A stretch of 64,000 nucleotides of DNA from assembly GCF_009913235.1 (NCBI RefSeq), contig NZ_CP047897.1, positions 2,479,001 to 2,543,000 on the forward strand, in the 5' to 3' direction. Position numbers and translations under genes: made by a program. Shown one piece after another: positions 1 through 64,000 of the stretch (position 1 is its first letter; each line of letters begins with the position of its first letter). This DNA comes from Nibribacter ruber (GTDB lineage: Bacteria; Bacteroidota; Bacteroidia; Cytophagales; Hymenobacteraceae). The notes beneath the pieces were generated by a model. That model made no database searches, had not been told where the DNA came from, and was given only the letters and a program-made list of their open reading frames with translations.

Positions 1-5
1 TTTTT

Positions 6-43
6 CGTTTTTGGGCAGTTTTCCCCAGATCAGGGCAAAACTA
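6..43. repeat. 38-bp palindrome family, degenerate copy
   Basis: Left arm CGTTTTTGGGCAGTTTTC-like; the right arm is worn and its end overlaps the stop codon of the PRC-barrel gene. Confidence 0.5.
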
Positions 44-781
44 GTACAAGCCTAGGGCTTTCCTTTTAAGAGCCGTGAACTCGTCATGGTTGATGGTGCC
101 TTCATCCAGCATGCGCTTGAGGCGCTCAATGGTGGCAATGTCACCGTCAATGGCGCTGTTGCCCGCCATGCCCGCTGAAGAAGGAGAACCCATGTTTGAC
201 GAAGAGCCCACATTTGAATGCCTATCATGGTTCATGTCTGCATTGGTTGAGGAGCTTCTCTGGTCTAGGTAGTCATCTTGGTGGCGGCGTGTCTGGTAGA
301 AACGGCTGTCGTCAAAAGACTCATGCTCATAGAAGTCATCATCTGGCGGCGTAGTGTGCGAAGACGTAGTCATGAACGAGGTGGTAGGACTGGTCACCGC
401 GTGCAGCACGCGGTATTCATAGTCTGGCGTCACCTCGCCGCCCCGGTAAAAAGGATAGCGTGACAAGCCGGCCAGTTCCAGGCCGGTTACCCGCACCTCA
501 TCGGCAGACTCGTCTAGGTGGGCCGCGCCAATGGGCACCAGGATATGGCGGTCATCAGTGTCAGGCAGCAGCAGGTTGGGGTCTACGTCTACGTCCAGGT
601 AGCGCACTTTCATGAGGGTCTGGTCCACGATGAGGTCGTCTACTTTGCCAATGCGGCGTCCGTCTGACCCAATCACCTCCCAGCCGCGCACGTCCAGGTT
701 GTTGTCTGCTACTTTAAAGTTGCTCAGTTTATGCAAAGGGCGCAGGCGCACTCCCTTTGAGTAGTCATTATTCGTTGCCAT
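41..781 (-). CDS. PRC-barrel domain protein with C-terminal SHOCT-like motif
   Basis: 246 aa, no signal peptide. Residues about 25-110 look like a PRC-barrel (GWEVIGSDGRRIGKVDDLIV, then a run of beta-strand-like segments ending near YPFYRGG). Residues about 130-205 are a low-complexity Ser/Thr/Asn/Asp/His linker. The last 32 residues (IERLKRMLDEGTINHDEFTA) match the SHOCT pattern of a short helix pair often found at protein ends. PRC-barrels are found in RNA-processing and photosynthetic proteins and as stand-alone stress proteins; the exact role here is unknown. A 62-aa membrane protein gene lies just upstream on the same strand (26 bp gap), so the two may be co-transcribed. The stop codon overlaps the end of a degenerate copy of the 38-bp palindrome. 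Confidence 0.8.
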   Translation of the reverse strand: MATNNDYSKGVRLRPLHKLSNFKVADNNLDVRGWEVIGSDGRRIGKVDDLIVDQTLMKVRYLDVDVDPNLLLPDTDDRHILVPIGAAHLDESADEVRVTGLELAGLSRYPFYRGGEVTPDYEYRVLHAVTSPTTSFMTTSSHTTPPDDDFYEHESFDDSRFYQTRRHQDDYLDQRSSSTNADMNHDRHSNVGSSSNMGSPSSAGMAGNSAIDGDIATIERLKRMLDEGTINHDEFTALKRKALGLY

Positions 782-807
782 GTCTCTTTCTTTTCTAGGT
801 GAGAAGA

Positions 808-996
808 TTAAACACTGCCATTGTAGTAAGGTGACAGAGGCAGCACGAAAGAGGTGGGCGCGCCGTTGTACTCAGCGGTGTTGTTCTCTTCGTTGAGGTA
901 TTTGTAGAGCGCGTAGCCAATGATTGCCAACACCAGCAGAATGATCAGCCACATCCAGCCAGAGCGCTTTTTCCGTTCAACATTAATTTCAGCCAT
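808..996 (-). CDS. small single-pass membrane protein, unknown function
   Basis: 62 aa. A basic N-terminus (VERKKRSGW) precedes one hydrophobic helix at about residues 14-32 (WMWLIILLVLAIIGYALY); the tail is short, polar and extracytoplasmic if the positive-inside rule holds. No family recognised. It sits directly upstream of the PRC-barrel gene on the same strand, which supports a real gene and a shared transcript. Confidence 0.55.
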   Translation of the reverse strand: MAEINVERKKRSGWMWLIILLVLAIIGYALYKYLNEENNTAEYNGAPTSFVLPLSPYYNGSV

Positions 997-1133
997 AGTT
1001 TTATTAGTTTAGGTTAGAAAGGCCACAAGGCCACTCCCTTGAGTACGCAGGTCTGGTAGAGAGGTTTGTTCTCAAGAACTTACTGCGGCGCTTTCCTAAA
1101 CCAGATGGCTTTGCGCCTAAAAAGAAATGCGGT

Positions 1134-1171
1134 CGTTTTTGGCCTGTTTCTGAGAAAACAAGCCAAAAACG
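1134..1171. repeat. 38-bp palindrome family copy
   Basis: Arms CGTTTTTGGCCTGTTTCT and GAAAACAAGCCAAAAACG around GA. Flanking bases extend the stem outward (TGCGGT and ACCGCA), so the full hairpin is about 50 bp, 1128-1177. Confidence 0.9.
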
Positions 1172-1214
1172 ACCGCAGACAGGGAAAGATGTCTCCCGTC
1201 AGGCCAATGCCTTC

Positions 1215-2219
1215 TTACTTCTGTTCTGGTATCTCTGGGAATTCTATGAACTCGCCGGCGGGCGTAAAGAGCATGCTCATGGGGGCCTCAGTGTCTTTGA
1301 GGATGTCTTGCTGGGTCACGCCCCAGCGGGCCCAGGAAAGCGCCAGCATCTTGGCATAGGCGCTGTTCTCCCAAGGGTTGAAGATCACATCCGTAATATC
1401 ATCAATCAAGGAGTCCATGACCACCACTTCGTCCTGGGGTTTTACGGGGCGCGGCAGGTAATCTGGAATGACGTTGAGCAGGTAGGCACCGTAGAAGACG
1501 CGGGCACTGAACTCGGCGGCCTGGATGGGTTGTAGCTTTCTGGGCTCCACCTCGGCCCAGACGCGGCGCATGGCCCGCTTGAGCAGCTCATTGTCCAGCA
1601 GGCAGCAGACAATGAGCGCGTTGTCCAGCCGCAGACTGATCATCATGGTGGTGAGGTCGTCCCTGAACTCAAAGCGGCTGGGCTCTGCGGCGGCGTCTAC
1701 CTCCACTACAAAGATGGAGCCGGGCAGAAAATCTGCAAATGTCATGGGCACTCTAATGGACTGCAGCACCCTGAAGAACGCCTGAAACTTCATGAGCATC
1801 TTGGGCTGCTCGCTCACGGCGTATTCTGGCTTGATGAGCGGGTCCTGTTCCTTGATGAGTTCATTGATGAGCGTGCCGTAGAACATCTTGCCCAGCCACT
1901 GGAACAGCAGGGCCGGGTCCAGGGCGCGCAAGCCGGCCACGCCTCTTTGGGCGGCTTCCTGCACCTGGTCCTCCAGGGGCTGCACGTACTGGGTCTGGCA
2001 CCGGCGGCAGCAGGGCACCTGCAGCTCTTGAAACTGCACCACGCTCTGGTCCAGCATCTGCAAAGGGCGGTCTGTGATGCCGTATTCCTGCATGAGCCAC
2101 TCTGGAAACACCTGGGCGGTCTGGTCTGGAGTGATGGTGTTGCCGCACAGAAAACAGATACGGTACCCGAACCGCATGTTCTCAAAAGGGTCATAAATGG
2201 CCAGGTGTTGCTGCTGCAT
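1215..2219 (-). CDS. HNH-endonuclease-like zinc protein with altered catalytic motif
   Basis: 334 aa from the ATG that gives MQQQHLAIYDPFENM; the open frame extends 45 codons further upstream but that part reads into the promoter region of the divergent gene. Two cysteine pairs, CFLCG near residue 24 and CCRRC near residue 71, bracket the segment AQVFPEWLMQEYG. In HNH proteins of this type the segment normally reads E-H-V-F/I-P-x-W-L; here the His position is Gln. The remaining 240 residues are helical and unrecognised. The fold is inferred from the Cys pairs and the VFPEWL motif; loss of the metal-binding His suggests that nuclease activity may be lost. It is divergent from the SIMPL-domain gene. 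Confidence 0.6.
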   Translation of the reverse strand: MQQQHLAIYDPFENMRFGYRICFLCGNTITPDQTAQVFPEWLMQEYGITDRPLQMLDQSVVQFQELQVPCCRRCQTQYVQPLEDQVQEAAQRGVAGLRALDPALLFQWLGKMFYGTLINELIKEQDPLIKPEYAVSEQPKMLMKFQAFFRVLQSIRVPMTFADFLPGSIFVVEVDAAAEPSRFEFRDDLTTMMISLRLDNALIVCCLLDNELLKRAMRRVWAEVEPRKLQPIQAAEFSARVFYGAYLLNVIPDYLPRPVKPQDEVVVMDSLIDDITDVIFNPWENSAYAKMLALSWARWGVTQQDILKDTEAPMSMLFTPAGEFIEFPEIPEQK

Positions 2220-2366
2220 AAAGCTAAGGAAATGGTAAACGCTGGGACAAAGATACAAACCAAAGCTGCGTAAATACACCACCGCGGTGGTTACTTGCGT
2301 TGTACTGGTGCAAGGAAACTTCGGCATGGTCCTTGCGTTTGCCCGTTGGTACATTATAAAAACACT

Positions 2367-3083
2367 ATGAAAAAGCTATTTCCCCTTTTTAGCATTGTCC
2401 TTTTCCTCTTACTATCTATGCAAAGCCAAGCCCAGACCACCGCTCTTCCGCCGTTGGTGACCGTTACCGGCACCGGTGAGGTGAAGGTACAACCAGACCA
2501 GCTCACGTTCATGATTGGCGTGGAGGTGCGGGAGAAAACCCTGGATGATGCCCGGCGAGTAGCCGACCAGCGCACCTCGGCGTTGATTGCCTACCTGAAA
2601 AAGAGCGGCATTGACGAAAAACAAATCCAGACCACGTACCTGTCTCTGCAACCCATGTACACCGGTGAGTATGGCCAGAGCACGCCCCAGTTCTACATGG
2701 CCACCCGCACTATGTCTGTCACCCTTAAGAAGCTAGACAAGTTTGACGAGGTGATGGCCGGCGCCTACAAGGCAGGTGCTAACCGCGTGGACGGCATTCA
2801 GTATTCCAGCAGCCAGCTTGTCAAGTACCAGGAAGAGGCGCGCAGCAAGGCCGTGCAACAAGCCAAGCAGAAAGCAAACCAACTGGCCGGCGACCTGGGC
2901 GCCAAGGTGGGCCGGGTGTATAACATCAACGAAGGTGGCCAGGGTCCTATGCCCATCTACGGAAAAATGGCCAGCCAGCGCATGATGGCCGAGTCTATGG
3001 CCGGAGACGCCAGCGGCACTACCTTGGCCGCCGGGCAGATCATCATCACGTCCTCAGTTGAGGTAAGCTTTGTATTGGAATAA
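2367..3083 (+). CDS. SIMPL (DUF541) domain periplasmic protein
   Basis: 238 aa from the ATG giving MKKLFPLFSIVLFLL, a signal peptide with probable cleavage after SQAQ. The mature part starts with a conserved SIMPL core: VTVTGTGEVKVQPDQLTF, followed by the helix with DDARRVADQRTSALIAYLKK and the strand IQTTYLSLQPMY. SIMPL proteins (BP26/OMP28 family) are periplasmic or outer-membrane-associated and form ring oligomers in some species; the substrate is unknown. Length fits the family. The upstream in-frame extension (24 codons) lies in the divergent intergenic region and lacks a signal peptide, so the MKK start is preferred. A rho-independent terminator follows at 3261. Confidence 0.85.
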   Translation: MKKLFPLFSIVLFLLLSMQSQAQTTALPPLVTVTGTGEVKVQPDQLTFMIGVEVREKTLDDARRVADQRTSALIAYLKKSGIDEKQIQTTYLSLQPMYTGEYGQSTPQFYMATRTMSVTLKKLDKFDEVMAGAYKAGANRVDGIQYSSSQLVKYQEEARSKAVQQAKQKANQLAGDLGAKVGRVYNINEGGQGPMPIYGKMASQRMMAESMAGDASGTTLAAGQIIITSSVEVSFVLE

Positions 3084-3260
3084 CCCTTGCCAAGACTTAT
3101 GCGCCACGCGTTGGGTTGAATGTGTCTTTTGAGTTGCAAAATGGCAGAATAAGAACTTTTGAAATTCTCATCTAATCGCCGTCATGATGAGGAAAACCAT
3201 TTGAAAAGCTCCTTACTCTTGTAATTTTTGCTTAGCACATCAAACTTTAAACAAGCCCAT

Positions 3261-3305
3261 AAAACGCCGGCTTCTTCTTGCTTACAACAGGGAGCCGGCG
3301 TTTTT
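3261..3305 (+). terminator. terminator after the SIMPL gene
   Basis: AAACGCCGGCT (3262-3272) pairs with AGCCGGCGTTT (3293-3303), loop of 20, followed by the T-run that belongs to the 38-bp palindrome. Confidence 0.7.
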
Positions 3306-3336
3306 AGTGTATTTTCCGGAAAATACGCCAAAAACG
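3299..3336. repeat. 38-bp palindrome family copy, compensated
   Basis: Arms CGTTTTTAGTGTATTTTC and GAAAATACGCCAAAAACG. Pairs 11-28 (G-C) and 13-26 (A-T) differ from consensus on both sides. Its first seven bases are also the U-tract of the preceding terminator. Confidence 0.88.
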
Positions 3337-3400
3337 ACAACGCAGACTTTCCATTCAACGTCTCAAGCAAAGTGCCAAATCTTTGGTACATTTGAACGTT

Positions 3401-4549
3401 ATGAATCAACCTGCATTTGTCTTAGAGGGCAGACCCGTTTACGTGGTGGATACGGCAGAGGCGCTGTCTGAGGCAGCTGCCCATCTTGGCCAAAGACCAG
3501 AACTGGCCCTGGACCTAGAATTTGACCAACACCATTATACGTACGGCTTCACGCTCTGCCTTATTCAGATCTCTGACGGGCACGCCTGCTTTCTGATAGA
3601 TCCTTTCTCCTTAGAAGACCTGCAACCGCTCTGGGACGTGCTGGAGAACCCGGCTATTGTCAAAATCTTCCACCACGCCAACAATGACCTCATGCTCCTG
3701 AGCATGCTGGGCTGCCAGGTGCGCAACCTGGTTGACACCGCCGTGGCCGCCAAGATTCTCAACTACGCCAAGGCGGCGTTGGGCACCCTGCTGGAAGAAG
3801 AACTGGGTCTTAACCTGGACAAGTCACAGCAGATGAGCAACTGGACGCTTCGGCCCCTTACCAAGAAACAACTGGAGTACGCCGCCCTGGACGTGCTGCA
3901 CCTGCACCCGCTCAAGGAAAAGATGCTGGGCAAGGTAGCGGACCTGGGACGATTGCACTGGCTGGCAGAGGAAGACAAACTGCTGGAATCCATTACTTTC
4001 TCCACGCCCACAGACCCGCATTTGAAGATAAAGTTTCCGCAGCGGCTCACGTACCTGCAGCAGTTCATCTTAAAACCGATTTATGATTTCAGGGATGAGC
4101 TAGCGCAGAAATGGAACATTCCGGCCGGGCAGGTCATCAATACTGCTGCACTCATGGCGCTGCTCAATGACCCTAGCCAGGATCTAAACCAGTGGCTGCA
4201 CCACACGCGCGGCGTTCACGGCCGATTGCAGCAAGACCGCTATGAGGCCCAGCTGCAGCGCCTGCTCAACGGCTCACTGCAGGAGGCCAAGAAACGGCAG
4301 ATTCCTAACCGGTTACCATCTAACCCGTACCCGCCCCGGTTCAAGACCCCAGAGACCGAAGCCCGCAAAGACCAGCTCTGCCTGGTGCAAAAGGCCCTCA
4401 TAGACGCCTATGGTGCCTATGCCACGCCGCTACTCCTGGACCAAAGCACCATCACACACTACAGCCAGACCGGTGACTTGATCATTCAGAAGAACTACGC
4501 GCGCGAGATTGTTTTGCAGACGGCCGCAGACATGGGTATTGTACTGTAA
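3401..4549 (+). CDS. rnd: ribonuclease D
   Basis: 382 aa. The N-terminal 3'-5' exonuclease domain carries the DEDDy residues: D38 and E40 in LALDLEFDQ, D96 in HHANNDLMLL, and Y160/D164 in LEYAALDVLHL. An HRDC-like helical domain follows at about residues 210-290 (LKPIYDFRDELAQKWNIPAG). RNase D trims the 3' ends of tRNA precursors and other stable RNAs. The chosen ATG gives MNQPAFVLEG; a start six codons earlier would begin inside the leader. The gene is followed after 15 bp by a small membrane protein gene, probably on the same transcript. Confidence 0.92.
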   Translation: MNQPAFVLEGRPVYVVDTAEALSEAAAHLGQRPELALDLEFDQHHYTYGFTLCLIQISDGHACFLIDPFSLEDLQPLWDVLENPAIVKIFHHANNDLMLLSMLGCQVRNLVDTAVAAKILNYAKAALGTLLEEELGLNLDKSQQMSNWTLRPLTKKQLEYAALDVLHLHPLKEKMLGKVADLGRLHWLAEEDKLLESITFSTPTDPHLKIKFPQRLTYLQQFILKPIYDFRDELAQKWNIPAGQVINTAALMALLNDPSQDLNQWLHHTRGVHGRLQQDRYEAQLQRLLNGSLQEAKKRQIPNRLPSNPYPPRFKTPETEARKDQLCLVQKALIDAYGAYATPLLLDQSTITHYSQTGDLIIQKNYAREIVLQTAADMGIVL

Positions 4550-4564
4550 GTAGCTGCCTGCACA

Positions 4565-4756
4565 ATGAGGACTCTGTTCAACACCTTGCTGGCCATCTTG
4601 TTTGTACTGGTGATTTTGAACGTCATGTTCTGGGGGCTGGCCTATGCCTATGGCAGCGAGGTACCTTCTGCTACAGACACTAAAACCTTGCTCACCCTAC
4701 TGGTTCTGGGAACTCTCATCGCCTTGGTTTTCTTCTTAAGAAGAAGATTTAAGTAG
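4565..4756 (+). CDS. small two-helix membrane protein, unknown function
   Basis: 63 aa. Two hydrophobic helices at about residues 5-27 (LFNTLLAILFVLVILNVMFW) and 42-57 (LLTLLVLGTLIALVFF), ending in a basic tail (RRRFK), so both ends are probably cytoplasmic. No family recognised. It starts 15 bp after rnd and ends 19 bp before the next gene, which suggests that the three genes form one transcript. Confidence 0.55.
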   Translation: MRTLFNTLLAILFVLVILNVMFWGLAYAYGSEVPSATDTKTLLTLLVLGTLIALVFFLRRRFK

Positions 4757-4775
4757 CCCAAAAATTTAATTAGTA

Positions 4776-5162
4776 ATGCCCAAGAAGTCTATTGAGTTTG
4801 GAGTGTATCCGTGGTTTGCGGGGTATGGCTATGCGGCCATCCATCCGGCCAACCGCCATGAGTTTGAGTCTCTGGAACCGCAGAACAAGGTGTTTGAGAA
4901 GGTAAGCGAACTGAACGGCTGGTACCTGCTGCGCTACGGCGACGAGGAGTTCAAGGTACGCCCAGACTTTTACGCGCCCATTACCCCGCTTCCCTTCACG
5001 TTTGGCGAGTTTGTGCGCCCTGCTCAGCAACCCAAGGGCATGACGGCCCAGATCACAGACATTATCTGGAACGTGTCTGAAGATGCCGCCTATTTTGGCT
5101 TGCGCATTGGCAAACAACCTCTGGACGGCCTCTACCGGCAAAGTCAGCTCATGCCTGCCTAA
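4776..5162 (+). CDS. conserved cytoplasmic protein of unknown function
   Basis: 128 aa, no signal peptide or membrane segment. The sequence is rich in aromatic residues in a beta-rich pattern (GVYPWFAGYGYAAIHPANRH near the start, then PDFYAPITPLPFTFGEF). It has the look of a small conserved Bacteroidota family but I do not recognise a named domain. It follows the 63-aa membrane protein gene closely and is the last gene before a 38-bp palindrome. Confidence 0.6.
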   Translation: MPKKSIEFGVYPWFAGYGYAAIHPANRHEFESLEPQNKVFEKVSELNGWYLLRYGDEEFKVRPDFYAPITPLPFTFGEFVRPAQQPKGMTAQITDIIWNVSEDAAYFGLRIGKQPLDGLYRQSQLMPA

Positions 5163-5241
5163 CCTACTTAGGCAGAACCGCTACTAAAAACTGTCTCTTA
5201 CGGGAACGGCCTGCCAAAAAAATACGGCATTGCTCATCTGT

Positions 5242-5279
5242 CGTTTTTGGGCTTTTTCCTGGGAAACAGCTCAAAAACG
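5242..5279. repeat. 38-bp palindrome family copy
   Basis: Arms CGTTTTTGGGCTTTTTCC and GGAAACAGCTCAAAAACG; tandem intergenic, before the acidic lipoprotein gene. Confidence 0.85.
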
Positions 5280-5378
5280 AAGGAATAAAAGTAAATGGTT
5301 TTCAGGAGGATAGCGCATTTTTAATCTTTATGTGTTAGCTTCACGTATACCTTTCCCAAAACCAATAAAACAGAGACT

Positions 5379-5618
5379 ATGAAAAAAGTAACCAGAGTAG
5401 CGGCGGCGGCCTTATTGGCGCTTACCTTCGGGTTTGCCTCTTGTGATTCTAAAACTGCTGAAAAAGCAGAAGACACTGTTGAAACCGCCGGAGACGAGGC
5501 TGGCAACGCTATGGAAAATGCCGGTGACGAAGTAGACAACACGCTGGAAAGCAAAGACACCGTAACCGTACAGGATACTACTGTCAATGACGGCGTAGCT
5601 GATAAAGTAAACCAATAA
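5379..5618 (+). CDS. small acidic lipoprotein
   Basis: 79 aa. A signal peptide (MKKVTRVAAAALLALTF) ends in the lipobox FASC, so Cys22 is the likely lipidation site. The mature part is about 57 residues, strongly acidic and low in complexity, with a repeated pattern of E-K/D-A-G-D-E-x-x-N in a probable amphipathic helix. It may sit in the periplasm on a lipid anchor; no function is visible. Followed at once by a strong hairpin terminator at 5641, so it is a single-gene transcript. Confidence 0.75.
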   Translation: MKKVTRVAAAALLALTFGFASCDSKTAEKAEDTVETAGDEAGNAMENAGDEVDNTLESKDTVTVQDTTVNDGVADKVNQ

Positions 5619-5640
5619 CCCGCTTACGGGATACCTAGTA

Positions 5641-5684
5641 AGAAGCCCCGGCAGAACATTCTTCTGCCGGGGCTTCTTCTTTTT
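5641..5684 (+). terminator. terminator after the acidic lipoprotein gene
   Basis: Perfect 16-bp stem AGAAGCCCCGGCAGAA / TTCTGCCGGGGCTTCT, loop of 5, then TCTTTTT. Confidence 0.92.
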
Positions 5685-5727
5685 AGTGCATGCTGCTAAG
5701 TCCTTTCCCTACTCTTTTCCCTGGTTT

Positions 5728-5765
5728 CGTTTTTCGCCAGTTTTCTGGAAAACAGCCCAAAAACG
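5728..5765. repeat. 38-bp palindrome family copy
   Basis: Arms CGTTTTTCGCCAGTTTTC and GAAAACAGCCCAAAAACG with centre TG; downstream of the lipoprotein terminator. Confidence 0.85.
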
Positions 5766-5854
5766 ACAAAGTCCCATCCGAACTTCCAGCAAATGATATG
5801 CTTCTGCGTAAGAGTATTTATTAAAGAAGATTCTAAAGGATAAAATCTATAATA

Positions 5855-5891
5855 TTACGCGTTCTCACTAGGTATTAATACGTTACGCGTT
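5855..5891. promoter_or_regulatory. direct repeats TTACGCGTT around a palindrome
   Basis: TTACGCGTT at 5855 and 5883, 28 bp apart, both followed shortly by CTAGG; GTATTAATAC (5872-5881) lies between. About 65-100 bp before the TACCTTTG promoter box, as activator sites often are. Confidence 0.45.
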
Positions 5892-5953
5892 TTCTAGGCA
5901 AATCATAAAATTATATTATTTGATAGAATAGTGCCAATAAAAGAGTTTACTCC

Positions 5954-5961
5954 TACCTTTG
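5954..5961 (+). promoter_or_regulatory. TAnnTTTG-type promoter box before the STAS-like gene
   Basis: TACCTTTG exactly matches the Bacteroidota -7 pattern, 34 bp before the GTG start. A -33 TTTG is not at the usual spacing. Confidence 0.55.
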
Positions 5962-5994
5962 TGCATCCCCTGCCATGATCTGAAGAAGATTTAA

Positions 5995-6447
5995 GTGATT
6001 GTTACCTTCTCCTCACCCGCCGCCATCATCTCACAGAACAATGCCCAGAAGGTATTGCATCTGCAGTGGAAAGGACTGGTGTCTAGTTCCGTTTTCAGGC
6101 AGACACTGGAACATGCCCTCCAATTGATTACGGCCTCCCAGACGCAGTTCTGCATTTACAACACCAAAGACCTCTGGCCCATGGCGCTGCAGGACTATGA
6201 CTGGATGACAGATGAGTTCCTGCCCAGGCTGTTGGAGTCGCCGTTGCAGAAAGTGGCCGTGCTGGAGTCTATCCATGAGCTGGAGCAGTTGAGCCTGCGG
6301 CACATGGTGTACGCTTCTTACATGGCGTTCAGCTTCAAGCTAAAATATGTAGATGACCTGGCGGCGGCCCTTACGTGGTTCAGCAAGAAGAACTTCAAAG
6401 GCAGCGTGTTCACCACCCCTGAAGGCTCTTTTTCTCCCGCTCTTTAG
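5995..6447 (+). CDS. STAS/SpoIIAA-like protein, putative
   Basis: 150 aa starting at GTG; an in-frame stop (TAA) lies just before, and no ATG occurs until residue 61, so GTG is the likely start. The beta-alpha pattern (KVLHLQWKGLVSSSVFRQTL, then TQFCIYNTKDLWPMALQDYDW, then KVAVLES) resembles the SpoIIAA-like STAS proteins common in Cytophagales. No phosphorylatable Ser/Thr motif can be assigned. A good TAnnTTTG box lies 34 bp upstream. It converges on the next gene with only 9 bp between stop codons. The family assignment is tentative. Confidence 0.55.
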   Translation: MIVTFSSPAAIISQNNAQKVLHLQWKGLVSSSVFRQTLEHALQLITASQTQFCIYNTKDLWPMALQDYDWMTDEFLPRLLESPLQKVAVLESIHELEQLSLRHMVYASYMAFSFKLKYVDDLAAALTWFSKKNFKGSVFTTPEGSFSPAL

Positions 6448-6456
6448 AATTTTCCC

Positions 6457-7689
6457 CTACTTGTTGTCTGCCAGTGTACCCATGGCGTAATCCTGCAGGT
6501 ACTGGTACCGTTCTGTGAGCGCTCCGTCCTTGGCAATGGTGGCTCTGGCCAGAATCCCTTCCGTGTCGCCGTTCGCCAAAGGTCCCATGACGTGGGCCAA
6601 CAGCTGGCGTCCAAAGTCTACCGAGGCATTTCTGGGCAGTTCGCAGGGCAGGTTGTCTACCGCCATCACCGTCACGTTTTTAGTGGAAGCATACGCCGGC
6701 TCTAGCTCCGTGGTCCAGGGATTATAGTCATAGGCCGGTTCTGCTATGGTAGACGCGCGCTTGGTGCTGGGAATGGGGCCGTCCACATCGCAGCTGATGT
6801 CTGCAATGGTGTTGATCTTGAAATCTGGCTCCCGCATGTCTTCTTTGGTGAAGAGCACGGGCGCGGCCGGGTTCCAGTAGGCGCAGCTCATGAGCAGGTC
6901 CGTTACTTTGGCAAACCGCAAGAAGGTGGACTGGTAGCGCTCTGGGTGCTGGTAGAAATCCTGTGTCTCAAAGGCGGTTGCTCCTGGCTTATGGTGGTAG
7001 TCTGAAGACCGCAGCTGCACAAACACGGGCTCCGCGAATTCTTTGTTTAGATACTCCGGCACGGTCACCTGCCTGATGCCCATGCGCTGCAATACCTCAA
7101 TGGCGCCTAGCGCCACGCGGCCGCCGCCCGTCACGGCAATTTTGATGTTGGGCAGAAACCGCACCTTGAAAAACTCCTCTTCCATGTCCATCATATCCAG
7201 GCACTCGTGGGCTGGTTTCAGGTCAAAGAGGTTCCATTTACGACCGTAGGTCAAAATACCGTTGTAGGCCCCCACAATGCCGGCCCAGCGCCCGAAGGCC
7301 ACTTCGCGCTCTCCTTTTTCATTGGTGATGAGCTCATAGTCTATGAGGGTGATGCCTTTTTCTAAAACCGCCCGTAGTAGTTTCTGGTTATGAGGTTGTT
7401 TCTTGATGGTATGCGAAAAAAAGAAATAGGTCTTGTTGGGAATGAGCTGGTCAATGGGCACTTCTTTCACGCCAAACAGCACGTCACAGTTGCTCAGGTC
7501 TTCGCGCAGCGGTATGCCCAGGTCTGTAAACTCCTGGTCTTTAAAACACCGGTGCGGGCTGGGTTGTACTACCAGCTGCACCTTGGGGTGCTCCTGCAAC
7601 ACCTGCAGACACTTCTTGGGAGAAAGGGGAACACGCTTGTCTACAGGCACCTTGCCTTCTCTTAAAACGCCTAGCTTTAATCTTGTCAT
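6457..7689 (-). CDS. saccharopine dehydrogenase-like NAD(P)-dependent oxidoreductase
   Basis: 410 aa. The N-terminal half resembles the alanine dehydrogenase/PNT N-terminal domain (LGVLREGKVPVDKRVPLSPK), including the segment FSHTIKKQPHNQKLL that is typical of lysine-ketoglutarate reductase and Lys1-type saccharopine dehydrogenases. The Rossmann nucleotide site is KIAVTGGGRVALGAIEVL at about residues 184-201, and the C-terminal half carries NTIADISCDVDGPIP. Enzymes of this family make or split saccharopine between lysine and 2-oxoglutarate; the direction cannot be read from sequence. Single gene, convergent with the STAS-like gene and divergent from gcvP. Confidence 0.8.
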   Translation of the reverse strand: MTRLKLGVLREGKVPVDKRVPLSPKKCLQVLQEHPKVQLVVQPSPHRCFKDQEFTDLGIPLREDLSNCDVLFGVKEVPIDQLIPNKTYFFFSHTIKKQPHNQKLLRAVLEKGITLIDYELITNEKGEREVAFGRWAGIVGAYNGILTYGRKWNLFDLKPAHECLDMMDMEEEFFKVRFLPNIKIAVTGGGRVALGAIEVLQRMGIRQVTVPEYLNKEFAEPVFVQLRSSDYHHKPGATAFETQDFYQHPERYQSTFLRFAKVTDLLMSCAYWNPAAPVLFTKEDMREPDFKINTIADISCDVDGPIPSTKRASTIAEPAYDYNPWTTELEPAYASTKNVTVMAVDNLPCELPRNASVDFGRQLLAHVMGPLANGDTEGILARATIAKDGALTERYQYLQDYAMGTLADNK

Positions 7690-7818
7690 ATGCTTTTAAG
7701 GAGGATTCTACTCCTGGTTTGAGGTGCAAATCAAAAAAGAACGTCACAAACAGGCCAAAGACGCCCAGCTGTCTCTGCAATTTAGGAGGTCTGGGTGTAA
7801 ATAGTGAATATTAACCTG

Positions 7819-7826
7819 TACTTTTG
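7819..7826 (+). promoter_or_regulatory. TAnnTTTG-type promoter box before gcvP
   Basis: TACTTTTG matches TAnnTTTG, 70 bp before the ATG. The short leader leaves no room for a tandem glycine riboswitch. Confidence 0.55.
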
Positions 7827-7896
7827 TGTAATGAATTGAGCCTGACGGCTGTTTTCAGAGCAAAGATTCCATTTCTACTCTTAATACATACCTCAC

Positions 7897-10815
7897 ATGA
7901 TATTTAAGACCAAACCTGCAGACATTTTCAAAGAACGCCACAACGGACCTGTCAAAGAACAGATACAGGAAATGTTGCAAGCCATTGGCGCAGATTCTTT
8001 GGACCAGCTCATTGATGAGACCGTGCCTGCTGCCATTAGATTAAAACAACCGTTGAACTTGCCCTCTGCCTTAACGGAGCGCGACTTCTTGCGCAAGTTC
8101 TCTAAGATTGCCAAGCAGAACAAGCTGTACAAGTCTTACATTGGCTTGGGCTATAATGACACCATTTTGCCACCGGTCATCCAGCGGAACATTCTGGAGA
8201 ACCCAGGCTGGTACACCGCTTACACGCCGTACCAAGCCGAGATTGCCCAAGGTCGTCTAGAAGCCTTGATCAACTACCAGACCCTGGTGATTGAACTGAC
8301 CGGCGTAGAGATTGCCAACGCGTCTTTGCTGGATGAGGCTACCGCCGCTGCTGAGGCCATGAACATGCTGTACGCGCTACGCAAAGGCTCCAGAAAGAAC
8401 GCCACCCGCTTCTTTGTCTCTGAGCAGGTATTGCCGCAGACCTTGGACGTGTTGATTACGCGTGCCACGCCTTTGAACATTGAACTGATTGTAGGCGATC
8501 ACCTGGACGTGAACTTGGAGGATGACACCATCTTCGGGGCGCTGGTGCAGTACCCGGCCGCCAACGGTGAGGTGTTTGACTACACAGACTTCATCTCTCA
8601 GGCGCACGCCCAAGACATGCTGGTGGCCGTGGCCGCTGACTTGATGAGCTTGACCTTATTGAAAGCCCCCGGCGAAATGGGCGCTGACGTAGTGGTAGGT
8701 TCTTCGCAGCGTTTTGGCGTACCAATGGGCTATGGCGGACCGCACGCCGGTTTCTTCGCTACCAAAGAAGAATACAAGCGCTCCATCCCGGGCCGTATCA
8801 TTGGGGTTTCTGTAGACGCCTATGGTAACAAAGCCTATCGTATGGCCTTGCAGACCCGTGAGCAGCACATTAGAAGAGAGAAAGCCACGTCTAACATCTG
8901 TACTGCGCAGGTATTATTGGCCGTGATGGCTGGTATGTACGCCGTGTACCATGGACCGCGTCGCTTGAAATACATTGGTCTGAACATCCACAGCCTAGCC
9001 CAGATCTTGGAGAAAGGTCTAGAGCGTCTGGGCTTTGAGCAAATCAATGACAACTATTTTGACACTCTTCAGATTAGAGTAGAGAGCACTGAGTTGCAAT
9101 CTGCCATCAAGCAAGAGTCTGAGACTTCTGAGATCAACTTCCGTTACTTCGCAGACTCTCATAATGTAGGCATCTCCTTGAATGAAAACACTGACCTAGA
9201 GGATGTAAAAGCGATTTTGGCTGTTTTCTCAAAAGTAGCCGGAAAACCAACCGCTGAGTTGGAAATGACCGAATTGCCTGAGCAAGTGGACATCCAGTGG
9301 CCAGAGTCATTGATCAGAACGTCTTCTTACCTACAGCATGAAGTGTTCAACAAGTACCACTCAGAAAGCGAGATTCTTCGCTACATGAAGTACTTAGAAA
9401 ACAAAGACTTCTCTTTGACGCACGGCATGATTCCGTTGGGTTCTTGCACCATGAAACTGAACGCCACCGCTGAGATGATTCCGGTGACCTGGCCAGAGAT
9501 TGGTTCTTTGCACCCATTTGCCCCAGCAGACCAAGCGAAAGGCTACGCTCAAATCTTCAAAGACCTGGAAGCATGGCTATGCGAAGTGACTGGTTTTGCT
9601 GCTGTTTCTCTGCAACCTAACTCAGGTGCCCAAGGTGAGTACGCCGGTTTGATGGTGATTAGAGCATACCATGAGGCTAGAGGTGATCATCACCGTAACA
9701 TCTCCCTAATTCCTTCATCAGCCCACGGCACCAATCCAGCTTCTGCGGTAATGGCCGGCATGAAAGTGGTAATTGTGAAGTGCGATGAGCGCGGTAACAT
9801 TGACGTAGCCGACCTGAAAGCCAAAGCCGAGCAGCACAAAGACGACTTGTCTTGCCTAATGGTAACCTATCCTTCTACCCACGGCGTGTATGAGGAAAGC
9901 ATCTTAGAAATCTGCGAAACCATCCATAATTACGGTGGCCGTGTGTACATGGACGGTGCCAACATGAACGCTCAGGTTGGCTTGACCTCGCCGGGCAACA
10001 TCGGTGCGGACGTGTGCCACTTGAACCTGCACAAAACCTTCTGTATTCCTCACGGTGGTGGTGGACCAGGCGTTGGCCCAATTGGCGTAGTTGCTGACTT
10101 GGCTCCTTACTTGCCAGGTCACGCAGTGGTAGATTTGGGTAGACCAGAAGCCATCAATGCCGTTTCTGCCGCTCCTTGGGGTAGCGCCAGCATTCTGCCA
10201 ATCTCTTACGCCTACATCGCCATGATGGGTGGTGAAGGTTTGACAGAAGCTACCAAGATTGCCATCCTGAATGCCAACTACATCAAAGCCCGCTTAGAGC
10301 CGCACTACCCTGTGTTGTACGTTGGTACCAACGGCCGTTGCGCCCACGAGATGATCTTAGACTGCCGCGCCTTCAAGAAAGTAGGCGTAGAGGTAGAAGA
10401 CATTGCCAAGCGTTTGATGGACTACGGTTTCCATGCGCCAACGGTATCTTTCCCAGTGGCAGGCACCTTGATGGTAGAGCCCACAGAAAGCGAAAGCAAA
10501 GCCGAGCTGGATCGTTTCTGCGAAGCCATGATTGCCATCAGAGCAGAGATCACGGAGGTAGAAGAAGGCAAAGCCGACCAGAAAGTGAACGTGTTGAAAA
10601 ACGCGCCTCACCCAGCCCACATTGCCCTAGCCGAGAACTGGACCATGCCGTACTCAAGAGAGAAAGCAGTGTACCCAGTGCCATACACCAGAGTTGCCAA
10701 GTTCTGGCCAACCGTGAGCCGCGTAGACAGCGCCTACGGTGACCGTAACTTGATTTGTAGCTGCGCTCCGGTAGAAGCTTACAATGAGCAAGACCAGCCA
10801 ATGACGGCGGTGTAA
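7897..10815 (+). CDS. gcvP: glycine dehydrogenase (decarboxylating), P protein
   Basis: 972 aa, the full-length single-chain form with P1- and P2-like halves fused. The PLP-binding lysine is K713 in the motif [20 protein letters not shown]; the segments [20 protein letters not shown] and [15 protein letters not shown] are family hallmarks. It decarboxylates glycine and passes the aminomethyl group to the lipoyl arm of GcvH; gcvT and gcvH are not in this window. lipA, about 10 kb away, would supply the lipoyl group. The start [18 protein letters not shown] matches the usual N-terminus. A TAnnTTTG box lies 70 bp upstream, and a strong terminator fused to a 38-bp palindrome follows. Confidence 0.97.
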
Positions 10816-10837
10816 TAACCGTTTAGTTTACCTTACT

Positions 10838-10878
10838 GAAAGCGCCCGTTGCCTCACCGCAACGGGCGCTTTCGTTTT
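10838..10878 (+). terminator. gcvP terminator
   Basis: 15-bp stem GAAAGCGCCCGTTGC / GCAACGGGCGCTTTC, loop of 6, then GTTTTT which is the left end of a 38-bp palindrome. Confidence 0.9.
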
Positions 10879-10910
10879 TGGCCTGTTTTCTAGGAAACAG
10901 GCCAAAAACG
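10873..10910. repeat. 38-bp palindrome family copy, perfect arms
   Basis: Arms CGTTTTTGGCCTGTTTTC and GGAAACAGGCCAAAAACG, centre TA; its left arm supplies the U-tract of the gcvP terminator. Confidence 0.95.
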
Positions 10911-11059
10911 GCTATCAAGAATCCTGTTTGCTTAAGCAAGTTTGAAATCTCAGCTCATTCTCATCCCTCCTCTTCTTTGCTAATATGGCAGGTAAATGCT
11001 ACTAAAAAGGCATCGTTTTTGCTTCATATTTTAGCAAGTCTTTTCTCTTAAAAGGACTG

Positions 11060-11079
11060 ATACGTTTCCAAAAACGTAT
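11060..11079. promoter_or_regulatory. palindrome upstream of the DUF4136 gene
   Basis: ATACGTTT-CCAA-AAACGTAT, 72 bp before the start codon. Candidate operator or leader hairpin. Confidence 0.4.
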
Positions 11080-11150
11080 ACATAATTACCTGACTCCTTG
11101 ATTGATAGAGATAGAGACATTGTTAATTCTAAACATAAATCTAACAGAAG

Positions 11151-11777
11151 ATGAACTTACCAAACAGCATCCTAAAGACGATGGTGGGGTTGGCGATGAG
11201 CATGTTGATTGTAGGCTTTTCGGGCTGTGCTCCTTCCATCCTTGTTTCCTCTGATTATGAGAAGACCACCAACTTTGCGCAATACCGCACCTGGCGCTGG
11301 TACCAAGACCAACCTGTAGCCAAAAGTGACTCCACCCGCCGTTACAGCACGTTCCTAGACAAGCGCATTAAGAACGCAGTAGAAGCTGAGATGAATCGTA
11401 GAGGGTTCCAATTGGCTTCCGGAAGTCAACAACCAGACATGCTCTTGGCCTATGACGTGACCATTGAAAACATGCAACGCGTACGACCAGACTATGTGAG
11501 CATTCCTACCATCGGGTATGGGTATTGGTACGGTTACCGCTACGCCTATACCTACAACAGGCTCTACAACAATACTACCGTGCAAGAGTATCAGGCCGGT
11601 ACCATCATCCTGGATATTGTAGACGCCAAAAGTAATGAGCTGGTTTGGCGCGGCACCGGGCAGACTACCGGCGGCGAAAAGTCTTTGACCCAGGAGAAAG
11701 TACAGGCCGTGGTTACCCAGATTCTGGCAAAATACCCGCCCAGCAGATCCAATGAAGGCGCTACCGCCAACCGTTAA
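11151..11777 (+). CDS. DUF4136-family lipoprotein
   Basis: 208 aa. The signal peptide ends in a lipobox (IVGFSGC, Cys26). The mature part has the DUF4136 layout: SSDYEKTTNFAQYRTWRWY after the Cys, then the helix RIKNAVEAEMNRRGFQLAS, then LLAYDVTIEN, a Tyr-rich stretch (GYGYWYGYRYAYTYN), and finally GTIILDIVDAKSNELVWRG. Members are envelope lipoproteins of unknown function. A long leader with a palindrome (ATACGTTT/AAACGTAT) lies about 70-90 bp upstream, and a terminator follows at 11793. Confidence 0.85.
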   Translation: MNLPNSILKTMVGLAMSMLIVGFSGCAPSILVSSDYEKTTNFAQYRTWRWYQDQPVAKSDSTRRYSTFLDKRIKNAVEAEMNRRGFQLASGSQQPDMLLAYDVTIENMQRVRPDYVSIPTIGYGYWYGYRYAYTYNRLYNNTTVQEYQAGTIILDIVDAKSNELVWRGTGQTTGGEKSLTQEKVQAVVTQILAKYPPSRSNEGATANR

Positions 11778-11792
11778 TTCTTAGCGCTACTT

Positions 11793-11826
11793 AAAAGCCT
11801 CAGTGCGCGTGCACTGAGGCTTTTTT
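11793..11826 (+). terminator. terminator after the DUF4136 gene
   Basis: Stem AAAAGCCTCAGTGC / GCACTGAGGCTTTT, loop GCGT, then T-run. Confidence 0.92.
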
Positions 11827-11834
11827 ATAAAATA

Positions 11835-11872
11835 CATTTTTAGCCTATTTTCTGGAAAATAAGCCAAAAACG
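11835..11872. repeat. 38-bp palindrome family copy
   Basis: Arms CATTTTTAGCCTATTTTC and GAAAATAAGCCAAAAACG; pair 13-26 is A-T instead of G-C (compensated). Confidence 0.85.
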
Positions 11873-11984
11873 AAGAAGCTTATGAGTTTTGGAAACTCAC
11901 AACTTGTAACAGCAGGCACTCAAAAGACCTCGTAGCGTCCAGAAGACCTGCGAGCGTCTGTGCCAAGAACGCTTCAAGCCGCGG

Positions 11985-12330
11985 ATTCCCCCTGGAGGGG
12001 GGAGAAGGGGGGTATTTACATAGGCAGATGCTAAAGCTTTCCTTCCAATTTAGGATGGATTGGGGTGGTAAAACCAGAAACGCGTCAGAGACAAGGCAGT
12101 GCCATTGTCTCTACATAAACACGCATTTCGTCCCCTTGGCAGGGGGTAGGGGGATGACAACTTCAGAAGATAAATCAGCAGAAGAAGGCAATGCGTGCTG
12201 GTTTCGCGGTGCCCGCGAGGGTAGTCGGGAGACTACCGGCATCCCAAGTCACGAGTCTGGAGACTCGCGCCAGATGTTATTAGATAAAGTCCTCCTCTCC
12301 TTTGGGAGAGGGTTAAGGTGAGAGGGCAAA
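11985..12330 (+). repeat. composite multi-hairpin repeat, copy A
   Basis: Contains nested palindromes in order: AGAGACAA with TTGTCTCT (12088-12113), GGTAGTC with GACTACC (12219-12238), and CGAGTCT with AGACTCG (12252-12268). The reverse complement of 38640-38935 carries the same blocks in the same order. No protein is supported by this segment. Confidence 0.8.
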
Positions 12331-12407
12331 AGTTTCCATTTGGCAACGGCTTTACAAGCAGAATACAAACCCCCTCATCCTAACCTAGTCCCAGACTGCG
12401 CTGCCTC

Positions 12408-12445
12408 CGTTTTTAGCCTTATTTCTGGAAAACAGGCCAAAAACG
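12408..12445. repeat. 38-bp palindrome family copy
   Basis: Arms CGTTTTTAGCCTTATTTC and GAAAACAGGCCAAAAACG; lies 3' of the OmpA gene just past its terminator, in a convergent region. Confidence 0.88.
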
Positions 12446-12452
12446 AGCATAA

Positions 12453-12481
12453 AAAAGGCCACCCCAGCAGGGTGGCCTTTT
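12453..12481 (-). terminator. terminator of the adhesin-PorP-OmpA operon
   Basis: Stem AAAGGCCACCC / GGGTGGCCTTT, A-run on the far side giving the U-tract on the minus strand. A 38-bp palindrome follows on the minus strand. Confidence 0.85.
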
Positions 12482-12502
12482 ACTTTTTAGAAGCAAGAAT
12501 TA

Positions 12503-14509
12503 CTATTTAATCTTAAACTCGGTGCGGCGGTTCATCTGGTGCTGTTCTTCGGTACATTCCACGCCATCGGCGCAGCCGTTGCGCAGGCGGGTCTCACCGT
12601 AGCCTTTCCAGCTAAGGCGGTTTCTAGGAATGCCTTTGCTCACCAAATACTCCACCGCCGACTGGGCTCTACGCTCAGACAGCAATTGGTTATAACCTAA
12701 GCCTTCGCGGGCATCTGTATGGGAACCTAGCTCAATCTTGATGCTTGGGTTGTCTTGCAGGATACGCACCAATTTGTCTAGCTCAAGCGCCGCATCTGGC
12801 CTGATGTTCCACTTGTCCAGGTCATAGTAGATGTTCTCCAGGGCAATGGCCACGTTGGCTTTGCTCTTGTCAAAAATCAACGTCACGCGGGTAGTGTCAG
12901 ACAGGCTGGTGGTGTCAATAGAGACCGTTGCCGATTGCTTTAAGAAGCCGAACTTGTCTCCCACCAGTTCATACGTGTTGCCTTTCATGACCCCGTACTT
13001 GTATTCGCCGTTAGGATCTGAGAAAGCCTCTGTAGAGTCTGTACTGCCTTTAATGGCCAGTCTCAGACGTACGTCTGGCAATGGCTGAGTGGTGGTGCGC
13101 TTGCTTGGCAGGGCCACTCTTTCTAGGGTAGTCACCAACAACACGGCGTTGCTCAACAACTTAAAGCTGTAGATGTCATCTGTGCCGTTGTTGCTGTCGC
13201 GGTTAGAAGACAGGTAGCCCACCGGCTCATTCTTGGCATTCTGCATGAAAGCCATCCCGAAATCGTCTTTGGGAGAGTTCACTGGTGCTTTCAGGTTTTC
13301 TGGCTTGGTCCAGGAAGTACGGCTGCCCTTGCTTCTGAACACGTCCAGGCCTCCAAAGCCAGGGTGCGTGTCTGAGGCGAAGTAGAAGTTGCCCGCTCTG
13401 TCAAAAGAAGGGAACATCTCTTTGCCCACCGTGTTGATCACGTTGCCCGCATTTACCGGTTGTCCCCAGTTGCCGTCTGGCTGCAGTTCAGTGTAGTAAA
13501 TATCAGTTTCGCCCTGTCCGCCGGGTTTGTCAGAGACAAAGTACAGGGTTTTGCCGTCTGGCGACAAGGCCGGGTGGCCCACGCTATACTCACTCACCTT
13601 GTTGTATGGGAACGCCTTGGGCGCAGACCAGGTAGCCGTGCCGCCACTATCACTGCGGGTGGCAGAGAAAATCTCCAGACGGTTCACGTAGTCATTGGTC
13701 ATGGGCTTTTTCACCCAGCTGGTAGGGTCTACGTTCACATTCTTGTTCTTCATCTCCACCATGTGGGTACGGGTGAAGTAGATGGTAGAATTGGAGCTGT
13801 CCAACACCGCCGGGCCGTCATGGTATAGAGAGTTCAAAGACTCGCTGGCCATGGTAGGCAGCTGCCAGGTGCTGTCCTGGTTGCGCTCGGCGTAGAACAT
13901 CTGCAGATACGGTCTGCCGGTCCAGCCGTAGGTGCCGGCGTCTACGTCTTTGTCATTGCTCTTAGGGCCACCACGGTCAGAGGCGAAGATGATGCCGTTC
14001 TCATATACCGTCGGGCTGAAGTCTGCATTGCCAGAGTTGATGGCCGTCTCATTGACCACCACGGCAGAGGCTGGCTCTTCCAGAAGCTTAAGAGCTGCAT
14101 CTGAGGCCTGTGCCTTGGCATTGGCCATGGCTGCCTGGGCAGGCACTTTCATGGCGTAGTTCTGGTACTGGGTCTTGGCCTCAAAATACTTGCCATTGCT
14201 GCGCAGCGCCTCTGCAAAGTAGTAGATGTTGATAGGATCTGCCTCTGGCATGGCTACTACCTTGGCATACCACTCTTCGGCCTCTTTGGTGCGGCCGGTT
14301 AAGCGGTAAGAGTCTGCCAGGCGCTGGGCGCCCTGCAAGTTGGGGTCTTTTGAGGCAAAGGCTTCTTTGTACTCCTCAATGGCCAGGGTATAATCAAAGT
14401 TCTCATAATGCAGGTCTGCTTTGCGGGTAGAGTTACAGCCACCCACCACCAAACCACCTGCCAGAAGAAGAGCCAGTGATAAAGATTTGTATTTATTGAT
14501 CATAGTCAA
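12503..14509 (-). CDS. OmpA-family lipoprotein with TPR-like and PD40 repeats (PorE-like)
   Basis: 668 aa; translation may start at either of two Met codons two residues apart. The lipobox is LVVGGC. Residues about 30-110 are TPR-like helices (YTLAIEEYKEAFASKDPN); about 150-450 form PD40/WD40-like beta-propeller blades (for example HPALSPDGKTLYFVSDKPGG); about 460-540 resemble a carboxypeptidase-regulatory-like beta domain; the last 110 residues are an OmpA peptidoglycan-binding domain (NIYYDLDKWNIRPDAALELD, LGSHTDAREGLGYNQLLSER). This architecture is that of PorE and related type IX secretion or gliding proteins, which tie the outer-membrane complex to peptidoglycan. It is last in an operon after the adhesin and PorP genes (13-bp gap), and is followed by a terminator at 12453. 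Confidence 0.85.
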   Translation of the reverse strand: MTMINKYKSLSLALLLAGGLVVGGCNSTRKADLHYENFDYTLAIEEYKEAFASKDPNLQGAQRLADSYRLTGRTKEAEEWYAKVVAMPEADPINIYYFAEALRSNGKYFEAKTQYQNYAMKVPAQAAMANAKAQASDAALKLLEEPASAVVVNETAINSGNADFSPTVYENGIIFASDRGGPKSNDKDVDAGTYGWTGRPYLQMFYAERNQDSTWQLPTMASESLNSLYHDGPAVLDSSNSTIYFTRTHMVEMKNKNVNVDPTSWVKKPMTNDYVNRLEIFSATRSDSGGTATWSAPKAFPYNKVSEYSVGHPALSPDGKTLYFVSDKPGGQGETDIYYTELQPDGNWGQPVNAGNVINTVGKEMFPSFDRAGNFYFASDTHPGFGGLDVFRSKGSRTSWTKPENLKAPVNSPKDDFGMAFMQNAKNEPVGYLSSNRDSNNGTDDIYSFKLLSNAVLLVTTLERVALPSKRTTTQPLPDVRLRLAIKGSTDSTEAFSDPNGEYKYGVMKGNTYELVGDKFGFLKQSATVSIDTTSLSDTTRVTLIFDKSKANVAIALENIYYDLDKWNIRPDAALELDKLVRILQDNPSIKIELGSHTDAREGLGYNQLLSERRAQSAVEYLVSKGIPRNRLSWKGYGETRLRNGCADGVECTEEQHQMNRRTEFKIK

Positions 14510-14522
14510 TTCAGATTTTAAA

Positions 14523-15470
14523 TTAGAAATAACGTGGCGTTACCATCTTGGTAGGCTGGTTGCGCAGGAACGTGTATCCAACAGATATTTCATGGGTGGC
14601 CAGGTCATTCAAGGTGTTGTGCAGGGTGTAGTCATAAGCATATCCCACTCTAAAACGCGGCGTGATATAGATATCCGTCATGGCTACCACGGCATCTCTG
14701 TGGTTTAACCCTTTTCCTTCAAAGTCGCTTTTGAAGATGTTGATACCCGTACGGTAAGAGGCTCCCAACCAAATGCGCTCTTTGAACAGGAAGAAGAAGT
14801 TGAAGTCCACGTTAGACGGGCCGTCAAAATTGTCTTTGAGCAGGAAGCTGGGCTTGAACTTGATGTTGTCACCTAAGTCTGCCACGTACCCTGCCGTAAA
14901 GAAATAATGGCGCTCTGGGTCATAGTTGATGTCTTCGTCAATGCCCAGCAAGTCTGTAATGGACACCCCGGCATAGAAGCGTTCTGTGTGGTAGAAAACG
15001 CCAATGTTCAAGTCTGGGCTGAAGGTGGTCTCTTTCTGATTGATCAGGGTTGGATCTCCAGAAACGTCTACGTTGTATTTGCTAGGATCCACTGCGTAGT
15101 GTGACACCCCGGCTCCCAATCCCACACTGATTACCCCGTCTGCACTCACCGGAAGCTTCACAGATGCGTCTACGGTAAAGTTCTTGCGGTTCTGGGCATG
15201 GATTTCATCACGAGTGGCGTGGAAACCAAGACCCAGGCGCTTATTCTTAGTTAAGCCGTCAATGCTGAACGTCTGCGTATTGGGTGCTCCCTCCAAACCG
15301 GCCCACTGTTGCCGGTGGAAGAGGTTAACCGTGAGCTGCTCTTTGGTACCGGTGTACGCCGGGTTGATGACCAACTGGTTAAATATGTATTGTGAGTACT
15401 GGGGACGGTGCTGGGCCCACAGGTTTCCTGTGGCCAGCATCGTCATGATCAGTATTAGAATTTTTTTCAT
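14523..15470 (-). CDS. PorP/SprF-family type IX secretion outer-membrane protein
   Basis: 315 aa. A signal peptide ends near LWAQ, and the mature start (HRPQYSQYIFNQLVINPAYT) is the PorP/SprF signature, followed by FHRQQWAGLEGAPNTQTFSI and alternating beta-barrel strands ending in F. In Flavobacterium johnsoniae, SprF is encoded next to the adhesin SprB and is needed for its export; PorP/SprF barrels act with type B C-terminal domain cargo. The gene lies directly downstream of a giant type B-like cargo gene (34-bp gap) and upstream of the OmpA lipoprotein, so it is probably the dedicated partner of that cargo. Confidence 0.9.
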   Translation of the reverse strand: MKKILILIMTMLATGNLWAQHRPQYSQYIFNQLVINPAYTGTKEQLTVNLFHRQQWAGLEGAPNTQTFSIDGLTKNKRLGLGFHATRDEIHAQNRKNFTVDASVKLPVSADGVISVGLGAGVSHYAVDPSKYNVDVSGDPTLINQKETTFSPDLNIGVFYHTERFYAGVSITDLLGIDEDINYDPERHYFFTAGYVADLGDNIKFKPSFLLKDNFDGPSNVDFNFFFLFKERIWLGASYRTGINIFKSDFEGKGLNHRDAVVAMTDIYITPRFRVGYAYDYTLHNTLNDLATHEISVGYTFLRNQPTKMVTPRYF

Positions 15471-15504
15471 ATCTCTTTGAAATTGTTGTTAAAGTGAGCT
15501 CCGC

Positions 15505-18500
15505 TTAGCGAACTACCTGTACTGGACCTCTGTACACTTCATCTTTGCCATCACAGCCTCTCACGCGAAGCACATAGAAGTAAGTAGCTTCCTCCAGACC
15601 TGCCGCCTGCCAGGTGTTTTTGTAGCCACGGGTCTTGAACACCTCATTACCCCAACGGTTGTAGATGGCCAGGTCATTGTCTGGGTATTTCTCAATGTTT
15701 TTGATTACCCAGAAGTCATTGATGCCGTCTCCGTTTGGCGTGAACACGTTAGGAATCTCGATGGAGTTATCCAAAGCGCTAGGGTCTATCTCCAGCGTGC
15801 CAGTAGCAGAACCGCAGGCTCCACCGGCATTGATGGTCACAGATAGCGTGGTTCCTTTAGCAGCACCTGGTATTGGGAACAACTGCACCGAAGTACCTTT
15901 GGTAGTGGTAGTCACTGGATCATTGGCGGTCACCACTTTGGTGAAGCTAAAGCCGGCTGGTGCCGTCCAGATATACTCCTGATTGGCCACTACATTCTGG
16001 ATGGAGAATAAGAAGCTGGCACACGGCGTACTGTTGTTCACAATCACTGGCGTGGCCGGCGTAGTACCTGGCGTTACCGTTAACTTAGAAGCATCACTGG
16101 TACCGCAACCGTTGGTCGCTTTCACAGTTACCTCCCCGGCAGTAGTAGACGGAATCACTTCAATCTCTGGGCCGGTCGCGTTGCCTTGAATTACCCAACC
16201 TGCTGGCACTGTCCATACATACCCGGTTGCTCCGGCCACCGGGGTCACGCTGTATCTAATGGCTACAGCAGAGCAAAGCGTTGCGCTGGAAGCAGTGATC
16301 TGTCCTGGCACGGCTGGTTTGGCACCTACGGTTATAGTAGCAGTAGAAGGCACACTGTTAGAGCAGCTGTTGTTAGGGTTTAGGGCTACAAAGGAGATAT
16401 TGTACACTCCTGGCGCCACTGTTCCGGCAACTTGCAAGGTAATGGTGTTTCCACCGCCTGCTACTCTGGTAATGCCGGCTGGCAAGCCCGCCACCTCAAA
16501 GTTGGCAACACCCGCAATTGGCGTAATACTGAAGGTGGCACTGTTACCCACGCAAACGGTAGCATTTGGTACAATAGGCGCGGTTGGGCGCACACAGACC
16601 TCGGCATCGTCCTTGTCATCGTCATCATCTGGATCAGGCTGATCTCCGGCAATCACGGCCACGTTTTTCAGTCTGCCCACCATGGTGGTAGTAGCTGTGA
16701 TTTTCAACTCTCTGGCTGATGCACCAGCGGCCAGGTTGCCAATAGTCCAGATACCGGTAGTGGCATTGTACTCAGCAGCAGGGGCGGCGCTTACAAACGT
16801 GAAGCCTGCTGGCAGTACGTCTGTCACTTTTACGCCCGTGGCGGCACTAGGACCAGCATTAGTGGCACGCAGGGTAAACACAACTTGCTCTCCCAGGGTC
16901 ACTTCGGCTTTGTCCACTGACTTGTTGATGGCCAGGTTGGCAACTCCGGCACCAGGCGTGGTGCTTACCACCGTAATCACGGTTGAGCTGTTGTTACCTG
17001 GTACCTGGTCTGCCTCATTGCCTCTGATAGTGGCCGTGTTGACAATAGTACCAGCTGTGGTAATGGTAGCATTCACTATGAAGTTGGCCGTCTCGCCGCT
17101 GGCAAGGTTGCCCACGGTCCAAACGCCGCTGGTTCTGTCATAGGTACCTTTGCTCACAGAAGGCGTGCCTACCAGGCTCAACTGACCCAATGGCAGCACA
17201 TCTACCACTAATACGCCGGTGGCGTTGCTTGGTCCGTTGTTCTTGATGGTCACTGCATAGCGCAAGGCATCTCCTACGTTGGCGCGGGTCTTGTCAACGG
17301 TTTTCACCACTTCAAGATCTGTAGCTTCGGTTGGGTTGGTCGTTCCGCCTCCTACTACTGTGATAACCGTAGAGGTGTTGCTCTCTGGACGCTCATCTAC
17401 CTGCTCGCCGGTAATGGTGGCCGTGTTGATGATAGTGCCAGTGGTTTTAATGGTGGAGTTCACCGTCATGGTTTCGAACTGTCCTACTCCCAGGTTGCCA
17501 ATGGTCCAGATGCCTGTAGTGGCATTAAAGGTTCCTCTTGACACCGTAATGTTGCCAATTTCTAGAGATCCTACTGGCAAGACGTCTACTATTCTCACGC
17601 CGGTGGCGCTGCTTGGCCCCAGGTTGCGAGCAGTAATGGTGTACACAAGCGCATCGCCTACGTTGGCGCGGGTCTTGTCTACCGTTTTCACTACTTGCAG
17701 GTCAGCAGACTCTGTTGGCAAGCCGGTGCCATCACCTACCACGGTTACTACGGTAGCGGTGTTGTTGGCGGGTTGCAGGTCAGGCTCGTTGCCAGAAATA
17801 GTAGCTGTGTTAACAATGGTGCCAGTGGTCTTGATAGTGGAGTTCACGGTCAAGGACACTGACTGCCCTGCGGTTAAGTTACCAATGGTCCAGACGCCGG
17901 TAGTGGCATTGTAAGTACCCTGAGAGGGCGTGATGGTGCCCACCACCGTGATCTGCGCCAATGGCAGCACATCTCTGATGATAACGCCGGTGGCGGCGTT
18001 AGGTCCGTTGTTGCGGGCCGTCACAGTATAGGTCAAGGCATCACCTACGCTGGCGCGGGTTCTGTTCACCGTTTTAAGCACTTCCAGGTCTGTGGAGGCA
18101 CCAGGAGCAGGCGTGTCACCTACAATGGTAATCACAGTGGATGTATTGTTGACAGGCTGTTGGTCTGCTTCATTGCCCCGCACAATTGCAGTGTTGACAA
18201 TGGTACCAGTAGCCTTAATGGTGGCGTTCACTCTAAAAGTAGCGGTCTGTCCGTTGGCCAGGGCTCCTATAGTCCAAACCCCTGTGGTCATGTTGTAAGA
18301 ACCTACAGTAGTAGACGGAGTGCCTACCAGGTCTAGCTGGCTTGTTGGCAGGATGTCTACCACAAACACACCCGTAGCATTGTTAGGGCCGCTGTTACGA
18401 ACGGTCACTTCATATACCAAGGCATCACCCACATTGGCGCGGGTCTTGTCTACCGTTTTCACTACCTGCAGGTCTGTGAAGACGGTGGGCACTTCTGGGC

Positions 18501-20367
18501 CGGCACCAACTACAGTGATAACTGTAGACGTGTTGCTTTCTGGGCGTTCATCTACCTGGTCTCCTGTAATAGTGGCCGTGTTGACGATAGTACCGTTAGT
18601 TTTGATGGTGCTGTTAACGGTAAGCTCCACTGTTTGTCCCACAGCTAAGTTCCCGATGGTCCAGACACCGGTGGTGGCGTTGTACGTGCCTTGCGACACA
18701 GACACATTTCCTACCAGATCAATCTGAGAAAGCGGCAACACATCACGTACCGTTACTCCAGTGGCGGCATTTGGTCCTGCGTTACGGGCAGTTACAGTAT
18801 AGACAAGGGCATCGCCTACGTTGGCGCGAGTCTTGTTCACGGTTTTCTGAACCTGTAAGTCAGCCAGGTTACCAGGTCCGGCGCCCGGGGTTACCACGGT
18901 CACCACCGTAGAGGTATTGTTGGCCGGTGACTGGTCTGCCTGGTTGCCTCTGATAATAGCCGTGTTGACAATGGTACCAGTACCCGTGATTACGGCATTG
19001 ATGGTCAAGGTCACAGACTGTCCCACAGCCAGGTTGCCAATGGTCCAGACGCCGCTGTTAATATCAAGCGAGGTACCGTTGGTAGACGATTGGCCAGTGA
19101 TGTTAAGCTGGCCAGTAGGCAGCACATCTCTGATTATGACGCCGGTGGCGGCGTTAGGTCCGTTGTTGCGGGCCGTCACAGTATAGGTCAAGGCATCGCC
19201 CACGTTGGCGCGGGTCTTGTCCACGGTTTTGATCGTTTGCAAGTCGGTGACAACTCCAGGCACCACTACGGGCACTTCATCCTCATCATCGTCTTTGTCT
19301 GGGTCGGGCTCGTTGCCCACCACGCGCACTTTGTTCACCAGGTTACCAGAGGCCAAAACGCGCACTCTTAGTTTAATGGTAGCAGTCTCTCCAAAAGCTA
19401 AGTTGCCAATGGTGAAGGTGCTGGTAGTAGCATTATAGGCAAAGTTGGCGGGCACGTTGTCCCGGAAGGAAGTGTAGTCAATAAACGCCAAGGTTGACGG
19501 CAGGGTCTCAATCACCTGTACGCCGGTGGCATCATCTGGTCCCTGGTTTCTGACGGTAATAGTATAGGTAATGGTATCCCCTACGGCTACCTCAGATCTG
19601 TCTGCGGTTTTGGTGATGGCCAAGTCTGTCTCTACAATAAGCGGCAGGAAGATGGTATTGTTGTTCAACACCACATTGCCACCCAAAGACAAAAGACGCC
19701 CCTCATGGGTGGTACCGTTGCTCAGCGTGATGTTATTCTGCACCAGCACGTTGCCTTTTAAGGCAGAGGAAGTACCAATCAAACCTTGGTTACCCACCAC
19801 CACGTTGCCCGTTACCCTAAAGAAGATGTTCTTGGGCTGCGCGCCGTTCTGCACAGAGATAACGGAGCCCTCATCTACAATAAGGTCACCGTTTACCTGA
19901 ATCACGAACACGCTGTTGGGATTTCCCTTGCCGTCAAAGCGCAACTGGCCTTTGAGGCGGGCGTTGCCGTCAAAACGATAGACACCAGGCCCTAACACAG
20001 TACCAGCCACAGACTCTGGGGTTCTGTCAAACCCCTTGCCCAGCTGCTGCCCAGTCATGTTACTGGTGGCAGGCAGGGTGGCCAGGAAGTCATACGCCTT
20101 GCGCGCATCTGCCTGAGCAGCCGTTGGCTCTACGCCGCCTGGTCTAATCTCGCCCAGCACAATCCCGGGAGGGAAGCCCAGAATAACATTGCCCGGTGAA
20201 GTTCCCAAATCTGCATACACCAGTGTACTACCCGTGTTTACCACAGAACCACTGGCCAACACTGCAAACTCCTGTGCCGCCCCAAGTCCTGGGGCGTTTT
20301 GGGTTTGAGCATTCATGGAAGTTGAAATAGCAAACAGTGCTGCTATTAAGTGTAAAATTTTCTTCAT
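15505..20367 (-). CDS. giant secreted adhesin: ice-binding-like domain, eight DUF11 repeats, type B CTD
   Basis: 1620 aa. Signal peptide MKKILHLIAALFAISTSMNA. Residues about 25-245 resemble the DUF3494/ice-binding-like beta-solenoid (FAVLASGSVVNTGSTLVYAD, GDLIVDEGSVISVQNG). Eight DUF11 repeats of about 125-130 residues follow, each starting near (T/A)DL-x-(V/I)-x-K-(T/S)-V/A and carrying ATGV-x-(V/I)-x-(D/E)-x-LP; repeats 2-7 are near-identical. Then come two or three Ig/PKD-like modules (about 1290-1520) and a C-terminal gliding-motility-type domain (PNVFTPNGDGINDFWVIKNI ... IYNRWGNEVF), the sorting signal of type B T9SS cargo. Probably a surface adhesin. DUF3494 domains occur in many adhesins, so ice binding is not implied. 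It is first in the operon with the PorP-like and OmpA genes. Confidence 0.88.
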   Translation of the reverse strand: MKKILHLIAALFAISTSMNAQTQNAPGLGAAQEFAVLASGSVVNTGSTLVYADLGTSPGNVILGFPPGIVLGEIRPGGVEPTAAQADARKAYDFLATLPATSNMTGQQLGKGFDRTPESVAGTVLGPGVYRFDGNARLKGQLRFDGKGNPNSVFVIQVNGDLIVDEGSVISVQNGAQPKNIFFRVTGNVVVGNQGLIGTSSALKGNVLVQNNITLSNGTTHEGRLLSLGGNVVLNNNTIFLPLIVETDLAITKTADRSEVAVGDTITYTITVRNQGPDDATGVQVIETLPSTLAFIDYTSFRDNVPANFAYNATTSTFTIGNLAFGETATIKLRVRVLASGNLVNKVRVVGNEPDPDKDDDEDEVPVVVPGVVTDLQTIKTVDKTRANVGDALTYTVTARNNGPNAATGVIIRDVLPTGQLNITGQSSTNGTSLDINSGVWTIGNLAVGQSVTLTINAVITGTGTIVNTAIIRGNQADQSPANNTSTVVTVVTPGAGPGNLADLQVQKTVNKTRANVGDALVYTVTARNAGPNAATGVTVRDVLPLSQIDLVGNVSVSQGTYNATTGVWTIGNLAVGQTVELTVNSTIKTNGTIVNTATITGDQVDERPESNTSTVITVVGAGPEVPTVFTDLQVVKTVDKTRANVGDALVYEVTVRNSGPNNATGVFVVDILPTSQLDLVGTPSTTVGSYNMTTGVWTIGALANGQTATFRVNATIKATGTIVNTAIVRGNEADQQPVNNTSTVITIVGDTPAPGASTDLEVLKTVNRTRASVGDALTYTVTARNNGPNAATGVIIRDVLPLAQITVVGTITPSQGTYNATTGVWTIGNLTAGQSVSLTVNSTIKTTGTIVNTATISGNEPDLQPANNTATVVTVVGDGTGLPTESADLQVVKTVDKTRANVGDALVYTITARNLGPSSATGVRIVDVLPVGSLEIGNITVSRGTFNATTGIWTIGNLGVGQFETMTVNSTIKTTGTIINTATITGEQVDERPESNTSTVITVVGGGTTNPTEATDLEVVKTVDKTRANVGDALRYAVTIKNNGPSNATGVLVVDVLPLGQLSLVGTPSVSKGTYDRTSGVWTVGNLASGETANFIVNATITTAGTIVNTATIRGNEADQVPGNNSSTVITVVSTTPGAGVANLAINKSVDKAEVTLGEQVVFTLRATNAGPSAATGVKVTDVLPAGFTFVSAAPAAEYNATTGIWTIGNLAAGASARELKITATTTMVGRLKNVAVIAGDQPDPDDDDDKDDAEVCVRPTAPIVPNATVCVGNSATFSITPIAGVANFEVAGLPAGITRVAGGGNTITLQVAGTVAPGVYNISFVALNPNNSCSNSVPSTATITVGAKPAVPGQITASSATLCSAVAIRYSVTPVAGATGYVWTVPAGWVIQGNATGPEIEVIPSTTAGEVTVKATNGCGTSDASKLTVTPGTTPATPVIVNNSTPCASFLFSIQNVVANQEYIWTAPAGFSFTKVVTANDPVTTTTKGTSVQLFPIPGAAKGTTLSVTINAGGACGSATGTLEIDPSALDNSIEIPNVFTPNGDGINDFWVIKNIEKYPDNDLAIYNRWGNEVFKTRGYKNTWQAAGLEEATYFYVLRVRGCDGKDEVYRGPVQVVR
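16960..19240 (-). repeat. tandem DNA repeats encoding DUF11 units
   Basis: Within the adhesin gene, six near-identical units recur with a period of about 384-388 bp; the segment encoding K-T-R-A-N/S-V-G-D-A-L begins near 17279, 17663, 18051, 18436, 18820 and 19207. Such high DNA identity between units allows unit gain or loss by recombination, as in many long adhesins. Confidence 0.85.
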
Positions 20368-20411
20368 GCGACCAACTAAACTATTATCAAAATAAACTTA
20401 ACCGTATATAG

Positions 20412-20427
20412 TCATATTATAATATGA
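20412..20427. promoter_or_regulatory. 16-bp perfect palindrome upstream of the adhesin operon
   Basis: TCATATTATAATATGA, 45 bp upstream of the adhesin start codon in an AT-rich promoter region. Candidate operator. Confidence 0.45.
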
Positions 20428-20792
20428 TCTCTTACGTGTACTCTCTGCCTAATCAAAAGTTTCGAGGTATCAAAAAGATGCAAATCCCATAAAACCCCTT
20501 CCATTGATTAGAAAAACCTACTTCTTGGCACTCAACCTCTCATCCCTACCTTTCTATTGTTTTAATGAAACAAATAATTAAATTATCAATATGTTATATA
20601 TTAATTCTGTAATATTCACTAACCCCGCAGTGCCCTTCCTCTTCTAAATTGCACCTACTCTCATACACGCACAAGTACATACACAAAACCACTATATGAG
20701 TTTTATGCAAAATCCAGAATCATTAAAAATGGAGAGGTTTTAGGAAAGAACAGACACAAAAGCTTTGAAAAGCACAAGTGCCCTAAACGAAA

Positions 20793-20818
20793 AAAGCCCC
20801 GCAAGGTTGCGGGGCTTT
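20793..20818 (-). terminator. lipA terminator
   Basis: Stem AAAGCCCCGCAA / TTGCGGGGCTTT with loop GG; the A-run to the left gives the U-tract on the minus strand. Confidence 0.9.
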
Positions 20819-20844
20819 AGAAAAGAATTTTGTTTTAATAAATG

Positions 20845-21738
20845 CTATACGTGCACGTGGCGCTCTGCGTGGTAAGAAGAACGTACCAACGGGCCAGATT
20901 CTACATATTTGATGCCGCGGCGCAAACCTTCCTCTTTGTAATGCGCAAACAGGTCTGGGTGGATGAACTCGGCTACTTCTAAGTGCATCTTGGTGGGCTG
21001 CAGGTACTGGCCAAGGGTAAGGATATCCAATCCAACGGCGGCCAGGTCATCCATGGCCTGGTACACTTCTTCCTGCGTCTCTCCTAAGCCCAGCATGATG
21101 CCAGTCTTAGAACGCTTGCCATATTCCTTGATGCGGCGCAGCTGCTCAATGCTTCTCTCATACTTGGCCTGCGGGCGCACGCGGCGGTACAGGCTTTGCA
21201 CCGTCTCTACGTTATGCGACACTACTTCCTGACCGGCAGAAATCATCATCTCCAAGGCCTCCCAGTTGGCTTTCACGTCTGGAATAAGGGTTTCAATGGT
21301 GGTCTCCGGCGAAAGTTTCTTAATCTGCACAATGGTCTCATGCCACACACTAGCCCCACGGTCTTTCAACTCGTCACGGTTCACAGAGGTGATCACGGCA
21401 TGCTTTACGCCCATCAATTGAATGGCTTCGGCTACGCGGCGCGGCTCATCCAGGTCATACTCGTTGGGACGACCCGTGGCCACGGCACAGAAAGAGCAGG
21501 AACGGGTGCACACATTGCCCAAGATCATGAACGTGGCCGTGCCGGCTCCCCAGCACTCGCCCATGTTGGGGCAGTTGCCGCTTTCACAGATGGTATGCAG
21601 CTTATAGGTATCTACCAGCTGGCGTACTTTCGCGTATTCCTTGCCCACGGGCAGCTTTACACGAAGCCAGTCTGGCTTGCGGTTTTTTGTCTGAGCTTCT
21701 GCCGGTTGTATAACGGGCAATGCAATCAATTGATCCAT
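20845..21738 (-). CDS. lipA: lipoyl synthase
   Basis: 297 aa radical-SAM enzyme that inserts two sulfurs into octanoyl groups on lipoyl domains. It carries both iron-sulfur motifs: the auxiliary cluster C51, C56, C62 ([12 protein letters not shown]) and the radical-SAM cluster C77, C81, C84 (CTRSCSFC), and the C-terminal RSSYHAE containing the serine ligand of the auxiliary cluster. Length is typical. Its products serve the 2-oxoacid dehydrogenase encoded at 23851-25830 and the glycine cleavage system (gcvP at 7897). Single gene ending in a good terminator at 20793. Confidence 0.97.
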
Positions 21739-21798
21739 GAGGCAAAGGTACTAAGCGTGGAGCGGATAGACAAAAAACAGCTTGGCCGTTGGATTTGT

Positions 21799-22569
21799 TC
21801 AATGGCGGCGCCCGTAATATAAAGTAAGGTACACAGATGTGAACTGGCTGCGCTGTTCGGCCTCCGGAATGATGGGAACCTTGCTGGTATAGGCCTCATG
21901 CATCACGCCTACTTCTATGCCGGTCACGCTTTCCATGTAGCGGCCGTATTCAAAGCTCACCCCCGCCTTCACATGCGCGCCCACCCTGAAATTAGGTTCT
22001 GCCAGACCCTTGAACACGCCAGAGCCGCCCAGGATGCGCCATTCTTCCTTGTGGATTTCTGGATCATAGTGCTCTGACTGTACTACCACAGGACCTGTCA
22101 GCCTCCTGTTGGCATCATACTGGCTGCGGTCATAGTCTATGTAGTAGGGCGCCAGCAGGCCAATGGACGGCCCGGCCGCCACTATCCCGTTCACCTGTAC
22201 GCCAGACTCTGCGGCTTTTCTAAAGAAGGTGTATTCTCTACCGTACTCGGGCCGGATGGCAAATAAATAATTGCTCTTGCCATAGACGTAAGAGGCCCCG
22301 GTGATGGGGTTCTGCCAGCGGTCCTCTTTGGGGTGCTTTACCTCCACCACTTCAACAGCCCAGAAGTGGTACCATTCTCCGCTTAGGTGGTAGGCAGATT
22401 TGATCATGGCGCCGCCAATAAGCCCGCCATTGGAGTTGAAGTTGATGCCGTAAGTAAACTCACGGGTATAGGTCTCTTCTTCCTCTACGTTTTGGGCCAG
22501 AGCCCAGCCCACCGGAAGACAGAAACACACAAGCAGAAGGAGTAGTTGTTTGCGCACAGGCAAAGACAA
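21799..22569 (-). CDS. putative outer-membrane beta-barrel protein
   Basis: 256 aa. Signal peptide LLLLLVCFCLPVGWALA-Q. The mature part begins with an acidic stretch (NVEEEETYTREFTYG) and then runs as alternating amphipathic strands (FTYGINFNSNGGLIGGAMIK, KSNYLFAIRPEYGREYTFF, VGAHVKAGVSFEYGRYMES), ending in TSVYLTLYYGRRH. This fits a barrel with extracellular loops. No named family recognised. It lies just upstream of lipA on the same strand with a 60-bp gap. Confidence 0.7.
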   Translation of the reverse strand: MSLPVRKQLLLLLVCFCLPVGWALAQNVEEEETYTREFTYGINFNSNGGLIGGAMIKSAYHLSGEWYHFWAVEVVEVKHPKEDRWQNPITGASYVYGKSNYLFAIRPEYGREYTFFRKAAESGVQVNGIVAAGPSIGLLAPYYIDYDRSQYDANRRLTGPVVVQSEHYDPEIHKEEWRILGGSGVFKGLAEPNFRVGAHVKAGVSFEYGRYMESVTGIEVGVMHEAYTSKVPIIPEAEQRSQFTSVYLTLYYGRRH

Positions 22570-22684
22570 TGTTTAGATAAAACAAAACTGAAAAAGACGC
22601 CCGTCAAGAGCATCTTGAAACCCCAGAAACCACACCTGTTCAGGCTCCTTCCACCAGCCTTTTCTGCCGGGGCGGAGGAACTTC

Positions 22685-22722
22685 CGTTTTTGGCCTCTTT
22701 TCTGGAAAACGGGCCAAAAACG
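22685..22722. repeat. 38-bp palindrome family copy
   Basis: Arms CGTTTTTGGCCTCTTTTC and GAAAACGGGCCAAAAACG; downstream of the ytxJ gene. Confidence 0.9.
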
Positions 22723-22732
22723 AAGATATTGC

Positions 22733-23071
22733 TTACGCTGAATGTTTCTTAACTTCCTGTAAATTAATCCCTAAGTGAGAGCCATGGTACTGTACCTTGC
22801 CGTCTTTGATCAACAACAACTGCGGCGACTCATGGCGCACGCTGAACTGTTCTGCTATCTGGTTAGAGATGGGCCGGTAGCTCAACAGATCCAGGTAGTA
22901 GGGTTTCACCTGCTCCAGGCCGCTGTCTTGCCACTGGCGCTCCAGACGACTTTTGGCCGTGGCACTAATGGAACACGTGGTGCTATGCTTGAAAATAACC
23001 ACCGGCTGATTTTTTGATTCTTCTTTTATCTGCTCCAGTTGCTCTGCACTGGACAATGAATGCCATTCCAT
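22733..23071 (-). CDS. ytxJ: YtxJ-type bacillithiol-associated thioredoxin-like protein
   Basis: 112 aa, cytoplasmic. Thioredoxin-like fold: VVIFKHSTTCSISATAKSRL holds the single active-site Cys after S-T-T, then VKPYYLDLLSYRPISNQIAE, the cis-Pro segment HESPQLLLIKDGKV, and a C-terminal helix. This pattern is that of YtxJ, a monothiol protein linked to bacillithiol redox chemistry in Firmicutes and Bacteroidota. It suggests the organism makes bacillithiol, though no biosynthesis gene is in the window. The gene is bounded by a 38-bp palindrome downstream. Confidence 0.85.
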   Translation of the reverse strand: MEWHSLSSAEQLEQIKEESKNQPVVIFKHSTTCSISATAKSRLERQWQDSGLEQVKPYYLDLLSYRPISNQIAEQFSVRHESPQLLLIKDGKVQYHGSHLGINLQEVKKHSA

Positions 23072-23105
23072 ACGCTCTATCTCACTCTATTTGGGGTTCA
23101 ACCTT

Positions 23106-23432
23106 TTATTTCTTTTGCTTCTTGCGCTTTTTGGCCGAAGCCTCTGGCTTGGCAGCAGTGCCGTCCTCCTTGATTTCCATGCGGTCACGGGCCTGTTTCT
23201 TCTTAGCCCGCTTGCGCGAACTCTGCCCTTCTTTAAACACATGGTTACTCACGTCTAAGTGAGACTCACGGTACTCAGACTCTACCTTCTGGGCTTCGCG
23301 CAGGCCCTTGCGCAGTTCCTGGCGTTGCTTGTTGCGGCTCTTGTGCTCCACTTGCGCATTCACTGACGTAGTAAAGAGCAACAAAACCCCCAGCACCAAT
23401 GTAAAAAGCAATACGTGTAAAGATTGTTTCAT
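23106..23432 (-). CDS. small secreted highly basic protein
   Basis: 108 aa from MKQSLHVLLFTLV; two codons upstream another Met is possible. The signal peptide probably ends after SVNAQ. The mature protein is almost wholly charged: HKSRNKQRQELRKGLREAQK, then RKRAKKKQARDRMEIKED and a tail of Lys/Arg (KKRKKQKK). Probably helical and cationic, in the periplasm or at the surface. No family recognised. It shares its basic tail with the next gene upstream and with the protein at 32211. Confidence 0.65.
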   Translation of the reverse strand: MKQSLHVLLFTLVLGVLLLFTTSVNAQVEHKSRNKQRQELRKGLREAQKVESEYRESHLDVSNHVFKEGQSSRKRAKKKQARDRMEIKEDGTAAKPEASAKKRKKQKK

Positions 23433-23446
23433 GGGCATGGGTATTA

Positions 23447-23752
23447 TTATTTACGGCCGGGCCCTTTGCCCAGCTTGGTCACGATCTTCTTCTTTTTCTT
23501 GGTACCCGGCAGCTTTACCTTCTTCTTCTTGAGCAAACCATCCTTGGCCCCAAACTCCATGTTGCGCCCGCCTATGTCCGTTCCCTCCTTGGCCTGGTCT
23601 TCTGGGGTAGGTTCATTTTTTTTGAACATGCTCAAAGGATTCAGGCTTTTCTTGCCAGAAACATCTGGGCAGGGAATCTTTCCAGAACTACAGCTACTCA
23701 ACACAATCCCCGCCAGTAGCAGGAACATCCACAATCTGTTTTTTAGATTCAT
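23447..23752 (-). CDS. small lipoprotein with lysine-rich tail
   Basis: 101 aa from MNLKNRLWMFLLLAGIVLSS; the lipobox LSSC puts the lipidated Cys at residue 21. The open frame extends 13 codons further but that part lacks a signal sequence. The last 30 residues are mostly Lys with Gly and Pro (LLKKKKVKLPGTKKKKKIV). No family recognised. It lies 14 bp upstream of the basic secreted protein gene, so the two may be one operon of cationic envelope proteins. Confidence 0.65.
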   Translation of the reverse strand: MNLKNRLWMFLLLAGIVLSSCSSGKIPCPDVSGKKSLNPLSMFKKNEPTPEDQAKEGTDIGGRNMEFGAKDGLLKKKKVKLPGTKKKKKIVTKLGKGPGRK

Positions 23753-23806
23753 AACGGCACAATCAAAGAGTATACGTAATTCTGGGAGCACACGGATAGC
23801 CGCCCC

Positions 23807-23844
23807 CGTTTTTGGCCTGTTTTACAGAAAACAGGCCAAAAACG
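23807..23844. repeat. 38-bp palindrome family copy
   Basis: Arms CGTTTTTGGCCTGTTTTA and GAAAACAGGCCAAAAACG; downstream of the E1 gene. Confidence 0.92.
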
Positions 23845-23850
23845 GAAAGG

Positions 23851-25830
23851 TTAAAAGCTAAGCAGATGCTCTACTTTCTCTCGCAGGCGCTTAATAGGCA
23901 AGAATTCCTGCTCTAACGGCGGCGCAAACGGAATAGCGGTATCTAGCCCACCCACGCGCACTACCGGTCCGTCCAACTGCTCAAAGCAGTGCTCAGAAAT
24001 CCAGGCGGCAATCTCAGCGCCAATGCCACCGGTGATGGTGTCTTCATGCAAAACCAGCACCCGGCCGGTTTTGGCTACGGTTTGGCGCACGGCTTCTTTG
24101 TCCCAAGGTAACAGGGTACGCAAATCCAAGACGTCTACGCTGGCGTCTGGCATGGTGGCTAGCAACTGCTTCGCCCAATGCACGCCCATGCCGTAAGTAA
24201 TGATGGACAAGTCGGTTCCTTCTTGGGCCAATCTGGCGCGACCGATTTCTACGGTGTAGTAATCATCTGGAATAGATTCTGTGAGTGAGCGGTACAGCAT
24301 CTTGTGCTCAAAGTACATAACCGGATTCGGGTCTTCAATGGCCGCGTTGAGCAAGCCTTTGGCATCATACGGCGTACTTGGGTAGACAATCTTCAAGCCT
24401 GGCGTATGGAAGAACCAGGCCTCATTGCTCTGTGAGTGGAACGGACCAGCGGCGGCACCGGCACCCGTAGGCATGCGCACCACCACATCGGCGTTCTGAC
24501 CCCAGCGGTAATGCGTCTTAGCCAGGTTGTTCACCACTTGGTTAAAGCCCGAGGTCACAAAGTCCGCAAACTGCATCTCTACCACCGACTTTTTCTTCTT
24601 GATGGACATTCCCAAACCTACACCTAGAATAGCACTCTCGCACAAAGGCGTGTTACGTATGCGCTCCTTCCCGAACTTCTCCACGAAGCCCTCGGTCACT
24701 TTGAAGACCCCGCCATATTCAGCGATGTCCTGACCCATTACCACCAACTCTGGATAACGCTCTAAGCTTTGCTTTAAACCATCTGAGATAGCGTCTACAA
24801 AACGTTTCTCGGTGCGGGCGCTGTCCTTGGGCGTCATTACCGTCTGAATGAACGGCGCATACATATCCGCTAGTTCTTCCTTAGGGTCAGCCACCGGCAT
24901 TGGGGTGTTGAAGGCCGTTTCTAGGCCTTGCTCAATCTCAGCTCTGATTTCTTCTCTAACCGCGGCCAGTGACTTAGGCGTCAATACCTTTTCATCCAGC
25001 AGGTACTTCTCGAAGTTCTCTACCGGGTCTTTCTTCGCCCAGCGCTCAAACAGTTCCTGCGGCACGTATTTAGTCCCAGAAGCTTCCTCATGCCCACGCA
25101 TCCTGAAGGTCATCGCCTCAATGAGCATTGGGCGCGGATTCTTACGGATGCTATAGGCGGCCTGGCGCACGGTGTCATAGACTTCCAGCACGTTGTTGCC
25201 GTCTATCTGCAGGGCGTCCATGCCGTAGGCCGGGCCTTTGTCAATAAAGTATTGGCATTTGAACTGCTCATTGCTGGGCGTAGACAGTCCATAGCCGTTG
25301 TTCTCAATAATAAAGATGACCGGCAAACCCCATACGGCGGCCACGTTCAAGGCCTCATGAAAGTCTCCTTCGCTGGCGCCGCCGTCCCCGCTGTACACCA
25401 CGGTCACTTTCTCGCGCTTGTCCAGCAGGTCTGCCAGGGCAATACCATCGGCCACCGCTAACTGCGGCCCCAGATGCGAAATCATGCCTACAATATGGTG
25501 TTCATTGGTCCCGAAGTGGAAAGAACGGTCGCGGCCTTTGGTGAAACCGGTACGCTTGCCTTGGAACTGCGCAAACAATCTATCTAATGGAATCTGGCGG
25601 CAAGTGAACACGCCCAAATTGCGGTGCAAAGGCAGAATGTACTCATCTGGCTCCAGGGCCAAAGTAGAGCCAACCGAAATGGCCTCTTGCCCGATTCCTG
25701 AGAACCACTTGCTCACTTTTCCCTGACGAAGCAGAATCAGCATCTTCTCCTCAATCATTCTTGGTTTGAGGATGCCGCGGTACAACATCAGTAAATCATC
25801 GTCGGTATAGTCTTTTCTATTGAAATTCAT
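23851..25830 (-). CDS. 2-oxoacid dehydrogenase E1, fused alpha and beta subunits
   Basis: 659 aa. The alpha part (about 1-325) has the ThDP motif GDGGASEGDFHEALNVAAVW ... ENNGYGLSTP and the phosphorylation-loop-like RMRGHEEASGTKY. The beta part (about 335-659) starts at KRFVDAISDGLKQSLERYPE and carries GQDIAEYGGVFKVTEG, MQFADFVTSGFNQVVNNLAK and the C-terminal transketolase-like domain (VLDLRTLLPWDKEAV). E1 decarboxylates a 2-oxoacid and reductively acylates the lipoyl group of E2. The layout is that of branched-chain (BkdA/BkdB) or general 2-oxoacid E1 fusions in Bacteroidota; substrate cannot be decided. No E2 or E3 gene is adjacent. Confidence 0.9.
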   Translation of the reverse strand: MNFNRKDYTDDDLLMLYRGILKPRMIEEKMLILLRQGKVSKWFSGIGQEAISVGSTLALEPDEYILPLHRNLGVFTCRQIPLDRLFAQFQGKRTGFTKGRDRSFHFGTNEHHIVGMISHLGPQLAVADGIALADLLDKREKVTVVYSGDGGASEGDFHEALNVAAVWGLPVIFIIENNGYGLSTPSNEQFKCQYFIDKGPAYGMDALQIDGNNVLEVYDTVRQAAYSIRKNPRPMLIEAMTFRMRGHEEASGTKYVPQELFERWAKKDPVENFEKYLLDEKVLTPKSLAAVREEIRAEIEQGLETAFNTPMPVADPKEELADMYAPFIQTVMTPKDSARTEKRFVDAISDGLKQSLERYPELVVMGQDIAEYGGVFKVTEGFVEKFGKERIRNTPLCESAILGVGLGMSIKKKKSVVEMQFADFVTSGFNQVVNNLAKTHYRWGQNADVVVRMPTGAGAAAGPFHSQSNEAWFFHTPGLKIVYPSTPYDAKGLLNAAIEDPNPVMYFEHKMLYRSLTESIPDDYYTVEIGRARLAQEGTDLSIITYGMGVHWAKQLLATMPDASVDVLDLRTLLPWDKEAVRQTVAKTGRVLVLHEDTITGGIGAEIAAWISEHCFEQLDGPVVRVGGLDTAIPFAPPLEQEFLPIKRLREKVEHLLSF

Positions 25831-25912
25831 GGCGGATTACAACATTCTGAACGTGTAAATTTAAGGCAATCCCAGTCACACGGAAATATTCCTGATCTTA
25901 TTTTTACTTTTA

Positions 25913-25950
25913 CTGTTTCTGGGCTCGTTTCCAGAATTAGGCCAAAAACG
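25913..25950. repeat. 38-bp palindrome family, degenerate copy
   Basis: Right arm intact (GAATTAGGCCAAAAACG), left arm worn; in the divergent region before the M16 gene. Confidence 0.55.
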
Positions 25951-26024
25951 AAACCGGCGCATTGGCAACGCCCTTGGCACGGGTCCGTTACTACTTATTG
26001 GCTTTTGCCTAAAAGAGCATCCCT

Positions 26025-27308
26025 ATGATTCAATTCAAAGAATTTACCTTAGATAACGGCCTTCAGTGCCTGGTGCACGAGGACCCAACCACGCCGCTGG
26101 CGGTTTTAAATGTGTTATACAACGTGGGTTCCCGGGACGAAGTGGAAACTCACACCGGGTTTGCGCACTTGTTTGAGCACCTCATGTTTAGTGGCTCTGT
26201 GAACATTCCCAGCTATGACGAGCCTCTGCAACAAGCCGGCGGCGAGAACAACGCCTTCACCAGCCCAGACATCACCAACTATTACCTGACCGTTCCCGCG
26301 CAGAACATTGAAACCGGCTTCTGGCTGGAGTCTGACCGCATGCTAGACTTGGCCTTCAGTGAGAACGGTCTGGAGGTACAGCGCAAAGTGGTGGTAGAGG
26401 AATTCAAGCAAAACTACTTAAACCAACCATACGGCGACATCTGGTTGAAATTACGGCCATTGGCTTACCAGCACCACCCATACAAATGGGCGACCATCGG
26501 CAAAGAAATCAGCCATATTGAGAATGCCGTGATGGATGACGTGCGCGCCTTCTTCAAGAAGCACTACTCTCCGGCCAATGCCATTCTGGTAGTGGCGGGC
26601 AACATCACTTTTGAGCGCGCTAAGGAGTTGACGGAAAAATGGTTCGGACCGATACCGGGCGGCGTGAAGTATGAACGCAACTTGCCCCTGGAGCCGCGCC
26701 AAACCGAGGCCCGCTTGTTAGAGATGGAAGCCGATGTGCCCTTGACCGCGCTTTACAAAGCCTACCACATGCCTGGCCGCACCAGCCCCCATTACCATGC
26801 CGCCGATTTACTCAGCGACATTCTGGGCAACGGCAATTCGTCTAGGTTGTACAATGAGTTGGTGAAAGAGCAGAAGTTATTCAACTCCATCGGGGCGTTT
26901 GTAACGGGCTCCTTGGAACCGGGCTTGCTCCTCATCCAAGGCAAGTTGAACGTGGGCGTAGACCCGCACCAGGCCAATGCCGCCGTAGAGGAGATTGTAG
27001 CGCAGGTGCGCGCCCAGCACGTAGCCGAAGACGAGTTGCAGAAAGTCAAAAACAAAGCTGAGACCTCCATTGTCTTCTCTGAGATTGAACTCCTGAACCG
27101 CGCCATGAACCTGGCCTACGGCAAACTGATGGGCAACCCCAACTACGTCAACGAAGAAGCCAGCCGTGTCCAGTCCGTCACCGCCGAAGACCTCTACCAA
27201 CAAGCCCAGGAAGTACTGAGACCCGAGAACTGCTCTACCCTCATCTACAAAGCCGCTCCCAGCGCCGCCACCTTGTCAGAGTTGGAAGAAGCTATGGCAG
27301 AGGAATAA
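26025..27308 (+). CDS. M16-family zinc metallopeptidase
   Basis: 427 aa, a single M16 unit with N- and C-terminal halves. The inverted zinc motif HxxEH is H48-L-F-E-H52 in GFAHLFEHLMFSGS, and the downstream Glu ligand lies in VQRKVVVEEFKQNY. The C-terminal half has MPGRTSPHYHAADLLSDILG. No signal peptide, so it is cytoplasmic or exported by an unseen route. Many Bacteroidota carry an active and an inactive M16 protein side by side; here only one is present. Followed by a perfect copy of the 38-bp palindrome. Confidence 0.9.
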   Translation: MIQFKEFTLDNGLQCLVHEDPTTPLAVLNVLYNVGSRDEVETHTGFAHLFEHLMFSGSVNIPSYDEPLQQAGGENNAFTSPDITNYYLTVPAQNIETGFWLESDRMLDLAFSENGLEVQRKVVVEEFKQNYLNQPYGDIWLKLRPLAYQHHPYKWATIGKEISHIENAVMDDVRAFFKKHYSPANAILVVAGNITFERAKELTEKWFGPIPGGVKYERNLPLEPRQTEARLLEMEADVPLTALYKAYHMPGRTSPHYHAADLLSDILGNGNSSRLYNELVKEQKLFNSIGAFVTGSLEPGLLLIQGKLNVGVDPHQANAAVEEIVAQVRAQHVAEDELQKVKNKAETSIVFSEIELLNRAMNLAYGKLMGNPNYVNEEASRVQSVTAEDLYQQAQEVLRPENCSTLIYKAAPSAATLSELEEAMAEE

Positions 27309-27317
27309 GGTTAATTC

Positions 27318-27355
27318 CGTTTTCGGGCTGTTTTGATGAAAACAGCCCGAAAACG
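27318..27355. repeat. 38-bp palindrome family copy, compensated twice
   Basis: Arms CGTTTTCGGGCTGTTTTG and GAAAACAGCCCGAAAACG, centre AT. Pairs 7-32 (C-G) and 10-29 (G-C) both changed together relative to consensus. Confidence 0.93.
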
Positions 27356-27412
27356 GACTAGATTCATGAGTAAGTTTTTCTTTATTTTAGTTGATATATC
27401 TAGCTTTTCGGA

Positions 27413-28048
27413 ATGAGGACTCTTTTTATTGTTTTGCTTTTACTTCTAAACATCTCTTGTCAAGAGAAGGACAAGAAGAAAGAAGCGTCTATCATGAAGA
27501 ATCCTGTAAGGAAGGATGTGGGGTTACTACCTATTGGGAATAACCTAAATCTAGATTCTTCCTTTAGTTATTTGCCTTACTCTTCCAATGATCCGCAAAC
27601 TATTAAGAAGAAGTTAGCCAACAGGGATAATCTGCTTGTATTCTACATTGCTGATTATTATTCTGAAAATGCGAATAACTTCACCAAGACAATATTTTAC
27701 AAAAGCCAAGAAGGGGAAGTTGAAGTAGTCAAAGAAGTTGACACCTATATAGGATTAAGCAACAAAAGGGCTAGACCCTTTTTGAATTTTTCTTATGATT
27801 TTAGGAATGGAGACAAATCTTTTCGCATAGACTCACTTCCTTCTGACTACTTAGTAAAGAGAAACAGTGCTAAAGTAGATTCCATGTTTAAGGTAGCACA
27901 AACTTTAAACATGGAGCTCTGTGGAACATCGGCAAATCAAATATTAAAGAGAGGTTTTCCTAAAAGATTCACACATATACCAGAGGAAGAATTCAAGAAA
28001 CTACTCAAGGAGTTCTCAAAAAAAGCTCCTAAACCTATCAAGTCTTAA
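27413..28048 (+). CDS. AT-rich lipoprotein of unknown function
   Basis: 211 aa. The signal peptide LFIVLLLLLNISC ends in a lipobox (NISC). The mature part begins with a charged run (QEKDKKKEAS) and has no motif I recognise. The gene is visibly richer in A and T (many AAA, AAT, TTT codons) than the GC-rich genes on both sides, which suggests recent acquisition. It is flanked by a 38-bp palindrome upstream and by a partial TGTCATCTTGAAAG repeat and a heptad tract downstream. Confidence 0.7.
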   Translation: MRTLFIVLLLLLNISCQEKDKKKEASIMKNPVRKDVGLLPIGNNLNLDSSFSYLPYSSNDPQTIKKKLANRDNLLVFYIADYYSENANNFTKTIFYKSQEGEVEVVKEVDTYIGLSNKRARPFLNFSYDFRNGDKSFRIDSLPSDYLVKRNSAKVDSMFKVAQTLNMELCGTSANQILKRGFPKRFTHIPEEEFKKLLKEFSKKAPKPIKS

Positions 28049-28060
28049 CTCTCCCTCTTT

Positions 28061-28085
28061 TGTCATCTTGAAAGGGAGAACCAAA
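28061..28085. repeat. half copy of the MITE-like repeat
   Basis: TGTCATCTTGAAAGGGAGAA, close to the left end of the element at 33823, after the AT-rich lipoprotein gene. Confidence 0.5.
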
Positions 28086-28095
28086 CATCTTTGAC

Positions 28096-28137
28096 GCATC
28101 TCTGTCTTGTATCTTATATCTTGCGTCTTGTGTCCAC
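28096..28137. repeat. period-7 tandem tract upstream of ispF
   Basis: Six heptads in phase: GCATCTC, TGTCTTG, TATCTTA, TATCTTG, CGTCTTG, TGTCCAC. It ends 15 bp before the ispF ATG. Confidence 0.85.
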
Positions 28138-28152
28138 CATCTAACTATCAAC

Positions 28153-28647
28153 ATGAGTTTTCATATAAGAACCGGCTTCGGCTACGACGTGCACCAATTA
28201 CAGGAAGGACTGGACTTTTGGCTGGGCGGCATCAAAATCCCGCACACGCACGGCGCTTTGGGCCATTCAGACGCAGACGTCCTCATCCATGTGATTTGTG
28301 ATGCCTTGCTGGGCGCGGCCAACCTACGGGACATTGGCTATCACTTCTCAGACAAGGACCCTAAATACAAAGGCATTGACAGCAAGATTCTTCTGCGTGA
28401 AGTGATGCTTTTGCTGAGAGAAAAAGGCTATGAAGTGGGCAACATTGACTCCACTATCTGCCTGCAAGAACCCAAAGTAAACCCGCACATCCCGGGCATG
28501 AAAACCTGCCTGGCCGAAGTGATGGGCCTACCAGAGGACTACATTTCCATCAAAGCCACCACCACGGAGCAGTTGGGGTTTGTAGGCAAGAAAGAAGGCG
28601 TAGCCGCGTATGCCACGGTGTTGATTTATAAATCAGAGAGCGTTTAA
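28153..28647 (+). CDS. ispF: 2-C-methyl-D-erythritol 2,4-cyclodiphosphate synthase
   Basis: 164 aa. Zinc ligands D12 and H14 (GFGYDVHQL) and H46 (HSDADVLIHVICDALLGA), plus IGYHFSDKDPKYKG and the C-terminal IKATTTEQLGFVGKKEG, are all family signatures. It makes MEcPP in the MEP isoprenoid pathway. The other MEP genes are not here. A period-7 tract (28096-28137) ends 15 bp before the ATG, so it must form most of the mRNA leader if transcription starts upstream of it. Confidence 0.97.
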   Translation: MSFHIRTGFGYDVHQLQEGLDFWLGGIKIPHTHGALGHSDADVLIHVICDALLGAANLRDIGYHFSDKDPKYKGIDSKILLREVMLLLREKGYEVGNIDSTICLQEPKVNPHIPGMKTCLAEVMGLPEDYISIKATTTEQLGFVGKKEGVAAYATVLIYKSESV

Positions 28648-28657
28648 ACCTTAACAC

Positions 28658-28695
28658 CAGTTTTCAGTCTAAACTCAGAAAACAGGCCAAAAACG
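28658..28695. repeat. 38-bp palindrome family, degenerate copy
   Basis: Right arm GAAAACAGGCCAAAAACG intact; left arm worn (CAGTTTTCAGTCTAAACT). Between ispF and the M28 gene. Confidence 0.6.
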
Positions 28696-28764
28696 GCTTA
28701 AACTTGGTTTTAGCCTGTAGATTGCCTATCATTAGACACCAAAACAACAAACAAACCCCAGTAC

Positions 28765-30411
28765 ATGAAAAAGCATTTGTATACCCTGGGCATGGCCGCC
28801 GCGTTTCTTTCGGCGTGTTCTACGTCCCAGACCCCGGCTGCATCTGGCTCAGATGCGGTGAGCACGGCCGCTAAGGCGGTAGGCGCCATCGCCGCAGACC
28901 CTACCAAGTACGCCAGCACCATCACCGCGGCAGACCTAGAAAAATACCTGCGCGTATTGGCCTCAGACTCTCTGGAAGGCCGTGAGACTGGTCGTCGTGG
29001 GCAGAAAATGGCCGCCGAATACATCTCAAACTTCTACCGAGCCAATGGCTTGCCAGGACCTGTAAAATCTGGCTCCAATCCTTACTATCAAACCTTTGAC
29101 CTGGAAGAAAGCTCCTGGGGCGAAGGCTACGTAACCGTGAGTGGCAAGAAATTCGCCATGGGCAAAGACTTCTTCGTGTCGGGTGCATCACCGTTCCAAG
29201 CAGAGGAAGCCGTTCAAGTAGTGTTTGCGGGTTATGGCATTGATGATCCTGCTTACTCAGACTACACCAACCTGGACGTAACGGGTAAAGTAGTAGTGGT
29301 TTTAGCCGGCGAGCCGAAGAAAGCCGATGGCACTTATATGATCAGTGGCACCGATAAAATGGGCACCTGGAGCCAGGACCCACGTACCAAAACTGCCGCT
29401 GCCACTAAAAAAGGCGCAAAAGCCGTGATGATAGTGACGGGAGCCACAGACGCAGAATTCCAGCAGATGACCGGCCGTTACGCCAACGCTTTGTCGCGTC
29501 CGTCTATTGGGTTTGGCTCTACCGCTTCCCAGCCGCGCGCTACCTTAATGATGGTGTCTCCTAGCATGGCCTCTGCCCTGTTGAACGCCAAAACTACTGA
29601 CCTGACCGCTTACGGCACGAACGTGGCCAAAGCCGGCAAACCTGTGGCTGGTACGTTCAAGCCTTCTACTTCGGTAAAAATCAAAACTGAGCGCAAGCGC
29701 CAGCCGCTGCCAACAGAGAACGTGATGGCGTACCTGGAAGGCTCTGACCTGAAAGACGAACTGATCGTGATTAGCTCACACTATGACCACGAAGGCATCA
29801 AAGACGGCGTTGTGTACAACGGCGCCAATGACGATGGTTCTGGCACCGTAGCTGTTATGGAACTGGCCCAAGCCTTTGCCCAAGCCAAAAAGAACGGCCA
29901 AGGCCCGCGCCGCAGCATCCTGTTCCTGAACGTGACCGGCGAGGAGAAAGGCCTACTGGGTTCTGAGTACTACACAGACCATCCTATCTTCCCGTTGACC
30001 AGCACCGTGGCGGATTTGAACATTGACATGATCGGGCGCCACGACAAAGAGCACGAGGGCAAGCCGGACTACATCTACGTGATTGGTTCTGACAAGCTTT
30101 CTTCTGAGCTGCACGCCATCTCTGAGAACGCCAACAAGACCTACTCCAACCTGGATCTGGACTACACCTTCAACGACCCGAATGACAAGAACCGTTTCTA
30201 CTACCGTTCTGACCATTACAACTTCGCGAAGCACGGCATTCCCATCGCGTTCTACTTCAATGGCGTGCATGATGACTACCACCAGCCTACGGATGATGTA
30301 GACAAAATCAACTTCCCGTCTGCCGAGAAGGTTGCCCGTTTGGTCTTCCACACCGCCTGGGACCTAGCCAACCGCACTGAGCGCATCAAAGTAGACAGCA
30401 ATAAGAAATAA
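28765..30411 (+). CDS. M28-family zinc aminopeptidase lipoprotein with PA domain
   Basis: 548 aa. The signal peptide ends in a lipobox (AFLSAC). A PA-like insert lies at about residues 125-275 (FAGYGIDDPAYSDYTNLDVT). The M28 catalytic part shows SSHYDHEG (first zinc His/Asp), NGANDDGSGT, VTGEEKGLLGSEYY (catalytic Glu pair), NIDMIGRHD and the late His in FNGVHDDYHQPTDD. Such lipoproteins cut N-terminal residues from peptides at the outer membrane or in the periplasm. Followed by a period-7 tract and a long hairpin terminator. Confidence 0.9.
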   Translation: MKKHLYTLGMAAAFLSACSTSQTPAASGSDAVSTAAKAVGAIAADPTKYASTITAADLEKYLRVLASDSLEGRETGRRGQKMAAEYISNFYRANGLPGPVKSGSNPYYQTFDLEESSWGEGYVTVSGKKFAMGKDFFVSGASPFQAEEAVQVVFAGYGIDDPAYSDYTNLDVTGKVVVVLAGEPKKADGTYMISGTDKMGTWSQDPRTKTAAATKKGAKAVMIVTGATDAEFQQMTGRYANALSRPSIGFGSTASQPRATLMMVSPSMASALLNAKTTDLTAYGTNVAKAGKPVAGTFKPSTSVKIKTERKRQPLPTENVMAYLEGSDLKDELIVISSHYDHEGIKDGVVYNGANDDGSGTVAVMELAQAFAQAKKNGQGPRRSILFLNVTGEEKGLLGSEYYTDHPIFPLTSTVADLNIDMIGRHDKEHEGKPDYIYVIGSDKLSSELHAISENANKTYSNLDLDYTFNDPNDKNRFYYRSDHYNFAKHGIPIAFYFNGVHDDYHQPTDDVDKINFPSAEKVARLVFHTAWDLANRTERIKVDSNKK

Positions 30412-30426
30412 GCTCTGCTTATTTCT

Positions 30427-30500
30427 AGTCGCGAGTCGCGAGTCTTGAGTCACAAATGCAAAGTTCAGGACTCACGACTCATAACTCGCGACTCGAGACT
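30427..30500. repeat. period-7 tract, two inverted arms
   Basis: Left half AGTCGCG, AGTCGCG, AGTCTTG, AGTCACA; right half ACTCACG, ACTCATA, ACTCGCG, ACTCGAG. The two halves are inverted and could fold together. 3' of the M28 gene, 5' of its hairpin. Confidence 0.85.
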
Positions 30501-30548
30501 GTTTCAATGAAAAAGGAGAGGCAAACGCCTCTCCTTTTTCATTGAAAC
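30501..30548. terminator. long perfect hairpin after the M28 gene
   Basis: 22-bp perfect arms around the 4-base loop AAAC; each arm contains a T- or A-run, so it would stop transcription in both directions. It directly follows the inverted period-7 tract. Confidence 0.75.
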
Positions 30549-30626
30549 TATATCTTCTTGCAGGATTGGTCGTTAGTTTTGTGGGCGGGTTTGATTTCAG
30601 AAAGAAAAGTAGAACTTGCACCGCCG

Positions 30627-30664
30627 TTTTTGGTCTGTTTCTGAGAAAATAGCCCAAAAACGAA
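30627..30664. repeat. 38-bp palindrome family copy
   Basis: Arms CGTTTTTGGTCTGTTTCT and GAAAATAGCCCAAAAACG; upstream of lutB. Confidence 0.87.
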
Positions 30665-30720
30665 GACAAAGACAGCTGAAAGGTAATCCGCTTGAATCTG
30701 GATTGGCCTGCACACTATAG

Positions 30721-30726
30721 AGGAGA
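30721..30726 (+). promoter_or_regulatory. Shine-Dalgarno sequence deciding the lutB start
   Basis: AGGAGA, 6 bp before the TTG at 30733. Most genes in this window lack such a site. Confidence 0.6.
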
Positions 30727-30732
30727 ACCATC

Positions 30733-32109
30733 TTGAGCACTAAATTAAAACAGTTTCTGCTGGACTCAGAGGCCAAAGCGTTTGACCTGGACCACCGGCA
30801 GAAGATTCGTTTCAATATTGGCAAGTACAATGCGGCCGTGCACAACGGCATGCAGGCCTATGAGCACCATGAACTGGCCCGGGAACGCGCGTCCTTCATC
30901 AAAACCCAGACCATTAACAACCTGGACAAGTACCTGGTGGAGTTTGAAAACAACTTTACCAAGCGCGGCGGCAAAGTCATCTGGGCCCAGAATGCCGAGG
31001 AGGCTTTGCGTGAGATTGGCGCCATCATGAAGCGTAAACGGGCCAAGTCGGTGGTGAAGTCAAAGTCCATGATCACTGAAGAGATTCACATGAATGAGTT
31101 TCTGGAGAAGAATGGCATTGAGACCGTAGAGACTGATTTAGGCGAGTACATTGTGCAACTAGCCGAGCAGCGTCCCTACCACATTGTGACACCCGCCATG
31201 CACATGTCCAAAAAGGACATCTCTGAGCTGTTCACTAAGAAACTGGGCATTCCCTTGACGGATGACGCCCAGGAACTGGTAGCCACCGCCCGCAAGTTGC
31301 TCCGCGACAAATACACCAGCGCCGAAGTGGGCGTAACGGGTGCTAACTTTATTTTGGCAGACATCGGTGGCATTGCCTTAACAGAGAACGAAGGTAACGC
31401 GCGTCTGTCTACCACCTTCCCGAAGACGCACATCGCCATTGTGGGCATTGAAAAGATGCTGCCGTCTGTGCATGACCTGGACTTGTTCTGGCCCTTGCTC
31501 AGCACCAGCGGCACCGGACAGAACGTGACCATCTACAACACCATCTTAACCGGCCCGCGCCAGCCCACTGAGAAAGACGGTCCCGAGGAAATGTACGTCA
31601 TCCTTCTGGACAACGGCCGTACCAACCTGCTGGCCAAACCAGAACAGCGCGAGGCTTTGAATTGCATACGCTGCGGCGCCTGCTTGAACGTGTGCCCCGT
31701 GTACAAGAACATTGGTGGTCATACCTATGAAACCACGTACAGCGGCCCTATTGGCTCTGTAATCACGCCGCACCTGGCGGGCATGGAGGAGAACAAGCAC
31801 CTGAGTTTTGCCAGTTCGCTGTGCGGCGCTTGTACCAGTGTGTGCCCGGTAAAAATCAACCTGCATAATTTATTGCTGCTTAACCGCAAACAAAGCGTGG
31901 ACGAAGGCCTGGTGGACAAGAATGAGAAGCTGGCCTTCAAGTTCTGGGTACGCGGCATGAAGAGCCGTACCATGCTGAACTTGGCGCCGGCGTCTGTCAA
32001 GAACTTTGTTTTGCGCTATGTACAGAAAGACACCTGGAGCAAACGCCGTGAGCCTCTGGTAGCCGCGCCCAAGTCCTTCAATGAGATGTGGCGAAAGCAA
32101 CGAGGATAA
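30733..32109 (+). CDS. lutB: LutB-type iron-sulfur L-lactate oxidation protein
   Basis: 458 aa starting at TTG, chosen because a rare clear Shine-Dalgarno (AGGAGA) lies 6 bp upstream. The N-terminal LUD domain (about 60-300) holds GVTGANFILADIGGIALTEN. Two 4Fe-4S motifs follow: C311 onwards in CIRCGACLNVCPVY and C364 onwards in CGACTSVCPVK. LutB works with LutA and LutC to oxidise L-lactate to pyruvate. Neither partner gene is adjacent in this window, which is unusual since lutABC are often together. A bidirectional terminator follows. Confidence 0.9.
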   Translation: MSTKLKQFLLDSEAKAFDLDHRQKIRFNIGKYNAAVHNGMQAYEHHELARERASFIKTQTINNLDKYLVEFENNFTKRGGKVIWAQNAEEALREIGAIMKRKRAKSVVKSKSMITEEIHMNEFLEKNGIETVETDLGEYIVQLAEQRPYHIVTPAMHMSKKDISELFTKKLGIPLTDDAQELVATARKLLRDKYTSAEVGVTGANFILADIGGIALTENEGNARLSTTFPKTHIAIVGIEKMLPSVHDLDLFWPLLSTSGTGQNVTIYNTILTGPRQPTEKDGPEEMYVILLDNGRTNLLAKPEQREALNCIRCGACLNVCPVYKNIGGHTYETTYSGPIGSVITPHLAGMEENKHLSFASSLCGACTSVCPVKINLHNLLLLNRKQSVDEGLVDKNEKLAFKFWVRGMKSRTMLNLAPASVKNFVLRYVQKDTWSKRREPLVAAPKSFNEMWRKQRG

Positions 32110-32148
32110 AAAAGAAGAGGCCCGTTACTAGAGCGGGCCTCTTCTTTT
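32110..32148. terminator. bidirectional terminator between lutB and the basic protein gene
   Basis: Stem AAAAGAAGAGGCCCG / CGGGCCTCTTCTTTT with a 9-base loop; serves lutB on the plus strand and, by its A-run, the gene at 32211 on the minus strand. Confidence 0.9.
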
Positions 32149-32210
32149 GGGGGAAGGAGAAACAAGGTCTCCCAATGGCATAAGGGGGAAATGAGTTTAC
32201 TCTAAACTGC

Positions 32211-32432
32211 TTACCAGTTACGCTTCGGTTTGCTGGTGCCTTTCTTGGTTCTTTTCACCACCGGGTTATACTTCTTCGCTGTGGCGGCGCGGCTCAACTT
32301 GGCGGTTTTCTTCTTTTTGAAGATAGGCAGGTTCCAGTTTTTAAGATTTGTAGTAGCCTCAGCGGCGAACACCTCGGGCGCCAGGCCCACCAAGATGGAG
32401 GCAAGGACTAAAGCAAGTAAACTTTTCTTCAT
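32211..32432 (-). CDS. small secreted basic protein
   Basis: 73 aa. Signal peptide MKKSLLALVLASILVGLAPE with likely cleavage at VFA-AE. The mature part of about 50 residues is strongly cationic (FKKKKTAKLSRAATAKKYNP, then VKRTKKGTSKPKRNW). No Cys. Similar in style, though not clearly homologous, to the two basic proteins at 23106 and 23447. It shares a bidirectional terminator with lutB. Confidence 0.6.
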   Translation of the reverse strand: MKKSLLALVLASILVGLAPEVFAAEATTNLKNWNLPIFKKKKTAKLSRAATAKKYNPVVKRTKKGTSKPKRNW

Positions 32433-32519
32433 AGGTAGAACATGGAATTAGTGACACATGCCCTATCCTACGAATATGTTTTAGTTGAGATTCATCCAAG
32501 GAAGTACGCCAGAATAAAC

Positions 32520-32557
32520 CGTTTTTGGCCTCTTTCCCAGAAAACAGACCGAAAACG
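32520..32557. repeat. 38-bp palindrome family copy, inverted centre
   Basis: Arms CGTTTTTGGCCTCTTTCC and GAAAACAGACCGAAAACG with centre CA (CCAG form). 3' of the aminotransferase gene. Confidence 0.88.
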
Positions 32558-32563
32558 ACTTTC

Positions 32564-33640
32564 TTATAACAGCCTCATAGCCTTTACCAAACGGTCCATA
32601 TCTGTCTCAGAAACTGCCGGGAAATTAGCGATGCGTACGTGCTGGTCCTTGAACTTCCCATACCCCGAGCCCAACACCAAACCTTGCTCTTTCAATTTAG
32701 AGATGACTTCAGAAGCGGGCCTACTTTTAACCTCCGCCACCAACACAGTAGGTGACCGATGGGCAGGCTCCTGCACAAACGGCTGAAATAATTCACTCTC
32801 TTCTAAAAAGCTATACACCATGTCGGCTTTGGCGTCTGTCTCTTTTCTAATGACGTCTATGCCTTTGGCCAGCATGTCTTCTACCACGTGCGTGAGAAGA
32901 TATATGGCCAACACATTGGGCGTACACGGCGTCTGAAACTGCTGATAAAATTCGTGCAAGGAGGCAATGCTGTAATGCCCGCCCGTGTACTGCTGCCCTT
33001 GCAGGCTGGTCGCCTTAGCTAGGCACTTCTCATTCACCAGCCACACACCCAATCCCGCTGGCAAGCCGAAGCCTTTCTGCACCGAAAAGAACGCCATGTC
33101 CACCAAATTAAAATCCAGTTGCGCATACGGCGCCCCAGACACCATGTCTACAGACAGCAAGGGTTCTGGGTAACGGGCTTTCAAGGCATGAATATCAGAG
33201 ACGGGCGTAGAGACCCCAGAACTGGTTTCGTTCTGGGCAATGCCTATCAATTCGGCTTGCCCAGGAATATGCACTTGCGCTATGTCAAAGCCCTGCCCGA
33301 ATGGCACCTGATGCGCATCTGCCTTCCTTCCCAACCATTGCGCATGCTCCAGATATTTACCAGAGAAAGAACCGTTCACCAAATGAAAAGACGAGTTGGC
33401 CGTCAGGCTTTGCAGGCTTCGTTCCCAAATCTCCGTGGCCGACCCCGTGAAGTAAATGGCATAGCTCGCAGGCAAGTTGAATAGTTCTTTGAGCGCCGCA
33501 TCTGCCCGCTTGTACAAGTCTTTGAAGCCTTGGCTCCTATGCGACTGCGACAGTGCCTGACTATCCAGTGCCTTTTGCAAGTGCTTCTCAACGGTTGGGT
33601 ATAACTGGGCCGGGCCGGGCGTAAAGTATATAGAAGCCAT
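32564..33640 (-). CDS. class V aminotransferase, SerC-like (phosphoserine/alanine-glyoxylate type)
   Basis: 358 aa PLP enzyme. FTPGPAQLYPTVEKHL at the N-terminus is the class V entry motif; NETSSGVSTPVSDI, LLSVDMVSGAP (Asp contacting the PLP ring) and FFSVQKGFGLPAGLGVWL (Schiff-base Lys) follow. The neighbouring gene on the same strand encodes a SerB-SerA fusion, so this is a good candidate for the phosphoserine aminotransferase step that completes serine synthesis. Family alone cannot exclude alanine-glyoxylate aminotransferase. Confidence 0.85.
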   Translation of the reverse strand: MASIYFTPGPAQLYPTVEKHLQKALDSQALSQSHRSQGFKDLYKRADAALKELFNLPASYAIYFTGSATEIWERSLQSLTANSSFHLVNGSFSGKYLEHAQWLGRKADAHQVPFGQGFDIAQVHIPGQAELIGIAQNETSSGVSTPVSDIHALKARYPEPLLSVDMVSGAPYAQLDFNLVDMAFFSVQKGFGLPAGLGVWLVNEKCLAKATSLQGQQYTGGHYSIASLHEFYQQFQTPCTPNVLAIYLLTHVVEDMLAKGIDVIRKETDAKADMVYSFLEESELFQPFVQEPAHRSPTVLVAEVKSRPASEVISKLKEQGLVLGSGYGKFKDQHVRIANFPAVSETDMDRLVKAMRLL

Positions 33641-33646
33641 TTTATT

Positions 33647-33721
33647 AATGTGCTAATTATGGAATGTGCTGGTGTGCTAATTCTATTGATTTGAGAATTG
33701 GGCAATTTGAAAATTTGAAGA
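33647..33721. repeat. period-8 tandem tract upstream of the aminotransferase gene
   Basis: TGTGCTGG-type units near 33664 then TTTGAGAA, TTGGGCAA, TTTGAAAA, TTTGAAGA in phase (33690-33721). Same style as the period-7 tracts but with an 8-base unit. Confidence 0.65.
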
Positions 33722-33747
33722 TGATGTTCTGCAACAATCTCCAGATT

Positions 33748-33785
33748 CGTTTTTAGCCTATTTTCTGGAAAACATGCCAAAAACG
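33748..33785. repeat. 38-bp palindrome family copy
   Basis: Arms CGTTTTTAGCCTATTTTC and GAAAACATGCCAAAAACG; between two minus-strand genes. Confidence 0.87.
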
Positions 33786-33822
33786 CTCCCATTTATTCGT
33801 TGTAAGGCTATACCCCTATTCC

Positions 33823-33911
33823 TGTCATCTTGGAAAGATCTAGGTGGCAAGCTAAGAAAGCACTGAATTGCTGCTTTTGCAGTTCGCTACCGAGATCCTT
33901 TCAGGATGACA
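33823..33911. mobile_element. MITE-like inverted repeat
   Basis: 89 bp. The left end TGTCATCTTGGAAAGATCTA and the right end GAGATCCTTTCAGGATGACA are imperfect inverted repeats of about 25 bp around a short centre. A lone half-copy (TGTCATCTTGAAAGGGAGAA) sits at 28061. No target duplication can be fixed by eye. Confidence 0.65.
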
Positions 33912-33927
33912 ACGTCAATAAATCATG

Positions 33928-33955
33928 TGTCTTGGATCTTGCGTCTTATGTCTTA
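33928..33955. repeat. period-7 tract overlapping a stop codon
   Basis: Heptads TGTCTTG, GATCTTG, CGTCTTA, TGTCTTA. The stop codon of the SerB-SerA gene (33953-33955) is the last three bases. Confidence 0.85.
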
Positions 33956-35845
33956 ATACAGCGTTCTTGACTTGATGGTGTCTGGAATCTGCTTGAGTTC
34001 ACGGGTCATGGTGCGGTCATAACTAGTGTCCACGTCTGTGATCACATACCCGATGGTCTCGTTGGTTTTGAGGTACTGTCCTAGGATGTTGATGTTGTGC
34101 GCCGCCAGCACATTGTTGATTTTAGCCAGGATGCCGGGCACGTTTCGGTGCACGTGAATGAGGCGGTGCGCGTTTCTGAGTTCGGGTAGTTGCAGGTTAG
34201 GGAAGTTGACGCTGTTGTAAGAGCCGCCCGTGTTGATGTAGTCAATCATCTTGGAAGGCACGTACTGGGCAATGTTCTCTTGCGCCTCCTCGGTGCTGCC
34301 GCCAATGTGCGGCGTGAGCAAAGTGTTGGGCAAACCCCTCAATTCAGACTGAAACAGCTCCTCGTTGTTTTTGGGTTCATAAGGGAACACGTCCACGGCA
34401 CAGCCTTTAATCTTGCCGCTTTGGATGTTAGCCGTGAGCGCCTCCAAATCCACCACGTGCCCGCGGGATAGGTTAAGAAACAGCACGCCAAGCTTCATCT
34501 TCTCGAATTCCTGCGCGCCTATCAAATGCTTGTTCTCTGTACGGCCGTCTACGTGCAAGGTCACAATGTCTGAGATGGCCAGCAACTCTGACAGCGAGTA
34601 ACAGACCTTGGCGTTGCCCAGTGCCAGCTTGTCCACAATATCATAAAAGTACACCTCCATTCCCAAAGACTCGGCCAGCACAGAAAGTTGGGAACCTATA
34701 CTTCCGTAGCCGATGATGCCCAGTTTCTTGCCGCGTATCTCCCGCGCTCCCGCCGCCGACTTGTCCCAAATGCCTTGGTGAAGCTTGTTGCTCTTCTCGA
34801 CAATGCCGCGGGACAGTAAGAGAATCTCGCCCAAGGCCAGCTCCACTACGCTTCGGGTGTTGCTGTAAGGTGCATTGAAGACAATGATGCCGCGCTCGGT
34901 GCAGGTGGCCAGATCAATCTGATTGGTACCAATGCAGAACGCGCCAATGGCCATGAGCCGACTGGCATTCTCCAGCACTTTGGCCGTCACCTGCGTCTTG
35001 GACCTGATGCAGAGGATGGACACGTTGTGGATGCGTTCGCAGAGCTCGTCTTCTTCTAGGGCGCCGCTCACCACTTCTACTTGATAGCCTTCGTTTTTAA
35101 ACAGTTGAATGGCTTTGTCATGGATGCCTTCCAGCACCAAGACCTTGATGCGGTTCTTGGGATAGGATAGCGCGCTGGGCAGGTTGTTCACGTACAGGAA
35201 CTCGTCCAGGCTGGGCGTCACGTGGTCGGCTTTGTCCATGACGCTTTCGCGCTCCACATTCTCGGTGAAGGCATAGAATTTGTCGGCAATGCCAGCGCCT
35301 TTTATTTCATAGTCGGTGTAGCCGTCACCGATGACGTAGATTTCGCCGGGCAGGTTGAGGGATTGAATCTGCTTGCCTTTGCCCTGGTTCTGCGTCAGGA
35401 CATTGTCGCGGTCAAAACCGGTAATATTGCCGTCTGCATCATAGGTAAAACTGTTGGCAAACACATTCTCGGGCTTCACGCCTAACTCCTGCACAATGGG
35501 CACAATAAACTCCTTGAAGCCGTTGGAGATGATGTAAATATCATCCCTGAACCTGTCAAAAAACGCCTTGTTGTGCTTGAAGGATTCTGACACCTGGCCA
35601 TGGAGCTGTCTTATCAATTCTGCCAGATGCGAACGGTTGGCTTTCAATAAGGCCAGGCGGCGTTCCAGAGACTCGGTCAACGGAATCTCACCTTCCATGC
35701 CCAGGTCCGTAAGGCGCTGGATTTCTCTTAGCGTTTGCTGGCGTTGCTCTGGGTCTGGGATGCAGATGGTACACAGTACATCCAAAGCTTCTACTTTGGT
35801 GAAGGTGCTGTCAAAATCTATGATGAAGTGCTTTTGGGTGGGCAT
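33953..35845 (-). CDS. fused phosphoserine phosphatase and D-3-phosphoglycerate dehydrogenase
   Basis: 630 aa. Residues 1-215 are a HAD phosphatase: D10 and D12 (IIDFDSTF), S107 in ISNGF, and the metal motif GDGYTD (173-178). Residues about 230-550 are a D-2-hydroxyacid dehydrogenase: GxGxxG at 379-384 (GIIGYGSIGSQL), LNLSRGHVVDLEAL, and the catalytic His in LLTPHIGGSTEEAQEN. The last 75 residues are an ACT domain (HVHRNVPGILAKINNVLAAH), the usual serine-sensing site. So one chain carries SerB- and SerA-type activities, the first and last steps of serine synthesis. The stop codon lies inside a period-7 tract. Confidence 0.9.
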   Translation of the reverse strand: MPTQKHFIIDFDSTFTKVEALDVLCTICIPDPEQRQQTLREIQRLTDLGMEGEIPLTESLERRLALLKANRSHLAELIRQLHGQVSESFKHNKAFFDRFRDDIYIISNGFKEFIVPIVQELGVKPENVFANSFTYDADGNITGFDRDNVLTQNQGKGKQIQSLNLPGEIYVIGDGYTDYEIKGAGIADKFYAFTENVERESVMDKADHVTPSLDEFLYVNNLPSALSYPKNRIKVLVLEGIHDKAIQLFKNEGYQVEVVSGALEEDELCERIHNVSILCIRSKTQVTAKVLENASRLMAIGAFCIGTNQIDLATCTERGIIVFNAPYSNTRSVVELALGEILLLSRGIVEKSNKLHQGIWDKSAAGAREIRGKKLGIIGYGSIGSQLSVLAESLGMEVYFYDIVDKLALGNAKVCYSLSELLAISDIVTLHVDGRTENKHLIGAQEFEKMKLGVLFLNLSRGHVVDLEALTANIQSGKIKGCAVDVFPYEPKNNEELFQSELRGLPNTLLTPHIGGSTEEAQENIAQYVPSKMIDYINTGGSYNSVNFPNLQLPELRNAHRLIHVHRNVPGILAKINNVLAAHNINILGQYLKTNETIGYVITDVDTSYDRTMTRELKQIPDTIKSRTLY

Positions 35846-35938
35846 GAGGGAAGGTGGTTGGCAATAAACTTATACTACGGTTCTACCACGCTGGCCAGCT
35901 ACATCTGCTGCGTATTTTCTGAGGTAAAAAATTGGAGG

Positions 35939-35976
35939 CGTTTTTGGCTTGTTTTCTGGAAAATAAGCTAAAAACG
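35939..35976. repeat. 38-bp palindrome family copy, extended stem
   Basis: Arms CGTTTTTGGCTTGTTTTC and GAAAATAAGCTAAAAACG; pair 11-28 is T-A (compensated). Flanks GGAGG and CCTCC extend the stem to 35934-35981. Confidence 0.9.
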
Positions 35977-36001
35977 CCTCCATGGTTGAATAAGGCAAAA
36001 T

Positions 36002-36955
36002 TTAGAAAAGCGCGGGTTGGCCTGGTCTACGGGAGAAAGGCGTTACGTCATTGATATCAGGTACGCGGCAGATGTAGCGGGCCATGCGCTCCACGCCAAA
36101 CCCGGCACCGGCGGTTACCGGCAGGCCGTCCTTGGCTACCTCCAGGTAGTTTTTGAACACCTCCTGGTTGGTGCCCGTTTCTTCCATGCGTTTTAGAATC
36201 TGGTGGTACTCATGCTCCCGCTCGGCGCCAGACAATCCTTCCCCGAAACCCTCTGGCCAGATGAGGTCATAGTTCAGGAAAGTGCCCGGCTTGTTCAAGT
36301 CTTCCTTGTCATAAAACTCGCGGCGGTGGTTCAAGAGCCAGAACGGCGTCAATGATTCTTTGGACTTGATCAGTTCATAATCAGTTCCGTACTGGGCTTC
36401 TAGTTCCTCGGTTCTATAGACTTTGAATTTGCCAAACACCGGCAATAGATCCGGTCTGTATTTAGCCACAATCTGCGGCAATTGCGCATTGATGGCGCAG
36501 AAGATATACTCCACCAGATCTTCCATGAACTGCCGCACATAGGCTCCGTCTTTGTCTTTGAACTCGAAGTCAATCTGCGTGAACTCAAACAAATGCCGGC
36601 CGGTAAAGGCGCGGTCCGCAAACTCCAGGCGTACGTTAGGTGACACAATGTAAATGGCCTCCAGTTCCTCATTCAACAGGGCCAGCTGCTTGTGAAAAAT
36701 CATGGATTTGGTGAGGCTCCAGCGGCTTCCGGCGTAGGCAATGGAGGCGTCTACCACGCTATGGTTTAACGGATCTGTGATGGGTGAGAGCATGAGCGGC
36801 ATGACCTGTACCAAGCCGCGGTTGAACATAAACGTATGCGTTGCCCGTATGATAGCCTGCTGCACTTTGAGAACGTCTACCATGTCGGTGCGTTTTACCT
36901 GTTGGAGCGTTGCTTGCAGGGATACCTCTGGGTCTGTAATAAGATCTGTAGGCAT
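36002..36955 (-). CDS. AsnRS-like asparagine synthetase A (class II aaRS paralog)
   Basis: 317 aa. This is a class II aminoacyl-tRNA synthetase core without the N-terminal anticodon-binding OB fold. Motif 2-like residues are FTGRHLFEFTQIDFEF (about 118-132) and motif 3 is AGFGVERMARYICRVPDIND followed by PFSRRPG near the C-terminus. Archaeal proteins of this kind, paralogs of AsnRS/AspRS, make asparagine from aspartate and ammonia. The divergent neighbour is an Lrp/AsnC-type regulator, echoing the asnA-asnC pair of enterobacteria although E. coli AsnA is a different subgroup. A TAnnTTTG box reads into it at 37003. Confidence 0.82.
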   Translation of the reverse strand: MPTDLITDPEVSLQATLQQVKRTDMVDVLKVQQAIIRATHTFMFNRGLVQVMPLMLSPITDPLNHSVVDASIAYAGSRWSLTKSMIFHKQLALLNEELEAIYIVSPNVRLEFADRAFTGRHLFEFTQIDFEFKDKDGAYVRQFMEDLVEYIFCAINAQLPQIVAKYRPDLLPVFGKFKVYRTEELEAQYGTDYELIKSKESLTPFWLLNHRREFYDKEDLNKPGTFLNYDLIWPEGFGEGLSGAEREHEYHQILKRMEETGTNQEVFKNYLEVAKDGLPVTAGAGFGVERMARYICRVPDINDVTPFSRRPGQPALF

Positions 36956-37002
36956 GAATAAAATTTTATGAATGTGTTAACAAATTTTCACTTTACTTAT
37001 CA

Positions 37003-37010
37003 CAAACATA
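37003..37010 (-). promoter_or_regulatory. promoter box of the asparagine synthetase gene
   Basis: On the minus strand TATGTTTG matches TAnnTTTG about 48 bp upstream of the start codon. Confidence 0.5.
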
Positions 37011-37032
37011 CCAAACACAACTTTTCTTTGAT

Positions 37033-37052
37033 AATTTTACAAGGATAAAATT
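37033..37052. promoter_or_regulatory. candidate AsnC operator between divergent promoters
   Basis: Perfect inverted repeat AATTTTA-CAAGGA-TAAAATT. It lies between the two divergent promoter boxes, where an Lrp/AsnC protein could act on both genes. Confidence 0.5.
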
Positions 37053-37081
37053 TATACTTTAGTACATCAGTAAAAAATGAT

Positions 37082-37089
37082 TATTTTTG
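37082..37089 (+). promoter_or_regulatory. promoter box of the Lrp/AsnC-type gene
   Basis: TATTTTTG matches TAnnTTTG, 31 bp before the ATG. Confidence 0.5.
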
Positions 37090-37119
37090 TTGTTGATTTG
37101 GTAAAAAGAGCTCTACACC

Positions 37120-37584
37120 ATGCCGCAAGTTTCTGAAATTGATAATCTTGATCGGAGGATTTTATCCATGCTGATGCAAGATGCCACGCGGGCTTATACA
37201 GATATAGCCAAAGAATTACAGGTGTCTGGAGGTACGGTGCACGTGCGCATGAAAAAACTGGAGGAACTGGGCGTTATCAAAGGCTCTCATCTGGTCATTC
37301 ATCCCAATGCCGTGGGCTTTGACATTTGCGCGTTCATTGGCATTTACCTGGAGAAGGGTTCTGTCTACCAGCAGGCCGTGGAGCAGATGCGCCAGGTACC
37401 CGAAATAGTAGAAATGCACTACACCACCGGCCAGTGGAGCATGTTTGCCAAGATCATCTGCCGTGACACCCTGCACCTGCGCGAAGTCCTGAATGAAAAG
37501 ATCCAGATCATCAGCGGAGTGGAGCGCACCGAGACCATCATATCTTTAGAGGAAAGCATTACCCGGCAGGTAGACATCCTGTAA
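37120..37584 (+). CDS. Lrp/AsnC-family transcriptional regulator
   Basis: 154 aa. N-terminal winged helix (NLDRRILSMLMQDATRAYTD, VSGGTVHVRMKKLEELGVIK) and a C-terminal RAM/ActD ligand-binding domain (VPEIVEMHYTTGQWSMFAKI). Lrp/AsnC proteins sense amino acids as oligomers. It is divergent from the asparagine synthetase gene across 164 AT-rich bases with a perfect 7-bp inverted repeat between the two candidate promoters, so it probably controls that gene and itself in response to asparagine or a related amino acid. Confidence 0.92.
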   Translation: MPQVSEIDNLDRRILSMLMQDATRAYTDIAKELQVSGGTVHVRMKKLEELGVIKGSHLVIHPNAVGFDICAFIGIYLEKGSVYQQAVEQMRQVPEIVEMHYTTGQWSMFAKIICRDTLHLREVLNEKIQIISGVERTETIISLEESITRQVDIL

Positions 37585-37661
37585 CCGTTTCCGTTCTATT
37601 TCCGGCTTTTGCGAAAAACCTTCTTCCTGCGCTATCTTTCAAAGCAATAGTTACGTTACCC

Positions 37662-38555
37662 ATGGCGGGCCTTGCCTCTACGACTGAAAGATTCACCTGT
37701 TTCCTGAAAATTTCTCTCTGGCTGCTGTTGCCCGCGCTGGTGGGTGTGGTTGTTTCCTGCACCTCCTCAGACCCTAACGCCAAGGTAAGCCTCATGCAAA
37801 AGAACGGCCGTAAAATCTCTGTCATTGCCCACCGCGGCGCCTCGTACCTGGCCCCCGAAAACACCTTAGCGGCGGTGAAGAAAGCGCTGGAAACCTCCGC
37901 TGATTTCATTGAGATTGATGTGCACCTGAGCAAAGACGGTCAGGTGGTGGTGATCCATGATGCCACTGTGGACCGTACCACCAACGGCACCGGCCAGGTG
38001 GCCCAACTCACCCTAGAAGAACTCAAAGAACTAGACGCGGGCAGCAAGACAGACACTGCCTTCGCCGGTGAACGCATCCCTACGCTGGCCCAGGTACTCA
38101 AGACGGTGAAAGGCAAGAAGAAGCTTCTCATTGAGCTTAAAAAAGGAGAACAGGACTATTACGAAGGCTTGGAACAGAAAACCCTGGATGTGCTTAAAGC
38201 GCACAACGCCACCGACTGGTGCGTGCTACAGTCCTTCTACGACCCTATTCTGGAGCGCATCTGGCAAATGGATTTCATGATTCCCACGCACAAGCTCATG
38301 ATGGGCAAAATTCCGTTTCTGCCTATTTTCTTTGACCACGAGTTCAAGTTCGGCAGCCTGGACCGGTACCACGAAGCCGCCGCCATCAACATTCACCGCC
38401 ATTTTGCATCTAAGTCTTTTATCACATCTCTGCACAATCAAGGCTTCAAGACCTTCGTATGGACCGAGGATGACCCCAAAAACATCCAACAGCTCTTCCA
38501 AAACGGAGCAGACGGCGTCATCACCAACCGCCCCGAGTTGATAGAAAAACCTTAG
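37662..38555 (+). CDS. glycerophosphodiester phosphodiesterase lipoprotein
   Basis: 297 aa. A hydrophobic segment at about residues 17-33 ends in the lipobox VVVSC, so it is an envelope lipoprotein. The GDPD core shows IAHRGASYLAPENTLAAVKK (catalytic His, metal Glu), FIEIDVHLSKDGQVVVIHDA and TVDRTTNGTG. It hydrolyses glycerophosphodiesters to glycerol-3-phosphate and an alcohol. The first Met gives an unusually long n-region; an internal start is possible. Lies 77 bp after the Lrp-type gene. Confidence 0.9.
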   Translation: MAGLASTTERFTCFLKISLWLLLPALVGVVVSCTSSDPNAKVSLMQKNGRKISVIAHRGASYLAPENTLAAVKKALETSADFIEIDVHLSKDGQVVVIHDATVDRTTNGTGQVAQLTLEELKELDAGSKTDTAFAGERIPTLAQVLKTVKGKKKLLIELKKGEQDYYEGLEQKTLDVLKAHNATDWCVLQSFYDPILERIWQMDFMIPTHKLMMGKIPFLPIFFDHEFKFGSLDRYHEAAAINIHRHFASKSFITSLHNQGFKTFVWTEDDPKNIQQLFQNGADGVITNRPELIEKP

Positions 38556-38559
38556 TTTT

Positions 38560-38594
38560 AGTCCTGAGTCTTGAGTTGCGAGTCCTGAGTCAAG
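38560..38594. repeat. period-7 tract after the GDPD gene
   Basis: Five heptads exactly in phase: AGTCCTG, AGTCTTG, AGTTGCG, AGTCCTG, AGTCAAG, starting 5 bp after the stop codon. Confidence 0.88.
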
Positions 38595-38611
38595 GTGACT
38601 TTGGCCATTGT

Positions 38612-38649
38612 CGTTTTTGGGCTGTTTTCTGGAAAAGAGGCTGAAAGCC
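38612..38649. repeat. 38-bp palindrome family, half copy
   Basis: Left arm CGTTTTTGGGCTGTTTTC good; right arm (GAAAAGAGGCTGAAAGCC) worn and merges with the hairpin at 38644. Confidence 0.65.
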
Positions 38650-38935
38650 CCACCCCAACGGAGAGGGGCTTCTTCCTGTATCTGGCGCGAGTCTCCAGAC
38701 TCGTGACTTGGGATGCCGGGTAGTCTCCTGACTACCCTCGCGGGTACCGCGAAATTGCACGATTGCTTCTCTTGCTGACGTTCTCAGCACAGATTGTCAT
38801 CCCCTACCCCACTTCAAAGGGGGACGGAACGCGTGTTGATCGTAGAGACCAGGCACCGCCTTGTCTCTCATGCATTGCTTTCTTCTGCTTATGCAAACAC
38901 CCCTCTGCGCTTCCCTCAAGGGGAGAATCTACGGC
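38640..38935 (-). repeat. composite multi-hairpin repeat, copy B
   Basis: Inverse copy of 11985-12330; shared blocks include GCGCGAGTCTCCAGACTCGT, CTTGGGATGCCGG, TAGTCTCCTGACTACC, CGCGGGTACCGCGAAA, GTCATCCCCTACCCC and AAGGGGAGAATC. Confidence 0.8.
38644..38672 (+). terminator. hairpin after the GDPD gene
   Basis: AAAGCCCC pairs with GGGGCTT(C), then TTCTTCCT. It overlaps the right arm of a worn 38-bp palindrome. Confidence 0.5.
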
Positions 38936-38940
38936 CTAAC

Positions 38941-38978
38941 CGATTTTAGCCTGTTTTCTGGAAATCAGGCTAAAAACG
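38941..38978. repeat. 38-bp palindrome family copy, compensated
   Basis: Arms CGATTTTAGCCTGTTTTC and GAAATCAGGCTAAAAACG; pair 8-31 is A-T (compensated). Confidence 0.9.
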
Positions 38979-38992
38979 AAATCCAATAAACA

Positions 38993-39023
38993 AAAAAGCC
39001 GCTCCCTGTAAGAGCGGCTTTTT
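38993..39023 (-). terminator. terminator after the DUF4407 gene
   Basis: Stem AAAAAGCCGCTC / GAGCGGCTTTTT, minus-strand orientation for the gene ending at 39057. Confidence 0.9.
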
Positions 39024-39056
39024 CTTCAAAGCATGGGCTTTTCCACAGCAAGGCGG

Positions 39057-40199
39057 TTACACCAAATCCATATAAGCATCCGTCTCGCGGCGTATTTTCT
39101 CTTTGCCGGTTTTTAAGCGAGCCTGCGTGTTGGTGCGGGCTAGTTCCAGGTCTACGTCGGCGTCTGCTTTCACCATCTCGCGGCGGTTGTAGCTGTAATG
39201 TTCCATGCGGGCCTCTTTGCCGGCGTCTTCAATGGCTTTGCGGGTGTCATATTCGCGGCGGCGGCTTTCCAGTTTCTCCAGGCTGTCCAGTTCTACGGTA
39301 GATTCTACATCGCGCAGCAAATCATCATAAGGCCCACGCTTGGAGATGAGTTTGGAGAAGATGGGCGCCGTTTCTAAGCAGATAAATAATAGCGTGATGA
39401 AGAGGCTGGGCAGCAGCGGCAATTTCTCCATGGCCTCAATGCGCGCCATTAGGCCGCCGTAATCATCAAAGCGTTCTTTGCCTTGGGCAATGCTCTTGTC
39501 GCGTTGGGCGGTGAGGGTGTCAATACGTTTCTGGCGTTCGGCAATGAGTTGGTTGGTCTGCTCCTGCAGTTGCTTTAGTTCCAGGTCAATCTTGTCGTGC
39601 TGGGCTTTCTTTTCGGTGTAGATGGGGCCGCGGCCAATCTTCTTGGTACCGCCGGTGCCATCGCTTTCAGCGCTCATCTGGGTGTAGAGCGTGTCGCGCT
39701 GGGCAGACTTGGTGGCGATTTCGGTTTTGAGGCGGTCAATGTCCTTGCGCACAGAGTCGGTCTCGGTGAATTGCTTGTTTACCAGCTTTTGGTGCTCCAG
39801 GGCCAGCTCGGCCTTTTTTTCCATGAGCACGCTGTCAATTTCCTTCTGGAAGATGCGCAGCTCCAACGGTTTGGAAATGACAATAGCCAAGACCAAGGCA
39901 AGCAAGATACGCGGCAGCACCTGCAGAAACTCGCGGCCAAACTTACCTTCTTTTCTAAGCGTGGAGACAATGAAGCGGTCCAGGTTGAAGATGACAGCGC
40001 CCCACAAGAAACCAAACGCCACGGCAAACGGAACAGAGTCAAAAACGGTGTAGAGGGCGTAGCCCCCGGAGAGTGCGGCCAGGATGCCGGTGAACAGAAC
40101 GGTGGCGCCAATACCGCCAAATTTAATGTGTTCAGATTTGGGGCACTGTGCCAGAATGTGATCATCGGCGCCGGCACACCACCAAAAAAAGTTTCTCAT
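39057..40199 (-). CDS. DUF4407 membrane protein
   Basis: 380 aa. N-terminal WWCAGADDHILAQCPKSE, then TM helices at about 33-52, 58-77 and 96-112 (ILLALVLAIVISKPLELRIF), a long soluble coiled coil (about 115-255, rich in Lys, Gln and Asp), a fourth TM (LFITLLFICLETAPIF), and a charged helical tail. This is the DUF4407 layout; members are of unknown function. A terminator lies just downstream at 38993. Confidence 0.85.
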   Translation of the reverse strand: MRNFFWWCAGADDHILAQCPKSEHIKFGGIGATVLFTGILAALSGGYALYTVFDSVPFAVAFGFLWGAVIFNLDRFIVSTLRKEGKFGREFLQVLPRILLALVLAIVISKPLELRIFQKEIDSVLMEKKAELALEHQKLVNKQFTETDSVRKDIDRLKTEIATKSAQRDTLYTQMSAESDGTGGTKKIGRGPIYTEKKAQHDKIDLELKQLQEQTNQLIAERQKRIDTLTAQRDKSIAQGKERFDDYGGLMARIEAMEKLPLLPSLFITLLFICLETAPIFSKLISKRGPYDDLLRDVESTVELDSLEKLESRRREYDTRKAIEDAGKEARMEHYSYNRREMVKADADVDLELARTNTQARLKTGKEKIRRETDAYMDLV

Positions 40200-40383
40200 A
40201 ACAGGCAGAGATGCAGCAGCATCTGTCTTAAAATTAGTGTCTGGGTAACGCTAGAAAAGCGCAAATTGTATAGCGGTGGATAAAAAGTGCGCAAACATAC
40301 AGAAACCGCCCCAGCTTTCCCGTTTTTTAACGAAAACCGAGGCGGTAACTAGCAGTAAATGAGAAGGATTGTAGGCAGAAAAA

Positions 40384-41124
40384 TTACTCTCCCGCGCCAA
40401 GCTTGTCATACAGCAGCAGAGAACTGCAGGCGCTGGCCAGTACCATCTGCAGGTCTGGGCTCAGGCCTTGTTTCAGCCAGACTTTGCCCGAGTTGGAGAT
40501 TTGCACGGTGGCTAGAATCTCGCCGTTGACAGAGAACTCGTAGCCCAGGTTATCACCAGATGGAATAGACATTCCCTTCCATTTATAGATAGGCTGTATC
40601 TCAATGCTCTGCTGGCCGTTAGCCAGACTACCCTGAAACTGCACGCGCTGCAGGTAACTACCAGGATCTGCCAGGGACAGCTGCCACACGCCGCTCTCCG
40701 GCGACTTGAACTGCGCCTGCAAAAACTCGGTCTCCTCTTTTAGTGACGCGGGCGCTCCTTCTACCTCCACCGAAGCCGATTTATACAGGGCGGCCGCCAG
40801 TACAAAACTGGTTTTCTGCTGCACGGTGTCTTGCACCGCAAAAGAGTACCGCTGGTAAGCCTCAGACAGTTTCAGCCAGAAGGCATCCTGGGGATTAGCC
40901 CTGCTGGTCCAGCCCCGCTGGATTTCCTGCAACTGGTACGGCCCAAACCTAAACCCTTTCTCCTTGCCCAGAAGGTTCATGCGCAGGACCTTGCGGCCTT
41001 CTACGGGCAGTTCTGTGGCTTTTTCTTTAAAACTCTGGCTCACCTGCATTTCGGGCACAGAACAGGCAGTCAGCGCGGCTGCCAACAAAAAGACACTTAC
41101 TAAGGAAAACTTTCTTGATGACAT
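40384..41124 (-). CDS. lipoprotein of unknown function
   Basis: 246 aa. Signal peptide with lipobox LTAC (Cys21). The mature part looks alpha/beta with no motif I recognise; segments such as RFGPYQLQEIQRGWTSRANP and GYEFSVNGEILATVQISNSG suggest a small beta-rich envelope protein. It is a single gene divergent from the cation antiporter, with a degenerate 38-bp palindrome just upstream. Confidence 0.65.
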   Translation of the reverse strand: MSSRKFSLVSVFLLAAALTACSVPEMQVSQSFKEKATELPVEGRKVLRMNLLGKEKGFRFGPYQLQEIQRGWTSRANPQDAFWLKLSEAYQRYSFAVQDTVQQKTSFVLAAALYKSASVEVEGAPASLKEETEFLQAQFKSPESGVWQLSLADPGSYLQRVQFQGSLANGQQSIEIQPIYKWKGMSIPSGDNLGYEFSVNGEILATVQISNSGKVWLKQGLSPDLQMVLASACSSLLLYDKLGAGE

Positions 41125-41132
41125 GCGTTGGG

Positions 41133-41170
41133 TAGTTTTAGGGTAATTCTATGAAAACTGGCAAAAAACG
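41133..41170. repeat. 38-bp palindrome family, degenerate copy
   Basis: Ends CAAAAAACG at the right; centre and left arm degenerate. Divergent region upstream of the antiporter gene. Confidence 0.4.
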
Positions 41171-41365
41171 ATTCTGGGGTTTGAACGTGCTCAACGGAAG
41201 CACCTTAGGTTCTACTAATCCTGACCAGAGCCGTACTCTCTCATAGACCGGCGGCGGCGTAGTTTCCCCTATGCAAGCGCGGGTTTTAGTTGAAACTGAA
41301 AGGCATTTCGTATCTTATCCGTTCTTTTTGGGCGCCCGCCGGCGCTTTCACGTAACATTGACTGC

Positions 41366-42562
41366 ATGATTATAGATGCCTATACTTTTCTGATTATCCT
41401 GAGCAGCCTGGTGGTGGTCTCGTATCTGTTTGATATTCTGTCTAAACGCACCAAGATTCCTTCTGTGGTGATGCTGCTGACCACGGGCATTGTGTTGCAG
41501 CTGGTCAGCACGTATTTTGGCGTAACCACGCCGCCGCTGCGCAACATCTTAGAACTCTTTGGCATCATTGGCCTTATCCTGATTGTGCTGGAAGGCGCCC
41601 TGGACCTGGAATTGTCCCGGGAGAAGCTTCCGCTTATTCAGAAATCATTGATCACGGCCACACTCACCCTGCTCATTACGGCGGCGCTCATTGCGCTTTT
41701 TGTGCATTACTGGCTGGGGGTAGATTACAAGGTGGCACTAATCAATGCCATTCCGCTGGCGGTGATCAGTAGTGCTATTGCCATCCCCAGCGTATCTAAC
41801 CTTACGCCAGAAAAGCGCGAATTCATTGTCTATGAGGCCACGTTCTCAGACATCATTGGTATTATGGTGTTCAACTTTGCGGTGCAGAATGAGCAGATCA
41901 GCTTCGGGTCTTTTGTGGGCTTGGGCGTGGACATTTTCACCATTCTGGCCATTTCTATTCTTTGCTGCCTGGTGCTGCTCTTCTTCCTGGACAAGATCAA
42001 GACGCACATCAAGTTCTTCCTCATCATTGCGCTATTGATTCTGCTGTACGCTGTGGGTAAGAAGATGCACTTGTCTTCGCTGCTCATGGTGCTGGTCTTT
42101 GGCCTGATGCTCAACAACGCCGCGCTGTTCGTGAAAGGCAAGATGGCCAAGTACCTGCACGTGGGCAATCTGGGCGAAGAATTAAAGCAGTTGAAACAGA
42201 TCAACGGCGAGAGTGCCTTTGTGATAAGGACGTTCTTTTTCCTGCTGTTCGGGTTTTCCATTCAACTGGAGGAACTCTACGAGCTGGATGTCTGGGTGCT
42301 GGGCTTTACCATTTTCTCCATCACGCTGCTGGTGCGTTTTCTGTATTTGCAGTACGTGGCCCGTACGCCGCTCATCCCAGAACTGTTCATTGCCCCCAGG
42401 GGCCTCATCACCATCCTGCTCTTCTACAGCATTCCGGCGCAGTATTCTATACCAGGCCTGGGCGAAGGCGTCTTGTTCTTCGTGGTCATCTTGACGAGTC
42501 TCTTGATGATGCTGGGCTTGCTGCTGACCAAACGCGGGGTGGAGGATATTCCCAATTATTAA
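41366..42562 (+). CDS. cation:proton antiporter (CPA family)
   Basis: 398 aa with about 11-12 membrane helices and no C-terminal regulatory domain. The N-terminal helices (YTFLIILSSLVVVSYLFDIL, RTKIPSVVMLLTTGIVLQLV) and the segment NILELFGIIGLILIVLEGALDL are typical of CPA1/NhaP-like carriers. The helix holding the transport acid reads VYEATFSDIIGIMVFNF, so the usual N-D or D-D pair is S-D here. It exchanges Na+ or K+ for H+ across the inner membrane; the ion cannot be told from sequence. Confidence 0.85.
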   Translation: MIIDAYTFLIILSSLVVVSYLFDILSKRTKIPSVVMLLTTGIVLQLVSTYFGVTTPPLRNILELFGIIGLILIVLEGALDLELSREKLPLIQKSLITATLTLLITAALIALFVHYWLGVDYKVALINAIPLAVISSAIAIPSVSNLTPEKREFIVYEATFSDIIGIMVFNFAVQNEQISFGSFVGLGVDIFTILAISILCCLVLLFFLDKIKTHIKFFLIIALLILLYAVGKKMHLSSLLMVLVFGLMLNNAALFVKGKMAKYLHVGNLGEELKQLKQINGESAFVIRTFFFLLFGFSIQLEELYELDVWVLGFTIFSITLLVRFLYLQYVARTPLIPELFIAPRGLITILLFYSIPAQYSIPGLGEGVLFFVVILTSLLMMLGLLLTKRGVEDIPNY

Positions 42563-42599
42563 TTTTATTCGTCACGAGTTCTGAGGCCTTAGTCAAATA

Positions 42600-42720
42600 T
42601 CCTTGGCTAAATGCAGATTCTCCCCTTGAGGATTGGCCAAACGGGAGTTTGAGGCAGCGAGCGTAGCTCAAAAGAGGGGTGTCTACACAGGCAGGTCATA
42701 CTTCTGCCTCTCAACTTCCT
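42600..42720. repeat. partial relative of the composite repeat
   Basis: Holds GATTCTCCCCTTGAGG and AGGGGTGTCTACA-GGCAG-like stretches that match one end of copies A and B, without the hairpin blocks. Confidence 0.45.
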
Positions 42721-43038
42721 CCTTACCAGTCTTTCTTCTTTTACTTTCTGCCCGCGTTTGTCACTTTTCTCCTTGATGCTCAACCTAACCAAAAGAATCA
42801 AGAAGAGAAGAAACTCGCTGAACGCTCGGACAGGCCGGGGGATCAAAGAGGCGCACCGTGAGAAGTGATTCGTTTCATGGTGGGCTTACGCCGTTGCCAG
42901 TTGCCCGGCCATTACTTTCTCCCTCGTGAAAAGAGACTTAAACTGACCAGTCTCTTTGCCCGAGGTCAAGGGCTGGCGGATTGATGGAAGAGGAGTTGCA
43001 ATGCGTTTATGCGCTGGCGCGGGAAGAAATAAAAAGAG

Positions 43039-43076
43039 CGTTTTTGGTCTGTTTTCAAGAAAACTGACCAAAAACG
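43039..43076. repeat. 38-bp palindrome family copy, compensated
   Basis: Arms CGTTTTTGGTCTGTTTTC and GAAAACTGACCAAAAACG; pair 10-29 is T-A. Flanks AAGAG and CTCTT extend the stem to 43034-43081. Confidence 0.92.
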
Positions 43077-43095
43077 CTCTTTGCAAAAAATGTTT

Positions 43096-43130
43096 GACTC
43101 GCGACTCTAGACTCAAGACTCGCGACTAAA
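43096..43130. repeat. period-7 tract downstream of serine dehydratase
   Basis: GACTCGC, GACTCTA, GACTCAA, GACTCGC, GACTAAA in phase, just 3' of the sdaAA stop on the minus strand. Confidence 0.88.
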
Positions 43131-43132
43131 CG

Positions 43133-44032
43133 CTAGTCTTCGTCTGGCAGGATTTCTACGTCTTGCACCAGCACCATATTCTCTATTTCTCTGCCTTTGG
43201 GCGTGTTGGCGAGGCCACCGAGAGCGGTTTCTTTGTATTTGGTTTCCATGCTTTGACCTACCTCACCCAGGGCCATCACGCACTGGTCCACCGGAATAAC
43301 CGGGTTGACGCCGGCAATGGCAATCTGGGCGCTGGAGAAGGCAATGGCGGCGGCGCTGGCGTTGCGCACTACGCAGGGCACTTCTACCAGACCAGCCACC
43401 GGATCACAAATCAAGCCCAGCATGCATTGAATGGTCACGGCCACGGCGGCAAAAACCTGGTCTACGTTGCCGCCCAGGCAATACACAATGGCACCCGCGC
43501 CCATGGCGGCGGCACTACCGGTCTCGGCTTGGCAACCGCCCACGGCGCCAGCCAGAGAGGCGTTGGTTTCAATGATGAGGGCAATGCCAGCGGCTATTAA
43601 AAGGCCTTCGTGGATTTTACGGTCGTCTAGTTTGTGCAGGTCCTGGATGGTGGTTAAGATGCCCGGCAAGATGCCAGAGGCACCGGCTGTTGGGGCGGCT
43701 ACCACGCGGCCCATGCAGGAGTTCACTTCCTTGGCACCCAAGGCCCGGCTAATCAGCATTTGGAACTCAGGCGACAGCACGGTCACAGGAGCTTTGGCCA
43801 CTTTCTTTGCGCCGTTGTTGATCATGCCCGAGCGGGAGGTCATGTCATCTGTGAGGCCGGTGTGCACGGCGTCGCGCATGACGTCATAGGCGCGGGCCAG
43901 CCCGTCCCAGATGACTTCTTCAGAGCGGCCTTTCTGCTCTATCTCATAGGTGAGGACGGCCTGCCAGAGCGGTTCGCCGGTTTCTGCGCAATGTTTGCCC
44001 CAGCTCGCGAAATCGTTAAATAGTAATGCCAT
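43133..44032 (-). CDS. sdaAA: L-serine dehydratase, iron-sulfur type, alpha subunit
   Basis: 299 aa from MALLFNDFASW; five more codons are open upstream. Cluster cysteines are C167 (GGCQAETGSAA), C209 and C220 (ICDPVAGLVEVPC); their spacing of 42 and 11 equals that of the 4Fe-4S ligands in characterised serine dehydratases. Also SRSGMINNGAKK and MGRVVAAPTAGASG. It converts L-serine to pyruvate and ammonia. The beta domain (SdaAB) is not in this protein or next to it, so it must be encoded elsewhere if the two-subunit form applies. Confidence 0.93.
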   Translation of the reverse strand: MALLFNDFASWGKHCAETGEPLWQAVLTYEIEQKGRSEEVIWDGLARAYDVMRDAVHTGLTDDMTSRSGMINNGAKKVAKAPVTVLSPEFQMLISRALGAKEVNSCMGRVVAAPTAGASGILPGILTTIQDLHKLDDRKIHEGLLIAAGIALIIETNASLAGAVGGCQAETGSAAAMGAGAIVYCLGGNVDQVFAAVAVTIQCMLGLICDPVAGLVEVPCVVRNASAAAIAFSSAQIAIAGVNPVIPVDQCVMALGEVGQSMETKYKETALGGLANTPKGREIENMVLVQDVEILPDED

Positions 44033-44199
44033 AGTTGTAAGACACAAGAATCAGGAGAAAGAACGCCAGATGCACCTGCATTCTGCCCTAAGGGCTTGCG
44101 CATCTGTGTTCAGCTTTTAAATTTACGGAAAGAAACACAGATTCTACCGTTCTCCCCGCTATAGTAGAAGCCATTTAGCACCGGCAATAGTTCCGGGGG

Positions 44200-44237
44200 C
44201 GTTTTTGGCCTGTTTTCTGGAAATTAGCCCAAAAACG
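44200..44237. repeat. 38-bp palindrome family copy at a start codon
   Basis: Arms CGTTTTTGGCCTGTTTTC and GAAATTAGCCCAAAAACG; ends 7 bp before the ATG of the Crp/Fnr-type gene. Confidence 0.9.
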
Positions 44238-44244
44238 CCTTTCT

Positions 44245-44802
44245 ATGCTGGCCTCCCTTTTACGCCAAGTGCCTTATTTTTCTGAAGACGATGTGGCCGT
44301 CTTCGTGCCGCTCTGGAAAAAGCAGGTGCAGGTGAAGCGCCATGATTTTCTTATACGCGAAGGCCAGGTGGAGCAGCATCTGTATTTTGTGTTGAGCGGC
44401 GCATTCAGGCTGTATTACCCCACGCCCGAAGAGGACATCTGCGTGGGCTTTGCGTACGCCAATACGCTCATCACCGCCTTCCCGTCTTTGGTCACGCAGA
44501 TGCCGTCTACGTACTGCATACAGGCTTTGAAAAAGAGCGAGTTGCTGGCGATTTCAAGGACGGATTTTTATGCTTTGCAGGAGGAACGTCCCGTGTTTGG
44601 AAAATTCTGGCGGCATGAACTGGAGAAAGCTTTAGTGGGCAAGATGGAACGCGAGATTGACTTGCAGCTCCTTGACCCGCAACAGCGCCTGGACCGCCTC
44701 TTGGCCCGAAGTCCGCACATCTTCCAACTGGTGCCCTTAAAGTACATTGCCTCCTACCTGCGCATGACGCCAGAGACCCTGAGCCGCATCCGGAGATATT
44801 GA
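44245..44802 (+). CDS. Crp/Fnr-family transcriptional regulator
   Basis: 185 aa. The N-terminal cyclic-nucleotide-binding-like fold (VKRHDFLIREGQVEQHLYFV, LSGAFRLYYP) is followed by a dimer helix (QQRLDRLLARSPHIF) and a short helix-turn-helix (LKYIASYLRMTPETLSRIRR). This is the common Bacteroidota type of small Crp/Fnr protein; the nucleotide-contact Arg is not seen, so the ligand is unknown. The ATG lies only 7 bp after a 38-bp palindrome, which covers the ribosome-binding region. It is followed by a DinB gene 58 bp downstream. Confidence 0.85.
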   Translation: MLASLLRQVPYFSEDDVAVFVPLWKKQVQVKRHDFLIREGQVEQHLYFVLSGAFRLYYPTPEEDICVGFAYANTLITAFPSLVTQMPSTYCIQALKKSELLAISRTDFYALQEERPVFGKFWRHELEKALVGKMEREIDLQLLDPQQRLDRLLARSPHIFQLVPLKYIASYLRMTPETLSRIRRY

Positions 44803-44860
44803 TTTGCATCAAGGATTCCAACTTATAGGCCCTCTACCTTTGGTAAAAAAAGATACTGCC

Positions 44861-45430
44861 ATGGAAACCCACACCTTCATCACCCAATTACAGGACCGCG
44901 TCCAGCACGTAAAAGCCACCGTGCAATCTGAGTTTCTGCCTCTAGATGCTGCCGCGCTCAACTTCAAGCCCCAGCCTGCCAGTTGGAGCATCTTAGAATG
45001 CCTGGAACACCTAAACCGCTACAGCCGCTTTTACCTGCCCGCGTTTGAGAAGGCTATTGCCCAAGTACCGGCCGCCGGTTCTGATGAAGTGGTGAAGTAT
45101 TCTTGGTTTGGGAAGAAGTCTTTGGAGATGGTGAATCCAGCTAGCGCCAAAAAGCACAAGACATTGCAACGCATGAACCCGCACAACAGCCAACTCAGCA
45201 AAGCAGTACTGGACGAATTTCTGCAACACCAAGACAGGCTTCTGCAATTGCTTTCTAGAGCGGCCACTGTAGATTTGAACAAGAAAGCTTTGCCGGTGGA
45301 GTTCTTTCCTTTGTTGAAATTGCGCCTAGGCGAGGCGCTGGAGTTTGTGGTTCTGCATGAGCAGCGCCATCTGCAACAGGCCCTGCGCGTGAAGGCAAGT
45401 GCTAGTCAACCTTTGAGTTTGGTGGTGTAA
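44861..45430 (+). CDS. DinB-family protein
   Basis: 189 aa from METHTFITQLQDRVQH. Four-helix DinB-like fold with the typical motif PASWSILECLEHLNRYSRFY (about 40-60) and a conserved late His in FVVLHEQRHLQQALR that, with a His in the first motif, forms the metal site of this superfamily. Often thiol transferase- or stress-linked; substrate unknown. Probably co-transcribed with the Crp/Fnr-type gene just upstream (58-bp gap). An upstream TTG start is possible but lacks support. Confidence 0.85.
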   Translation: METHTFITQLQDRVQHVKATVQSEFLPLDAAALNFKPQPASWSILECLEHLNRYSRFYLPAFEKAIAQVPAAGSDEVVKYSWFGKKSLEMVNPASAKKHKTLQRMNPHNSQLSKAVLDEFLQHQDRLLQLLSRAATVDLNKKALPVEFFPLLKLRLGEALEFVVLHEQRHLQQALRVKASASQPLSLVV

Positions 45431-45439
45431 GGTGAGAAG

Positions 45440-45477
45440 CGTTTTTGGCTTGTTTTCTGGAAAAGAGGCTAAAAACG
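45440..45477. repeat. 38-bp palindrome family copy
   Basis: Arms CGTTTTTGGCTTGTTTTC and GAAAAGAGGCTAAAAACG; convergent region after dinB, stem extended by AGC and GCT. Confidence 0.9.
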
Positions 45478-45495
45478 CTGAATACATTTTTATAG

Positions 45496-45972
45496 CTACT
45501 GCTTTTCATACATGACGTACTCACATTGGTCAGGGTCGTTTGTGTATTTGAACAACACCAGCTTCCCGTCTTTTTTATATAGCCTTATTTGGCCGTCTCC
45601 TTTCCCGTTAAGCTGTCCGCCGGCTTGGTATAGCACAGAAATATCTTGCGTTCCTGAAACTGAATCGAGAGATAACTCCAGCTTGCCAGTGTCAGAGACT
45701 ATCCTATTTCTACTCTCACCTACAACCAAGCCGGACGTATTGACCAGTATAAACTTCTTGTCTTGGGTTAACTCTATATGGCCGTAGTCTTGCCTCTCTG
45801 GACCATTAGTTTTAAAACGATTAACAGTGCCATTATCTGGCATGTAGATGCCTGCTAAGGCTTCGGCAGAGGGGGCAACAGGCACCTGCTCCACCTCGTC
45901 ATAAAACCCACACGGCCGGCGGCACGCCATGCAAACAAACATTAGAACCAGGGAGACACAAATTCTATTCAT
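45496..45972 (-). CDS. lipoprotein of unknown function
   Basis: 158 aa from MNRICVSLVLMFVCMAC, with a lipobox at VCMAC. The open frame extends 16 codons further but without a better signal peptide. The mature part has PSAEALAGIYMPDNGTVNRF and a C-terminal half with DISVLYQAGGQLNGKGDGQI. A broken copy of that C-terminal half lies about 0.7 kb away at 46548-46697, so the family was once duplicated here. It is convergent with dinB, with a palindrome between. Confidence 0.65.
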   Translation of the reverse strand: MNRICVSLVLMFVCMACRRPCGFYDEVEQVPVAPSAEALAGIYMPDNGTVNRFKTNGPERQDYGHIELTQDKKFILVNTSGLVVGESRNRIVSDTGKLELSLDSVSGTQDISVLYQAGGQLNGKGDGQIRLYKKDGKLVLFKYTNDPDQCEYVMYEKQ

Positions 45973-46069
45973 GAGGTAAGTGGCTACTTTCAGGAATGGG
46001 CGCATTGAAGTTTTAGTCACTTTTCTGCGTTAGTGGTTAGCCCGTCAGTTGGACTTGCTTTGGACATGG

Positions 46070-46465
46070 TTACTCTTCCTGCAATAGCATCCAGGAGGTG
46101 CCAAACTTGTCGCGCAGCATGGCAAACCTGTTAGCAAAGAAGGTCTTTTCCATCTTCATGAAGACTTCTCCACCATCCTTAGAGAGCAGGTCATAAATTT
46201 GTTCTGCTTGCTCAGGCGTATCCAGCTTAAGGGTGAGGTAGGCGCTGCGCATGGGCTCTGCCCCTACAACATCTGCGCCCCTGACAGTAGTGCCGCCTAT
46301 TTCCATGATGGCATGAAGAATGGGTTTCTTCCAGTCTTTCGGGAAGTGGGGTGGCACTTGCTGGTGCGCCAGCATCAGGTTTATTTTTCCGCCCAGATGC
46401 TCCTCATAAAACCTGAAAGCTTCTTCGCAATGCCCTGGGTAATTGATATAAATGTCTAGTTTCAT
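46070..46465 (-). CDS. VOC-family protein (PhnB/glyoxalase-like)
   Basis: 131 aa from MKLDIYINYPGHCEEAF, the usual PhnB-like start; 19 more codons are open upstream. Two beta-alpha-beta-beta-beta modules: FRFYEEHLGGKINLMLAHQQ with ILHAIMEIGGTTVRGAD in the first, and LTLKLDTPEQAEQIYDLLSK with KTFFANRFAMLRDKFGTSWM in the second. Proteins of this type include small-molecule-binding and demethylubiquinone-like enzymes; substrate unknown. Confidence 0.87.
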   Translation of the reverse strand: MKLDIYINYPGHCEEAFRFYEEHLGGKINLMLAHQQVPPHFPKDWKKPILHAIMEIGGTTVRGADVVGAEPMRSAYLTLKLDTPEQAEQIYDLLSKDGGEVFMKMEKTFFANRFAMLRDKFGTSWMLLQEE

Positions 46466-46547
46466 GGAAGGGTCCTTATCCATACTTCTATTGCACTTCT
46501 GCTTATATACTGAATGATTCAATACCTTCTATTGGTGATTCCCCTTT

Positions 46548-46697
46548 TTAATCTAGCCTGATTTCACCGTCTCCAATTCCGGCTAACTGGCCACCAGCAG
46601 AATAGAGCACCCGAAGCTGACCGGTCTGCAAGGACACTGCGTCAACAATACACTCACCTACCGGGGTGTGCGTACGTTCCGTTATGCGCTGTTCAGT
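46548..46697 (-). pseudogene. broken C-terminal copy of the lipoprotein at 45496
   Basis: Translating the minus strand directly after the stop codon of the VIT1-like gene gives about 49 codons with no good start: LRVLYSAGGQLAGIGDGEIRLD then a stop. The gene at 45496 has DISVLYQAGGQLNGKGDGQI in its C-terminal half, an unmistakable match. The fragment has no signal peptide, no start codon and ends early, so it is a remnant of a duplicated lipoprotein gene, probably left when the VOC or VIT1 gene region was rearranged. Confidence 0.75.
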
Positions 46698-47408
46698 TTA
46701 AAGATTGACGCCAAACACATACCCTACTGCTGCTGTCAGGACCATGGCCACCGTTCCCCAGAAAGTAACCCGCAGGATTGCCTTTGCCACGCTAGAGCCT
46801 CCCGTTTTGGCGGCTACCACTCCTAACACTGACAAAAACAGAATGGACAGGCCGTAGAGGTAATACTCCATCTGGTGGATGGGTAAAAAAAACGCTCCCA
46901 GCAGCGGCATGGTGCCCCCGCCAAGAAATGCTCCACCAGAAGCCAGGGCCGCTTGGATTGGTTTTGCCTGGTTCATGTCATTTATTCCCAATTCATCCCT
47001 AACGTGTGCCCCCAGGGCGTCAACGGCCGTGAGTTCTTTGGCCACCTGCAAGGCAGTTTCTTTTTGAAGGCCCCTTTTCTCATAAATCTCCGCTAGTCGC
47101 TGCAACTCTACTTCTGGCATTTCTTGTAGCTCCACCTTCTCCCTGGCAATGTCAGAGTTTTCTACGTCTGTCTGTGAGCTTACAGAGACGTATTCACCGG
47201 CGGCCATAGACAGTGCGCCGGCTACCAAGCCAGCCACCGTTGCCAAGACAATGGGTTCTCTGGTGGTGCTGGCGGTGGCAATGCCTATGGCAAGGCTGGC
47301 AATGGAGATGATGCCGTCATTGGCACCCAATACCGCCGCCCTTAACCAGTTGCTTCTGTGGATGTAATGGTTAGCCAGGTAATTGTCTTGATTGGGTATT
47401 GCAGCCAT
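46698..47408 (-). CDS. VIT1/CCC1-family metal transporter
   Basis: 236 aa. Helix 1 holds AAVLGANDGIISIASLAIGI and helix 2 GLVAGALSMAAGEYVSVSSQ, the family signatures. A cytoplasmic metal-binding insert follows with three E-rich helices (EKVELQEMPEVELQRLAEIY). The C-terminal helices include GGAFLGGGTMPLLGAFFLPI. Members move Fe2+ or Mn2+ out of the cytoplasm. A TG microsatellite of 19 bp lies about 100 bp upstream of the start. Confidence 0.9.
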   Translation of the reverse strand: MAAIPNQDNYLANHYIHRSNWLRAAVLGANDGIISIASLAIGIATASTTREPIVLATVAGLVAGALSMAAGEYVSVSSQTDVENSDIAREKVELQEMPEVELQRLAEIYEKRGLQKETALQVAKELTAVDALGAHVRDELGINDMNQAKPIQAALASGGAFLGGGTMPLLGAFFLPIHQMEYYLYGLSILFLSVLGVVAAKTGGSSVAKAILRVTFWGTVAMVLTAAVGYVFGVNL

Positions 47409-47505
47409 TTTCTGAGTACGTTACCTATAAAGTGTAGGAAGAAGCTTGCTAACTACCCAATAGCAAATTGGCTGCAGGAGAGGCGCTTTTCTCTGGGATA
47501 TTCGT

Positions 47506-47524
47506 TGTGTGTGTGTGTGTGTGT
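47506..47524. repeat. TG microsatellite
   Basis: A run of about nine TG units (19 bp) about 100 bp upstream of the VIT1-like start codon, on the side where its promoter should be. Such runs vary in length and can change promoter spacing. Confidence 0.75.
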
Positions 47525-47611
47525 ACTGATTTTACAGATTATGCTCTTCCTTGGATTGAAAAGGATATATCGCTAAATGTACAGTTTCATAAACGGATTA
47601 TACAAAAAATA

Positions 47612-47649
47612 TGTTTTTGGCCTACTTTCCAGAAAACGGGCCAAAAACG
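47612..47649. repeat. 38-bp palindrome family copy, inverted centre
   Basis: Arms TGTTTTTGGCCTACTTTC and GAAAACGGGCCAAAAACG with centre CA; 3' of the NHLRC2-like gene. Confidence 0.88.
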
Positions 47650-47668
47650 GATCAGCAGGAAGTATCGG

Positions 47669-49084
47669 TTATCCTTTTACTTCTACTACTTCCTTCGCCC
47701 CAGTCTCCAGGTTTACTCTCAAAAGTTGGTGGGCGTTGGTATTGGTGACCCAGAGAGAACCTTGGTGCACCAAGACGTCATTGGGTTCTTGGAGTCCGTT
47801 CAGTAGGGTATGGATCTGTTGTTTCTCAAGGTCTAATACTTTGATTTTACCGTTGTAGGTGTCGGCTAAGTAGAGAAGGCCATTGTGGTAGGTGAGGCCC
47901 ATGCAGTGTTGGAGGTAGGCTTCGTCAAAATAACCGTCCTCATCGCCAAACTCAAAGAGGCCGCGGCCAATCAAGGTGGTGACGCTGGCTTTGTCCAGGT
48001 CTAAGGCCCGCACGGCGCTGGCTTCTGGGTCTGCTATGTAAAGGGTGCGGTCATGCAAGGTAAGGCCGCTAGGCTGGTTGAAGGCGGCTTCGCGCAGGGA
48101 ACCGTCTGCCAGGGCCTCGCGACCGGTGCCAGCGAAACGCAGAAGCTGGTTTGTCCCTAGATCCAGACGCAGAATCTGGTGATTGCCGGCGCTGGCAATG
48201 TAGAGTTGGTTATTGTCTAGGAGTAAATCCCAAGGGCTATTTGGCAATACAGTAGCGCCCAGTTGGTCATCAAAGAAGTAATAACTCAGCTCTCCGGTGC
48301 CAGCCAGAGTGGTTACTTCCTGCGTTTCTAGGTTAACGGCTCTAATGGCGTTGTTTTTGGCGTCTGCCACGTACAGCGTTTGGCCGTGCAAAGCCAAGCC
48401 GTGCGGTTCATTGAAGGTGACTTGCGCGTAGGGACCATTTGTAAATCCGGCTTGGCCAGCGCCAATGATTTCCAGTATCTGCCCGGTGGTAGAAAGTTTA
48501 AGAATGCGGTGATGGCCACTGTCTGACAAGTATAGGTTGCCTTCTGGGTCTGCGATGAGCTTAGAGGGAAACTTAAGCACTTGGGCTTCGGCCTGCTCTG
48601 GGGTAAACAGGAACGGTTCGCGGTTGATTTGGTCCCCGAAGTCCTTGATCAGTTGGTCTAGGTGCGGTTTGATGATGTCATAGATGCCCTCGCCCGCCTT
48701 CTGGCCAATCACCTTGCCATTTGGGTCTATGAGTACTACGGTGGGCCAGGCGTTGACGGCGTAGTGTTTCCAGACCTCAAAGTCTGCGTCATTGACCACC
48801 GGGTGCGTAATGCCAAACTTCAAAATGGCCTGCTTGATGGCCTCGTGGCTTTTCTCGGCGGTGAACTTAGCCGAATGCACGCCTATGATGACCAGTTCAT
48901 TGGGGTATTCTCTTTCCAGACGGTGCAAGTCTGGCATGAGGTGCTGACAGTTGATGCACCCGTAGGTCCAGAAATCCAACAGCACAATCTTTCCCCTGAA
49001 ATCTTTGAGAGTGTAGGAGCGGTCTGTGTTGAGCCAGCCGTGTTTGGTGTTTATTTCTGGGGCGTTGACAACTCCTGTTAGCAT
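47669..49084 (-). CDS. NHLRC2-like thioredoxin/NHL-repeat protein
   Basis: 471 aa from MLTGVVNAPEINTKHGWLN; 12 more codons are open upstream. The N-terminal thioredoxin-like domain has IVLLDFWTYGCINCQHLMPD (CxxC as C-I-N-C) and NAWPTVVLIDPNG; the rest is six NHL repeats (FNEPHGLALHGQTLYVADAK and similar) forming a propeller. This is the layout of NHLRC2. No signal peptide, so probably cytoplasmic; the function in bacteria is unknown. A 38-bp palindrome lies just downstream of the stop. Confidence 0.9.
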   Translation of the reverse strand: MLTGVVNAPEINTKHGWLNTDRSYTLKDFRGKIVLLDFWTYGCINCQHLMPDLHRLEREYPNELVIIGVHSAKFTAEKSHEAIKQAILKFGITHPVVNDADFEVWKHYAVNAWPTVVLIDPNGKVIGQKAGEGIYDIIKPHLDQLIKDFGDQINREPFLFTPEQAEAQVLKFPSKLIADPEGNLYLSDSGHHRILKLSTTGQILEIIGAGQAGFTNGPYAQVTFNEPHGLALHGQTLYVADAKNNAIRAVNLETQEVTTLAGTGELSYYFFDDQLGATVLPNSPWDLLLDNNQLYIASAGNHQILRLDLGTNQLLRFAGTGREALADGSLREAAFNQPSGLTLHDRTLYIADPEASAVRALDLDKASVTTLIGRGLFEFGDEDGYFDEAYLQHCMGLTYHNGLLYLADTYNGKIKVLDLEKQQIHTLLNGLQEPNDVLVHQGSLWVTNTNAHQLLRVNLETGAKEVVEVKG

Positions 49085-49203
49085 AGAAAATAGTTTGATG
49101 GGTAGATAGGCATTGGGCAATATTTTCTTAACCCCGGCTCTCCAAAAAGGTTACACAGCCCGGCCCGCTAGCATATTTACTGGACACTTCTCAAGAAATG
49201 GGT

Positions 49204-49211
49204 TAGTTTTG
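49204..49211 (+). promoter_or_regulatory. TAnnTTTG-type promoter box before nuoA
   Basis: TAGTTTTG, 17 bp before the nuoA ATG, with TTTAC about 26 bp further up as a weak -33 match. Leader of about 10 bases. Confidence 0.5.
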
Positions 49212-49227
49212 TATAGACCTGCTGCTC

Positions 49228-49710
49228 ATGACACCAAACCTGTATTTTTCTGATTTTGGCATGATTCTGCTTTTCCTGATAGGCGGGGTGGTGTTTGTGG
49301 CGCTCGGGCTTTTTGCCAGCCGGCTACTGCGTCCCAACAACCCCAACTCAGAGAAGCTGGCCACCTATGAGTCGGGGGAGGAGGCTTTGGGCAACGCCTG
49401 GGGTGCTTTCAATCCGCGCTTTTACGTGATTGCCCTGGTTTTTCTCTTGTTTGAAGTAGAGCTGGTGTTTCTCTTCCCATGGGCTGTGGTGTTTGGCGAT
49501 AAAAATTTGATGGAAGCTACAGACGGTGCCTGGGGTTGGTTTGCGGTGGCCGAGATGTTCTTCTTCGTGCTGGTCTTGGCCTTGGGCCTGGCCTACGCGT
49601 GGGTGAAAGGCCATTTGGATTGGATTAAGCCGAAGCCGGTGGTGCCCAAGAGCCGCTCTAAGATTCCGGGCAGTTTCTACCAGCAGGTCAATGACAAGTA
49701 TAAGAAATAG
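49228..49710 (+). CDS. nuoA: NADH-quinone oxidoreductase subunit A
   Basis: 160 aa. Three TM helices: about 9-30 (FGMILLFLIGGVVFVALGLF), 72-97 (VIALVFLLFEVELVFLFPWA) and 110-130 (FAVAEMFFFVLVLALGLAYA). The segment EKLATYESGEEALGNAWGAF is the conserved NuoA loop. The C-terminus is longer than usual and basic. NuoA is part of the membrane arm of complex I near the quinone site. A TAGTTTTG box lies 17 bp before the ATG. A 38-bp palindrome separates it from nuoB. Confidence 0.95.
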   Translation: MTPNLYFSDFGMILLFLIGGVVFVALGLFASRLLRPNNPNSEKLATYESGEEALGNAWGAFNPRFYVIALVFLLFEVELVFLFPWAVVFGDKNLMEATDGAWGWFAVAEMFFFVLVLALGLAYAWVKGHLDWIKPKPVVPKSRSKIPGSFYQQVNDKYKK

Positions 49711-49717
49711 TATCATT

Positions 49718-49755
49718 CGTTTTTAGCCTCTTTTCAGCAAAACAACCCAAAAACG
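49718..49755. repeat. 38-bp palindrome family copy inside the nuo operon
   Basis: Arms CGTTTTTAGCCTCTTTTC and CAAAACAACCCAAAAACG; lies between nuoA and nuoB and ends 6 bp before the nuoB ATG. Confidence 0.85.
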
Positions 49756-49761
49756 CACCCC

Positions 49762-50292
49762 ATGTTCCCCACAGACAAAACCGGCGAAGGAGGCGTAGTC
49801 ATCGCCAAACTAGATGACCTGCTCAACTGGGCCAGGCTGTCGGCGCTGTGGCCCATGGGATTTGGGCTGGCCTGCTGTGCCATTGAGATGATGGGCGCGT
49901 ATGGCTCTAACTATGACATGGACAGGTTCGGGATTCTGCCTAGGCCTTCCCCTCGCCAGAGCGACGTAATGATTGTGGCCGGCACCGTCACTTTCAAAAT
50001 GGCCGACCGCATCCGCCGCCTCTATGAACAGATGCCCGAGCCACGGTATGTCATCTCCATGGGCTCTTGTTCTAACTGCGGAGGCCCATACTGGGAGCAC
50101 GGCTATCATGTGGTCAAAGGCGTGGACCGCATCATTCCGGTAGACGTCTACGTGCCCGGCTGCCCTCCTAGGCCAGAGGCGTTGATTGGCGGCTTCCTGA
50201 AACTGCAGGAACTCATCAGAAAGGAAAGCATCACCGCGCCCAGAGCGGTGTTGCGGTTGTTGGACCAGGAGAAGACCCAAGAAAACGCCTAG
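49762..50292 (+). CDS. nuoB: NADH-quinone oxidoreductase subunit B
   Basis: 176 aa. The N2 cluster ligands are visible: [38 protein letters not shown] and [13 protein letters not shown]. NuoB holds the last iron-sulfur cluster before quinone. The ATG lies 6 bp after the end of a 38-bp palindrome that takes the place of a normal leader. nuoC starts 2 bp after the stop. Confidence 0.97.
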
Positions 50293-50294
50293 CC

Positions 50295-50846
50295 ATGACT
50301 TTCGCAGAAATCAAAGACTTGTTGCTTACCCAGTTCGGGCCAACCGTAATTTTGGGCGAAGAGGTGCATCCTTTGCAGTCTTATGCGTTGTTGGCGGTGT
50401 GGGCTTTGCCTGAGGTGGCGGAGTTTCTGCATGACGAGGAACAGACCTATTTTGACTTTCTCTCTTGCCTCACGGGCGTGGACAACGGCCCTGAGGCCGG
50501 CACTATGGAAGTAATTTATCACCTCTATTCTATCCCGTACAACCACCATTTTGCGTTAAAGGTACAGGTACCCCGCAATCTACCCGACCAGAATCTGCCC
50601 GCCGTACCTACGGTGAGTCATGTGTGGCGGTCAGCGGATTGGCATGAGCGCGAAGTCTATGATCTGGTAGGCATTTCGTTTCCAGACCACCCAGACCTGC
50701 GGCGCATTCTGTGCGCCGCCGACTGGGAAGGGCATCCGCTCAGGAAAGATTACACGTGGCCGGCAGAATACCATGGCATCAAAGTGCCCTATGACCGGCA
50801 CAATGAAGAGAATGGTGTTAAAAACGATTGGAATCTACCCTCATGA
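50295..50846 (+). CDS. nuoC: NADH-quinone oxidoreductase subunit C
   Basis: 183 aa. Conserved 30-kDa subunit features: FDFLSCLTGVDNGPEAGT, VSHVWRSADWHEREVYDLVG (the signature) and GISFPDHPDLRRILCAADWE. The nuoC and nuoD genes are separate here, whereas some Bacteroidota have a nuoCD fusion. The stop TGA overlaps the ATG of the next gene as ATGA, so translation of the next gene is probably coupled. Confidence 0.95.
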   Translation: MTFAEIKDLLLTQFGPTVILGEEVHPLQSYALLAVWALPEVAEFLHDEEQTYFDFLSCLTGVDNGPEAGTMEVIYHLYSIPYNHHFALKVQVPRNLPDQNLPAVPTVSHVWRSADWHEREVYDLVGISFPDHPDLRRILCAADWEGHPLRKDYTWPAEYHGIKVPYDRHNEENGVKNDWNLPS

Positions 50847-51316
50847 GAAAGATTAGAAATATGTTCGATTTTCTGGCCCTGCTGTTTGGCGTGAGAACCA
50901 GAAACAACTTTGAAGGCCGAAGAGGCTTTTGGGCCAGCTTTACCCGCACCCTAGGCCCGGTCATCAGGCTGTCCATGATAGTGCTGGTAGGCGGCTTTGT
51001 ACTGATGCTACTAGTCTATGCATTGACTTACAACATGGTCAAAGAACGCAACACCGCCTTGAAATTAAATCGCCTGAGCGGACAGATTGCGCAGTATTAT
51101 CAAACGCGGGCTATGCTTCCGGCGCACTTGAATGAGGTGGTAGCCAATGACCCGATGATTAGAAACAACACTTTTGACAGCTGGGGAAACCGAGTGGTGT
51201 ATCAACCTCTACTACCCAACCAAGGTTTTAAACTGACATCGGCGGGCAAGGACAGAAAGATCAACACGGATGATGACATTGAACGGCTGGTCACCCAGGC
51301 ACCGGCGGTCAATTAA
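50843..51316 (+). CDS. GspG-like membrane protein embedded in the nuo operon
   Basis: 157 aa. The ATG at 50843 overlaps the nuoC stop as ATGA. One TM helix at about residues 35-58 (LSMIVLVGGFVLMLLVYALT) is followed by a short helix (LKLNRLSGQIAQYYQTRAML) and a C-terminal part with FDSWGNRVVYQPLLPNQGFK, LTSAGKDRKINTDDDIERL. That D/S-WG-N-x-x-x-Y ... S-G-x-D-x-x-x-x-T-x-D-D-I pattern is the C-terminal calcium-binding signature of type II secretion major pseudopilins (GspG). The N-terminus lacks the prepilin cleavage site, so it is probably a tail-anchored relative rather than a pilin. It sits between nuoC and nuoD, where no complex I subunit is known. Confidence 0.75.
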   Translation: MRKIRNMFDFLALLFGVRTRNNFEGRRGFWASFTRTLGPVIRLSMIVLVGGFVLMLLVYALTYNMVKERNTALKLNRLSGQIAQYYQTRAMLPAHLNEVVANDPMIRNNTFDSWGNRVVYQPLLPNQGFKLTSAGKDRKINTDDDIERLVTQAPAVN

Positions 51317-51323
51317 CCACTTC

Positions 51324-51361
51324 CGTTTTTGCCCTGTTTTCCAGAAATTAGCCTAAAAACG
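51324..51361. repeat. 38-bp palindrome family copy inside the nuo operon
   Basis: Arms CGTTTTTGCCCTGTTTTC and GAAATTAGCCTAAAAACG, centre CA; ends 11 bp before the nuoD start. Confidence 0.88.
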
Positions 51362-51372
51362 AATTATATCTT

Positions 51373-52578
51373 TTGGCCACCACGCGCTACACAGAGTACC
51401 TGCTCCAATCTGAACCCAACAAGTTTGACGTAGACAGCCTGCAACACGGCGAACTGCTCTTGAACATGGGTCCGCAACACCCGGCCACGCACGGAGTTCT
51501 GCGGCTGGAGGTGGTGACAGACGGCGAGCTGGTGGTAGACGTGGTGCCGCACATTGGGTACCTGCACCGTTGTTTTGAGAAGCACGCCGAGGCCCTGACT
51601 TATCAGCAGTCCATCCCGTACGTGGACCGCATGGACTACCTGGCCGCCATGAATTCTGAGCACGTATGGTGCATGGCCGTGGAAAAGATGCTGGGCCTAG
51701 ACGGGCAGCTGCCCAAGCGCGTGGAATACATACGCGTGCTAGTGGCCGAGCTCAACCGCATTGCCTCCCATTTTCTGGCTATTGGCACCTACGCCATTGA
51801 CATTGGGGCCTTCACGCCGTTTCTGTGGCTCCTGCGGGACCGTGAGCACATTCAGCGTCTGCTGGAGTGGGTGACGGGCGCGCGCATGCTCTACAACTAC
51901 ATCTGGGTGGGTGGTTTGTACTATGACCTGCCCGTGGGCTTTGAACAGCGCTGCCGCGAATTCATCCAGTACCTCCTGCCCAAGCTCACCGAACTGGACA
52001 CGCTCCTGCTTCAGAATAAAATCTTCATTGACCGAACCGCCAACGTGGGTACTTTGCCCTTAGACGTGGCCATCAATTACGGATGCTCGGGCCCTATGCT
52101 ACGCGGCTCGGGGCTTCGGTTTGATTTGCGCCGGGTGGATGGCTATTCAGTCTATACAGAGTTGGACTTTGATATTCCTATTGGGCAGGGCTTGGCTGGC
52201 GCCGTGGGCGATTGCTGGGATAGAAACTACGTGCGCGCACAGGAGTGCCATGAGAGCATCAAAATCATTTCGCAGTGCCTGGACAAACTGGAAGGCGACC
52301 ACAAGCGCACCCCAGACTTCGACCCGCAGGCCATGTGCCCCAAAAAGATACGCCCCACGGCGCAGGACTTCTATTTCAGGGCAGAAACACCACGCGGCGA
52401 ACTAGGCTACTTCTTTAGAACCACAGGCCGCACCGATGTGCCGTTCCGGTGCAAAGGCCGCTCGCCGTGTTTTTCCAATTTATCAGTCTTGCCTGAAATC
52501 AGCAAAGGTTGTATGGTCTCTGACCTCGTTGCCATTGTAGGCTCGGTGGACATTGTCTTGGGTGAGCTGGATAGGTAG
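51373..52578 (+). CDS. nuoD: NADH-quinone oxidoreductase subunit D
   Basis: 401 aa, start TTG 11 bp after a 38-bp palindrome; no in-frame ATG lies before MGPQHPATHGVLRLEVV, which is too far inside. Family marks: HPATHGVLRLEVVTDGELVV, PHIGYLHRCFEKHAE, YVDRMDYLAAMN and the C-terminal VGSVDIVLGELDR. NuoD lines the quinone cavity with NuoB. The remaining nuo genes (E to N) do not follow, so the complex I genes are split in this genome. Confidence 0.95.
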   Translation: MATTRYTEYLLQSEPNKFDVDSLQHGELLLNMGPQHPATHGVLRLEVVTDGELVVDVVPHIGYLHRCFEKHAEALTYQQSIPYVDRMDYLAAMNSEHVWCMAVEKMLGLDGQLPKRVEYIRVLVAELNRIASHFLAIGTYAIDIGAFTPFLWLLRDREHIQRLLEWVTGARMLYNYIWVGGLYYDLPVGFEQRCREFIQYLLPKLTELDTLLLQNKIFIDRTANVGTLPLDVAINYGCSGPMLRGSGLRFDLRRVDGYSVYTELDFDIPIGQGLAGAVGDCWDRNYVRAQECHESIKIISQCLDKLEGDHKRTPDFDPQAMCPKKIRPTAQDFYFRAETPRGELGYFFRTTGRTDVPFRCKGRSPCFSNLSVLPEISKGCMVSDLVAIVGSVDIVLGELDR

Positions 52579-52630
52579 TAAGTGGCTTTCCTTTTTTAAT
52601 TCTGTTTAGCAAATAGTTGGGGTTAATATT

Positions 52631-53044
52631 ATGAGAAAAACTCTATCGACATTGGGATTTTTATGGATTGCGATTTGTCATGCTACACCTCTACAGGACA
52701 GTATCAAAATTGGCAAGTTTACTTACAAAACCAAAAAGGCTAAAGTCTTTTTAAAAGATGAATCATACCATTGCAATTGGTTCTCCTTGTATTCTCAAAA
52801 TGGTGAGCACCAAGCAGGTCTTATAATAGAAGCCAAGCGGAATGACACGCTTTTTGTGAGTGGAACTTACCAGATTGAATCAAACAATTTTATCGCTAAA
52901 AACTACTATCATTTTAGACATAGCCACGAACCCGATTCTTCAGTAAAAACTTTTGTACAGAACAGCAAAGGAAAGCTAGAACTTCGCTCATTCATTGAGT
53001 TTACAGATGGAGTAAAAAATGCAATCAAATTGCCTAATCATTAG
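52631..53044 (+). CDS. AT-rich secreted protein of unknown function
   Basis: 137 aa. A short signal peptide (TLSTLGFLWIAICHA) is likely. The mature part is lysine-rich, beta-like (KIGKFTYKTKKAKVFLKDES) and not recognised. Base composition is clearly AT-richer than the nuo genes. It starts 53 bp after nuoD and is flanked on both sides by the heptamer GTTTAGC (52604-52610 and 53132-53138). Confidence 0.6.
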   Translation: MRKTLSTLGFLWIAICHATPLQDSIKIGKFTYKTKKAKVFLKDESYHCNWFSLYSQNGEHQAGLIIEAKRNDTLFVSGTYQIESNNFIAKNYYHFRHSHEPDSSVKTFVQNSKGKLELRSFIEFTDGVKNAIKLPNH

Positions 53045-53091
53045 CGCCATTAAAATACGACAGGTAACCTACAGAAAAATACTACCGCTAA

Positions 53092-53138
53092 CGAGAGCTA
53101 AACGACATCTCGGCCAACGGCTGTCGTCACCGTTTAGC
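53092..53138. other. hairpin with attC-like ends between two AT-rich genes
   Basis: GCTAAACG (53097-53104) pairs with CGTTTAGC (53131-53138); inner ACA pairs with TGT, and CGAGA (53092-53096) with TCTCG (53108-53112) as an alternative. A second GTTTAGC at 52604-52610 flanks the gene at 52631 on its other side. Integron attC sites have such inverted ends, but this one is shorter (about 42 bp) and the heptamer departs from GTTRRRY, so the match is only suggestive. Confidence 0.35.
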
Positions 53139-53163
53139 CTTACCACTTTGCCACATGTAAAGT

Positions 53164-53685
53164 ATGAAAAAACCTATCCTAATCTTCTTACTACTCCTCG
53201 CTCCATTAGTAAACTTTGGGAGGCAAGGCGCTGGAGAAAAACTTAATAAAGAACTAATATGCCAACAGCTTGAGGCTGCATTAATGCACCTAAAAAGTAA
53301 TACTATACTTAAAGGATTTGAATTAAAGTTTGACAACCGGATTAGGGATGGCTGGGGTTATGGCTCGTTCGCCACCTTATATACAGCAAAAAAACTTAAG
53401 GTAACGCCAGAAGAACTTTGGAATCAAGACAAGAGCAAGATTGGAGAGATATTCAACTCGTTTGAAGACAAACCCTTTAAGTCTGGTTCCAAAATGAATT
53501 TGGATTGTCTATCTAAATCCCGTTGTGCAAATACGGTTATCTCTAAAATAGATAGTGATACCATGCTGTTCTATGTGACTACTAACAGGCTTGGAGAGGA
53601 AGGTTCATCAGGAGTGATTCTTTTATTTTGCTTTGATGAATCAAATAATATTGAATCGTTTCATAAGACCTCTTGGATAAGCTAA
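53164..53685 (+). CDS. AT-rich secreted protein of unknown function
   Basis: 173 aa. Signal peptide MKKPILIFLLLLAPLVNF. The mature part has two cysteine-rich spots (LDCLSKSRCANTV) and no motif I recognise. AT-rich, with TTT/AAA codons, like its upstream neighbour. Together they may be one small inserted island behind nuoD; a hairpin of GCTAAACG/CGTTTAGC lies between the two. Confidence 0.6.
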   Translation: MKKPILIFLLLLAPLVNFGRQGAGEKLNKELICQQLEAALMHLKSNTILKGFELKFDNRIRDGWGYGSFATLYTAKKLKVTPEELWNQDKSKIGEIFNSFEDKPFKSGSKMNLDCLSKSRCANTVISKIDSDTMLFYVTTNRLGEEGSSGVILLFCFDESNNIESFHKTSWIS

Positions 53686-53798
53686 AGGAAACGCTTGTTA
53701 CAACATTATCTATACTTCAGCCTTCAGTCTTACCCGTTAGATAGCATAGTCCAATTGAAAATCACCTGTCTATTTGTGACGATGTAAAGAATGCTTTC

Positions 53799-53836
53799 TG
53801 TTTTCCTTCTATTTTCTAAGAAACAGGCCAAAAACG
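53799..53836. repeat. 38-bp palindrome family, degenerate copy
   Basis: Right arm GAAACAGGCCAAAAACG good; left arm (TGTTTTCCTTCTATTTTC) worn. Before the PAP2 gene. Confidence 0.65.
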
Positions 53837-53924
53837 ATTCTAGTCCATTCTGATTCAGTAACTTGCACCCCGCTAAAACAAAATTGAGTTTACTTTTGTG
53901 AATTCTCATGGTGGCTTTTGCGTT

Positions 53925-54761
53925 ATGTCCCTATTTCACCCAAATTTTAACCGTTTGAATCTTAGAAAGTATGTTGCGGTGCCCTTGGTGTGGCTTTCTC
54001 TGCTAGGAGGAGTACAGGCCCAAACCACACCAGAGGTAGTAGAAGTTATTGCGTCCGTCGCAGAAAGACTACCCGCCGCCCAGGCAGACTCCATCCTGAA
54101 GGCCCAGCACAAACAAAGCAACAGGCAGTTCTTGAAAAATGCGGTGTTGCCCTCAGCTGTTTTAATAGCCGCCGGCATCTATACCATCAAAGACAACGGC
54201 TTTTACAGCAGCTATGACGCCAAGCAGGACGCCCGTACAGAGTTTCCGCACTTCAGCACCAAGATAGACGACTACATTTTCTTCGTGCCGATGGTGGGCT
54301 TGTACGGCTTCAACTTATTTTCTTCCCAGAACAAGCATGACATCCGCCGACAGACGGGCCTGCTTCTGGCATCTGGCGCCTTGGCCACGGCCATCATCTA
54401 CCCTACCAAAATACTGTCGGGGCAGGAGCGGCCCAACGGTCTTCCCAGAGCATTTCCCTCTGGGCATACGGCCTACGCGTTTACCATTGCCACCATCGCA
54501 GACAAGGAGTTCAGAGACAAAAGCCCCTGGATCAGCGTGGGCGCCTACACCATTGCCAGCGCCACGGGCGTGATGCGGGTCTTAAACAATGAGCACTGGA
54601 TGTCTGATGTACTGGCCGGCGCCGGCATTGGAATCTTATCTGTAAATACCGTGTACTGGCTGCATGACAAGTTTGCCCGCAACAAAGGCCTGAACGCCCG
54701 CATGGCGCCTACCATTTTGCCCAACGGCCAACTGGGCATGGGACTGGCGGTGAAATTTTAA
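53925..54761 (+). CDS. PAP2-family phosphatase
   Basis: 278 aa from the ATG giving MSLFHPNFNRLNLRKYV; an upstream GTG adds nine codons. The N-terminus has a signal or first membrane segment (LVWLSLLGGVQAQTT). PAP2 motifs: KILSGQERPNG (K-x6-RP), PSGHTAYAF and TGVMRVLNNEHWMSDVLAG (R-x5-H-x3-D). Members dephosphorylate lipid phosphates such as phosphatidate, undecaprenyl diphosphate or lipid A at the inner membrane surface. Here a lipid carrier role is likely but not shown. The stop codon is followed at once by a period-7 tract. Confidence 0.87.
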   Translation: MSLFHPNFNRLNLRKYVAVPLVWLSLLGGVQAQTTPEVVEVIASVAERLPAAQADSILKAQHKQSNRQFLKNAVLPSAVLIAAGIYTIKDNGFYSSYDAKQDARTEFPHFSTKIDDYIFFVPMVGLYGFNLFSSQNKHDIRRQTGLLLASGALATAIIYPTKILSGQERPNGLPRAFPSGHTAYAFTIATIADKEFRDKSPWISVGAYTIASATGVMRVLNNEHWMSDVLAGAGIGILSVNTVYWLHDKFARNKGLNARMAPTILPNGQLGMGLAVKF

Positions 54762-54802
54762 TTGATTGCTGATGGCTGATGGTTAGTTGCTGATGGTTGA
54801 AG
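54761..54802. repeat. period-7 tract abutting the PAP2 stop codon
   Basis: ATTGATT, GCTGATG, GCTGATG, GTTAGTT, GCTGATG, GTTGAAG; the first base is the last base of the stop codon. Confidence 0.85.
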
Positions 54803-54827
54803 GAGACGTTGGCAGAAGGTAAAAATC

Positions 54828-54865
54828 CGTTTTTGGGCTGTTTTGATGGAAACAGCCCAAAAACG
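54828..54865. repeat. 38-bp palindrome family copy, compensated and extended
   Basis: Arms CGTTTTTGGGCTGTTTTG and GGAAACAGCCCAAAAACG; pair 10-29 is G-C. Flanks AAAAATC and GATTTTT lengthen the stem to 54821-54872. Confidence 0.93.
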
Positions 54866-55201
54866 GATTTTTTGTTTTCAAGCGATGGCTGGTTATTCGG
54901 TTAGAGATTGTAAACGAATACTGGTTTTACATCCTGATACAGCACTCTTTCTCCTTCATGAAAGCAAGGTAGTTGCTGGGGATAACACAACAACAGCTGG
55001 ACACTAACAACAAGTGGAAAGGCAGGCGGCAAACAGGCAGGCAGAATGCCAACGTTCCTTGATAGATCGGCTTATGTCTGTGATTGAACACGCAAACCAG
55101 ACTGACCAATACACATACACCATTCTCACCTTCCACGGCAGCCTCAACACCTCGCTGGCAAGTACACGTACAATGCGTAACTAGCCGTTGATACCATTGC
55201 C

Positions 55202-55248
55202 ACGGTAATTGGTAATGAACAGCCAGCAACTAACAATCCACCAATTCT
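55202..55248. repeat. period-7 tract abutting the nnr start codon
   Basis: TAATTGG, TAATGAA, CAGCCAG, CAACTAA, CAATCCA, CCAATTC in phase; it holds CAGCAACTAAC, the inverse complement of part of the tract at 54761, and ends 2 bp before the nnr ATG. Confidence 0.75.
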
Positions 55249-55250
55249 CT

Positions 55251-56762
55251 ATGAAAATCCTTACCGCCGCCCAGACCAGAGAAGCAGATGCCTATACCAT
55301 TCAACAAGAGCCAGTTTCTTCTCTGGACTTGATGGAACGGGCAGCGGCGGCATTGGTGGCGTGGCTCAGGCAACGGTATTCTGCCCAGGTGCCGTTTGTC
55401 TTCTTCTGCGGTCCCGGCAACAACGGCGGCGACGGCCTGGCGGCGGCTAGGCTTCTCTTTCAGGCGGGGTATGAGGTGCAGGTGTTTTTGGTGGAGGAAG
55501 CTGGCCAGTGCAAATCTCAAGACTTTACACAGAACCTTCAGCGGCTTCCTTCAGAGATTTCTACCCATACGCTTCAGGCCGGCTTTGGCTTTCCTGAGAT
55601 GGAGTTTGGCGCCATTGTCGTAGACGCGCTCTTCGGGTCTGGGCTGTCCCGGCCTTTGCAAGGCGTGTATGCGCAGGTAGCGGAGGAGATTAATCAGGCA
55701 GGTGTCACCGTGGTGGCGGTAGATGTACCCTCGGGACTCTTCACAGATGCGCCCACGCCAGAAGACGCGGTTGTTGTGCAGGCTACCTATACGGTCACCT
55801 TTGAACGCCCTAAGCTGGCCTTTCTTCTGCCTAAATCAGGGGCGTGGGTAGGCGAATGGCACGCAGTCCCCATCGGGCTGCACCCAGAGTTCCTGCAACA
55901 GGTGGCCACGCCGTATCAACTGCTTACAAATGCTTACGTGAAAAGCCTGCTCAAGGCCCGGCAGAAATATGCGCACAAAGGCACATACGGGCACGCGCTG
56001 CTGATTGGCGGAAGCTATGGAAAGATGGGTGCCTTGGTTTTAGCGGCCAAAGCTGCCTTGCGCGCGGGAATAGGTTTGTTGACGGTGCAAATTCCGCAGG
56101 TGGGTTATTCTATTGTACAGACCGCCGTGCCAGAGGCCATGGCCCTAACAGATGCGCATGAGCTGCACTTTACCCGGTTCATGGGTCAGCCAGAGACGTA
56201 TGAGTGTATAGGCATAGGACCGGGCCTGGGCCAGGCCGAAGACACCCGGCTGGCGCTTGAAAACTTATTCCGGCAGCATTTGCCGCCTTTGGTCCTGGAC
56301 GCAGATGCCCTCAACCTTCTGGCCGCTGACCGAACCTTGCTCAGAACCCTCCCCCAGGACACCATTCTCACGCCCCACCTGAAGGAGTTTGAACGCTTGG
56401 CCGGTCCTGCCACAGATGATTTTCACCGGCTGCAGCTGCTACAAAGCTTTTGCCAGGAACACAGGTGCTATGTGGTTTTGAAGGGGGCGCACAGCTGCGT
56501 TGGCACTCCTACCGGCGATTTCTACTTCAACACCACCGGCAATCCGGGCATGGCCACCGGCGGCTCAGGAGACGTCTTAACGGGCATCTTGACCGCGTTG
56601 CGGGCGCAGGGACATAGTGCCTTAGAGACATGCTTATTGGGCGTGTATCTGCATGGCTTGGCCGGAGACCTGGCCGCGAAGGAAATGGGACAGGCTTCAT
56701 TGATTGCTTCAGACCTAACTACTTATCTGGGAAAGGCATTTCTAGCTTTGGAGGCTAGTTAA
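55251..56762 (+). CDS. nnr: bifunctional NAD(P)HX epimerase and ADP-dependent dehydratase
   Basis: 503 aa from MKILTAAQTREADAYTI, the usual start; an upstream in-frame TTG is inside a period-7 tract. The N-terminal YjeF_N domain has FCGPGNNGGDGLAAARLLFQ and VAVDVPSGLFTDAP; the C-terminal sugar-kinase-like domain has IGIGPGLGQAEDTRLAL, VLDADALNLL, ILTPHLKEFERL and GNPGMATGGSGDVLTGI. It repairs hydrated NADH and NADPH. Length is normal for the fused form. Confidence 0.95.
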   Translation: MKILTAAQTREADAYTIQQEPVSSLDLMERAAAALVAWLRQRYSAQVPFVFFCGPGNNGGDGLAAARLLFQAGYEVQVFLVEEAGQCKSQDFTQNLQRLPSEISTHTLQAGFGFPEMEFGAIVVDALFGSGLSRPLQGVYAQVAEEINQAGVTVVAVDVPSGLFTDAPTPEDAVVVQATYTVTFERPKLAFLLPKSGAWVGEWHAVPIGLHPEFLQQVATPYQLLTNAYVKSLLKARQKYAHKGTYGHALLIGGSYGKMGALVLAAKAALRAGIGLLTVQIPQVGYSIVQTAVPEAMALTDAHELHFTRFMGQPETYECIGIGPGLGQAEDTRLALENLFRQHLPPLVLDADALNLLAADRTLLRTLPQDTILTPHLKEFERLAGPATDDFHRLQLLQSFCQEHRCYVVLKGAHSCVGTPTGDFYFNTTGNPGMATGGSGDVLTGILTALRAQGHSALETCLLGVYLHGLAGDLAAKEMGQASLIASDLTTYLGKAFLALEAS

Positions 56763-56772
56763 ATAGAGAAGA

Positions 56773-56810
56773 CGTTTTTGGCTTGTTTTCCGGAAATCAG
56801 GCCAAAAACG
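56773..56810. repeat. 38-bp palindrome family copy
   Basis: Arms CGTTTTTGGCTTGTTTTC and GAAATCAGGCCAAAAACG, centre CG; convergent region after nnr. Confidence 0.9.
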
Positions 56811-56826
56811 AGGCTTTGGCAGATCA

Positions 56827-57675
56827 TCAGATAAAGAGCCAGACCAACAGAAACTGCAGGAGCATCATGCCGTCTGCCAAGATGAGGTAATAGTAATACG
56901 ACCTGCCTTCGCGGGCCTGCCACACCACCCAGGCGGCTCCTCCGGCTGAAAGTCCCAGCGCCAGCCGCACCTGCCAATTGATGCTGGCGGGGAGCAGGAT
57001 GGCAAAAAACAACAGCGAGAGCATGGCTAGTTGCTTGGTGCGCTTGATTCCCCATTTGCCCGGGAACGTGACGGTCTCTGTGAGCTTATCTTTGTTGATG
57101 TCCCGGATGTCAAAGACCAGCGTGAGCGCGAAGATGAACAGGAACCTACGCACAAACAGAATCAGGCTGTCTGTGGCAAAAAGGTCACGGCCGGCTTCCA
57201 TCTGGGGTAGCTGCACGGTAATGGCAGACCAGACATAGGCAATGAGAAACACTTTGAGAAAAGGAACATCGCGCAGCGGAATATACCCCTCGCGGTCTGG
57301 CAGCACGGGTATGGAGTACAGCCCCGCTACCACCATCAGGTGCAGCATGAACCAGAAGCTCAGCTCAAAGGCAGCCGTCCAGTAGAGCGCAAACACGCAT
57401 AGGACGCTGATGGCAGCCATGGCCATTAAGACCAGCTTGTTCTGTTGCACCCAGGCCATGCGGGGCGTAAGTGGCACGTCCTGGTTGAATTTATAGGGCA
57501 GCAGGCTGTCTGCGTTGTACACAAAAAGCGTGGCAAAGAAGGCCATCACGCCCAGCCTGAGGGAGATGGGCATACCGCTGAGCATATAGGTCTCCCATAC
57601 CAACGCTGCTGCGCAAACGGCAATGAACAGGTTGCTGAACAAGATAAAATCCAGGAGTTTCTGAAGTAAGCGCAT
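56827..57675 (-). CDS. UbiA-like prenyltransferase family membrane protein
   Basis: 282 aa from MRLLQKLLDFILFSNLFIAV; an upstream TTG would add 12 codons. About eight or nine TM helices. The first Asp-rich loop reads LFVYNADSLLPYKFNQD and the second DIRDINKDKLTETVTFPGKW, both in the positions of the UbiA metal motifs but shortened. UbiA proteins join prenyl chains to aromatic acceptors; the weak motifs leave substrate and activity open. Not co-transcribed with a quinone gene here. Confidence 0.7.
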   Translation of the reverse strand: MRLLQKLLDFILFSNLFIAVCAAALVWETYMLSGMPISLRLGVMAFFATLFVYNADSLLPYKFNQDVPLTPRMAWVQQNKLVLMAMAAISVLCVFALYWTAAFELSFWFMLHLMVVAGLYSIPVLPDREGYIPLRDVPFLKVFLIAYVWSAITVQLPQMEAGRDLFATDSLILFVRRFLFIFALTLVFDIRDINKDKLTETVTFPGKWGIKRTKQLAMLSLLFFAILLPASINWQVRLALGLSAGGAAWVVWQAREGRSYYYYLILADGMMLLQFLLVWLFI

Positions 57676-57758
57676 GGGTATGGACAAGACGATGCCGCCT
57701 TTGTTCAGCAAGATACGTTGCTGGTAAGAAACCTGATAACTTGTTCTTCAATCTCTCC

Positions 57759-57796
57759 TGTTTTTGGTCACTTTTTCTGAAAACAGCCTAAATACG
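57759..57796. repeat. 38-bp palindrome family copy
   Basis: Arms TGTTTTTGGTCACTTTTT and GAAAACAGCCTAAATACG; abuts the ppa terminator directly. Confidence 0.75.
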
Positions 57797-57832
57797 AAAG
57801 CGCCGCTCCCGTGACGGGGAGCGGCGCTTTTC
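57797..57832 (-). terminator. ppa terminator
   Basis: Stem AAAGCGCCGCTCCC / GGGAGCGGCGCTTT; starts at the very base after a 38-bp palindrome. Confidence 0.88.
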
Positions 57833-57846
57833 AGGTTCTTGAGCAA

Positions 57847-58407
57847 TTAGCCGTTGTTACGGAACGTCTCATCATAGAGCTTGATGCTGTCTTCAATGAT
57901 ACGGTAGGCATCCTCACGGCCCAGGAAGTTCTCCACCACCACTTGTTTGTTCTCCAGCTTCTTGTAGTCTTCAAAGAAACGCTGGATCTCCAGCAAGGTG
58001 TGCGGCGGTAACTCAGAGATGTCGTTGATGTGCTTCACAGACATGTCATTGGCAGCCACGGCGATGATCTTGTCATCTTCCTCGTCGTTGTCAATCATCT
58101 GCATCACGCCAATCACTTTGGCATCAATCATACACATAGGAACCACGTCAATGGAGCAAAGCACCAGAATGTCCAGAGGGTCTTTGTCGTCACAGTAGGT
58201 CTGCGGGATGAAACCGTAGTTGGCGGGGTAATGTACCGCTGAGAACAACACGCGGTCCAGTTTCAACAGGCCGCTTTCTTTGTCTAACTCGTATTTTGCT
58301 TTGGATCCCTTCGGGATTTCAATGATACCGGTTACTATGGCTGGCGCTTGATCGCCGTATTCTACATCATGCCAAGGGTTGCTGGCGGTTTTAGAAGTTT
58401 CTAACAT
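57847..58407 (-). CDS. ppa: inorganic pyrophosphatase
   Basis: 186 aa. Family I pyrophosphatase: [40 protein letters not shown] (metal aspartates) and [19 protein letters not shown] with the final [20 protein letters not shown]. It hydrolyses the pyrophosphate made in biosynthesis. A strong GC-rich hairpin terminator follows at 57797, fused to a 38-bp palindrome. The pafA-like gene lies upstream on the same strand (48 bp). Confidence 0.97.
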
Positions 58408-58455
58408 ACGTACTTTAAATTCTAAGCTATTTTAATCGTCATCGGCAGAAACAAA

Positions 58456-60126
58456 TTATTTCTGCATGTATTGCTGTAAGGCTTTGCCGGTGGTGCCGTT
58501 GGGCTCCTGAATGTTCAACCAATGAGCCAAACTTGGGGCGATATCTGTGATGTGGCTGCGCTGAGAGCTTTCTCCCGCCGGTATCTGCCAACCGTACCAG
58601 AGCAAAGGAACGTGCGTGTCATAACCCCAGGGACTGCCGTGCGTGGTGCCCTTCGGCTCGCCGCGGCCGTAGCCCTCATACCAACCCGGCTGAAGCGTGA
58701 TCATCACGTCTCCGGAGCGGTACGGCATGTAACCGTTCTCTACCAGCATGCCTACGCCGCCCTCCCAATGAGAGCGCATGAGGGCGTCAGCGGTGATTGA
58801 ACGTAAAACACCTGGAAAACGCTGCACAAACCGAGCAGTTTCTTCTTGAATGGCCACCAAGTCTGCCTTCTTGCTTTCAATGACGGCGTGGTTCAGGTAC
58901 ACCTGCTGGTTCATGAAACTAGAGACCCAGTCTGCGGTCCCAAACTTCTGGTTCAGGTGCTTCTTGAGGGAATCTACCATCATGCCGCCAGCGGTGGTAC
59001 CCGCCGGAATGCGCAGGCTTTTGAGATAGTTGGGATTGTGCGCCGCACCATGGTCTGCCGTCAAGAAAATGAGCACGTTCTCCTTGCCCAAATACCCGTC
59101 CAGGAATTTGAGGAAATCTGCCAAGTCCTTGTCCAGACGCAGGTAGTTGTCTTCTACCTCAATGGAATTGGGACCGTATTGGTGACCCACATAGTCTGGG
59201 CTGGAAAAGCTCAGGGCCAGAAAGTCTGTCACTTGCCCTTTGCCCATGTTCTCTGCCTTGATGGCTTCTATGGCGAACTCCTTGGTATAGGTATTCCCGA
59301 AGGGAACCGCGCGTAGCATGTCAAAGGTCTTGCCGCGCAATTCGGGCAGATTGTGCGGGAATACTGGTTTCTTCTCTCCTGCGAACAAGCCTTCAAACGG
59401 CTGGTCATCGGCGGTGCTCTCAGTGTATTGTTCAATAGGCAACAGCGTATTCCAAGGCTGGCTCAGGTACTGGTCGGCTAGTTTCCGGTTGTTGAACGCC
59501 TGCACCCATGCCGGAAGCTCCTGCATGTAGTAGGTGCTGGTAATCATGTTGCCGTTGCTCCCGTCAAACCAATAAGCGGCATTGGCAGCGTGCCCGGCCG
59601 GTAAAATAGAGCCGCGGTCCTTCAGGCTGACACCAATCACCTTGCTCTTTTGGTTGGTGGCCAGTTTGAGCTCATCTGTGATGGTGGTGGAGATCATGTT
59701 AACCGGCGACATTTGTCCTGCGGTAGACGTACTACCCACTGACTGAACCGTCTTGTCTTCGGCGCAGTAGATGTTTTTGCCGGTGGTTCTGTTGTACCAG
59801 TCATTGCCTACAATGCCGTGCATGGCTGGGGTGGTGCCTGTGTAGATAGACGCGTGCCCCGGCCCCGTGTAAGTAGGTACGTAGTTGTAGTGGTTGTTCT
59901 TAAAGTTGAACCCTTCGCGCAACAGCCGCTTGAACCCGTCATTAGAGTATTTGTCCCAGTAGCGGTACAGGTAGTCATAGCGCATCTGGTCCACCACAAT
60001 GCCTACCACCAGCTTGGGCTGGCTTGATTGGTCCTTGCGAGAGCGGTTTCTTTTCTGTGCCTCGGTTGAGAAAGACAACAGTAAGAAGAGAAGAATCAGG
60101 GGGAAGTTGAAAAATCTTCTTTCCAT
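58456..60126 (-). CDS. PafA-like alkaline phosphatase
   Basis: 556 aa. Signal peptide LILLFLLLSFSTEA-Q. Alkaline-phosphatase superfamily: GIVVDQMRYDYL holds the metal Asp46, TYTGPGHASIYTGTTPAMHG the catalytic Thr (about residue 87), and FLTADHGAAHNPNYL plus YDTHVPLLWYGWQIPAG the later metal ligands. This is the calcium-type PafA of Flavobacterium, a periplasmic phosphatase for phosphomonoesters and often induced or active in the presence of phosphate sugar esters. No pho box is evident. Confidence 0.9.
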   Translation of the reverse strand: MERRFFNFPLILLFLLLSFSTEAQKRNRSRKDQSSQPKLVVGIVVDQMRYDYLYRYWDKYSNDGFKRLLREGFNFKNNHYNYVPTYTGPGHASIYTGTTPAMHGIVGNDWYNRTTGKNIYCAEDKTVQSVGSTSTAGQMSPVNMISTTITDELKLATNQKSKVIGVSLKDRGSILPAGHAANAAYWFDGSNGNMITSTYYMQELPAWVQAFNNRKLADQYLSQPWNTLLPIEQYTESTADDQPFEGLFAGEKKPVFPHNLPELRGKTFDMLRAVPFGNTYTKEFAIEAIKAENMGKGQVTDFLALSFSSPDYVGHQYGPNSIEVEDNYLRLDKDLADFLKFLDGYLGKENVLIFLTADHGAAHNPNYLKSLRIPAGTTAGGMMVDSLKKHLNQKFGTADWVSSFMNQQVYLNHAVIESKKADLVAIQEETARFVQRFPGVLRSITADALMRSHWEGGVGMLVENGYMPYRSGDVMITLQPGWYEGYGRGEPKGTTHGSPWGYDTHVPLLWYGWQIPAGESSQRSHITDIAPSLAHWLNIQEPNGTTGKALQQYMQK

Positions 60127-60143
60127 AAAAGTGGAGGTTTGTT

Positions 60144-60181
60144 CGTTTTTGGGCTATTTCCCAGAAAACAGGTGAAAAACG
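60144..60181. repeat. 38-bp palindrome family copy, inverted centre
   Basis: Arms CGTTTTTGGGCTATTTCC and GAAAACAGGTGAAAAACG with centre CA; upstream of the pafA-like gene. Confidence 0.85.
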
Positions 60182-60280
60182 AAGCAAAGATACCAGCGCA
60201 CTGCACTTCTTGCGCGGTTAGGCTCAACGTTTTACAAATGATAACCTTGTGGTAACAGGCACCGCTCTAAAATGCGAAAC

Positions 60281-60300
60281 GCCCATCTGTATGGATGGGC
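60281..60300 (-). terminator. atpG downstream hairpin
   Basis: GCCCATC pairs with GATGGGC (loop of 6); the minus-strand side continues as GTTTCGCATTTT, a weak U-tract. Confidence 0.6.
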
Positions 60301-60324
60301 GCCGCAAATAAGGGTGAAATTGGT

Positions 60325-61215
60325 TTATCTACTGGCCGCGAGCGCCTCTGCACCACCCACAATCTCCAGGATTTCGGTGGTAATGGCCGCTTGACGCGTT
60401 CGGTTGTAGGTCAGTTTCAATTGTTTCAAAAGCTCACCGGCATTTTCCGTGGCTTTGTCCATGGCCGTCATACGGGCACCGTGCTCAGAGGCATTAGACT
60501 CCAACACCGCTTTGTAGATTTGAATCTTCAAAGACTTAGGAATCAACTGCTCCACAATCTCTTCTTTTGAAGGCTCAAAGATATAGTCAGAGTTGGCGTT
60601 GTTGGCCGTCTCTTCTTCGGTCTTCTCAGGGATTGGCAGGAACTGCTCTGTGCGCACAATCTGGGTAGCCACGTTCTTGAACTCATTGTACACAAGATCA
60701 ATGCGGTCATACTGGCCCAAGATGAAGCCTTCCATGGCCTGTTCAGCGGCAACGCGTACGCGCTCAAAAGACAGGTTGTTGAAGACCGTGGTGTAGTCAC
60801 CGGCTAGTGTGTAGTTACGCTTGGTAAAGAACTCATGTCCTTTTTTACCAATGGCCATAATCTCTACGTTGCCGGCAGCCTCTTGTGCGCTGTATTTTTC
60901 TTTAATCAAAAGGTTAGCCGCTTTCATCACGTTAGAGTTGAAAGCACCGCACAAGCCGCGGTCAGAGGTCACCACAATGATCAAAACACGCTGCACGTCA
61001 CGCTTCTGTGAATAGATATTGGTGTCTGACTCTGCGTTTACCGTAGAGACGTTAGACAAAATACTGTTCAAGCGTTGTGCATAGGGACGCATACGGATAA
61101 TGTTGTCCTGTGCTCTTCTCAACTTGGCCGCCGCCACCATTTTCATGGCTTTGGTGATTTGTTGCGTAGACCCAATGGAAACAATTCTATTGCGTACTTC
61201 TTTTAAACTAGCCAT
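60325..61215 (-). CDS. atpG: ATP synthase gamma subunit
   Basis: 296 aa. The N-terminal ASLKEVRNRIVSIGSTQQIT and the C-terminal coiled coil (MTAMDKATENAGELLKQLKL, TYNRTRQAAITTEILEIVGG) are the gamma-subunit signatures; the central VVTSDRGLCGAFNSNVMK is conserved. The gamma shaft turns inside the alpha-beta ring. Last gene of atpF-atpH-atpA-atpG here; atpD and atpC are elsewhere, which is usual in Bacteroidota. A hairpin lies between it and atpA. Confidence 0.97.
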   Translation of the reverse strand: MASLKEVRNRIVSIGSTQQITKAMKMVAAAKLRRAQDNIIRMRPYAQRLNSILSNVSTVNAESDTNIYSQKRDVQRVLIIVVTSDRGLCGAFNSNVMKAANLLIKEKYSAQEAAGNVEIMAIGKKGHEFFTKRNYTLAGDYTTVFNNLSFERVRVAAEQAMEGFILGQYDRIDLVYNEFKNVATQIVRTEQFLPIPEKTEEETANNANSDYIFEPSKEEIVEQLIPKSLKIQIYKAVLESNASEHGARMTAMDKATENAGELLKQLKLTYNRTRQAAITTEILEIVGGAEALAASR

Positions 61216-61234
61216 TAATAGTTAGTCAAATATG

Positions 61235-61281
61235 AACAGAGAAAGAAGAGCCTGCCGGGTGGGCAAAGCTCTTCTTCTGTT
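61235..61281 (-). promoter_or_regulatory. hairpin between atpA and atpG
   Basis: AAGAAGAGC (61243-61251) pairs with GCTCTTCTT (61268-61276); AACAG and CTGTT extend it past a bulge. Placed between two genes of one operon, it may set the amount of atpG mRNA or protect the 3' end of atpA. Confidence 0.5.
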
Positions 61282-61288
61282 GAGTTAA

Positions 61289-62869
<1,581 letters not shown>

Positions 62870-62871
62870 GA

Positions 62872-63429
62872 TTATAGTTTAGTAATGTATGGATTTTCTT
62901 TAAACTTATTTTTCAACTTCTGCACCTTGGCGCGGACTGTGTTATCAATCTGCTCGTCACCAATGCGCAATACGTACCCACCTACTACGGCAGGGTTCAC
63001 CACTTCTTTCAAATCTACTGTCTTGCCAGAGCGCTCTCTTACCATGTTCTGGAAAGTGGCGCGCAGCTCATCAGTCAATGGCACGGCAGTGGTCACCGTA
63101 GCTTTTTGAATGCCTTTGATTTCATTGTACTGGGTCACAAACTCTGTGGCCACAGTCTCTAAGATAGTCTCCCGGTTTTTCTGGGTTAAGATCTTGAAGA
63201 AGGCAAGGGTCAACTCGGTTACTTTACCTGAGAAAATAGAGGTAAGGATGGCAAGTTTCTTATCGTGTTTTACTATTGGGTTTTGCAACACCAGGTGCAA
63301 GTCGCGGGTTTCAGTGACGGCTTTTGTAAATAAAAGCATGTCTGCGTACACCTGCTCAAGCTGGCCTCTTTCATTGGCTAGCTCCAACAGTGACTTGGCG
63401 TATCTGGAGGCAACTCTAACGTCTGACAT
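62872..63429 (-). CDS. atpH: ATP synthase delta subunit
   Basis: 185 aa. [20 protein letters not shown] at the N-terminus and [20 protein letters not shown] with the final [13 protein letters not shown] at the C-terminus fit the OSCP/delta family. It links F1 to the b stalk. It overlaps nothing; atpF ends 68 bp upstream. Confidence 0.95.
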
Positions 63430-63497
63430 CTCTCTAGCGTGGTTTAAGGTTCAGGCTTCCTGTTCAATGGGCGGGAAGCGGCTCGCCTTTACCGGTC

Positions 63498-63995
63498 TTA
63501 GCTTAAGTTGGCGTCCTGCAGGTAGCTTTGCACCAGAGCACGTTGCGCCTGCTCGTCTTGTAACTCGCGGTTCAACAGTTTCTCAGCAATGTTGATAGAC
63601 AAGGTAGCCGCCAGGTTTTTCACCTCGGTCAAAGCCGCCTGTTTCTCATGACCAATGGCCTCACGGGCGTTTTCAATCATGCGCTGTCCTTCTTCGTTTG
63701 CCTTGGCACGGGCTCCTTCAACTAATGAGTTAGCCGTTTCAGTAGCTTCTTTCAAGATGCGCTCACGCTCAACACGGGCCTCATTCAAAAGACGCTCGTT
63801 GTCAGCTTTCAAAGACTGCATCTCTAGCTTGGCTTTTTCAGCCATCTGCAAGGCGCTGTCAATAGACTGCTCACGTTCGCGCAGGGCGGCCATGATCGGC
63901 TTCCAGGCAAACTTAGACAACAAGAACAACACAATCAGGAAGGTGATTGCTTGCCAGATAAGTAGCCCTAGATTTGGAGTTACTAATGGATTCAT
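63498..63995 (-). CDS. atpF: ATP synthase b subunit
   Basis: 165 aa. One N-terminal TM helix (about 8-28, LGLLIWQAITFLIVLFLLSK) then a long charged amphipathic helix (AALREREQSIDSALQMAEKA, and so on) with no breaks, which forms the peripheral stalk. Start MNPLVTPNLGLLIWQAITF is typical of Bacteroidota AtpF. The upstream part of the operon (atpE and atpB) lies past the window end. Confidence 0.95.
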   Translation of the reverse strand: MNPLVTPNLGLLIWQAITFLIVLFLLSKFAWKPIMAALREREQSIDSALQMAEKAKLEMQSLKADNERLLNEARVERERILKEATETANSLVEGARAKANEEGQRMIENAREAIGHEKQAALTEVKNLAATLSINIAEKLLNRELQDEQAQRALVQSYLQDANLS

Positions 63996-64000
63996 TTCTT

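Follow-up and report, generated by a model that had tools for sequence, protein, structure and literature searches.

A GspG-like membrane protein gene between nuoC and nuoD that outlasts the nuo genes in Rufibacter

Results

The locus

The stretch of DNA analysed here (the window, 64,000 nucleotides) carries four genes for complex I subunits and, between nuoC and nuoD, an open reading frame of 157 codons that we call X. The features of the locus are the following.

47669–49120, minus strand: thioredoxin-like/NHL-repeat gene, left flank of the X locus (Pfam; synteny)
49228–49710, plus strand: nuoA of the second (scattered) complex I (Pfam Oxidored_q4, E 1.3e-32)
49762–50292, plus strand: nuoB (Pfam Oxidored_q6, E 1.4e-28)
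50295–50846, plus strand: nuoC (Pfam Complex1_30kDa, E 2.6e-42)
50843–50846, plus strand: ATGA, the start of X shared with the stop (TGA) of nuoC (sequence)
50843–51316, plus strand: X, predicted membrane protein of 157 aa with a single span and a C-terminal domain of the GspG type (ORF; family-level T2SSG match; profile A3 against PDB)
50969–51025, plus strand: codons of the predicted TM helix of X, residues 43–61 (hydropathy; AlphaFold2 model)
51239–51277, plus strand: putative Ca2+ loop S-A-G-K-D-R-K-I-N-T-D-D-D, codons 133–145 of X (A3 alignment; HMMER alignment with GspG chain 3g20)
51324–51361, plus strand: imperfect palindrome between X and nuoD, arms 51324–51341 and 51344–51361, 72% complementary
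51373–52578, plus strand: nuoD (Pfam Complex1_49kDa, E 1.5e-83)
53898–54761, plus strand: PAP2-family phosphatase gene, right flank of the X locus (Pfam PAP2, E 3.9e-13; synteny)
55209–56762, plus strand: NAD(P)H-hydrate dehydratase/epimerase gene, right flank of the X locus (Pfam; 16/16 genus genomes)

An earlier note on this DNA had described an ORF whose ATG overlaps the nuoC stop, with nuoD downstream, and both sequence and Pfam agree with that description. X is a real gene and more than a chance ORF, because it occurs in half of the 16 Rufibacter genomes (the window's included), has no internal stop in any of its eight copies there and is under purifying selection. The single TM helix proposed in the note also held up: residues 43–61 form the most hydrophobic segment of the protein (mean hydropathy 2.61). 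In all eight Rufibacter copies the residues before this segment carry a net charge between +3 and +7, and this basic N-terminus suggests an N-in, C-out topology. The left-flank gene is present in 15 of the 16 Rufibacter genomes (the sequence of G012 ends at a contig end). In G006 it matches a pair of ORFs that overlap (345 and 156 aa, L049:12493–13912), perhaps owing to a frameshift.

The palindrome before nuoD, to which the note had drawn attention, does exist, but there is nothing special to the operon about it. It is one member of a REP-like family of palindromes of about 38 bp (CGTTTTTGGCCTGTTTTC...) with 31 sites in the 64-kb window, 22 of them with both arms recognised (for example 10875–10912, 23809–23846, 44202–44239, 49720–49757 and 51324–51361). 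The window contains 53 arm matches compared with 0–2 in ten mononucleotide shuffles, and 30 of the 31 sites lie outside the picked ORFs (at least 100 aa). The folding of the X–nuoD copy is only slightly better than that of shuffled sequence (z −1.86; 8 of 200 shuffles as good). Because it belongs to a 31-site repeat family, the palindrome is uninformative on an X–nuoD operon. Parts of the repeated palindrome also occur in other Rufibacter loci.

Likeness of X to GspG

Taken alone, X matches the Pfam family T2SSG (PF08334) with E 0.016 (15.7 bits, below the cut-off of 21) and the NCBIfam family gspG (TIGR01710) with E 0.022 (14.8 bits, below the cut-off of 88.85). A search of its own genome with PF08334 returned X alone, and hence we reject the idea of paralogues there. 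The curated PF08334 cut-off is passed by the relative in G047 (35 bits) and by the whole frame of G011 (22.1 bits). For more sensitive comparisons we used a profile of 15 sequences, eight Rufibacter copies and seven distant relatives (A3), alongside a Rufibacter-only profile (A1). Every one of the 15 A3 sequences is matched by PF08334 at E ≤ 0.1, the best of them at 1.2e-8. Searched against the PDB, A3 returns GspG chains for all of its top eight matches (best E 1.2e-6), while phmmer with X alone finds no match and A1 yields chance matches only, without a GspG chain. The significant PDB match thus depends on the seven distant relatives in A3.

We obtained AlphaFold2 models for the X of the window and for the copy of R. 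latericius (mean pLDDT 69.8 and 68.9). Both contain a long helix (residues 26–89 and 28–86, respectively) and two adjacent strands, with low confidence in the Ca loop. Foldseek found nothing significant for either model (best GspG E 1.7 and 1.3), and in the second of these runs an unrelated enzyme stood level with GspG. VIA-align, which re-examines Foldseek's candidates, ranks pilins and pseudopilins first, although several of its Z values are below 8. For the first model the top eight rows are all pilins or pseudopilins, five of them GspG (Z 8.3–7.1, rmsd 2.8–3.9, 80–92 aligned), and unrelated rows begin at Z 4.3; for the second model the same holds for the top 12 rows (Z 9.0–5.2), with unrelated rows from Z 4.7. 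Judged from these models, X is predicted to have the pilin fold, that is, a long N-terminal helix and a small beta domain. The GspG-like C-terminus that the earlier note had seen is thus real at the level of the family, by the A3 profile and by VIA-align on two models. Its fold match to GspG stands in so far as VIA-align puts pilins first; by Foldseek alone it is not significant.

X shares with GspG/PulG/EpsG, the major pseudopilin of the T2SS, the long N-terminal helix and the C-terminal signature D-x-W ... S-x-G-x-D ... T-x-D-D-hydrophobic. It differs from GspG in staying below the curated PF08334 and TIGR01710 cut-offs. The signature contains the putative calcium loop, a stretch that HMMER aligns with GspG chain 3g20. 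G135, D137, T142, D144 and D145 of X are invariant in all 15 A3 sequences, and the ligand frame G-x-D-x(4)-T-x-D-D is kept in 15 of the 15 aligned homologues. In the paper on 3G20 (PMC3396595), the results section gives D117, T122 and D125 as side-chain Ca ligands, and the discussion section counts two aspartates alone. The spacing of the three residues in that results section is exactly that of D137, T142 and D145 of X. The PERCAL calcium motif, which the same paper describes for bacterial peroxidases and for pseudopilin 3G20, has the same G-x-D-x(4)-T-x-D-D frame as X, but differs at position 4, where G is replaced by R in the X of the window. Two of the 15 homologues contain the strict PERCAL motif, and the X of the window is not among them. 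By its residues, X appears to possess the Ca2+-binding loop of GspG, and its periplasmic domain is probably calcium-stabilised.

Pilin processing and secretion machinery

Prepilin peptidases cleave at a site of the type G|F-T-L-x-E directly before the TM helix, and the mature N-terminus of a pilin is the TM helix itself. X differs from GspG on both counts: it has no prepilin-peptidase site, as the earlier note had already remarked, and its TM segment starts about 40 residues inside the protein. The pattern [GA]-hydrophobic-x3-E is absent from the first 130 residues of 14 of the 15 homologues, among them all eight Rufibacter copies. The lone match (L122) lies just past the last hydrophobic stretch of its protein.

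The search for T2SS markers in Rufibacter covered the prepilin peptidase and GspF. Over the cut-off, Peptidase_A24 (PF01478) was found in none of the 16 genus genomes compared to 12 of 14 controls, and T2SSF (PF00482, GspF) in none compared to 13 of 14 controls; X also differs from GspG in that its genus has neither a T2SS peptidase nor a platform over the cut-off. Weak matches below the cut-off exist for Peptidase_A24 in two and for T2SSF in 13 of the 16 genomes. Because no peptidase site was found in its Rufibacter copies and its genus has no Peptidase_A24 or T2SSF over the cut-off, X does not qualify in these tests as a functional pseudopilin of a T2SS.

Distribution of X

The Rufibacter-only profile finds X in 8 of 204 genomes of the family, all of them Rufibacter. 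BLAST recovers the same proportion of the genus (8/16) and one distant match elsewhere, making 9 of 59 genomes. The order nuoABC–X–nuoD is found in the window genome (G000), G006 and G007. In all three X overlaps nuoC, by ATGA in the window and G007 and by 8 nt in G006. Five genomes (G003, G004, G008, G011, G014) carry X without nuoA–D between the same flanks, with three extra ORFs between the left flank and X in G014. Decayed nuo genes around X can be rejected in these genomes, as neither tblastn nor blastn detected remnants of nuoA–D in the five loci. Neither X nor nuoA–D is present in G001, G002, G005, G009, G010, G013 and G015, nor in G012 up to the contig end. In G007, the closest relative of the window genome, a 126-aa ORF without a Pfam match (E ≤ 0.001) lies between nuoB and nuoC (L052:8357–8737).

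Outside the genus, the same type of nuoD (62–84% identical) occurs in 15 of the 23 genomes searched. The earlier note had suggested checking the order nuoC–X–nuoD across relatives, and the outcome goes against its proposal of a complex I factor: X is absent within 1.5 kb of this nuoD in all 15 of these genomes. When 35 loci, the 15 nuoD loci from outside Rufibacter all among them, were searched locally with a profile, X likewise turned up only in the three nuo-bearing Rufibacter loci. Four of the outgroups examined within the family carry nuoA–D without X. In G023 nuoABCD are contiguous; in G018 a DUF5655 gene (with a NucS_C match below the cut-off too) lies between nuoC and nuoD, in G016 a DUF6794 gene between nuoB and nuoC, while in G022 nuoC and nuoD are separated by an SPFH gene together with other ORFs. 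Hence, X does not accompany this complex I throughout (it occurs in 3 of 3 Rufibacter genomes with the complex, but within 1.5 kb of nuoD in none of the 15 genomes outside the genus), and it is not lost with the complex either, since 5 of the 13 genus genomes without this nuoD keep it.

We inferred a species tree from six concatenated proteins of 20 genomes (some genes are missing for some genomes), rooted with a single outgroup. The tree supports a clade of G000, G007 and G013 (100), and the monophyly of the genus has a support of only 57. G006 is sister to a clade of ten genomes without these nuo genes (node 96; ten-genome clade 98), within which the X-bearing G003, G011, G004 and G014 are grouped (98). 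G008 falls with G001 (34), outside G006 and the ten-genome clade. Because the nuo genes together with X occur on both sides of the tree, the arrangement is most simply ancestral in Rufibacter. This implies that the complex was lost separately at least in the line of G008 and in the ten-genome clade, and also in the line of G013. It also implies that X survived at least two independent losses of the nuo genes, in G008 and in G003/G011/G004/G014, because the nuo-bearing G006 groups with the ten-genome clade to the exclusion of G008. X itself was also lost several times in the genus. In the tree of X the same four genomes also come together (0.87), but there G003 joins G014 and G004 (0.99) instead of G011, and G006 joins G008. 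These placements would fit some passing of X between species by transfer, which is conceivable.

Two sets of complex I genes

In addition to the nuo genes of the window, the window genome has a 14-gene nuo operon with another NuoD at about G000:C1:2271–2284.5 kb, with subunits A to N all supported by Pfam. The nuoD, nuoF and nuoH types of this operon are present in 16 of 16 genus genomes. A second nuoH lies at C1:1461989–1463050, where BLAST recognised no other nuo gene in the surrounding 19 kb, and nuoL/M/N-like genes lie at C1:4196424–4201096; a second nuoF was not found in the window genome. Because the window-type nuoD, this nuoH and the L/M/N-like set are found together, and only in the same three of the 16 genus genomes (G000, G006, G007), we infer that nuoABCD of the window, the second nuoH and the L/M/N-like set form one complex. 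This complex I, scattered over three places (window 49228–52578 included), is missing in 13 of the 16 Rufibacter genomes, and the 14-gene set is kept.

Selection on X and a conserved upstream element

X is under purifying selection, also after the loss of the nuo genes. Its dN/dS is 0.04–0.33 in every computable pair, many deep pairs being saturated. Between G000 and G007, which both have nuo, omega is 0.04–0.07, and among the nuo-less G003, G004 and G014 it is 0.11–0.29. Compared with its neighbours, X is ordinary in the pair G000–G007 (omega 0.069 versus 0.026–0.146 in the nuo genes). In the nuo-less pair G004–G014, it is the fastest of five genes (72% identity versus 89–99%; omega 0.16 versus 0.006–0.089 in the other genes compared). 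Between G000 and G006, which both have the nuo genes, X is 40–42% identical compared with 76–93% for nuoA–D.

In four X-only genomes of one clade, an identical 18-nt element (CTAATTATAGTACCTTTA) lies 68–121 nt upstream of X (L092:5921–5938, L093:5853–5870, L094:5876–5893, L096:5854–5871), and its surroundings diverge among the four. The element is not found with up to two mismatches in the G008 locus, the nuo-bearing loci or the other loci compared, or with up to three mismatches in the window. A scan of 1.2 Mb found a single exact copy, upstream of X in G004 (the X locus of G014 lay outside the sample). No regulon shared through this element emerged from that scan, and we rejected the idea; the element may be a promoter or operator specific to this gene.

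Distant relatives

Such relatives are sparse. Profile searches at the level of the order gave matches in 11 of 291 genomes, of which three are Rufibacter; one match, L123 in G039 (E 2.3e-4, positions 35–88 only), was later dropped from the family. At the level of the phylum, 25 of 395 genomes gave matches, 16 only at E above 1e-5. For 13 of these 16 the match stops within the helix part, no later than model position 98, and we do not count them as relatives. The distant relatives carry other N-terminal membrane parts, and the genes beside those examined are unrelated to one another. By eye, no nuo gene lies within about 1.5 kb of any of the eight non-Rufibacter matches at order level, nor beside the eight neighbourhoods read of the 24 non-Rufibacter matches at phylum level, and wider stretches of three distant-relative loci had no BLAST match to nuo references. 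We therefore reject a nuo-linked homologue of X in the neighbourhoods read. At the level of titles, we found no literature on this gene under nuo clusters of Bacteroidetes/Cytophagales, Rufibacter complex I or orphan GspG-like pseudopilins.

Discussion

Our results make it probable, though well short of certain, that X is an orphan, unprocessed domain of the GspG type that is anchored in the inner membrane and stands outside both complex I and a T2SS. The basic N-terminus would lie in the cytoplasm and be followed by one TM helix that would extend into the long helix. The small beta domain would be periplasmic, with a loop that may be held by bound Ca2+ as in GspG. X is unlikely to polymerise as a pseudopilus, because neither a cleavage site nor a prepilin peptidase nor a platform of the GspF type could be recognised. 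Most likely it acts as a fixed, calcium-stabilised periplasmic interaction module in the inner membrane, and it could serve as a scaffold or as a calcium-dependent sensor for a partner. Its position between nuoC and nuoD would then reflect arrival in a cluster that tolerates insertions, for which we count the unrelated genes within the nuo clusters of the outgroups (DUF5655, DUF6794, SPFH). The overlap with nuoC predicts probable co-transcription with the nuo genes, not co-function.

One could also see in X a passenger, selfish or almost neutral, that has no selected role and is on its way out of the genus. Its patchy presence in 8 of 16 genomes, its several losses and its fast evolution in the X-only pair G004–G014 are what one would expect of such a gene. 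The other side of the record makes this improbable: dN/dS is well below 1 in every pair that could be computed, none of the eight copies has an internal stop, and the 18-nt upstream element is perfectly conserved in four of the five X-only genomes.

The earlier note had considered X an accessory or assembly factor of complex I. Like such factors, X lies inside a nuo gene set with overlapping frames (in the window, G006 and G007), and all three Rufibacter genomes with this complex have it. It is also constrained like the nuo genes in the pair G000–G007 and evolves faster after their loss; no other argument for a link to complex I is as good, and we count it against our own reading. Unlike such factors, X is neither conserved nor lost with the complex. 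It was kept in five genomes that lost nuoABCD, the complex having disappeared at least twice independently, and it is found beside this nuoD in none of the 15 non-Rufibacter genomes. Furthermore, the other complex I (nuoD, nuoF, nuoH) occurs without X in eight of the 16 genus genomes, and between G000 and G006 the identity of X is far below that of nuoA–D. One would have to assume that X, as a factor of the second complex I, lingers after the loss of this complex or serves the remaining one. On the pattern of loss we reject this as the main reading and give it little chance of being right, although a facultative tie of X to complex I is imaginable.

We consider it just as doubtful that X acts as a true pseudopilin in a T2SS or type 4 filament system that is hidden or highly divergent. 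The profile and fold resemblance to GspG, the conserved Ca ligand frame and the T2SSF matches below the cut-off in 13 of 16 genomes would all suit such a role. Cytophaga hutchinsonii, which belongs to the same order as the host of X, the Cytophagales, offers a comparison. T2SS clusters exist in this species, and its putative T2SS comprises T2S-D/E/F/G and a Peptidase_A24 protein (PMC5553014). Its G protein is, like X, of the GspG family, but belongs to a T2SS cluster and is needed for cellulose use (PMC5553014), whereas X stands alone. None of the eight Rufibacter copies has the [GA]-hydrophobic-x3-E site, and neither Peptidase_A24 nor T2SSF exceeds the cut-off in any of the 16 genus genomes, compared to 12 and 13 of the 14 controls. 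About 40 residues precede the TM helix of X, unlike in mature pilins.

If X is indeed an orphan GspG-type domain outside complex I and the T2SS, it may belong to a wider class. Bacteroidota would then contain scattered GspG-type domains that are anchored in the membrane and not processed, share a conserved calcium site and differ in their N-terminal membrane parts and gene neighbourhoods. In them the pilin fold would be reused for a stationary, Ca2+-dependent module of the periplasm that takes part in no filament and no secretion machine, and one such domain would have entered the nuo cluster of Rufibacter and outlived it. For this broader proposal we see the arguments as evenly balanced. Should the calcium-site reading be true, Bacteroidota would gain stationary, non-filament uses of the pilin fold, and we would expect that some such proteins may at present be annotated automatically as pseudopilins of secretion systems. 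Our analysis also removes a tempting but probably wrong candidate for a complex I factor. It illustrates clearly how gene order and the overlap of frames can mislead, as relatives that lost the complex kept X.

Further nuo clusters were seen in the genus. G006 has a third one (L050, G006:C1:1219000–1236000) with the order A-B-C-D-H-I-(unlabelled ORF)-K-L-M-N-like; nuoE/F/G were not recognised within the stretch read. Another cluster occurs in G003, G004, G014, G002 and G012 (e.g., G004:C3:472835–485868), independent of X. There the nuoD match lies in a frame of 591–604 aa, perhaps a fused nuoCD, and the nuoF frame is 430–441 aa long.
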